This document shows, one piece after another, positions 1 to 35,787 of a DNA stretch of 35,787 bases. The DNA is from an uncultured archaeon. GTDB lineage: Archaea > Halobacteriota > Halobacteria > Halobacteriales > Haloferacaceae. The position numbers and the translations under genes were made by a program. The notes below the pieces were generated by a model that did no database searches, had not been told where the DNA came from, and worked only from the letters and a program-made list of their open reading frames with translations. How positions within the stretch are numbered: position 1 is the first letter of the stretch; each line of letters opens with the position of its first letter. Where the stretch lies: NCBI GenBank assembly GCA_937138675.1, contig CAKZPG010000021.1, forward strand, positions 1 through 35,787, read 5' to 3'.

Positions 1-1
1 A

Positions 2-520
2 TTCATTTTCAGTCCACTCATGATCATCGACCTTCTCGCCATTCTGCCGTTTTACTTATCTGGTGTGTTAGCCGTAGATACGCGATTTCTAAGGGCTATG
101 CGGCTGTTTCGAGTGGTGCGACTGCTAAAAATTGCCCGATACTCAGAAACGATGCGGTCGTTTTCGTCAGTGATCCGATCTCAAAAAGAGAAGTTGGTCG
201 TCGCAGCCGCGATGAATCTTATCCTGCTCGTACTGTCGTCCTCTATCATGTACCAACTCGAACACGACGCACAACCCGAGCTCTTCAGCTCGATCCCGGC
301 GACGCTGTGGTGGGGCGCGATGACACTCACAACAGTCGGATATGGCGATATGTACCCGGTGACGAGGATGGGACAGGTTGCTGGATCACTCATCGCGGTA
401 TTTGGAATTGGGCTGTTTGCCCTTCCAGCGTCAATACTGGCTGCGGGCTTCATCGAAGACTCTCAGTCAGACAACTCAGACACCTGTCCACACTGCGGGG
501 AGTCGTTAGACGATGATTGA
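2..520 (+). CDS. Voltage-gated potassium channel, 5' truncated by window edge (S3-S6 and pore)
   Basis: Open frame continues upstream of the M at 20 (FIFSPLMIIDLLAILPFYL). S4-like RFLRAMRLFRVVRLLKIAR, selectivity filter TTVGYGD, C-terminal CPHCGESL. Confidence 0.93.
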   Translation, partial: FIFSPLMIIDLLAILPFYLSGVLAVDTRFLRAMRLFRVVRLLKIARYSETMRSFSSVIRSQKEKLVVAAAMNLILLVLSSSIMYQLEHDAQPELFSSIPATLWWGAMTLTTVGYGDMYPVTRMGQVAGSLIAVFGIGLFALPASILAAGFIEDSQSDNSDTCPHCGESLDDD

Positions 521-720
521 TATCCTCCCCGCGCTAGAGCGCGAGGAGTCCAGCGCGGGACAGCGGGCCAGTCTCGTCTTCCCGCTGGCAACGTCTCGCC
601 TGCCGAACGGGGTCCGACGAGGCGATACCGGGTTCGTGCGCGATACGTCGGCCCCGCGAGGGTTGTCGACCGTCTCCGTTGGCCCTGACCGCAGGAAGTG
701 AGCGGTAGTCGTCGGATGGC
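521..720 (-). mobile_element. Possible degenerate 3' end of an IS200/IS605-type tnpB (IS1341-like) relic
   Basis: Minus-strand frame ...ADVSRTNPVSPRRTPFGRR...ALDSSRSSAGRISII runs into a terminal hairpin (AGCGCGGGGAGGATATCA), resembling haloarchaeal TnpB 3' ends from memory. No intact transposase. Confidence 0.4.
525..548. repeat. Inverted repeat/hairpin CTCCCCGCGCT-AG-AGCGCGAGGAG (one mismatch)
   Basis: Read directly; 11-bp arms with one mismatch, starting 4 nt after the channel stop codon. Confidence 0.85.
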
Positions 721-790
721 TACTTCGAGCGTAACTACCAGTCAGATACCGATAGAGCCACACCAGCGACACGCCCGACTCGCCGGGCCG

Positions 791-2308
791 CTACGCGAGG
801 AAGACGTGCCGCGGTCGGTCGGCCAGCACCTCGCGGCCCCAGTCGACCGTGTTACGGAAGGCCTCGGAGCGAAAGAAGCCCATGGCGTCGTCACGGGCGC
901 GCCACCCGCTCGAGATGAACATGTCGTTTTCGTCGTCGGCGTTCACCATCAGGTCCGTCTCAAGATGGCCCTCGGAGTCGTCTAACAGGCCGAGTACCGT
1001 GTCGAAGCGGTCGGTGAAGTCCTCGCGGTACTCCGGCTTGACGGTGTAGAACATCCCCATCGTCCCAAAGCCGGACTCCTCGTCGCCGGCACGGGCGACC
1101 ACGCCAGGGAGGTCAGAGAGGAAGCCCGCCGCCGTCTCCGCGGCCGACGCCGTCTCCCAGATGCTCACGACCGCGGTTCGGTCGCGCTCGCGGGCGTCGT
1201 AGACGGCAGTCCTGACGTGGGTGTCGTAGTGTTCGAAGTTCCCCCGGAGACCGTCTACATCGCCCGCGAGTTCGTCGGGGTCGGCTTCGGAGTAGAGGAC
1301 AGTTGCGTAGACGTCCTCGCCGTGGGGCTTGCCGGCGTAGATGTCGAGATCAGCGAGCGACCCGCGGATGTCGTCCTTGTCGGCGCCGTCGGCATGTGCT
1401 TGGTGAGCGTGACCGCCGTCGTCGCTATCAGTCTCGGTATGCCCGTTGTGGGCGTTGCCGCTGTCGTCGCTATCAGTCTCGGTATGTCTGTGATGAGCGT
1501 CGGCGCTGTCGTCGGTCTCGAACTCGCTCGTCGGCACCCGCTCGCCAGCGAGGTAGGCGTCGAGGTCGGCGGGCGGGAACCGTCGGCCGACGTAGAACGC
1601 GTCGAACTCACCGTAGCGTGCCGACACTTCGTCAAAGCGCATCTCGTAGACAATACGCTTGATATCGACAGGGTCGTCGCCGAACAGCGTCACGCTCCAC
1701 TCATGTTCGTCGTAGCCGAGTGAGGAGGCGATGGTCTGGGTGATCCGTCCGGCGTAGTTTCTCCCGGTGTCACCGTGTTCGGCCATCAGCTCCCGGCGCT
1801 CGTCCATCGAGAGCGTGTACCAGTTGTCCGCGCCCTCACGGCGCTTGCTCATCGGGTAGTAGGAGACGTACGCGTTCTCTGGCGGGTCGGGGTGGAGCTT
1901 CGACTGCATGTAGCGTCGGGTGCCTTTGTCTATCTCCTCGGCGTCGCCCTCGAAGTACTCTGTTGAGACGTAGCCGCTCACCTCGGTGACGGAGACGTGC
2001 GAGTCAGCCCGGTCGAGAAAGCGTGCGAGCTCTGTCGACTCGAACTGGCGTTCGAGCGCCGATATATCATCGAACGCCGGACGCATGTGGACGAGCATGA
2101 GGTCGGCGCCGTCGCCCACGACGGACGTGACGGCGGTGTGTCCCTCGTCTGCATCTGTGACCGCTACGGCGTCGCGCAGAAACTCCGAGCCGTCTGCGAC
2201 TGCCCGCTCGCGGTCGCGCTCCGGTGCCGCTTGCCACGCGTCCCAGTCGACCGCCCTGAGGTCGTGGAGGACGAACCAGCCCTCGTCGGTTGGAGGTACC
2301 TCGGCCAT
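791..2308 (-). CDS. pitA: PitA-like heme-binding protein: chlorite dismutase-like domain fused to antibiotic biosynthesis monooxygenase-like domain
   Basis: 505 aa; Cld-like N-terminal part (YVSYYPMSKRR...NWYTLSMDERRELM), His-rich linker, C-terminal ABM-like domain (YSEADPDELAGDVDGLRGNFEHYDTHVRTAVYDARERDRTAVVSIWETASAAETAAGF). Confidence 0.88.
   Translation of the reverse strand: MAEVPPTDEGWFVLHDLRAVDWDAWQAAPERDRERAVADGSEFLRDAVAVTDADEGHTAVTSVVGDGADLMLVHMRPAFDDISALERQFESTELARFLDRADSHVSVTEVSGYVSTEYFEGDAEEIDKGTRRYMQSKLHPDPPENAYVSYYPMSKRREGADNWYTLSMDERRELMAEHGDTGRNYAGRITQTIASSLGYDEHEWSVTLFGDDPVDIKRIVYEMRFDEVSARYGEFDAFYVGRRFPPADLDAYLAGERVPTSEFETDDSADAHHRHTETDSDDSGNAHNGHTETDSDDGGHAHQAHADGADKDDIRGSLADLDIYAGKPHGEDVYATVLYSEADPDELAGDVDGLRGNFEHYDTHVRTAVYDARERDRTAVVSIWETASAAETAAGFLSDLPGVVARAGDEESGFGTMGMFYTVKPEYREDFTDRFDTVLGLLDDSEGHLETDLMVNADDENDMFISSGWRARDDAMGFFRSEAFRNTVDWGREVLADRPRHVFLA
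1379..1513 (-). repeat. Three 45-bp tandem units encoding a His/Asp-rich linker inside pitA
   Basis: Protein units DDSADAHHRHTETDS / DDSGNAHNGHTETDS / DDGGHAHQAHADGAD; DNA core gtcgtcgctatcagtctcggtatg occurs twice 45 bp apart. Confidence 0.9.
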
Positions 2309-2342
2309 ACCGTGAGCCGGAGCCGCATCCGTATGGGCCTTA

Positions 2343-4127
2343 CTAGTTCAGCAGCGACGGCCCGAACACAAGGAGAAGAAGTGAGGCGAGCATGGTGAGG
2401 CCGATGCCGGTCGTGATGGTCGATACCACACGGTCGCGGTCGGCAACGGGGAGTCGGGAGACGATTGCCTCGGTGCCGCTGCGGAGGATACGCCCGCCGT
2501 CTAGCGGGTAGCCTGGGATGCAGTTGAACAGCCCGAGCTGGAGGTTGACCCACGCCGCCCAGAAGAGGACATTTGCGGTCAGGAAGACGGCCGGCTCGCC
2601 CGTAACCCCGAGCGGGCCCTGTACGTCGTAGAAGGCCGTCCAGTAGCCGGTGAACCCGGGGAAGTTCGGCACGCCGAGGACGAACGAGGCCAGCGGCAGG
2701 ATGAGCGCGACGAAGATGGGGAGCAGGAGCGATCCACCGGTCCCGATTGGCGAGGCTGCGCCCGGCCCGCCGTCGCCGCCGAGCAACTCGAGGTAGGTGC
2801 CGGCGGGGTAGGCCTCGACGCCGAAGTCGTCGAGCACCACCCCACTCGTCCCCTCGAACACTCCGACTCCGAGCAGGCCGCCTCCGTCGTCGTCGGCGTC
2901 GAGTGTTGCCTCGTAGCTCTGGCGCTCGCCGTTACGGTAGGTCTCGACCGCGATCCGTTCGCCCGCCGTCGTGTCGTCGAGCGCCGCCGTCAGTTCGCGC
3001 TGGTCGGTCACACGGGCGCCGTCGATGTGCGTGACCACTGTCGTCTCAACTGGGGCGCCTGCAGCGTCGAGTGCGCCGCCCTCACTCACGGCGACGTAGA
3101 CGCCAACGGGGAACGTCCGGGTCCCGGCGGTCGTCTCTACCGTCGCGACGGTTTGGTTCTCGACGACGCGCTCGAAGCCGGCCCGCGTCGAGACAGGTGT
3201 CCCCTCTACGGCGGTGACCCGGATGGGATCACCGCGCGGGTCGACGGTGAGGTTCGCAGGGGAGCCTCCAACGCTACCGACCACCACCAGCGACCGGTCG
3301 ACCGATACCGTCCGCTCGTCGTCGACGGTGACGGAGACAGTACTCGCCTCCGTAGCCGCGAGCACCGCCTCCAGATCGGCCTCGGTCGCAACCGAGCGCC
3401 CCTCGATCGCGGTCACGCGGTCACCCTGGTCGATACCGGCTGCGTCGGCGGGCGTACCGCTGAACGCGTCGGCCACGGGGACACCCGGGGCGACGGTGAT
3501 AGCGCCGATAACCGGGCCGAACAGAAGCGCGAACCCCACCGCTGCGATGACAAAGTTGTTCGTCACGCCCGCGGCGAACATCCGGGTGCGCGCGCCGCGA
3601 TCCGCGCGGCGCTGGCTCTCCTCGCTCGGCTCGACGAACGCGCCAATAGGCACCACCGCGAGACTGACGAGTCCCATCGACTCGATGTCGATATCCTCGA
3701 CCCGGCAGAGCAGACCGTGGCCCCCCTCGTGAACGACGAGCCCGACCAGAAGGCCGAGTAGTATCTCTGGTGCGACCGACAGCGGGAGAAAGTCGTTCAC
3801 CCCAGGGATGACGAGGAAGTTCCGGGGCTGAGTCACCTGTGTCGGCTCGGGCGGGTTCTGGAGGATTGCGCCGGCCTGTGCAACTAGCAGAGCGAACGAG
3901 CCGCCCATCACAACGAGCGCAATCCCCACGCCGACGTTGCTCCAAGCACGCCAGAACCGCTTGGGCCGCGCGAGTCGGGTCAGGAGCACTCGCCCGCGCG
4001 TCGTGTGGATCGTCGTGAGCGGGCCCGAGAGCCGGACCGACGACGGAAGCAGTCCTCGAGCCTTGAGCAGGTACGCGGCGACAGTGTAACCGACAAGTAC
4101 TGCTGCCAACACGACCAGCAAGTCCAT
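2343..4127 (-). CDS. M50-family site-2-type intramembrane metalloprotease with PDZ domain(s)
   Basis: 594 aa, multiple TM segments, HEGGH motif, YPLDGGRILR motif, PDZ-like segment (GTPADAAGIDQGDRVTAIEG). Confidence 0.9.
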   Translation of the reverse strand: MDLLVVLAAVLVGYTVAAYLLKARGLLPSSVRLSGPLTTIHTTRGRVLLTRLARPKRFWRAWSNVGVGIALVVMGGSFALLVAQAGAILQNPPEPTQVTQPRNFLVIPGVNDFLPLSVAPEILLGLLVGLVVHEGGHGLLCRVEDIDIESMGLVSLAVVPIGAFVEPSEESQRRADRGARTRMFAAGVTNNFVIAAVGFALLFGPVIGAITVAPGVPVADAFSGTPADAAGIDQGDRVTAIEGRSVATEADLEAVLAATEASTVSVTVDDERTVSVDRSLVVVGSVGGSPANLTVDPRGDPIRVTAVEGTPVSTRAGFERVVENQTVATVETTAGTRTFPVGVYVAVSEGGALDAAGAPVETTVVTHIDGARVTDQRELTAALDDTTAGERIAVETYRNGERQSYEATLDADDDGGGLLGVGVFEGTSGVVLDDFGVEAYPAGTYLELLGGDGGPGAASPIGTGGSLLLPIFVALILPLASFVLGVPNFPGFTGYWTAFYDVQGPLGVTGEPAVFLTANVLFWAAWVNLQLGLFNCIPGYPLDGGRILRSGTEAIVSRLPVADRDRVVSTITTGIGLTMLASLLLLVFGPSLLN

Positions 4128-4251
4128 CTACCCGACAGAGGCTCGCGCCGGCAAAAAGGCCGTCGACCCCCCGTTTTCCGGCGCCGGCGCCGAGTAGGCA
4201 CCCGAGCCTATCGTCGCTGCAAAGCAACAGCTACTCCAGGCGGGAGACGGC

Positions 4252-4410
4252 TCATTTCATCGAGGATAGCCTCCTGAGGCGCTCTTCCGTCGGCATGTCG
4301 CTGAGCTGCTGTCCGCCGCCGTTGACCTCGACGACCCGGACGATATGAGCGTCCGCGCGACCGTCGACCGCTCCCTCTCGATCTGCGACCAGTACCCGTT
4401 CGAGATCCAT
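4252..4410 (-). CDS. Short hypothetical protein (52 aa), below the ORF-track cutoff
   Basis: Translated by hand from the reverse complement: MDLERVLVADREGAVDGRADAHIVRVVEVNGGGQQLSDMPTEERLRRLSSMK*. Haloarchaeal-like acidic composition and GC-biased third positions; same frame as the lysS stop. Confidence 0.5.
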   Translation of the reverse strand: MDLERVLVADREGAVDGRADAHIVRVVEVNGGGQQLSDMPTEERLRRLSSMK

Positions 4411-4479
4411 GATGTCCCCAACCCACGCTTGATAGTTGTCGCGTCTGTTGTCGTCGACGCAATCGAGGGGAGCCGACCC

Positions 4480-6099
4480 CTACCCCTCGCGGCGAAGTCG
4501 CTCGACGACGAACGAGCGGTCGAGGTCGCCGAGGAACTCACCCAGTCGCGGCCCTTCGGTGTCGTCAAAGAAGAGCCGGTAACCGGCCGCGAAAAAGTCG
4601 CCCACCTCCATGCCGTTGTCGCGCGCCGTCTCGTAGATAGTCGCCTGAATCTCCTCGCCGTCGGCGCCCGACTCAACAACGTCCGCGAGGTCGTCAAGCG
4701 CCGCCGCGGTCGTCGCGTCGAACTCGACTGCCGGCAGATTGGTCTGGAGGCGGTAGTCGTAGCGGTTGCCGGTTCGGGCCGCCCACGTCCGGGCGCGTTC
4801 GACCCGGTTGAGCGCCGCTGCGACCGCCTCATCGGACGTATCGGCTGGCAGGTGGCCATCGTCGCGGGCGAGTCGCTGGCGCAGCTTACTGTCGTCGGTC
4901 ATCCCGAGGACCGCGGCGACAGCGTAGGGGATCCGCACCCGCTCCTCGTGAATCTCGTCGACGAGGAACGGGTAGACTCGCTCTGCGAACGGCGCGAGAT
5001 CCGGATCATCCTTACGGCCAAGCGCCACCCGTTCGAGATGGTCGAAGTCGTCCACGAGCCGGTCCAGTCGCTCCACGTCGAGGTCTCGGGCCTTTCGGGG
5101 GTTGAGCGCGAAGAAGTACCGCACGACCTCGGGTTCGAGGAGATCGAGCAGCTCTCGCGCCGTAACGACGTTCCCCTCTGAGGAGGAGAGTGGCTCGCCC
5201 TCGAGCGTGAACCACTCGTAGGTCATCGGCACCGGTGACCGGTGGTCGAACACCGTCTCTGCGATCGCGACGCCACTCGGCCACGACCCCTCGGCGTGGT
5301 CCTTGCCGAAGGGCTCGAAGTCGACGCCGAGAGTCACCCACTGAGCGGGCCACTCGAACCGCCACGGAAGTTTCCCCTCGCGGAGCGTCGCCGTTGCCTC
5401 GGTACCACAGCCCTCTACCTCTCGGCCGCCCGCCGTGAGCCCGGAGCAGACGTAGCCGACGGTCCCCGCGTCGACGTCGACCTCCCGCACGTCGTCCGTC
5501 AGACGGCCACACTCGGCGCACTGGGCCATGAATGGCACGTAGTCATCGGGCACGTCGGACTGATATTCCGCCAGCACCTCGCGGGCGGCGTCGCGCTGGG
5601 CGAGCGCTGTCTGGGTTGCGGGCTCGAACGCTCCTGACTCGTAGAGCTCGGTGTTCGACTCGAAGTCGACGTCGACCCCGAGAAGGTTCGCCGACCGATG
5701 GAGCAGGTGGGTGAAGTGGTCGCCGTAGGAGTCGTGATCACACCCCTCGATGGGGTCGGGAATCGAGGTGTAGGGCTTGCCTAAATTCCGACCCAGCGCG
5801 CTCGCGTTTACCCGGTCGTCACCTAATTCAACGAGTTCGAACTCGCTGGTTGCAAGCCGACGGGGCACCTTCCGGAGTGCGTCGCGGTCATCGCTGGTGA
5901 ACACCTGCCGGACCTTATAACCCCGATCGCGCAGTGCCTCGGCGACGAACCAGCCCCGAAGCAGTTCGTTGAGGTGGCCGACGTGTGGGACGCCAGAGGG
6001 CGAGACGCCGCCCTTGATGACGACCGGCTCCTCGGGGTCGGACGCCTCCACCTCGTCGGCGACGGCGTCGGCCCAGAACTCGTGTTGGTTTTCGCTCAT
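4480..6099 (-). CDS. lysS: Lysyl-tRNA synthetase, class I
   Basis: 539 aa; HIGH-like PSGVPHVGHLNE, KMSKS-like LSSSEGNVVT, Zn-binding Cys cluster CAECGRL...CSGL. Confidence 0.95.
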   Translation of the reverse strand: MSENQHEFWADAVADEVEASDPEEPVVIKGGVSPSGVPHVGHLNELLRGWFVAEALRDRGYKVRQVFTSDDRDALRKVPRRLATSEFELVELGDDRVNASALGRNLGKPYTSIPDPIEGCDHDSYGDHFTHLLHRSANLLGVDVDFESNTELYESGAFEPATQTALAQRDAAREVLAEYQSDVPDDYVPFMAQCAECGRLTDDVREVDVDAGTVGYVCSGLTAGGREVEGCGTEATATLREGKLPWRFEWPAQWVTLGVDFEPFGKDHAEGSWPSGVAIAETVFDHRSPVPMTYEWFTLEGEPLSSSEGNVVTARELLDLLEPEVVRYFFALNPRKARDLDVERLDRLVDDFDHLERVALGRKDDPDLAPFAERVYPFLVDEIHEERVRIPYAVAAVLGMTDDSKLRQRLARDDGHLPADTSDEAVAAALNRVERARTWAARTGNRYDYRLQTNLPAVEFDATTAAALDDLADVVESGADGEEIQATIYETARDNGMEVGDFFAAGYRLFFDDTEGPRLGEFLGDLDRSFVVERLRREG

Positions 6100-6767
6100 C
6101 GTATCTCAGTCCCGTCGAACTCGCCGTCGACGATCGCCCGCCGGACCGTCTCGGGGTCGATGCCGTCTACCACCAGCGCCCGGAGACCGGCGCGTTCCAC
6201 CAGCTTTGCCGCGAGCAGGTCGACCGGAGCCGACGCACCCGCCGACCGGCTCATCGGCGCGACAACGTCGACGAGTTCGCCCGGTGTGAGCTCGTCGAAC
6301 CGAACCGCCTCACCGTCGGCCGTCGGGTCGACGTCGTAGACGCCGTCGACGCTCGTCGCGAACAGCAGAAGATCGGCGCGGGCGTCCTCCGCCAGTGCCG
6401 CGGCGACGGCGTCGGTCGTCTGGCCGGGGGCAACCCCGCCCATTACGGGGATGCGGCCGGCTGCCATCGCCTCAACGGACGCCTCGTAGCCGTCGGTCCG
6501 GGCGCTCGGTGCGTCGAGCGCGGCCCGGAGAAGCCGGGCGTTTAGATGCGTGACACCGATGCCCAGCCTGTCTAACTCCACCTCCGTCGTGTCGAGTTCT
6601 CGCGCCGCCTCAATATACTCGCGGGCGACGGGTCCCCCACCGACGACGACCCCAATCTCGTGACCGGCCTCGACCGCCTCGTCGAGTGCCGCCGCGTACG
6701 CCGCGACACGGTCCGGGTCGAGGTCCGGGGCGAGAACGCTCCCGCCTACGGATACGACAACTCTCAT
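6096..6767 (-). CDS. pyrH: UMP kinase (archaeal PyrH)
   Basis: MRVVVSVGGSVLAPD...VVGGGPVAREYIEAAR...TSVDGVYDVDP. Start chosen at the ATG complementing 6765-6767; ATGA overlap with lysS. Confidence 0.95.
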   Translation of the reverse strand: MRVVVSVGGSVLAPDLDPDRVAAYAAALDEAVEAGHEIGVVVGGGPVAREYIEAARELDTTEVELDRLGIGVTHLNARLLRAALDAPSARTDGYEASVEAMAAGRIPVMGGVAPGQTTDAVAAALAEDARADLLLFATSVDGVYDVDPTADGEAVRFDELTPGELVDVVAPMSRSAGASAPVDLLAAKLVERAGLRALVVDGIDPETVRRAIVDGEFDGTEIR

Positions 6768-6848
6768 AATCTTGAATCGGCCCGAGCGTCCGATAAGGGT
6801 TATCACCTGCGCCGACAGAATGAATTGGGCCCGGGGACGCCCTCACTC

Positions 6849-7628
6849 ATGCGCGCTGTACGCGTGGTCGGCCCCGATGCGACCGCCGCCGTCGCACACA
6901 TCGCTTCGGTACTCGATGGCTCCGTTGCGACTGTCGAACATCTCGACCCTGGTACCCCCCGGACGCCGCCACCCGCGGCAGACACCGCCTACGGCCTCGC
7001 CGCCGACGGCTCGTGGGTCGGCGTGGGCGAGAACCAGAGCCTCACGACACTTCTTGAGGCCGTGGCTGGCCACGACTACGCCCTGGTCGCGGGTGCCGAA
7101 GCCCGCCTGCCAGCCGTTGTACTGGGTGACGCGACGGCCTCCGACATCCTCGTCCGGGCGGAGTCGGCCGACGATCTCGACCTCGATCATGTCGCAGCCG
7201 AGATAGCAACGCTCGACCCGCGCGAGACGCTTGAGTCGCTCGTCGCCGTGGTGAAAGCCGACCCCGCGGCTGACCGCGCTGGCGCGATTGCGACGTTCAC
7301 CGGCCGCGTCCGTACGCGGGATAGTCCAGATGACGCGCCGACCGAACGGCTGGAGTTCGAGAAGTACGAGGGCGTTGCCGACGAGCGAATGGCAACGATC
7401 GAACGGGAGCTAGCCGAGCGAGACGGCGTCTTCGCCGTCCGCACACACCACCGTACGGGTATCGTTGAGGCGGGCGAGGATATCGTCTACGTCGTCGTTC
7501 TCGCTGGCCACCGCCGCGAGGCCTTCCACGCGGTCGAAGACGGTATCGACCGTCTGAAAGATGAGGTGCCCTTATTTAAGAAGGAAGTGACGGTCGACGA
7601 TGAGTTCTGGGTCCACGAACGGGACTGA
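6849..7628 (+). CDS. moaE: Molybdopterin synthase large subunit MoaE with extra N-terminal domain (MobB-like, P-loop absent)
   Basis: C-terminal half: AIATFTGRVRTR...LEFEKYEGVADERMATIERELAER...HHRTGIVEAGEDIVYVVVLAGHRREAFHAVEDGIDRLKDEVPLFKKEV. N-terminal ~110 aa MRAVRVVGPDATAAVAHIASVL. Confidence 0.88.
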   Translation: MRAVRVVGPDATAAVAHIASVLDGSVATVEHLDPGTPRTPPPAADTAYGLAADGSWVGVGENQSLTTLLEAVAGHDYALVAGAEARLPAVVLGDATASDILVRAESADDLDLDHVAAEIATLDPRETLESLVAVVKADPAADRAGAIATFTGRVRTRDSPDDAPTERLEFEKYEGVADERMATIERELAERDGVFAVRTHHRTGIVEAGEDIVYVVVLAGHRREAFHAVEDGIDRLKDEVPLFKKEVTVDDEFWVHERD

Positions 7629-7670
7629 CGCCAATCGTATCTCTCTATAGACACGTTGGGAAGAAATACG

Positions 7671-7697
7671 CTTAGACTGCTTTGTAAAACGTCTAAG
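7671..7697. repeat. Inverted repeat CTTAGAC-N13-GTCTAAG
   Basis: Read directly; perfect 7-bp arms in the AT-richer moaE/DUF intergenic region. Confidence 0.85.
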
Positions 7698-7713
7698 TGC
7701 TTTTGCGACGTTT

Positions 7714-7765
7714 GTGAACGGTTCCGTTTGGGTCGATTCAGGCTCGAATCCACCCAAACGTTCAC
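7714..7765. repeat. Long imperfect inverted repeat GTGAACG[gttcc]GTTTGGGTcGATTC...GAATCcACCCAAACGTTCAC
   Basis: Right arm reverse complement GTGAACGTTTGGGTGGATTC matches the left arm apart from one mismatch and a 5-nt bulge. Confidence 0.85.
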
Positions 7766-7767
7766 CC

Positions 7768-7777
7768 TCTTATACAC
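7768..7777 (+). promoter_or_regulatory. Putative archaeal TATA box for the 7804 gene
   Basis: tctTATACAc about 30 nt upstream of the ATG at 7804, typical spacing for leaderless or short-leader haloarchaeal transcripts. Confidence 0.5.
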
Positions 7778-7803
7778 GGGTGCCGCCTCAGGTGGTGATT
7801 ACG

Positions 7804-8052
7804 ATGAGCGCGACTGTATCCCCTGAGACGGACGAGGAGTCGACCAAGGACGAGCGGCTACGCCAGTACCTACTTGACCGAGTTCAAGACGGCGAACTGT
7901 ACTTCAAGAGCAAGTTCATCGCCGACGACGTCGGTCTGTCACCCAAGGAGATTGGCGCGTTGATGATCAAGCTTCGCGACGAGGCGACCGGCCTGAGCGT
8001 CGAGAAGTGGTCGTACACGAGTGCGACTACCTGGCGCGTCGAGCCTGCCTGA
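7804..8052 (+). CDS. Small conserved haloarchaeal protein (DUF7123-like)
   Basis: MSATVSPETDEESTKDERLRQYLLDRVQDGELYFKSKFIADDVGLSPKEIGALMIKLRDEATGLSVEKWSYTSATTWRVEPA; HTH-like KFIADDVGLSPKEIGALM. Confidence 0.75.
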   Translation: MSATVSPETDEESTKDERLRQYLLDRVQDGELYFKSKFIADDVGLSPKEIGALMIKLRDEATGLSVEKWSYTSATTWRVEPA

Positions 8053-8147
8053 CGCCGGACAGCGTTCGCGCTCGCGGTTGGTCCCCGTGCGCCGCGCCTT
8101 CGGGCTGTGACAACTGTTATTCCTGCTGACCGGCTATCCTCGTAACG

Positions 8148-9287
8148 ATGGATCCGCGCGACCCGTCGGCCGACGATCCGCCTATAGGGCGGCTTCGCTC
8201 GCTGGTCCACCTTCGCGCGACCGAACGGAACGGCGACGAGGTGCGCTTCCACGGCGATCCGCTGGTTTCGCGCTCGGTACTTGACTCGGAGCTCTCACCT
8301 TCCTTCCACGACGCAGGCTACGAGGTTCGCGTCGTTGACGGCCGGAGCGTTGGCGAGGTGACCGTTGTCGCCGAGCCGATGGGGCCAGGTATCGACGGTA
8401 TCCCGTGGCTGAATCTTGTCCTCGCGCTCGCAACCGTCTGCTCAACGCTGTTTGTCGGCGCCGTGGCGTGGTACTACATCCCGGTCGAGACCGTCCGCGA
8501 GAACCCACTCGTCGCGCTTCGGGCGTGGCCGTTCACCGCCGCAGTGCTCGGCGTTCTCGCCACCCATGAACTCGGTCACTATCTCGTCGGACGGTACCAC
8601 GGCGTCAATGTCTCGCTTCCGTACCTCCTCCCGTTCGTCGTTCCGTTCGGGACGCTCGGCGCCGTCATCCGGATGCGCGGGCGGATGCCCGACCGGAAAG
8701 CGCTGTTCGACATCGGCGTTGCCGGCCCGCTCGCTGGGCTGGCCGCCACTGTTGTCGTCACCGCTGTTGGCCTCTGGATCGACCCGATGCGGATCCCGCC
8801 GCGCGTACTCGCGGCGGGCGGCGACGTCATTGTCTTCAACAGCCCGCCGCTCTTGCGGCTCATCGGCACTGTCCTTGGCCGTCCGACGAGCTATGCCGAC
8901 CCCGGGCTGATGATCCACCCTATTATTATCGGCGGGTGGGTGGGAATGTTCTTCACGCTGCTCAATCTCTTGCCCGTCGGCCAGCTAGACGGCGGGCACA
9001 TCCTCCGGGCGATGATCGGCCGCCGGCAGGAGACCGTCGCCGCCATCGTCCCGGGCGTACTGTTCGCGCTCGCGGCCTACCTCTTTTTCATCCGAGGCCT
9101 TGGACTGAACGAATCGGTCGGGCTTTGGGCCTTTTGGGGCTTTCTCGTGACGCTTGTCGCGTACAACGGCCCCGCCCACCCGCGCGACGAGACGCCGCTC
9201 GAGTGGTCCCGTATCGCCGTTGGGCTGCTCACCTTCGCGGTTGGGACGCTCTGTTTCGTTGCGGTCCCGATCGAACTACTCGGCTGA
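8148..9287 (+). CDS. M50-family site-2-type metalloprotease
   Basis: 379 aa, TM segments, THELGHYLVGRYHGV, LLPVGQLDGGHILRA. Confidence 0.92.
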   Translation: MDPRDPSADDPPIGRLRSLVHLRATERNGDEVRFHGDPLVSRSVLDSELSPSFHDAGYEVRVVDGRSVGEVTVVAEPMGPGIDGIPWLNLVLALATVCSTLFVGAVAWYYIPVETVRENPLVALRAWPFTAAVLGVLATHELGHYLVGRYHGVNVSLPYLLPFVVPFGTLGAVIRMRGRMPDRKALFDIGVAGPLAGLAATVVVTAVGLWIDPMRIPPRVLAAGGDVIVFNSPPLLRLIGTVLGRPTSYADPGLMIHPIIIGGWVGMFFTLLNLLPVGQLDGGHILRAMIGRRQETVAAIVPGVLFALAAYLFFIRGLGLNESVGLWAFWGFLVTLVAYNGPAHPRDETPLEWSRIAVGLLTFAVGTLCFVAVPIELLG

Positions 9288-10160
9288 GTGAGTAAACCCG
9301 CGGTCGGCCAGTGGGTCGCCGTCTGCGGTGACACCGTCCGCAGCCTCCCGTACTTCGCCGAACACCGACAGTGGGACCGAGAGCGCACGACTTGCGGGTG
9401 CCACACGGTCGGCGGGAAGCGTGAGGAGGAGTTCGAAGTCCTCGCCGACGAACGCGGCCAGTTCCCGCCGGTCGGCTGCATCACGCGCAACGTCGTCGGC
9501 GGCGGCCGCGACGGGGATGTCGCCCCACGCAATGTCGACCCCGACCCCGCTCGCCTCGGCGAGCTGGTGGAGCGAGCGGGCGAGACCGTCCGAGACATCC
9601 ATCATCGCCGTCGCATCGTCGGCGAGGGCGACGCCCGCGGCCACCCGGGGGGTGAATCTGAAGAGGTCGTTCCCGCGCTCGGTATCGCCGGCCTCGAACT
9701 GACGGAGCGCCGCCGCGGTGCGCCCGAGCGCCCCAGTGACGCAGATGGCCTCGTCGGGGTGGGCATCGGACCGATAGACGGGGTCGTCGACCCGGCCGAA
9801 CGCCGTCGTCGCGACGGTGAACTCGTCGTGGTTGTCCAAGTCGCCGCCGACGTACTCGGCACCGACGGCGGCACAGACGTCCGTGGCGCCGTCGACAAAC
9901 GCGAGGAGGTCCTCACCGTCGAACGCGGGTGCGCCGTAGGCGGCGACGGCCCCCTGGGCGCGAGCGCCCATTGCTGCCACGTCCGAGAGCGATGCGCCGA
10001 CTGCCCGCCAGCCGGCGGTGTATGGGGTCGTCCCGTCCGGAAAGTCCGTCCGCTCGTGGAGCATGTCGGTCGTGATGGCGAGGTCGTCGACGATGGCGGC
10101 GTCGTCGCCGGCGGCCGGCAGGCGCTCTGAAAGGAGGCGGAGGGCCGCGCGTTCGTCCAT
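9276..10160 (-). CDS. thiL: Thiamine-monophosphate kinase
   Basis: MDERAALRLLSERLPAAGDDAAIVDD...FPDGTTPYTAGWRAVGASLSDVAAMGARAQG...GGDLDNHDE...MMDVSDGLARSLHQLAEASGVGVDI. Confidence 0.95.
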   Translation of the reverse strand: MDERAALRLLSERLPAAGDDAAIVDDLAITTDMLHERTDFPDGTTPYTAGWRAVGASLSDVAAMGARAQGAVAAYGAPAFDGEDLLAFVDGATDVCAAVGAEYVGGDLDNHDEFTVATTAFGRVDDPVYRSDAHPDEAICVTGALGRTAAALRQFEAGDTERGNDLFRFTPRVAAGVALADDATAMMDVSDGLARSLHQLAEASGVGVDIAWGDIPVAAAADDVARDAADRRELAAFVGEDFELLLTLPADRVAPASRALSVPLSVFGEVREAADGVTADGDPLADRGFTHSAE

Positions 10161-10244
10161 GTCCGGCCGGCGACCGCGGGCAACAAAACGGTTGTGGGCT
10201 GGCGACTCCGGAGGGTTCAAGCCACTCTCGACTGACCAGAGGGC

Positions 10245-11291
10245 ATGGCTGGCGGGAAGACGCGAGCGACCATTCTTGCCTTCGCCGCCGCTGTTGCAGT
10301 GTTCGCGGTACTCTTCGCCGTCACCGGCGTCAACGAAGTGCTTACCTTTGTCGTGGGCGCGGACCCGAAGATCGTTGCTCTCATCGTCGCGACGACGGTG
10401 TTGTGGCTTGTCGCGTGGGGTGGCGCGCTTCGCGTGGTCCTCGGTGTTCTCGGCGTCAACGTCTCCATGCTCACCTCGTTTTTCATCTTTTCGGGGGCGA
10501 TGTTCTCGAACAACGTTACGCCGTTCGGGCAGGCGGGCGGCGAACCCGTCACCGCCTTGCTCATCTCCCGGGTCGTCGATACGGAGTACGAGACGGGACT
10601 AGCAGCCATCGCCAGCGTCGATACAATAAATTTCGTCCCCTCAATCACGCTTGCCCTGTTCGGTGTCGCCTACTTCGCGACGGAAGTGACCCTCGGGACG
10701 AACGGGAACGTCGCGCTCGCAGCGATCGTCGTCGTGACGCTTGCACTGGGGGTTCCGGGCGTGGTCTATCTCGGGTGGACCCGGCGCTATGACCTGGAGG
10801 ACCGCGCGGTCGGCGTCCTTGTCCCGATGGCCCGTCGGGTCGCAAATCGAGTTCCGCGTGTCCCCGTCCCAACGAAAGCGGGCGTCGAGACCCGCATCAA
10901 CGGCTTCTTTCGGGCGATAGAGCGAGTCGCTGCCGATCGAGAGTCGCTTATCCTTGCGCTCGCACTCTCTGCGGCTGGATGGGGATTCCAGATGCTCGGG
11001 CTCTGGCTTGCCTTTCGCGCCATCGGAGCGCCTATTCCGCTCTCGGTTGCGATGGTCGTTGTCCCTATCGGCGCTATCGCGGGCGTGACACCCCTGCCGG
11101 GCGGTGTGGGCGGTATCGAGAGCGTCCTTGTGGTCCTCCTCGTCGCCGCACCACTGGCGAATGTCAGCCAGGAGGTGGCGCTCGCCGGCGTCGTCGTCTT
11201 CCGTGCCGCCGTCTACTGGGTCCCGGTCGCCATCGGCGGCACCGTAACGGCAGTTGTCGGCGTTCGCTCGGGCGCGCTTGACCCATTGTGA
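10245..11291 (+). CDS. Lysylphosphatidylglycerol synthase TM region / UPF0104 family membrane protein (flippase-like)
   Basis: 348 aa, multiple TM helices, FSNNVTPFGQAGGEPVTALLISR and TPLPGGVGGIE motifs. Confidence 0.85.
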   Translation: MAGGKTRATILAFAAAVAVFAVLFAVTGVNEVLTFVVGADPKIVALIVATTVLWLVAWGGALRVVLGVLGVNVSMLTSFFIFSGAMFSNNVTPFGQAGGEPVTALLISRVVDTEYETGLAAIASVDTINFVPSITLALFGVAYFATEVTLGTNGNVALAAIVVVTLALGVPGVVYLGWTRRYDLEDRAVGVLVPMARRVANRVPRVPVPTKAGVETRINGFFRAIERVAADRESLILALALSAAGWGFQMLGLWLAFRAIGAPIPLSVAMVVVPIGAIAGVTPLPGGVGGIESVLVVLLVAAPLANVSQEVALAGVVVFRAAVYWVPVAIGGTVTAVVGVRSGALDPL

Positions 11292-11354
11292 TACGAACCG
11301 CACGCTCGCCCTAATTACGACGGATTTAACCTCGGGTCGGCGATATACGAGGGT

Positions 11355-11810
11355 ATGGCAACCCTCTACGATGTTCCGGTCGACGCGCTCATTGAGTCCG
11401 TCGCCGACCGGATTACGGACGACCTCGAAGAACCGGACTGGATCCGGTTCGCAAAGACCGGCGAGAGCCGCGAACTCCCGCCCCAGCAGGAGGACTTCTG
11501 GCAGACTCGTGCGGCCTCGCTGCTGCGAAAGGTCGCTGTCGACGGTCCCGTCGGCGTCGACCGGCTCTCGACGGAGTACGGCGGCCGCAAGCGGGGGTCG
11601 ACCCGATATGTCGTCTCCAACGATTCCTCCGTGGCAGGCAGTAAGAAGATCGTTCGCGTCTGTCTTCAGCAACTTGAGGAGGCCGACTACGTCGAAACCG
11701 CCGAGGGCGAGGGTCGCCGGATCACCGGTGAGGGCCGCCGTCTGCTCGACAACGTCGCCGACGACGTGCTCGAGGACCTCGACCGTCCTGACCTCGAGCG
11801 CTACGCGTAG
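11355..11810 (+). CDS. rps19e: 30S ribosomal protein S19e
   Basis: MATLYDVPVDALIESVADRI...PDWIRFAKTGESRELPPQQEDFWQTRAASLLRKVAVDGPVGVDRLSTEYGGRKRGSTR. Confidence 0.95.
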   Translation: MATLYDVPVDALIESVADRITDDLEEPDWIRFAKTGESRELPPQQEDFWQTRAASLLRKVAVDGPVGVDRLSTEYGGRKRGSTRYVVSNDSSVAGSKKIVRVCLQQLEEADYVETAEGEGRRITGEGRRLLDNVADDVLEDLDRPDLERYA

Positions 11811-11864
11811 GTCGGCGGCTTTCGCGCCGAAATCGTTTTGACTCTCACGCGGAGATTCGTATCT

Positions 11865-12224
11865 ATGAGCGGAAGCCCCGACGACGAGCGACTTGAAGAA
11901 CTCCGAGAAGAGAAAATAGAGCAGCTCCGCGAACAACAGCAGGGCGGCGGGAACGACACCGACGCCGCCGCACAGGAGGCCGCGGCGGAGCAGGCCGAGG
12001 CCCAGAAGGAAGCACTCCTAAAACAGTATCTCACGGACGGCGCGCGAAAGCGGCTGAACGCGGTCCAGATGTCGAAACCGCAGTTCGCCCAACAGGTCGA
12101 ACAGCAACTGGTCGCGCTCGCTCAGAGCGGCCGGATACAGGACCGTATCGACGAGGACCAGATGGCCGACCTGCTCCGCGAACTGAAGCCAGATGACACC
12201 GGATTCAATATCCGCCGGCGGTAG
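11865..12224 (+). CDS. DNA-binding protein, PDCD5 (TFAR19) family
   Basis: [19 protein letters not shown]...[56 protein letters not shown]. Confidence 0.93.
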
Positions 12225-12230
12225 GCAGCG

Positions 12231-12830
12231 GTGGACCTCGCACTCTGTTACAGTGGTGGGAAGGACTCGACGCTCGCAGCCCTGCTACTCGACCGGTTCT
12301 ACGACGTCACGCTCGTTACCGCGCACTTCGGTCTGACCGGGGACTGGCAGCACGCCCGGGCGGCGGCGGCGACGCTTTCGTACCCGTTCGACACCATCGA
12401 GATGGACCGCGAGGTTGCCGTGAAGGCCGTCGAGCGTATCCACGAGGACGGCTACCCTCGAAACGGCATCCAGCTGGTCCATGAACACACTCTGGAGACG
12501 CTCGCGGAGACCGACGTCGACGCGGTGGCCGACGGTACACGCCGTGACGATAGGGTACCGAGCGTCTCACGCGCACAGGCCCAGAGCCTCGAGGACCGAC
12601 ACGGGATTGACTATCTCGCGCCGCTCTCGGGGCTCGGCCGCGGGGCGGTCGACCGCCTCGTCAAACGGTATCTTGACGTTCACGAGGGGCCCAGCGAGAC
12701 GGTGGCGAAGGCAGACTACGAGTCTGAACTCCGGGCGTTGATGCGCGACGAGTACGACAGCGATGCGGTGCACTCTGCCTTCCCGGACCACGTTCAAACG
12801 GCGGTTTTGGGGCTCCGCGACGGAGAGTGA
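12231..12830 (+). CDS. PP-loop (N-type ATP pyrophosphatase) family protein
   Basis: GTG start 6 nt after the PDCD5 gene; N-terminal LALCYSGGKDSTLAALLL PP-loop. Confidence 0.85.
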   Translation: MDLALCYSGGKDSTLAALLLDRFYDVTLVTAHFGLTGDWQHARAAAATLSYPFDTIEMDREVAVKAVERIHEDGYPRNGIQLVHEHTLETLAETDVDAVADGTRRDDRVPSVSRAQAQSLEDRHGIDYLAPLSGLGRGAVDRLVKRYLDVHEGPSETVAKADYESELRALMRDEYDSDAVHSAFPDHVQTAVLGLRDGE

Positions 12831-12885
12831 CGGTCCCACGGGATCGCAGTCTTCCCGAGGCGTGATGGTTCTGTCCGCACCGCAG

Positions 12886-12908
12886 GTTCGCGACCAGTGG
12901 TCGCGAAC
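12886..12908. promoter_or_regulatory. 23-bp near-perfect palindrome upstream of hisS
   Basis: GTTCGCGACCA-G-TGGTCGCGAAC, 11-bp perfect arms around a single base; ends 36 nt before the hisS ATG. Confidence 0.6.
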
Positions 12909-12944
12909 GGTCAGCTTCAAGCGCGTCGTGCCCGACCCGTTGGT

Positions 12945-14249
12945 ATGAGACACGAGGGTTTGAAGGGATTTCGCGACTTCTACCCCCCCGAGATGGCCGC
13001 CCGTCGGGCGGTGGTCGACAGCGTCGAGTCGACCGCACGGCGGTACGGCTTCCGTGAGATAGCTACGCCCGCAATCGAGCGCCAGCGCCTCTACACTGAG
13101 AAGAGTGGCGACGAGATAGTCGAGGAACTGTACGCCTTCACCGACAAGGGTGGACGCGACGTCGCACTCACCCCCGAACTCACACCGACCGTGGCGCGGA
13201 TGGTCGTCGAGAAGGGACAGGAGTTCTCGAAGCCGATCAAGTGGGTCTCGACCCAACCGTTCTGGCGGTACGAGCAGGTCCAGCAGGGGCGGTTCAGAGA
13301 GTTTTACCAGACGAACGTCGACGTGTTCGGCTCTGCTGACCCCACTGCCGACGCCGAGATCATCGCCTTTGCCGCCGACGCCCTCACCGATCTCGGGCTC
13401 TCCGCCGACGATTTTGAACTCCGGGTCTCGCACCGCGACATTCTCGGCGGACTGCTGGACGCCTTCGATACCGACGTCGACCGAGAGGCGGCTATCCGGG
13501 CCGTAGACAAGTCCGCGAAAGTCGAGACAGCCGAGTACCACGCCCTGCTTGCAGACGCCGGCCTCTCGCCTGCGCAGGTTGACCAGTTCGACGAGCTGCT
13601 GGCGACAGGCGAACTCGACGAACTGGTCGCGTTCGGCGGCACGGACGTCGAGGCGGCGGTCGAAAACCTCCGCGCGGTTCTCGCGGCCGCCGACGACCTC
13701 GGTGTCAATAAGTATCTCGACCTCTCCTTGCGGACCGCACGCGGCCTTGACTACTACACCGGCGTCGTCTTCGAGTGCTTCGACGCGACCGGTGAGGTCG
13801 GGCGCGCGGTGTTCGGTGGCGGGCGCTACGACGACCTGATCGAGTCCTTCGGCGGACCGCCGACCCCTGCTGTCGGTGTCGCGCCGGGCGTGATGAACTC
13901 CACGCTCCCTCTCCTGCTCCAGCGCGCGGGCGTCTTCCCCACGGAAGCGATCTCGACCGACTACTACGTTCTCCAGGTGGGCGACACTCGCCCGACTGCG
14001 GCGCGGGTCGCCCGTGACCTGCGTGCCAGGGGGCACGTCGTCGAAACAGATCTTGCGGGGCGTGGGTTCGGAGCACAGCTATCCTACGCGGATTCGATCA
14101 ACACCGAGACGGTCGTTGTCGTTGGGGAGCAGGATCTGGCGAACGACGAGGTGACAGTAAAAGAGATGTCGAGCGGCGACCAGACGACCGCGCCAGTTGA
14201 CGCGTTCCCTGGCGACCACGAGCGGCCGACGTACGAGGACTTCGCGTAG
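12945..14249 (+). CDS. hisS: Histidyl-tRNA synthetase
   Basis: LKGFRDFYPPEMAARRAV, motif 2 QPFWRYEQVQQGRFREFYQTNVDVFG, HisA ARGLDYYTGVVFE, GGGRYDDLIESFGG. Confidence 0.96.
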   Translation: MRHEGLKGFRDFYPPEMAARRAVVDSVESTARRYGFREIATPAIERQRLYTEKSGDEIVEELYAFTDKGGRDVALTPELTPTVARMVVEKGQEFSKPIKWVSTQPFWRYEQVQQGRFREFYQTNVDVFGSADPTADAEIIAFAADALTDLGLSADDFELRVSHRDILGGLLDAFDTDVDREAAIRAVDKSAKVETAEYHALLADAGLSPAQVDQFDELLATGELDELVAFGGTDVEAAVENLRAVLAAADDLGVNKYLDLSLRTARGLDYYTGVVFECFDATGEVGRAVFGGGRYDDLIESFGGPPTPAVGVAPGVMNSTLPLLLQRAGVFPTEAISTDYYVLQVGDTRPTAARVARDLRARGHVVETDLAGRGFGAQLSYADSINTETVVVVGEQDLANDEVTVKEMSSGDQTTAPVDAFPGDHERPTYEDFA

Positions 14250-14309
14250 GGGTGGCCGACTACGGCGAGTTCGCGCACGGCTTTTCTCTCTCCCGCTCCA
14301 CTCAGTATC

Positions 14310-15116
14310 GTGCGCGCCTTCCGCCTCGCCTACGACGGGCGTCCGTTCTACGGCTACCAGCGACAGCCGCGGGTCCCGACGGTGGAGGGGGCGTTGCTTG
14401 ACGCTCTCACGGACCTGGACGTTGTCGACGACCCGACTGTGGTCCCCGAACGCTACGCTGCTGCCGGACGGACGGACGCGGGTGTCTCCGCGAGCGCCCA
14501 GACCGTCGCGTTCGTGGCTCCGGAGTGGCTGACACCGGCGGCGCTCTCCAGTGCGCTCCCGGCCACAGTACGGGCGTGGGCGCACGCTGACGTTCCGCCT
14601 GAGTTTCACGCAACCCACAATGCGACCAGCCGGGCATACGTCTACCATCTCCACGCACCGGCGGCGCAGACGGACGACACGGCGGCCCACGAGGTGGCCT
14701 CGCGGCTCGACGGCCGACACGACTTTCACAACCTGACCCCGGACGAGACGGGAACTGAACGCGACCTCTCACTCGCGGTTAGCCGAGACGGCGACTTTCT
14801 CACGCTCTCTGCCGCGGCCGACGGGTTCGCGCGCCATTTAGTACGCCGGCTAGCGAGCGTCATCGCCGTCGCGGGACAGGGCGAGGCGGACACGGCGTGG
14901 CTCGACCGCCTACTCGGGCCCGACCCGGTCGACGGCCCGGACGGCGTCAGGCCAGCGCCGCCGGAGCCGCTGGTGCTGACTGACGTCCGCTACGAGGACG
15001 TCTCCTTCATCATCGACGAAGCGGCGGCCGCGAACGCCCGCAAGGCCCTCGGCGCGCGTCGAGTCGCGGCCAGCCGGGCGGACCGGGCGCTCAAATCGGT
15101 TCTCAATGGGGTGTGA
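14310..15116 (+). CDS. truA: tRNA pseudouridine(38-40) synthase TruA
   Basis: MRAFRLAYDGRPFYGYQRQPRVPTVEGALLDAL, AAAGRTDAGVSASAQTVAF; GTG start. Confidence 0.95.
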   Translation: MRAFRLAYDGRPFYGYQRQPRVPTVEGALLDALTDLDVVDDPTVVPERYAAAGRTDAGVSASAQTVAFVAPEWLTPAALSSALPATVRAWAHADVPPEFHATHNATSRAYVYHLHAPAAQTDDTAAHEVASRLDGRHDFHNLTPDETGTERDLSLAVSRDGDFLTLSAAADGFARHLVRRLASVIAVAGQGEADTAWLDRLLGPDPVDGPDGVRPAPPEPLVLTDVRYEDVSFIIDEAAAANARKALGARRVAASRADRALKSVLNGV

Positions 15117-15144
15117 TTATACTCGTCCACGCGTACCGACAGCC

Positions 15145-15795
15145 GTGTACGAGGCGGTCGTCTTCGACTTCGATGGTGTGTTGGCCCACCCGACCTTAGG
15201 GTCAGTCCTCGACGCTGCGGCGCGCAAGGCACTCCAGGCGGTGGGCGTCGAGCCCACCCCGCGGGCGGTGTCGCACGCTCGCAGCTCCGACCTCGGGAGG
15301 GTCCGGCTCCTCTGTGCGGCCCACGGCCTCGACCCAGCGCGGTTCATGACCGCCCGCGACGAGTGTACGAGCGCGGAGCAGGCCCGGGCGATAGCGGACG
15401 GCCGCAAGCCGACCTACGACGATCTTGACGCACTCGGGGCGCTCAACGATCAAGGCGTGGCGACGGCTATCGTGAGCAATAATCAGCAGGCGACGATCGA
15501 CCGCTTTCTCGACCTCGTCGACCTCGGGGCCGACCTGTCGGTCGCGTACGGCCGCGAGCCCTCGCTCGACGGCCTACGCCGGAAGAAGCCGCGGCCGTAC
15601 TACCTTCGACGCGCGCTCGCGGACCTCGGGGTCGGCGCGGGCGAGACGCTGTACGTCGGCGACCAGACAAAAGACCTGTTGGCGGCGCGGGCCGCCGGGG
15701 CGGATGCAGCATTTGTCCGCCGATCCCACCGTGAGGGCTACCGTGTCGGGGCCAGGCCCGACTACGAGGTCCGGACGCTCCACAACCTCCCGTGA
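15145..15795 (+). CDS. HAD-superfamily hydrolase
   Basis: AVVFDFDGVLAHP motif I, AIVSNN motif II, YVGDQTKDLLAARAAGADAAFV motif IV; GTG start likely, longer ORF from 15106. Confidence 0.88.
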   Translation: MYEAVVFDFDGVLAHPTLGSVLDAAARKALQAVGVEPTPRAVSHARSSDLGRVRLLCAAHGLDPARFMTARDECTSAEQARAIADGRKPTYDDLDALGALNDQGVATAIVSNNQQATIDRFLDLVDLGADLSVAYGREPSLDGLRRKKPRPYYLRRALADLGVGAGETLYVGDQTKDLLAARAAGADAAFVRRSHREGYRVGARPDYEVRTLHNLP

Positions 15796-15798
15796 ACC

Positions 15799-15821
15799 GC
15801 CTCGGGGCTGAGCCCCGAGGC
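15799..15821. repeat. Perfect 10-bp stem hairpin GCCTCGGGGC-TGA-GCCCCGAGGC
   Basis: Read directly; starts 3 nt after the HAD stop. Reminiscent of IS200/IS605 terminal hairpins; could also be a terminator. Confidence 0.85.
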
Positions 15822-15881
15822 ACTCGCCTTGGCTTCTCTGTAGACCGGAGGAACTACCCGCCGCCCGACCGCTGTTGAGGT

Positions 15882-16217
15882 GTGATTCACACCGAGACGT
15901 GCGTTGAGGCGGCCGTACGGATGGCCGCTGGGCTGCTTGCGATCGGTCTTGGCCACCTTGGCGGGGTGTTCGTCGGGAGTCTGTTCCCCGGGGTCGGGGG
16001 GATCTTCTACGCCATCTCGATCCTGCCGTTCGGCGTCGCTGGCCTATACGCCGTCGCGACCGGGCTCTGGGTCGTGGTGGAGGGTGCGACGGGTCAGTCG
16101 CTGGAGCGACACGCGGCGAGCATGGCGGCTGCGCGCGCGACTGCAGCGTCGGGCCCCGGCGACGACGAAGCTGGCGACGACGAAGCTGGCGACCAACGGC
16201 CCGACGACAGCTCTTAG
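15882..16217 (+). CDS. Small membrane protein, hypothetical
   Basis: Two hydrophobic helices (AAGLLAIGLGHLGGVFVGSLF; FYAISILPFGVAGLYAVATGLWVVV) and an acidic tail; GTG start at 15882 or ATG at 15921. Confidence 0.65.
   Translation: MIHTETCVEAAVRMAAGLLAIGLGHLGGVFVGSLFPGVGGIFYAISILPFGVAGLYAVATGLWVVVEGATGQSLERHAASMAAARATAASGPGDDEAGDDEAGDQRPDDSS
16158..16193 (+). repeat. 15-bp tandem repeat GGCGACGACGAAGCT (two copies plus partial)
   Basis: Encodes GDDEA GDDEA GD at the C-terminus of the small membrane protein. Confidence 0.85.
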
Positions 16218-16241
16218 CCTCCAGCCCCACAAACCCGAACT

Positions 16242-18032
16242 ATGAGTTCTGTGCCCGAGCGGTCAGAGATAGCCGCCGAGTACCGCTGGGATCTGGACAG
16301 TATCTACGCCACCGACGAGAACTGGGAGGATGCGCTTGAGGCGGTCCGCGAGCGAATCCCCGAACTGGAGCGGTTCGAAGGCCGCGTGACAGAGAGCGCC
16401 ACAACGCTTCTCGAGACGTTCCAGACCCACGAGTCAGTGATGCGTGAGGTGTCACAGGTGGCGACCTACGCGAACCTGCGGTCGGCCGAGGACCAGCGTG
16501 TTGCCGAGTACCAGTCGATGTCTACGCGGGCGCAGTCGCTCGCGACCGACGCCCGCTCCGCGGCTTCCTACCTCGACCCCGAACTCCAGGAACTTGACGA
16601 GGACGCGTTCGCTGTGTTTGTCGAAGAGGAACCCGCGCTCGCAGAGTGGACACACGTCGTCGACGACGCGCGGCGGACCCGCGAGCACACCCGCTCCGCT
16701 GAGGTGGAGGCCGTCCTCGCGGACCTCTCGGAGGTGACCGGGAGCGCCAGCGAGGTGTACTCAATGCTGACGAACGCGGATATGACGTTCCCGACGGTAG
16801 AATACCCGGACGGCGAGGCGGTCGAGATAACCCAGAACAACTTCACAACGCTCCAGAAACATCCGGACCGCGAGTTCCGAGAGCGCGTTCACGAGGCGTT
16901 CTACGACCGGTGGGGAGACGTCCGGAACTCAGTGGGGACAGCGCTGCAAAAGAGCGTGACGGGCGACGTGAAAACCGCCCGGCTGCGGAACTATGACTCT
17001 GCTCGCGAGGCGGCGCTGAACGGCCCGAACGTTCCCGTCGAGGTGTACGACGCCCTGCTCGAGACGGTGAACGACGAACGTGGGGTGCTCGCGCGCCACG
17101 CCGAACTGAAGCGTGACCTCCTCGGCGTCGACGAACTCCGGCCGTGGGATCTCTACGCCTCGCTAACAGGCGAGGACCCGACGGTGGAGTACGAGACGGC
17201 CTGTAACCACGTCGTCGAGGCCGTGGCACCGCTCGGCAAGGCGTACCAAGAGCAGATGCGGACGGGTCTGAGTTCGCGGTGGGTCGACGTCTACGAGAAC
17301 CGTGGCAAACGGTCCGGCGCGTTCTCTTCGGGCACCTACGACACACAGCCGTTCATCCTGATGAACTATCAGGACGACGTGGCCTCGATGTACACACTGG
17401 CCCACGAACTGGGCCACTCGATGCATTCGGAACTGGCCGCGAACACCCAGCCGTGGCAGTACGCGGATTACGACATCTTCGTCGCCGAGGTGGCGAGTAC
17501 GGTGAACGAGACGCTTCTCACTCACCACCTGCTAGAGACCGTCGACGACGAGGCGTTCCGTCGTGCGGTTCTCGACGAGTATCTCGAGCGGTTCCGCTCG
17601 ACGCTCTTCCGCCAGACGATGTTCGCGGACTTCGAACTCGCGATCCACGAGGCCGTTGAGGAGGGCGGCGCGCTCACCCCCGACCGTCTCGACGAGATGT
17701 ACCGCGAGCGAAAGACGTCGTTCTACGGGCCGATGGCCGCGGACGAGCTGATCAAACGGGAGTGGATGCGTATCCCTCACTTCTACTATAATTACTACGT
17801 CTACCAGTACGCGACCGGTATCTCGGCAGCGACAGCGATCGTCGAACGCGTCCGTGAGGAGGGCGAGGACGCAGCTGCAGACTACCGCGCTGCGCTGGAG
17901 CTTGGCGGGAGCGAGTACCCCGTCGATGTGCTGGCACGGGCGGGTGTGGACGTGACGACCCGCGACCCCGTTGAGGCCGCCGTTGGCGTCTACGACAACC
18001 TCGTCGGTGAGATGCGCTCGCTAGCAGAGTAG
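16242..18032 (+). CDS. pepF: Oligoendopeptidase F (M3 family)
   Basis: 596 aa, HELGHSMHSE zinc motif, GKRSGAFSSGTYDTQPFILMNYQ, YNYYVYQYATGISAA. Confidence 0.95.
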   Translation: MSSVPERSEIAAEYRWDLDSIYATDENWEDALEAVRERIPELERFEGRVTESATTLLETFQTHESVMREVSQVATYANLRSAEDQRVAEYQSMSTRAQSLATDARSAASYLDPELQELDEDAFAVFVEEEPALAEWTHVVDDARRTREHTRSAEVEAVLADLSEVTGSASEVYSMLTNADMTFPTVEYPDGEAVEITQNNFTTLQKHPDREFRERVHEAFYDRWGDVRNSVGTALQKSVTGDVKTARLRNYDSAREAALNGPNVPVEVYDALLETVNDERGVLARHAELKRDLLGVDELRPWDLYASLTGEDPTVEYETACNHVVEAVAPLGKAYQEQMRTGLSSRWVDVYENRGKRSGAFSSGTYDTQPFILMNYQDDVASMYTLAHELGHSMHSELAANTQPWQYADYDIFVAEVASTVNETLLTHHLLETVDDEAFRRAVLDEYLERFRSTLFRQTMFADFELAIHEAVEEGGALTPDRLDEMYRERKTSFYGPMAADELIKREWMRIPHFYYNYYVYQYATGISAATAIVERVREEGEDAAADYRAALELGGSEYPVDVLARAGVDVTTRDPVEAAVGVYDNLVGEMRSLAE

Positions 18033-18087
18033 GCTCCGGACGACACCCAAAGGCACAATACTCCCTGCCTCAAACAATTGTTACTGA

Positions 18088-19323
18088 ATGTCCCGCAGCC
18101 CGTCACTGCCAGATCGACCCCGGCTTGACATCGATCCGGAGATGTCGGACGCGGAGCGGTTCGAGGCGATCCGCAAGCACCACGAACGGCTCGTTCAGGT
18201 GAATCGTGAACTCGGCGACCGCCTCACTGAGGCCCGTGGTCGCCGCGACGAACTAACAGACGACGTCGATCGCCTGATGCGCCGCAACGAGACGCTCAAA
18301 ACCTCGTCACTCTACGTCGCGACGGTTGAGGAACTGGTCGACGGCGAGGCTGTTATCCGCCAGCACGGCAACAACCAGGAGGTTCTCACTGACGTCGAGG
18401 GTCGCCTTGCCGAGCGGATTGAGGCTGGCGACCGCGTCGCCGTAGACGACTCATTCTCCGTTCAACGGCTGCTCGACGACGAGACCGACGCTCGAGCGCA
18501 GGCGATGGAGGTCGAGGCCGACCCCGACGTCTCATACACCGATATCGGGGGCATAGACGAACAGATCCGCGAGGTGCGCGAGGCTGTCGAAGACCCTCTC
18601 GACAACCCCGAGCGGTTCGTCAAGGTCGGTGTTGAACCGCCCGCCGGCGTCCTGCTCCACGGTCCACCGGGGACCGGCAAGACGATGCTGGCGAAGGCGG
18701 TCGCGAACGAGACCGACGCTACGTTCATCAAGATGGCTGGTTCTGAACTCGTCCGCAAGTTCATCGGCGAGGGGTCGCGGCTCGTCCGTGACCTCTTCGA
18801 CCTTGCGGGCGAGCGCGAACCGGCGGTGATCTTCATCGACGAGATCGACGCGATCGCCTCGAAGCGCACGGACTCAAAAACCTCCGGAGACGCCGAGGTC
18901 CAGCGCACGATGATGCAGCTGCTCTCCGAGATGGACGGGTTCGACGAACGCGGCGAGGTGCGGATCATGGCCGCGACAAATCGATTCGACATGCTGGACG
19001 AGGCAATCCTCCGACCTGGCCGGTTCGACCGTCTCATTGAGGTGCCGGACCCTGGCGAGGAGGGCCGCGCGCAGATCCTCCAGATCCACGCCCGAGACAT
19101 GAGCGTCGCCGACGACGTGGACTTCGACGCCTTGGCCGGCGAACTGGACGGCTACTCTGGCGCCGATATCGCTGCGCTGGCGACCGAGGCCGGCATGTTC
19201 GCTATCCGGGACGACCGGACGACGGTGGCCGAGGCCGACTTCCGTGATGCGGTCGAGAAGCTTGAGGATGCGGGCGAGGGCGCTACCGACGAGGTGCCGG
19301 GCGTTACGGACTACCGGTACTGA
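18088..19323 (+). CDS. pan: Proteasome-activating nucleotidase (PAN), AAA+ ATPase
   Basis: N-terminal coiled coil, OB-like segment, Walker A GPPGTGKTMLAKAVANE, Walker B VIFIDEIDAIASKR, SRH MAATNRFDMLDEAILRPGRFDR. Confidence 0.95.
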   Translation: MSRSPSLPDRPRLDIDPEMSDAERFEAIRKHHERLVQVNRELGDRLTEARGRRDELTDDVDRLMRRNETLKTSSLYVATVEELVDGEAVIRQHGNNQEVLTDVEGRLAERIEAGDRVAVDDSFSVQRLLDDETDARAQAMEVEADPDVSYTDIGGIDEQIREVREAVEDPLDNPERFVKVGVEPPAGVLLHGPPGTGKTMLAKAVANETDATFIKMAGSELVRKFIGEGSRLVRDLFDLAGEREPAVIFIDEIDAIASKRTDSKTSGDAEVQRTMMQLLSEMDGFDERGEVRIMAATNRFDMLDEAILRPGRFDRLIEVPDPGEEGRAQILQIHARDMSVADDVDFDALAGELDGYSGADIAALATEAGMFAIRDDRTTVAEADFRDAVEKLEDAGEGATDEVPGVTDYRY

Positions 19324-19402
19324 GTATCTGCCCACGGGCCGTCCAGTTGTGTCGCAAACGGTGGTCTTTTGCTTCTCGTTCTCTTATTAATATCATATTC
19401 AT

Positions 19403-19783
19403 ATGAACGGCAACAACCCCTATGCCGGCCGTCCGGGCACGGCGAACGCCGGCCGTGCCGGCGCAGAGACACTCCCGGCCGAGGACGTGCGGCGCCTCCG
19501 CAGTGCGATCGTCGGGATCGTCGACCGCACGCGCGACTACCTGCCCGACGAGTACGCCGTCGGCGCGGACGTGAGCGCCGGCGCGCGGGGTGTCGAGGCA
19601 ACTGTCGCCGTCCATCCGCCTGCCGGCGACCCCGTGAGCGCCGGGTTCACCCCCGACCGGAGCGCGCTCGCTGAAGGAATCGGTCACGAAGACCGTGAGG
19701 AGGTCGCGCGGGGTCTGGCCGCGAGCGCGGCTCTGCAGGTGATGAGCGCCGTCGGTGACGACATCACCCCGACCGCCCGGTAG
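19403..19783 (+). CDS. Conserved haloarchaeal protein (DUF5811-like)
   Basis: MNGNNPYAGRPGTANAGRAGAETLPAEDVRRLRSAIVGIVDRTRDYLPDEYAVGADVSAG...; AT-rich TATA-like run upstream (ttattaatatcat). Confidence 0.7.
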   Translation: MNGNNPYAGRPGTANAGRAGAETLPAEDVRRLRSAIVGIVDRTRDYLPDEYAVGADVSAGARGVEATVAVHPPAGDPVSAGFTPDRSALAEGIGHEDREEVARGLAASAALQVMSAVGDDITPTAR

Positions 19784-19980
19784 GCGGCGCAACAAACAGC
19801 CTACAGCCGATGAGGGCGAGCGAAACCAGCGCCCCACCACAGGAGTTCTTCGCGCCCGACCGTCCCGACAACCGCCAAGAGTGAGGAACAAGGAACGAGG
19901 AACGACAACCGAGGATGCGCCAGTCGGGCGGGATGTCGCAGGGGCGTGAGAGCAGCGAGCAGGTCCCGGTTCGCGGCCGC

Positions 19981-21810
19981 CTACTTCCCCCAGAACGGGT
20001 CGCGCTTCCGGTGCCGGTCAAGATAGGCCCGGAGCGTTTCAATCTCCGTCGCCGTCAGCTCGTCTTCGAGTTCCTGCTCGAGTATCTTCGCGTGTTTCTC
20101 GGGCAGGTCGGCCCACAGTTCGTCGCCTTCCTCTATCTGACGACCCACTGTGGGCCCGTCGATAGCGACACTCACCCGCTCGCCCTGCCGGGCCTCGTCG
20201 ACATCCTCGCCCTGTTTCTGGATCCCCGAGAGCTGACCGACTCTCGTTGGTTCTGCCTCGTCCTCAGGCCAGCGCAGGACGTACTGATTGTTCCGCAGGA
20301 GCCCGCCGCGCACCTCGATACCGACAACGGCGGGGTCGGACTGGCGGAACGTGTGATCGTCCAGAACGACGAATCGCGCGGGGCGGGTGATGCGCTCCAG
20401 CACCGTCGACTGCTGGGCGCGCTCGAGTTCCGCGACGTGGTCCTCGTAGCGCTCGACTAGCTGGTAGATGACATCGTCGCGGAACAGTCCGACGTCTGAC
20501 TCCTCTACGTCCTGCTCGGCGTTCGAGAGGACGTCAACGTTGAAGCCGAGGATCGCGGCGTATTTTGAGTCCGACGCGGTGGACGCGACCGCGATATCCC
20601 GCGGTGCGATATCGCCCACCTCGGCGCGAAGGATAGGCACCTCGGCCTCGCCGAGGGCGTTTGCGATCGCCTCGAGTGACCCGAGGGTATCGGCCTTGAC
20701 GACGACGCCATCCTCGGCCGTTTCGACCGCGAGATCCGCGAGTTCGGCGCGCACCTCCTCGACTACTCGTTTCTCGTCGCTATCCCGCACCACGCGGAGC
20801 GGCGCCCCGGCCATCGCGTTGTCAAGGTCGGGGGCGGCGATCTTCACCCCGGCCGCGGCGGAGACGGCCTTGACTCGTTCGAACCGGTTTTCAGTCCGGA
20901 TCTCGGCGAGGGGTCGCGGTTGGAGGAGCGCGCGGATCTCGGTCACGATCGGGCCGTTGGCACCCCCGACGACGACACGGTCGCCCTCGCGAACGGTGCC
21001 GTCGTACAGCACGGCGTCGACGGTGGCGCCGAACCCCTTCTGGTCTTTCACCTCGAGGACCGTTCCGACGCCCGGCCCGTCGACGTCGACGGCCATCTCC
21101 GCCTTCATGTAGCGCTGGGAGAGGCCCATCAGCACGGCGAGAAGGTCGGGGACGCCCTCACCGGTGAGCGCGGAGAGCGGGACGACCCCGACGTTGCGCT
21201 GGAAGTTCTGGACCCGCCAGTAGAGGTCAGCGGAGAAGCCGGCGTCGCTCAGGTCGCCGATCACTTCGTAGAGTCCCTCGTCGAGCATCTCTCTCGCACG
21301 TGCGCTCTGGGCCTCGAACGACGGCTGGATCGGCTGGTTTTCCTGTGGGTTCCACCCTGGTGTGGCGTCTATCTTGTTAGCGGCGACGACGAACGGTGTC
21401 CCGGTGCGCCGGAGGATATCGACGGCCTCCTCGGTCTGGGGCTGGAACCTGTCGTTCACGTCCACGACGAGAACGGCGATATCTGCGAGGGCGCCGCCGC
21501 GGGCGCGCAGTGTCGCGAACGAGTGGTGGCCGGGCGTGTCGATGAACAGCAGCCCCGGCAGGTCGAAGTCCGCCGGGTCGACCAACTCGCCGGCCATCTG
21601 CGAGACGGTGTTGAGTGGCACCGCAGTCGCGCCGATATGCTGGGTGATTGCGCCGGCCTCCTCCTCACCGACGGCGGAGCCACGGATCCGGTCGAGGAGT
21701 GTGGTCTTGCCGTGGTCTACGTGGCCAAGGACGGCGACAATGGGCGTTCGGAGGGTAGCCTCGTCCGTCGCGTCTGCGTCCGCATCTGTGTCTGCATCGG
21801 TTTCTGACAT
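19981..21810 (-). CDS. infB: Translation initiation factor aIF5B (IF-2 family GTPase)
   Basis: 609 aa; G1 [26 protein letters not shown]; no intein insertion seen. Confidence 0.96.
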
Positions 21811-21927
21811 CGTGACGAGGCGCTTACTTGTTAGTGCCGGTGGCGCCGATTGAACCTTTCGTATCCGCGCTGTGTCGCGTCAGACGTCCCCGTGGCGTTT
21901 ATGTAATCGCCGGGCGGGGTGTCGCGT

Positions 21928-22173
21928 ATGGCAGATGTACTCGCGGAGAACCTCTCCGACAAGTCGGTCGTGGGGGCTGACGGGACGGAGATCGGCCCGC
22001 TCTACAACATCACGATGGACCTCCGGACCGGAAGTCTCGGGGACCTGCTCGTCGAACCGAACGATGAGTATTCGGTTAGTTCGGGTGGCTACAGCGTCGA
22101 CGAGAACGGCCTCCTTCACGTCCCCGTCTCACAGGTCCAAGCGGTCAAGGACTACATCGTCGTCGGACAGTAA
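21928..22173 (+). CDS. Small PRC-barrel domain protein (haloarchaeal CdpB-like)
   Basis: MADVLAENLSDKSVVGADGTEIGPLYNITMDLRTGSLGDLLVEPN...VPVSQVQAVKDYIVVGQ; single PRC barrel. Confidence 0.85.
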   Translation: MADVLAENLSDKSVVGADGTEIGPLYNITMDLRTGSLGDLLVEPNDEYSVSSGGYSVDENGLLHVPVSQVQAVKDYIVVGQ

Positions 22174-22174
22174 G

Positions 22175-22633
22175 GTGCGGGTTCTCGACGCATCTGCGTT
22201 CGTCCACGACTACACCACCGAGGACCAGACGGCCTCGGTCCCCGAGGTGGCCGAAGAGCTAACCGGCGAGACGGCCTATCAGTTTGACGCTCTGACCGGC
22301 GCCGGGATGCGCGTTCACGTCCCTGCCGACGAGGCGGTGGTGCGTGTTCGCCGTGCAGCGGGCGACACGGGTGACGACGGCGTTCTCTCCCGGACCGATC
22401 GCCGCCTGCTCGCTGCCGCGCTCGAACTCGACGCCGTTCTCGTTACCGACGACTACGCCGTCCAGAACGTCGCGGAGAAACTCGATCTTGAGACGGAGGT
22501 GATCGCCCGCGACGGCATCGCAGAGCGTCGAGACTGGCGGTTCCAGTGCCAGGGCTGTGGCCGCGAGTTCGACGACGACGAAGGCCGGTGCCCGATCTGC
22601 GGGTCGGAGCTAACCCGTAAGAACCCGAATTAA
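22175..22633 (+). CDS. nob1: rRNA maturation endonuclease Nob1 (PIN domain plus zinc ribbon)
   Basis: GTG start 1 nt after the PRC-barrel stop; VRVLDASAFVHDY, LVTDDYAVQNVAEKL, zinc ribbon CQGCGREFDDDEGRCPICGSEL. Confidence 0.92.
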   Translation: MRVLDASAFVHDYTTEDQTASVPEVAEELTGETAYQFDALTGAGMRVHVPADEAVVRVRRAAGDTGDDGVLSRTDRRLLAAALELDAVLVTDDYAVQNVAEKLDLETEVIARDGIAERRDWRFQCQGCGREFDDDEGRCPICGSELTRKNPN

Positions 22634-22655
22634 TAATATTTGCAAAAGAGATGTA

Positions 22656-22670
22656 GGAGTGGGCCACTCC
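22656..22670. repeat. Short palindrome GGAGTGG-G-CCACTCC at the left edge of the tnpB relic
   Basis: Read directly; 7-bp arms abutting the relic frame. Confidence 0.75.
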
Positions 22671-22798
22671 GAATCAACGCCTGTGGAGACTGCGCTCCCT
22701 GCGGATACACCTGTGTCTGCAAAGCGCGTCATGGAAACAGGAAGCCTCACCCTCAAGGAGCGAACCGCGTCAGCGGTGAGCGAGTAGGGTGGGGTAGT
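22671..22798 (+). mobile_element. IS200/IS605-family relic: C-terminal tail of a TnpB (IS1341-type) coding sequence plus right end
   Basis: Frame 22671-22787 reads ESTPVETALPADTPVSAKRVMETGSLTLKERTASAVSE*, the recurrent C-terminus of haloarchaeal TnpB as I recall it, followed by gGTGGGGTAG. No RuvC or zinc-finger part remains. Confidence 0.7.
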
Positions 22799-23551
22799 TC
22801 ACACCGTGCCTGTCGCGGTCATATACTGGATGGCGAACAGCGTCGCGTTGTAGAGACCGTGGGCGCCCGCCGGCACCAACAGGTTCTCCGTCAGCTCGTA
22901 GGCTGTGCCGAGAACGATGCCAAGCGTCGCTGCAACCACGAGGTAGGTCACCTGCGACCCGGCCCCACCGAGCGCGAAGAGGTGGACAGCGCCGAAGCCG
23001 GCGCTCGCGAGCACAACTGCCGGCACCGGCCCCCACGCTCGCCGGAGAATGCCTTGGAGCCCGCCGCGGAAGACGAGTTCCTCAAACGGCCCCACGAGGA
23101 GGATGGAGACGGGAATCATCCACAAGAAGAAGGTCGGGTCATCACGCCCCGCCGCGATCACCTGATTCTGTGCCACATCGACGCCGAGACGGGAGAGTAC
23201 CTGCCCGATGAGTGTCGCGGCGACGAGAAGAACGAGGAGACCGGCGACGAGATAGCCTGCGTCGTGGGTGCTGGGCGCGCGCAGGCGGTCGGCGACGAGG
23301 CCCCAGTCGTCGGTCACGCCGAGGTAGGCGGCGACACCGAGGCCAAATCCGAGGAACTGTGCGCCGCTCACGAGAATCCGGTAGGCGAGCGATTCGGTTC
23401 CGAGGTTGGCGACCTGGAGGGCGAAGTCGGCAAGGCTCGCTGTTAGCACCGCGCCGAAAAAGGCGACTAAGACAACGACGGCACCTTTGCCGAGGGCGAC
23501 CAGTCGCTCTATCGCCGCGTCCGACCGGTCGCCGACAGCCTCCTCTGGCAT
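22799..23551 (-). CDS. CPBP-family intramembrane metalloprotease (Rce1/CAAX-like)
   Basis: Motif 1 GPFEELVFRGGLQGILRR, later HLFALGG and GAHGLYN; multiple TM. Confidence 0.88.
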   Translation of the reverse strand: MPEEAVGDRSDAAIERLVALGKGAVVVLVAFFGAVLTASLADFALQVANLGTESLAYRILVSGAQFLGFGLGVAAYLGVTDDWGLVADRLRAPSTHDAGYLVAGLLVLLVAATLIGQVLSRLGVDVAQNQVIAAGRDDPTFFLWMIPVSILLVGPFEELVFRGGLQGILRRAWGPVPAVVLASAGFGAVHLFALGGAGSQVTYLVVAATLGIVLGTAYELTENLLVPAGAHGLYNATLFAIQYMTATGTV

Positions 23552-23590
23552 ATCCCGGGATTAGATGAGCCGACGGAATAGGCTCTCCGA

Positions 23591-24901
23591 TTAGTCGACC
23601 ACGAGTCGCTCCTTCTCGGCAACGGCGTCGGCGGCGTCTTGCTCCGGGTCGCCTGCTGCGCCGAGCAGTCCCCGCGCGGCGACTTTCCCCCACTCTACCG
23701 CGGGCTGAGTGAACGTCTCGATGCCCTCCAGTTCGCCGACGAGGACACAGGCTGTCTCCATCCCGTAGAGCAGCTTGCCGACCGACCGAGCGTCGAGACG
23801 GTCTATCTCGACCCGCACGTTCGGCCGACCGGCGGCCGCGAGGCTCGCCTCGGTGGCACGAAACTCCGCGTCGAGCAGGTCACCGAGCCCCTCGCCCGCG
23901 AGGTACGAAAGGCCGTCCGGCAGGTCGTCTGGCACCGGCGCCGCCGCGGCCCGCTTGGTCTGTCGCACGAACGTCACCAGCTTGTCCCGCGGCCCGGCGC
24001 GGTAGAGTTGGAGCTGTGAATGCTGGTCGGTCGCGCCGAGCGCCCGGAGCGGTGTCTGCCCAAGGCCGTCTTTGCCCAGACTCTCTGCCCAGAGTTGTGC
24101 GAACCACTCTGCGAATGGCTCCAGCGCCTCCACGTACGGCATCATCGCGTTGCTCGTCGCTCCGCGGCGACCGAGAGCAAAGGCAACAGCGCCGTAGGCG
24201 TACGCCGGTGTCTCGAACAGCGACCCGGAGAGGTCGTCGGCCGCATCGCGCGCGCCGGCGACCAGCCTCGTGACGTCCGCGCCGCGGAGCGCCGCCGAGG
24301 CGGTGCCGACGGCCGAGAGAACGGAGAACCGGCCGGGCACGCCGTTCGGCACGCGGAGTGTCGGCAGGTCGTGACGGTCGGCCATCGCACGGAGAGGGCC
24401 GGCATCACCCGTCGTGACGAGCGTCTGTTCGGTCCAGTCGACGCCTGCCCGTTGCATCCGCGTGCGGACGACGAGGAAATTCGCGAGCGTCTCGGCTGTC
24501 GTCCCCGACTTCGAGACGACATTCACCACCGTCTCCGAGAGCGGCAGGCTATCAAGCAGTGAAGAGACGTGGGCCGGGTCGACGTTGTCGAGGGCGTAGA
24601 CCGGTGGTGCGTCGTCCGGTGCTGGCAGTGCCGCGGCGAGTGTCGTCGCGCCCAGGGCGCTCCCGCCGATACCCACCACAAGTACGGCCTCGGGGTCGAA
24701 CCCCGCCGTTGCGGCCAGCACCTCGTCCACGTTGACCCGTCTGGGGAGCGAGAGGGCAGCGTAGCCGTGCTCCGCCTCGCGTCGCCCGTGGTCGATCCGT
24801 TCGTGGGCGCTCGCAACGCGTTCATCCAGCTGTTCCAACGCCGTCCGTGACACGCCCGGCGTGGCTGTCGCCCCCAACGCGTTGCCGATGTCGACTCGCA
24901 T
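23591..24901 (-). CDS. pgi: Glucose-6-phosphate isomerase
   Basis: 436 aa; VVGIGGSALGATTLAAAL, NVVSKSGTTAETLANFLVVR, GLGQTPLRALGATDQHSQLQLYRAGPRDKLVTFV. Confidence 0.94.
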   Translation of the reverse strand: MRVDIGNALGATATPGVSRTALEQLDERVASAHERIDHGRREAEHGYAALSLPRRVNVDEVLAATAGFDPEAVLVVGIGGSALGATTLAAALPAPDDAPPVYALDNVDPAHVSSLLDSLPLSETVVNVVSKSGTTAETLANFLVVRTRMQRAGVDWTEQTLVTTGDAGPLRAMADRHDLPTLRVPNGVPGRFSVLSAVGTASAALRGADVTRLVAGARDAADDLSGSLFETPAYAYGAVAFALGRRGATSNAMMPYVEALEPFAEWFAQLWAESLGKDGLGQTPLRALGATDQHSQLQLYRAGPRDKLVTFVRQTKRAAAAPVPDDLPDGLSYLAGEGLGDLLDAEFRATEASLAAAGRPNVRVEIDRLDARSVGKLLYGMETACVLVGELEGIETFTQPAVEWGKVAARGLLGAAGDPEQDAADAVAEKERLVVD

Positions 24902-24981
24902 GGACGCGAGGGGAGCGCCGAGGTGATAAACGGCGGCGTCGAGCCGAGATGTTGAAGCCCCGGCAACCCATACCTCCAGGT

Positions 24982-25482
24982 ATGGCCTACCGCGGCGTCT
25001 TCGGCGCGTTTCCGTACGCGGCGCGCGAGAGCGACTCGTGGCTCTTCCGGTCGTATGCGCTCGTGAGTGTTGTCGTTGGCGGGGGACTCGCCCTCCTGTT
25101 TGCCTTCGGCCTCGTCGTCCTCGTCGCTCAGACGGCGGCGATTACAGGCGGGTCACTCACCCTCTCGCGGGCCTTCTACGTCGTCGTCGGACTCTTTATC
25201 GTCGCGCCAGTCATCGCGCCGACACTCCTCGTCGCGCGCCGCCACCGCCGACAGGGTTCGACGCGACGCTACGACGCGGCACTGGCGCTCGCAGGCTACC
25301 TCCTCGTCGCCTCGCTGTACGTGGCCCTCGTAATAACTATCCCGACGGGCCAGCAGGAAGCGCCGACGGGTGCATTTGCACCCGCCGTCGCGACGCTGTA
25401 CGCGCTCCCGTCCGTCGCGGCCGCCGTCCCGCCACTCGTGAGCATCGGGACGATATGGGCCGCCCACCGGCTAGCACGCTGA
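24982..25482 (+). CDS. Hypothetical multi-pass membrane protein
   Basis: MAYRGVFGAFPYAARESDSWLFRSYALVSVVVGGGLALLFAFGLVVLVAQTAA...; about four TM helices. Confidence 0.75.
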   Translation: MAYRGVFGAFPYAARESDSWLFRSYALVSVVVGGGLALLFAFGLVVLVAQTAAITGGSLTLSRAFYVVVGLFIVAPVIAPTLLVARRHRRQGSTRRYDAALALAGYLLVASLYVALVITIPTGQQEAPTGAFAPAVATLYALPSVAAAVPPLVSIGTIWAAHRLAR

Positions 25483-25489
25483 CGCCGAG

Positions 25490-26170
25490 TCACCCGCGCT
25501 CGCCGCGCAGTCGCGTCCGGTATCGCCCCACGACAATTGTGACGACCGCCAGCGCCGCGACCAGTCCGACGACGAGCCAGTAGTGCCCGGTCGCAGCGCC
25601 CTGCCCCGCGTAGGCAGCGAGTGCGAACGAGGGGGTGCGGCCGACGAGGATGAGAATGAGCAGCTCCGACCGCCGGATCTTGCTCACCCCGGCCAGAAAG
25701 CAGAGCAGGTCGTCCGGAAACGTCGGAAGGAGGAACGCGAGAAAGAGACCGACTCGGCCGTAGTCGGTGACGAAGCCGTCGAACTCCGCCAACGCGTCTG
25801 GGTGGACTACCTTCTCGATGAACGGCCGGCCGTAGCGCCGCGCTCCTTCGAACGCGACGAGGCTGCCGAGGAGAACGCCAGTCACGCTGTAGGCTGTCCC
25901 CGCGAGGCCGCCGAACAGGTAGCCGCCAACAGCGGAGAGCGCTTGTCCGGGCACAGGCGCGACGACGACTTGGACCGCCTGAACGAGGACGAACGCGACG
26001 GGTGCGAGCGCTCCGGCGGCGGCAAGGCGGGCTCGGTGCCACGTTGGGTCAAGAAGGAAGGGCGCGTAGCCGACGACAACTGCGGATATAGCGGTAACGA
26101 GGGCGACTGAGAGAGCGAGAAGAAGTGCCGTCCGCCGCCGGGCCGTGGGCGAGCGGAAGACGCGTTTCAC
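25490..26170 (-). CDS. TVP38/TMEM64 (VTT/DedA-like) family membrane protein
   Basis: 226 aa; APVPGQALSAVGGYLFGGLAGTAYSVTGVLLGSLVAFEGARRYGRPFIEKVV, FLLPTFPDDLLCFLAGVSKI; GTG start overlapping the upstream stop (GTGA). Confidence 0.9.
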   Translation of the reverse strand: MKRVFRSPTARRRTALLLALSVALVTAISAVVVGYAPFLLDPTWHRARLAAAGALAPVAFVLVQAVQVVVAPVPGQALSAVGGYLFGGLAGTAYSVTGVLLGSLVAFEGARRYGRPFIEKVVHPDALAEFDGFVTDYGRVGLFLAFLLPTFPDDLLCFLAGVSKIRRSELLILILVGRTPSFALAAYAGQGAATGHYWLVVGLVAALAVVTIVVGRYRTRLRGERG

Positions 26171-26844
26171 AGATAGCCGAGCTCGATCAAGACGACAAGA
26201 ACGGCCGCGAGGAGCGCCGCGCCACCGGCGAGCGCGTGGCTCGCCTGCGTTTTGTACGACCGGTAGTCGGAGATCATCAGCGGGCAGGCAAGAGCGACGA
26301 CAACGGCGGCGGCCCAGCCGTTCCAGAACGGCAGAAGCTGGAGCAGGAGGTAGCTGACGACGACGACGAGATTGGTATGGACGACGGTCGTCCCGTGATA
26401 GTAGCTCGTCCCTGACTCGTCGCCGAACCCTTCGGCGTTGTGCCGGACGAGTCGGAGGCCTCCGAACGCGAGGACGAGGAAGCCGACGACGGCACTAACC
26501 ACCGGGTGCGGTGAGACGGCGTAGTGAAAGAGCAGCGCGCCGGTGACGAGATAGACAAAGACGTCGATAAACGAGTCTATCTGCCGGCCGAAGGGGGAGG
26601 AGACCCCCCGCCACCGTGCGTAGGCGCCGTCGAGCTTGTCGAGGGCGTAGCCTCCGAACATCAACAGCACGGCGTGGTTCGGTGCGCCCCGAAGGAACGC
26701 CAGAACGCTCGTCCACGCGAGAAAGAGCGCGCCGAGGCTCAGGAGGTCGGCCCCCGTAAGGCTCGCGAGCACGCTCGTCCGCTCGTTCGCCCCCACGCGG
26801 CGGTCGATAACGTCACGGACCGTCGTCCGCAACCTATCGGTCAT
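26167..26844 (-). CDS. CDP-alcohol phosphatidyltransferase family protein
   Basis: DKLDGAYARWRGVSSPFGRQIDSFIDVF matches the D-x2-DG-x2-AR-x8-9-G-x3-D-x3-D motif; TM segments. Confidence 0.88.
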   Translation of the reverse strand: MTDRLRTTVRDVIDRRVGANERTSVLASLTGADLLSLGALFLAWTSVLAFLRGAPNHAVLLMFGGYALDKLDGAYARWRGVSSPFGRQIDSFIDVFVYLVTGALLFHYAVSPHPVVSAVVGFLVLAFGGLRLVRHNAEGFGDESGTSYYHGTTVVHTNLVVVVSYLLLQLLPFWNGWAAAVVVALACPLMISDYRSYKTQASHALAGGAALLAAVLVVLIELGYL

Positions 26845-26918
26845 CAGAATAAAATCACGCCCGAGAATAAATAAGCACACCGGCACTATACATACAAAGA
26901 GAAATTATACATATTGTG

Positions 26919-27479
26919 TCAGACGTTGGCAGGGGTGGTTCGTCGGAGAGCGGTCGGGCCGAGGCGCACGTAGGTGTGCACTCGCCGCGCGACAAAGCCG
27001 GATCCGGCGAACAGTCGGCGCGAAGGCCGGTTGTCGACGGCGACGAGCGCCGTCGTCCGGTCAGCCGCTGTCGTGCGGAGCGCCCGGGCGAGAAGTGCCG
27101 AAGCGACGCCCTCACCGCGGCATGATGGGTCGACCCAGACCCGGCGAACGTACGCGCCGTCAACGTCAAGCGAGCGCTCCAGCGGGTCGATCCGGTGGGT
27201 CGCGTCGACGCTCGCGAACAGGTGCCCCATCGGTGTGTCATCGACGCGAGCGACGACTGCGTACTCGTCCGGACGGCGCTCCGCCATATGTGGATGGTTG
27301 AGCGTCGCCGGATCGCCCGGACCGTGGACTACGAGCGTGACGCCGGACGGTGGGTCTCGCGCGTCAACTGCGCCTTCGGCGACGTACTCGTACATCCGGG
27401 TCGCGGTGACACCGAGTCGCTTTAGCGCCTCGTATAGCCGCCGAGTGTGCCGGTTTCGGACGAGCCGCCACGCCTGCAT
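26919..27479 (-). CDS. GNAT-family N-acetyltransferase
   Basis: AYVRRVWVDPSCRGEGVASALLARALR (acetyl-CoA loop) and VAVDNRPSRRLFAGSGFVARR. Confidence 0.88.
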   Translation of the reverse strand: MQAWRLVRNRHTRRLYEALKRLGVTATRMYEYVAEGAVDARDPPSGVTLVVHGPGDPATLNHPHMAERRPDEYAVVARVDDTPMGHLFASVDATHRIDPLERSLDVDGAYVRRVWVDPSCRGEGVASALLARALRTTAADRTTALVAVDNRPSRRLFAGSGFVARRVHTYVRLGPTALRRTTPANV

Positions 27480-27636
27480 GCGATGGCGTGTGTGGCCGGT
27501 CGACGTAAGCCCAGCGGCCGGGTCGTTCAAACTGGTCTGGGACAGATACCATCGTCACGCCGACAGCCGGTGTGGCGAGCACAGCCGACGGCAACGGAGC
27601 GAAACCCCGAAACACCGCCGAGGAGTATCAACTTGA

Positions 27637-28143
27637 GTGACAGACGACGACGCGGACGTGGAGCCGGGAGAGTCGGAGCGGGTGACGGGCACCTTCCTGG
27701 TCGCGGAGGCCGACGAAGAGGGTGACGGCGCGGTGCTGATGGACGCTGAGCGTGGGCGGGTCCATACACTTGCCGAGGCCGGCGACCTCGTGGTGGGCGA
27801 GGCGGTCGTCGGTGAGGTGGTCGCCGATGGCGTGGTCGGCGCAGTCTGGCGGATCGCCAAGACGACGGACCGGTGGGAAATAACGGTTGGCGAGAGCGAG
27901 GAGCCGCCGACACGGAACGCGCTTGATCAGGCGAGCGACGACGTGGGCGAGCTCGTCCGGGTCGAACGCGCGGGCGAGGGTGAACTCCACCTCATCACGG
28001 TGCCCGAGTCGGGGACAGAACAAGCCGTTGCGGACGTACTGGCCGACAAACAGGGTCTTCGCGCCCGAGCGGCTCGGCTCGGCGTCGCGCATGTCACGGT
28101 ACGATCGGCCCCAGGGCTGGTCTGCGTGCGCTATCTCCCGTAG
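27637..28143 (+). CDS. Conserved haloarchaeal protein (DUF5812-like)
   Basis: GTFLVAEADEEGDGAVLMDAERGRVHTLAEAGDLVVGEAVVGEVVADG...; next to secF as in other haloarchaea, from memory. GTG start. Confidence 0.7.
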   Translation: MTDDDADVEPGESERVTGTFLVAEADEEGDGAVLMDAERGRVHTLAEAGDLVVGEAVVGEVVADGVVGAVWRIAKTTDRWEITVGESEEPPTRNALDQASDDVGELVRVERAGEGELHLITVPESGTEQAVADVLADKQGLRARAARLGVAHVTVRSAPGLVCVRYLP

Positions 28144-28181
28144 TTAAGAAGGCTTATTCAGGATGGCGCCGGCCACGGCGT

Positions 28182-29045
28182 ATGGTCGCATTCGAGGTGC
28201 CGGAGGTCGACTACACTCGGTACTCGAACCGCCAGCTCGCGGCGGTCCCGCTCGTGGTGCTCGCTGTTGCGCTCGCAATACTCGCCGCATGGACGGCGAT
28301 GTCGGGCGCGCCGGTCGCCCTCGGCTTCGAGTTCACCGGCGGTACCGAACTTCGGGTGTCCGCGCCTGGGGCGACGGCCGACGATATCGGCTCGGCGTTC
28401 TCAGTCCAGCCGGAGTCAGTTCAGAGCGCCTCCGACGGGGTGTACATCGTCACATTCGGTCCCGACGCGCCGGACACAGATACCCTCACGGCACAGGTAC
28501 GAGACCAGGGCTACGAGGTGCCGGCGAGTTCCGACGTCGGCGCGAGCTTCGGCCGCAACACCCAACTGCTCGCGCTCGGCGGCGTCGGGGTCGCCTTCCT
28601 CGGCATGAGCGCGCTTGTGTTCGTGATGTTCCGGACGTTCGTCCCCTCCATTGCAGTCGTCGTCTCGGCGTTCTCAGACATCGTCATTCCAGTGGCTATT
28701 ATGAACCTGCTGGGAATCGAACTGTCGCTCGGCACGGTTGCCGCCCTCCTGATGCTCATCGGGTACAGCGTCGACTCGGATATCCTGTTGAACAACCATA
28801 TCTTGCGCCGGAGCGGCGACTTCTACGAATCAGTCAACCGTGCGATGCGGACCGGCGTCACAATGACGCTCACCTCGCTCTCGGCGATGATCGTAATGAC
28901 GATAATCGCGACGTACTTCGGCATCGGACTGCTCGCCGCCATCGGAACGGTCCTCGCATTCGGCCTTGCGACCGACCTGATGAACACCTACATGCTCAAT
29001 CTGAGCCTCCTTCGCTGGTATAAATACGAGGGGGTGGCTCGGTGA
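28182..29045 (+). CDS. secF: Protein translocase subunit SecF
   Basis: FEFTGGTELRV, TM region AFSDIVIPVAIMNLLGIELSLGTVAALLMLIGYSVDSDILLNNHILR. Confidence 0.95.
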   Translation: MVAFEVPEVDYTRYSNRQLAAVPLVVLAVALAILAAWTAMSGAPVALGFEFTGGTELRVSAPGATADDIGSAFSVQPESVQSASDGVYIVTFGPDAPDTDTLTAQVRDQGYEVPASSDVGASFGRNTQLLALGGVGVAFLGMSALVFVMFRTFVPSIAVVVSAFSDIVIPVAIMNLLGIELSLGTVAALLMLIGYSVDSDILLNNHILRRSGDFYESVNRAMRTGVTMTLTSLSAMIVMTIIATYFGIGLLAAIGTVLAFGLATDLMNTYMLNLSLLRWYKYEGVAR

Positions 29046-30607
29046 GCGACTCGCTACTCGGGCGCGCCCGCGACAACTGGCGGGTGATCATCCTCGTTGT
29101 TGTCCTCCTCGCTAGTGCCTTCTCGCTTTTCTCCCCGACGGTCGGAAACGTCGATGTCGCGGACCAGCCAACGAACCTGCGCTACGGCATTGACCTCAAC
29201 GGCGGCACCCGCATCCTCGCACCGCTGGTCGGCGTGACCGCGGAGGACGTGGAGTTCGAGGGTGATGACGACGCGGCGGTCCGGCAGGCCGTCGCGGGCG
29301 AACTCCCCGACGCGGACGTGACCGACATACTTGTGCGCGGCGCAGACGAGGGAAACGCGACCGGTGCTGTCGAACTGACGACCGACGCGCCGCCCGATCG
29401 CCTGGCGAACGCCCTCGATACCGCGGGCTACGAGTACGGCACGGTCCGTAGCGGAGTCACCCAACAGACCCGGTCGGCAACCGTCTCGGTCCTCCAGTCG
29501 AAGATCAACGAAGCGGGTCTCTCTGGCGGCACCGTTCGGCCCGTCCAGACCTCGCAAGGCGGGTTCGTCCTCGTCGAGGTGCCCGGTGAGGAACGCGGTG
29601 ACGTCCTCGAACTGATCCGTGATCGTGGTCAAGTGACTGTCGAGTCATACCACCCTGTCGAGCGCGACGGCTCACGGGCCTACACGAACACGACGGTGTT
29701 GACGAGCGAAAACTTCCAGAGTGTTGGCGCCGCAGCGACCGACCAGCGGACCAGCCAGCCGTACGTTCCCGTCACCGTGCGCGAGTCGGCCGCCTCCGAT
29801 GTCCAGCGCACCCTCGTCGAGACGGGCGTCGCGAGCGGCGCCGGGAGCACCCGGTGTACCTACCAGGTGGACCCACAGAACACCGAGCCATGTCTTCTTC
29901 TTGTCGTCGACGGTGAGGTCGTGAACTCCTTTGGGATGGACGCAAACCTCAAGCGATCGATGCAGTCAGGCCAGTGGGCGACCGACCCCGCCTTTCGCCT
30001 GACAACGACGGATATCACCGAGTCACAGCAGGTGGCGGTTGACCTGCGCGCCGGTGCGCTCCCGGCGAGCCTCGACGTGGAGGCGGGAACCGTCGAATCT
30101 GTCTCGCCAAGCGCCGGCGCGCAGTTCAAATTCGACTCGCTGGTCGCGGGGATCATCGCGGTGTTCGCTGTCGCCTTCGTCGTCTTCCTGCGCTACGGCG
30201 AACCGAAGGTTGCCGCGCCGATGGTGGTTACCGCGCTCTCGGAGGTGTTCGTCCTTCTCGGGTTCGCGGCGGCCATCGGCTACCCACTTGACCTCTCGGT
30301 TATCGCCGGCTTTATTGCCGTCATCGGGACGGGAGTGGACGATCTAATAATCATCGCCGACGAGGTGATGGCCCAAGGAGATGTGTCGTCGAGACGGGTG
30401 TTCCAGTCCCGCTTCCGCAAGGCGTTCTGGGTCATCGGTGTCGCCGCCGGGACGACGATCATCGCGATGGCGCCGCTAGCGGTCCTGCCCAGTCTGGGGG
30501 ACCTGAAGGGGTTCGCAATCTTCACAGTCCTCGGCGTTATCATCGGTGTCCTGCTCACTCGCCCGGCCTACGGTGACATCCTCCGGGCGCTCCTGACGCG
30601 GCGCTAG
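29042..30607 (+). CDS. secD: Protein translocase subunit SecD
   Basis: GIDLNGGTRILAPLVG, GVDDLIIIADEV; GTGA start/stop overlap with secF. Confidence 0.95.
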   Translation: MSDSLLGRARDNWRVIILVVVLLASAFSLFSPTVGNVDVADQPTNLRYGIDLNGGTRILAPLVGVTAEDVEFEGDDDAAVRQAVAGELPDADVTDILVRGADEGNATGAVELTTDAPPDRLANALDTAGYEYGTVRSGVTQQTRSATVSVLQSKINEAGLSGGTVRPVQTSQGGFVLVEVPGEERGDVLELIRDRGQVTVESYHPVERDGSRAYTNTTVLTSENFQSVGAAATDQRTSQPYVPVTVRESAASDVQRTLVETGVASGAGSTRCTYQVDPQNTEPCLLLVVDGEVVNSFGMDANLKRSMQSGQWATDPAFRLTTTDITESQQVAVDLRAGALPASLDVEAGTVESVSPSAGAQFKFDSLVAGIIAVFAVAFVVFLRYGEPKVAAPMVVTALSEVFVLLGFAAAIGYPLDLSVIAGFIAVIGTGVDDLIIIADEVMAQGDVSSRRVFQSRFRKAFWVIGVAAGTTIIAMAPLAVLPSLGDLKGFAIFTVLGVIIGVLLTRPAYGDILRALLTRR

Positions 30608-30891
30608 CGTTCCGACTCCGCGTTCGCCGCGTGCTCGTCCGCCGGCGTCTCCCGCCGCACCGTAGAGACCCTGACCTCGCTCGCCTCCGCCACAGCCTCG
30701 GCGAGGCTCCGGTTGTCGAGGCGCAGGCGGACTCGGTCTGCCGTTGCAACGGCCAGCGCTGCACCGAGAACGAGTGCGAGGCCGCGTCCGTCGACCCCGG
30801 CGACCAGTCCCACGAGGGCGAGACCGCCGAGGACCGCCTCGGCGCTCCACCTCCGGACCCACGCGACGACTGCCTCGCCGTCAACGTCCAT
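30604..30891 (-). CDS. Small hypothetical membrane protein
   Basis: 95 aa, two hydrophobic segments; convergent with secD, the two stops sharing a CTAG. Confidence 0.7.
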   Translation of the reverse strand: MDVDGEAVVAWVRRWSAEAVLGGLALVGLVAGVDGRGLALVLGAALAVATADRVRLRLDNRSLAEAVAEASEVRVSTVRRETPADEHAANAESER

Positions 30892-30944
30892 ACTCCCGAC
30901 TCCCGCCCACGCCTGATAAACGTTGGAACTCGTGCCTGGGGCCG

Positions 30945-31583
30945 TCAGAACTCGTCAAGCGCGGACTGCTCGGCCGCCGCGAGAAGGTCCGCACACGTCG
31001 ACCACGACGAGCGTGCACACGCCGGCACGCAGCCGTTGTCGCGGAGGTACTCGCGCAGGAATGCCCGCGTCGTCGGGTCGGAAGGGTAGCCGCTCCCAAT
31101 GTCGCCGTACGTCGCCTCGAGCGCCGCGACCCGTCGGTTGCGTTCGACCTTCGCGACAACGCTCGCGGCGCCGACGATGGGCCGGGCCTCGTCGGCGCGG
31201 TGTTCGGCGACAACCTCGACGCCGTCGCCGACCGCGTCCGCAAGCCGTCGGCCGAACCGCTCCGCGTCTACGTCGGCAGCGTCGGCGACCACGCGGTCGC
31301 CCGCTTGCACGACTGCTCGAACCGCAGCGGCCTGTCCCGAGAGCGTCAGTCCGTTCATATCTGTCGCGGGGTCGTCGATGCGATCGACCCCGACAACCTC
31401 GACACCGACGGCGACCCGGTCGTCGTCGTGTAGGCGCGCAGCGACCCGGTTACGACGGTCGGGCGACAGCGTCTTTGAGTCCCCGGCCCCCGAGAGCGCT
31501 TCCGGCGGCGCCCGGACTGCGGCACAGACCATCGGCCCAAGCACCGGTCCTTTCCCCGCCTCGTCGACGCCAACGCTCGTCAC
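30945..31583 (-). CDS. rnhB: Ribonuclease HII
   Basis: TSVGVDEAGKGPVLGPMVCAAV, GDSKTLSPDRR, ASVVAKVERNRRVAALEATYGDIGSGYPSDPTTRAFL; GTG start (cac at 31581-31583). Confidence 0.94.
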   Translation of the reverse strand: MTSVGVDEAGKGPVLGPMVCAAVRAPPEALSGAGDSKTLSPDRRNRVAARLHDDDRVAVGVEVVGVDRIDDPATDMNGLTLSGQAAAVRAVVQAGDRVVADAADVDAERFGRRLADAVGDGVEVVAEHRADEARPIVGAASVVAKVERNRRVAALEATYGDIGSGYPSDPTTRAFLREYLRDNGCVPACARSSWSTCADLLAAAEQSALDEF

Positions 31584-31626
31584 GAGCGGCGCTCGTGGGC
31601 GAGAGAAAAGAACCCGGGGGTCCTGG

Positions 31627-32919
31627 CTACCAAAGGTAGCTCTCGTCCGCGAACTGCTCGTCGTGTTCCGCCTCAACGGCGAGGACGTCGAGCGCTCGCA
31701 CCTCGGCGCCGACGCCGAGCAGTCCCGCGAGGCTCGGCTCCGTCCGGTCGTTGTCGCCCGAGACCAGCTCCTTGACGTAGAGCCCGCCCTCGCCGTGTAT
31801 CTCGACGGTCGCCTCGCGCGGGCCATCGAGTGTCGCCTCGATACCGTAGACGTCCCGCTCGCGGGTGCGGCCGGCGCGCCGGTGGTCGACCCGCTCCGGG
31901 GTGTACTGTGCTATTGTCGCCCCGTCGAGTTCGGTGACGGCGTCTGCAAGCGCTGGCTCGCTCACCTTCACGTCGAACGCTACTGTCGCGCGGTAGCGCT
32001 TCGCGGCGTCGAGGGTCTTTACCCGTTCGACCATCGGGTGCGTCGCGAGACAGAGGTCTTCCACCTCAACGGCGCCCTCCGCAAATGCGTTCACGTCTGC
32101 TTCCAGCCGCTCCACGTCGACCGTCCGCCGGCGCGGTTCGTCCACCTCGACGACGAACGGCCGGCCGGTCCCGATCATTCGCGCGTCCACGTCCTCGCGG
32201 CCGGCGCCGTGGAAGGTCGCGCCGACGCCGTCCATCACGTCTTCGACGACTGGTGCGACCAACTGCTCAACGCTCCGCTGGTAGGTGAGCCCGGTGCCGT
32301 CACAGGCGTCACAGGGGCCGTCTCCGGTCCGACCGACGCCGTTACAGGTCCGACAGGGCCACCGTGTCTGCGGAATGCCACGCTCTAGCTTCTGGTACCG
32401 TCCATAGACAAACGCGGAGTTGACCTGTGCCTCAACCCGGTCGGCATCAACGTCGAGGAGGATCTGGACGTTCGGGCGGTCGAAGTCGACGGTCGTCTCC
32501 GTCAGGCGGCCGACGCGCTTGCCCACCTCGCGGTTGACCTCGCTCCGGAGCGGTTCGCCCGCGTCGGGCGCGAGGCCGGCGTCCTCGCGCAAAAGTCGCT
32601 CATTCTCTTCGACCAGTGGTGGGACGCGGGTGCCGACCTGATAGGTCTCGAACTCGGCGTCGCCGATGGCCGTGACTGCACGCTCGGCGAGACTGTCCAA
32701 CCGCCCACAGATTCCCTCACAGACCCAGCAGTCGTTAGGTCCGGGCGGGTCGTATGGCTCGTTGTCGAGAAGTGCGAGCGTCGTGCGGAGCGCCGCGCCG
32801 CGTGCGGCGTTTGTCAGCCCGTGACTCCGGTCCGCGACCGGGCGGCCGAGACAGGCGTCACAGACCGGACCGGTCGTGACGAGCTCACGGGCGGCGGCGA
32901 GGAACGCCTCTGAGTCCAT
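31627..32919 (-). CDS. pus10: tRNA pseudouridine(54/55) synthase Pus10
   Basis: CDACLGRPVADRSHGLTNAARG, CRTCNGVGRTGDGPCDACDGTGLTY, GREDVDARMIGTGRPFVVEV, KELVSGDNDRTEPSLAGLLG. Confidence 0.95.
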   Translation of the reverse strand: MDSEAFLAAARELVTTGPVCDACLGRPVADRSHGLTNAARGAALRTTLALLDNEPYDPPGPNDCWVCEGICGRLDSLAERAVTAIGDAEFETYQVGTRVPPLVEENERLLREDAGLAPDAGEPLRSEVNREVGKRVGRLTETTVDFDRPNVQILLDVDADRVEAQVNSAFVYGRYQKLERGIPQTRWPCRTCNGVGRTGDGPCDACDGTGLTYQRSVEQLVAPVVEDVMDGVGATFHGAGREDVDARMIGTGRPFVVEVDEPRRRTVDVERLEADVNAFAEGAVEVEDLCLATHPMVERVKTLDAAKRYRATVAFDVKVSEPALADAVTELDGATIAQYTPERVDHRRAGRTRERDVYGIEATLDGPREATVEIHGEGGLYVKELVSGDNDRTEPSLAGLLGVGAEVRALDVLAVEAEHDEQFADESYLW

Positions 32920-33151
32920 ACCTGGGACTCTGCGCCGCTGCCTGTGGCTCTTTCGCTCGCGGGCGAGCTAACATCGGGGGCCAGAGCAGCTGTGACCCAC
33001 GCCCGCCGTCACACCGCGTCGGCGAACCGCCCGACACAGTGCCTACCCGTTAGGATGTGTGCCGACGCACCGGCCAGAACTCCACACTCGAATTTACCCG
33101 CCCAAGCCTGAGTCGCGCCGCTTAACAGTCCGCGACGTCTTCAATTGGATA

Positions 33152-34171
33152 GTGAGTACGCCCGCGATAGAAGTGCGCGACCTGCGGAAGTCTTACGATG
33201 ACGTAATCGCGCTTGACGATCTCAATCTTCATATTCCTGCCGGGAGCTTCTTCGGCCTTCTCGGGCCAAACGGCGCCGGTAAAACCACGTTTATCGAGAC
33301 ACTCGTCGGGCTCGTGCGGGCCGATGCCGGGTCGGCAGCGGTGTTCGGCCACGACGTTGAGACGGAGTATCGCGCAGCACGCGACGCCGTCGGTCTCGCG
33401 CCACAGGAGTTCAACGTCGACCGGTTCTTTCCAATCCACGAAGTGCTGGCACATAAGGCGGGTTACCACGGCTACGGCCGAGAGAAGGCCCGCGAGCGGG
33501 CCACGCAGGCACTAGAACAGGTCGGCCTGTTACAGAAGCGTGACCAGCGCTTCAGCGCACTTTCGGGCGGGATGAAACGACGCGTCGTCCTTGCCCGCGC
33601 CCTCGTCACCGACCCCGACCTCCTCATTCTCGACGAGCCGACCGCCGGGGTCGACGTCCAACTGCGCCGCGAACTCTGGGATACCGTCACGGCGCTCAAC
33701 GAGTCGGGGACGACGATCCTCCTCACCACCCACTATATCGAGGAGGCCGAACGACTCTGTGACGAGGTGGCAATCATGAATCGCGGGCGCGTGGTCGAGA
33801 CGGCCACACCCGAGGCGCTGATGCGCCGCGGAACGGACCGTATCACGGTAACGCTACGGGACCCGCCGGCGACGGCCCCAGCAGTTGAGGCCGGCGGTGA
33901 CCGCGTGCGATCGGTCAAGATGGATGATGACCGCCTCGTCGTGGTCGCGACGGAGGGCGGCCTCGTCGCGCCGGACCTCGTGCGCGAACTCGACCGGCGC
34001 GGGTTCGAATTTGTCGATCTTGACGTCTCACGCACGTCACTGGAGGAGGTGTTCGTCGAGCTGACCGACTCGGGCAACGGCGACCTCGGCGACGATGCCG
34101 ACACGGCGACCGACAGCGGCCGACGAGAGCCACGTACCGCGGAGACGCCCGCGACCGACGGGGGTCGGTGA
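33152..34171 (+). CDS. ABC transporter ATP-binding protein (ABC-2 type exporter)
   Basis: GTG start; Walker A GPNGAGKTTF, signature LSGGMKRRVVLARAL, Walker B LLILDEPTAGVD, C-terminal extension SLEEVFVELT. Confidence 0.95.
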   Translation: MSTPAIEVRDLRKSYDDVIALDDLNLHIPAGSFFGLLGPNGAGKTTFIETLVGLVRADAGSAAVFGHDVETEYRAARDAVGLAPQEFNVDRFFPIHEVLAHKAGYHGYGREKARERATQALEQVGLLQKRDQRFSALSGGMKRRVVLARALVTDPDLLILDEPTAGVDVQLRRELWDTVTALNESGTTILLTTHYIEEAERLCDEVAIMNRGRVVETATPEALMRRGTDRITVTLRDPPATAPAVEAGGDRVRSVKMDDDRLVVVATEGGLVAPDLVRELDRRGFEFVDLDVSRTSLEEVFVELTDSGNGDLGDDADTATDSGRREPRTAETPATDGGR

Positions 34172-34172
34172 A

Positions 34173-34946
34173 ATGAGCACTGGTAGTTCGACAACGCAGG
34201 TGGCGACGCTCGCGCGCCGTGAGATACTCCGGTTCATTCGCCGGCCGTACAACACGTTCTTACCGCCGATCGTCACGAACACGCTCTACTTCTCTGTGTT
34301 CGGGATCATTCTCGGAAGCCGCATCGGGTCCGTGGCGGGCGTGAGCTACATTCAGTTCGTCCTGCCCGGTCTTGTCGTCCTCGGCGCCATCTCTGACGCG
34401 TTCGAGAACGCCTCCTTCTCCGTCTTTCACGGCCGCTGGGAGGACTACATCGACGAGGTGACGACCGCGCCGATGACCCACCGTGGGATGGTCGGGGCGT
34501 ATGTCTTCGCGAGCGCGGTTCGAGGGCTGCTTACCGCGGTCCTCATCGTCGGTGTAGGCCTCGTGTTCACCGCCGCGCCCGTTACCCACCCGTTCCACCT
34601 TGTGGGGTTCCTGGTCGTGACGGTGGTTCTGTTCGCCGGTCTCGGTGTGGTCGGCGGGTTGGCGGCCACGGACTTCGACAACCTGACCGTGATGAACCAG
34701 TTCATTCTCCGACCGCTCGTCTTCTTCGGGGCGGTCTTCTACTCGCTTGACGTTCTTCCGCCGCTCTGGCGGAATATCTCACTGTTGAACCCGATGGTCT
34801 ACATGGTCGACGGCGTCCGGTACGGGATGATCGGCGTGACGGAGATCGACCCGAACATCTCGCTCGCGGTCCTGACCGGCGCTGCGCTCGCGGTGTTGGC
34901 GATCAACCTCGTCCTGTTCCGGCGCGGATTCGGGCTGACGAAGTAG
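34173..34946 (+). CDS. ABC-2 type transporter permease
   Basis: MSTGSSTTQVATLARREILRFIRRPYNTFLPPIVTNTLYFSVFGIILGSRIG...; six TM, ATG directly after the ATPase stop. Confidence 0.93.
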   Translation: MSTGSSTTQVATLARREILRFIRRPYNTFLPPIVTNTLYFSVFGIILGSRIGSVAGVSYIQFVLPGLVVLGAISDAFENASFSVFHGRWEDYIDEVTTAPMTHRGMVGAYVFASAVRGLLTAVLIVGVGLVFTAAPVTHPFHLVGFLVVTVVLFAGLGVVGGLAATDFDNLTVMNQFILRPLVFFGAVFYSLDVLPPLWRNISLLNPMVYMVDGVRYGMIGVTEIDPNISLAVLTGAALAVLAINLVLFRRGFGLTK

Positions 34947-35028
34947 CCCTCATGCGTCATAGCGGCAGTCAGCAAGCCCATCTGTCTTGAACCGCACGAC
35001 ACAAGCGCCCGCCGCGTCTCCTCCCGTT

Positions 35029-35625
35029 GTGCGCCAGTTTCTCGTCGTCGGCCACGACGCGCCGACAACGCCCGAGTTCTCGCTCGAAGACCTGCCCGGT
35101 GCGGGGCGACTCGATCTGCTCGCCCGGGCCGTCGTCGCCGCGCTCTTGCACTCCCACGGGGTGCGGTCCGACTCTCGTGTTCACCTCGTCCTCGACGACG
35201 CGTACACCTTTGTTGCCGATGGTGCGACTGTTAGGCACCTCCGGCCAGACGAACGTTCGACCGCCGCGCGGGTACGCAATGCACTTGACGCGCGCGACGA
35301 GGCAATCGGTGCGATGCCCGCGGAGCCGAGCCCTGGGGTCGCTCTCTATCGGGGCGGACTGGTCCCGGCGCTCGAACGCGCCGCTGCGGACGCGGACCGG
35401 GTGGTCGTGCTTGACGAGACGGGTGATCCCGCGTCCGAGGCCAAGCCGACCGAGAGCCCGCTGTTTGTCCTCTCGGACCACCACGACTTTGCAACGAGCG
35501 ACCGCGCGGCCGTCGACAAACACGACCCGTGTTTGGTGTCGCTGGGGCCGGTCGCGCTTCACGCCGACCAAGCGATCACGGTCGCACATAATCGGCTCGA
35601 CACCGACAGCTTCGCGCGATACTGA
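35029..35625 (+). CDS. trmY: tRNA (pseudouridine(54)-N1)-methyltransferase TrmY
   Basis: VRQFLVVGHDAPTTPEFSLEDLPGAGRLDLLARAV..., FVLSDHHDF, VSLGPVALHADQAITVAHNRLD; GTG start at 35029. Confidence 0.92.
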   Translation: MRQFLVVGHDAPTTPEFSLEDLPGAGRLDLLARAVVAALLHSHGVRSDSRVHLVLDDAYTFVADGATVRHLRPDERSTAARVRNALDARDEAIGAMPAEPSPGVALYRGGLVPALERAAADADRVVVLDETGDPASEAKPTESPLFVLSDHHDFATSDRAAVDKHDPCLVSLGPVALHADQAITVAHNRLDTDSFARY

Positions 35626-35715
35626 TAGAGATTACGTGCGCATACCACCGTCTTCAGCTGGGGGTTGAGCGGACAGTTGGCCCGTTTGTTGGTGGATTCA
35701 TTATTGTGGCCCCCG

Positions 35716-35724
35716 TTATAATTA
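35716..35724 (+). promoter_or_regulatory. Putative TATA box for a gene running off the right edge
   Basis: ttataatta about 27 nt upstream of an ATG at 35744. Confidence 0.45.
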
Positions 35725-35743
35725 GTGCTACGGACTCGGTGAG

Positions 35744-35787
35744 ATGCCGTCCCCGAACCACAAGGGGTGGCGAACCGGCGGTGGTTC
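35744..35787 (+). CDS. Possible start of an unidentified gene truncated by window end
   Basis: ATG at leaderless-promoter spacing; reads MPSPNHKGWRTGGG. Confidence 0.3.
   Translation, partial: MPSPNHKGWRTGGG

Follow-up and report, generated by a model that had tools for sequence, protein, structure and literature searches.

Closest described systems and features of the locus

In the described omegaRNA layout, the right end of the element closes the RNA scaffold, the guide lies beyond this end, and the RNA is processed from mRNA (PMC10278001). For haloarchaea, expression of sotRNA/omegaRNAs was reported in Halobacterium (PMC12558985), PATEs and terminal-only elements were described in Haloquadratum (PMC3119063), and strong expression of the 3' part of a PATE is known from a Halorubrum virus (PMC10544981).

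The window analyzed in this work, i.e., the whole stretch of 35,787 nucleotides, corresponds to C21, one of the 120 contigs in a draft haloarchaeal MAG (1.86 Mb, 80.6% complete). The closest relatives compared, contigs of the uncultured archaeon A07HB70 and the Haloferacaceae archaeon LUM.66, belong to the same genus. Between two convergent genes, the window carries the tnpB 3' tail and right end of a truncated ISHma12-like element, and the locus comprises the following features (slashes mark junctions here and below):

22175-22633, + strand: nob1-like gene (PIN domain and zinc ribbon), upstream neighbour (Pfam PF17146 PIN_6, E 1.5e-10)
22634-22648, + strand: unique left flank TAATATTTGCAAAAG, with the left end of the element absent (sequence; left-end pattern)
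22649-22802, + strand: ISHma12-like IS200/IS605 element, truncated to the tnpB 3' tail and right end (identity to the tnpB tail of contig C80)
22650-22787, + strand: in-frame TnpB C-terminal peptide DVGVGHSESTPVETALP...ASAVSE with stop TAG (translation; continuous with GLE/DVGVG of the C80 TnpB)
22654-22802, + strand: omegaRNA-like scaffold with a 5' hairpin (22656-22670), central nested hairpins and a right-end stem (fold and covariation)
22798-22802, + strand: conserved element terminus TTCAC, on the reverse strand GTGAA, with TGA in a fixed frame (copies from other genomes)
22799-22801, - strand: TGA stop codon of the CPBP gene, supplied by the element (element-free orthologues stop at the same residue)
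22799-23551, - strand: CPBP/Rce1-like membrane protease gene, convergent neighbour (Pfam PF02517, E 2e-18)
22803-22818, + strand: predicted guide position, antisense to the final codons of the CPBP mRNA (position relative to the right end; rule from PMC10278001)

As in the omegaRNA/sotRNA loci of Halobacterium, a structured scaffold lies over the tnpB 3' end and closes at the right end with the guide position outside; the window copy differs in having no tnpB upstream and a scaffold without an Rfam family. With ISHma12-like elements (tnpA-tnpB or tnpB only) it shares the tail, the right-end stem, the TTCAC terminus and the TnpB frame, whereas tnpA, the tnpB core and the left end are missing. 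In Halorubrum ezzemoulense, a 90% identical tail adjoins annotated TnpA and TnpB of the ISHma12 family.

The window copy also resembles PATEs (PMC3119063), as a tnpB-less derivative with a right-end palindrome and an RNA scaffold. Such PATE-like copies are frequent in its own genome and in three further ones (G018, G005, and G006); the noncoding classes found here correspond to PATEs and terminal-only elements, and tnpB-less scaffold copies are a known, widespread kind. However, PATEs have palindromes near both ends and the window copy at the right end only, and the tnpB stop is missing in 17 of 20 noncoding tails, whereas the window copy retains its TAG. The single end and the retained stop therefore indicate direct derivation from a tnpB element, and truncation of a tnpB element is the best reading of the copy. 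As a locus, it is an ordinary relic.

Identity and limits of the tnpB remnant

Positions 22649-22802 match the tnpB tail of contig C80 in 153 of 154 bases (E = 1e-74), the sole mismatch being at 22764, and about 40 further copies occur genome-wide. The 38-codon frame of the window, ESTPVETALPADTPVSAKRVMETGSLTLKERTASAVSE followed by a stop, has its C80 counterpart in ...ASWNILFSGLE/DVGVGHSESTPVETALPADTPVSAKRVMETGSLTLKERPASAVSE and a stop, i.e., the in-frame end of the TnpB gene. Since homology begins at the GLE/DVG codon boundary, after 15 unique bases past the nob1 stop, the orphan TnpB tail proposed in the original prediction is real. Its span had been given as 22656-22798; a remnant does lie there, with true limits of 22649-22802. 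What remains of tnpB are the final 45 codons, complete tnpB and tnpA are absent from the locus, and the 154-bp remnant is too short for transposase coding. We likewise found no RuvC or zinc-ribbon TnpB coding upstream of the tail, as had been stated; the gene there is nob1-like, and its stop lies 15 bases before the breakpoint.

The left-end pattern (TTAGCTG...AGGCGCTAAG) has no match on contig C21, against 20 in the genome. A left end resembling that of copy L046 in the window flank (common TATTTGCAA) was considered and dropped, the shared stretch being too short. Of the IS200/IS605 right end, both the subterminal hairpin and the conserved terminus are present: GGTGGGGTAG runs into TTCAC, a terminus kept in 82 of 86 copies from other genomes and in most of the 44 copies within the MAG. 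Tails of at least 90% identity were found across haloarchaea, and 124 haloarchaeal plasmids match the tail, with many of the CDS annotated as RNA-guided endonuclease TnpB or as transposase. No match was found among 50,697 phage records, and a Pfam search of the tail peptide returned no family. It was also observed, post hoc and for this single event, that the scaffold start common to the noncoding elements is 5 bases past the breakpoint at 22649. As the tail is repeated in the genome, some residual chance remains, in a draft MAG, that the left junction is an assembly artefact, while the nob1-CPBP synteny backs both flanks.

This synteny is seen in A07HB70 and LUM.66, the only two useful loci in a CPBP scan of genome contigs, where the convergent nob1 and CPBP genes are adjacent and the element is absent. 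In these rather distant congeners, the CPBP proteins (about 65% identity, stop codon TAG) end at the same residue as that of the window (...ATGTV against ...ATGLV). The end of the relic had been said to abut the CPBP stop; instead, the TGA sits within the element, because TTCAC is the element's own terminus. The remnant certainly supplies the stop codon of CPBP and the start of its 3' UTR. On the other side, the scaffold starts 15-20 bases past the nob1 stop and would fall in the nob1 3' UTR. An AT-rich tract (TAATAATATTTGC, 22631-22643) lies just 5' of the scaffold in this 65% GC genome, a possible terminator of nob1 or TATA-like element.

Target site and proposed history

Since the window copy has no left end from which its target site could be read directly, the target rule was taken from relatives of other species. 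The left-end consensus in many genomes is TTAG/CTGAAT..AGGCGCTAAG. A filled site of Halobacterium sp. DL1 (..AATTAG/1671-bp element..TTCAC/CGGAGGCGG) and an uninterrupted empty site of Natronosalvus rutilus (..GATTAG/CGGAGTCGG), in which the annotated ATPase stop TAA lies within TTAG, form a pair and thus show insertion directly 3' of TTAG with no duplication. For the convergent gene, insertion turns xxC-TAA into xxG-TGA. A joined-flank search for an ISHma12 empty site, starting from H. ezzemoulense, found none. TTAG reads as CTAA on the opposite strand, i.e., as a stop, which makes TAA the most likely original stop of CPBP.

We consider it highly probable that an ISHma12-like insertion at a TTAG of the CPBP end, with a stop swap from TAA to TGA, was followed by loss of the left end and the tnpB core. 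A tnpB-bearing element would have inserted 3' of TTAG at the end of the CPBP gene, and its TTCAC terminus would have exchanged the stop for TGA in the same frame, with the protein unchanged. We infer both the original TTAG/TAA at the window site and a later deletion, which would have removed the left end and the nuclease core up to GLE/DVG and left the scaffold and right end. The CPBP stop TAG of the distant congeners A07HB70 and LUM.66 speaks against this history. The remnant cannot be mobilised in the usual way, because the left end is missing.

Stop-codon replacement by the family

The use of the terminus as a stop was examined in 46 copies, i.e., 44 pattern matches and two additional copies, at least one of the weakest of which (C4, TTGAC) is probably a chance match; genes were represented by ORFs of at least 100 codons. 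Such an ORF runs into the TGA of the terminus in 26 of the 46 copies; the other two frames have 5 and 6, and 25 of the 32 longest ORFs use the TGA frame (binomial p = 2.7e-7). In a few copies of the MAG the terminus is TTTAC, so that the stop in this frame is TAA. In all 11 genes that could be checked against A07HB70 or LUM.66 orthologues, the C-termini differ by at most one residue (one of them by a weak alignment, and the L029 and L021 genes outside the scoring). In the relatives checked, the translation release factor aRF1 has its C-terminus at an identical position, often with GTC-TAA, and at six independently annotated plasmid loci the convergent CDS stops inside TTCAC. The family can thus occupy gene ends with proteins unchanged, because the element hands the gene a new stop.

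The enrichment at stops is probably a matter of survivorship and not of insertion preference, i.e., insertions into TTAG within genes would be selected against, while those at stops are spared by TTCAC. The TTAG target, the 65% GC of the sampled regions of the MAG, and the weakness of the bias in other, larger genomes all point this way. Pooling of the other genomes gave no significant frame bias (12 of 86 copies vs 10 and 4, p = 0.11); a bias common to all genomes was accordingly rejected, and survivorship in a compact genome becomes the likelier cause of the strong bias observed here. Against this, the excess persists over TTAG sites outside ORF interiors (26/46 vs 30/109, p = 6e-4), with a rough null taken from element surroundings. 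Survivorship concerns the cause of the enrichment only and is compatible with the insertion and stop swap proposed above.

The part of interest to a specialist is this stop-swapping rule, in which TTAG is both the insertion target and an opposite-strand stop, and the TTCAC end re-creates a stop in frame. The rule would account for the build-up of elements in a compact genome with proteins undamaged, and it implies that the natural guides of these TnpBs are often antisense to the final codons in conserved genes; the literature searched (mostly open papers, with ISfinder outside the scope) contains no description of it.

Conservation of the RNA scaffold

On the + strand, the predicted fold of 22654-22802 has -68.8 kcal/mol (z = -4.0), and none of 200 shuffles was equally stable. 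The window structure was laid over 50 tails from about 20 genomes, about 20 of these tails being copies without adjacent tnpB coding. Its 45 pairs are paired in 93.5% of cells, and two-sided changes occur in 22 of them, a level attained by none of 500 shuffles; two-sided cells number 143 vs 38 expected from shuffles. Slid versions of the structure score below the true register over the same 50 tails, although a structure derived from one of the aligned sequences is favoured over slid versions by that alone; an independent consensus fold agrees with it. In the noncoding copies, helices 1-4 are paired in 95-98% and helix 5, the looser one, in 78%. All modelled pairs are intact in the window copy. 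The locus therefore has one feature of omegaRNA genes, a conserved and structured scaffold that terminates with the right end of the transposon, and a search of Rfam over the region gave a chance match only, with no family covering the scaffold.

The original prediction that this relic keeps the scaffold without the nuclease is borne out by the complete fold and by the covariation among its relatives. The relic is not unique in this, as about 20 full-length nuclease-less copies were sampled. These tnpB-less copies with a conserved scaffold constitute a natural set for the question of guide RNAs acting in trans.

The sole present role of the remnant may be structural, a reading to which we give slightly less than an even chance: it would provide the CPBP stop and a stable 3' hairpin that maybe ends or protects the nob1 and CPBP mRNAs. 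The CPBP stop codon within the element, the strong right-end stem (about 10 pairs) and the many copies placed exactly at gene ends are in its favour; archaeal terminators, however, are usually T-rich tracts.

Candidate guide and a compatible TnpB

The predicted guide begins at 22803 (ACCGTGCCTGTCGCGG...), five bases after the start originally put at TTCAC, which belongs to the element. Elsewhere in the genome, every match to the 16-base predicted guide carries 2 or more mismatches, and some sites with 2-3 do occur.

A TnpB with the same tail, whose presence in the genome was to be looked for, is encoded on contig C80 (tail 99% identical), so the tail does resemble a tnpB 3' end. The C80 TnpB carries the Pfam OrfB_IS605 and TNB domains (PF01385 and PF07282), and its N-terminus is cut solely by the contig end. 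Its RuvC residues D, E, and D are conserved in an alignment with the ISDra2 TnpB (8bf8, E 1.3e-30), where we take them to be the catalytic residues. Judged from its sequence, this protein is compatible with a role as candidate TnpB for the scaffold. No Y1 transposase was found in a search of the whole 80.6% complete MAG. Any guide RNA from the window would likely originate from nob1 read-through and subsequent processing by a TnpB encoded elsewhere, e.g., on C80, and the candidate complex would have the CPBP allele without the insertion (TTAG + ACCGTGCC...) as its target.

It is nevertheless unlikely, though worth considering, that the relic now serves as a putative orphan guide-RNA gene, whose CPBP-derived guide would act in trans through another TnpB (the candidate complex then acting on uninserted alleles) or as an antisense on CPBP. 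The scaffold with every modelled pair intact, the C80 TnpB with its conserved residues and nearly identical tail in the same genome, the RNA structure retained by tnpB-less copies elsewhere, the AT-rich tract just upstream, and the expression known for the Halobacterium sotRNA/omegaRNAs (PMC12558985) and the Halorubrum virus PATE (PMC10544981) speak for such a gene. Against it stand the loss of the left end, the absence of a second close genomic target for the predicted guide, and the presence of a single recent copy, in which a selection signal is not measurable.

A broader scheme appears less likely again: the scaffold captured in the nob1 3' UTR would provide a trans TnpB guide directed to the TTAG stop of CPBP, as one case of lineage-wide homing to stop codons as target/TAM, with stops restored at no cost. 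Such homing by an IS605 lineage can be likened to integrases that rebuild tRNA genes. Finally, the tail has practically no chance of being a short host gene or chance sequence instead of a transposon relic, its open 38-codon frame notwithstanding, and a small host gene at 22649-22802 was ruled out by the repeat evidence, i.e., about 45 genome copies, together with near-identity to a TnpB tail and a peptide without a Pfam family.

Copies of the family within the genome

The right-end pattern hit the MAG 44 times and its reversed control once; for the left-end pattern, the numbers were 20 and 0. About 45 right ends occur in the 1.86-Mb MAG. The copies fall into three classes: tails attached to tnpB (among them those on C80 and C96), noncoding elements that carry this tail and measure several hundred bp (e.g., L029 of 449 bp and L017 of 478 bp), and minimal elements, about 70-86 bp long, that consist of little beyond both ends.

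Minimal elements of 69-74 bp were seen on contigs C34, C9, C63, C5, and C20 (L036, L040, L035, L039, and L042), often between convergent genes, and in these both neighbours can draw their stops from the element borders. At L035, the left ORF (443 codons) ends in TTAG and the right ORF (231 codons) in TTCAC. A possible second subfamily has the left end TTAACTATTTTCAGGCGCTAAG (C27, C57, and C37) and a right end ...GTTTAC (C37, C62, C64, and C82), and in its terminus TAA replaces TGA with the frame unchanged.

Several copies appear rearranged. At L013 (5996-6459), TnpB coding and a second tail come immediately after a tail copy, an arrangement that looks like one element inside another. At L014, the TnpB C-terminal region is broken about 100 bases upstream of the tail by a short inverted-repeat insertion (GTCGTCAGACTACGTCTGACGG...GCAAAATCGCTACGCGATTTTGC). 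The copy at L010 appears to interrupt a gene, as the best A07HB70 match runs about 358 residues further.
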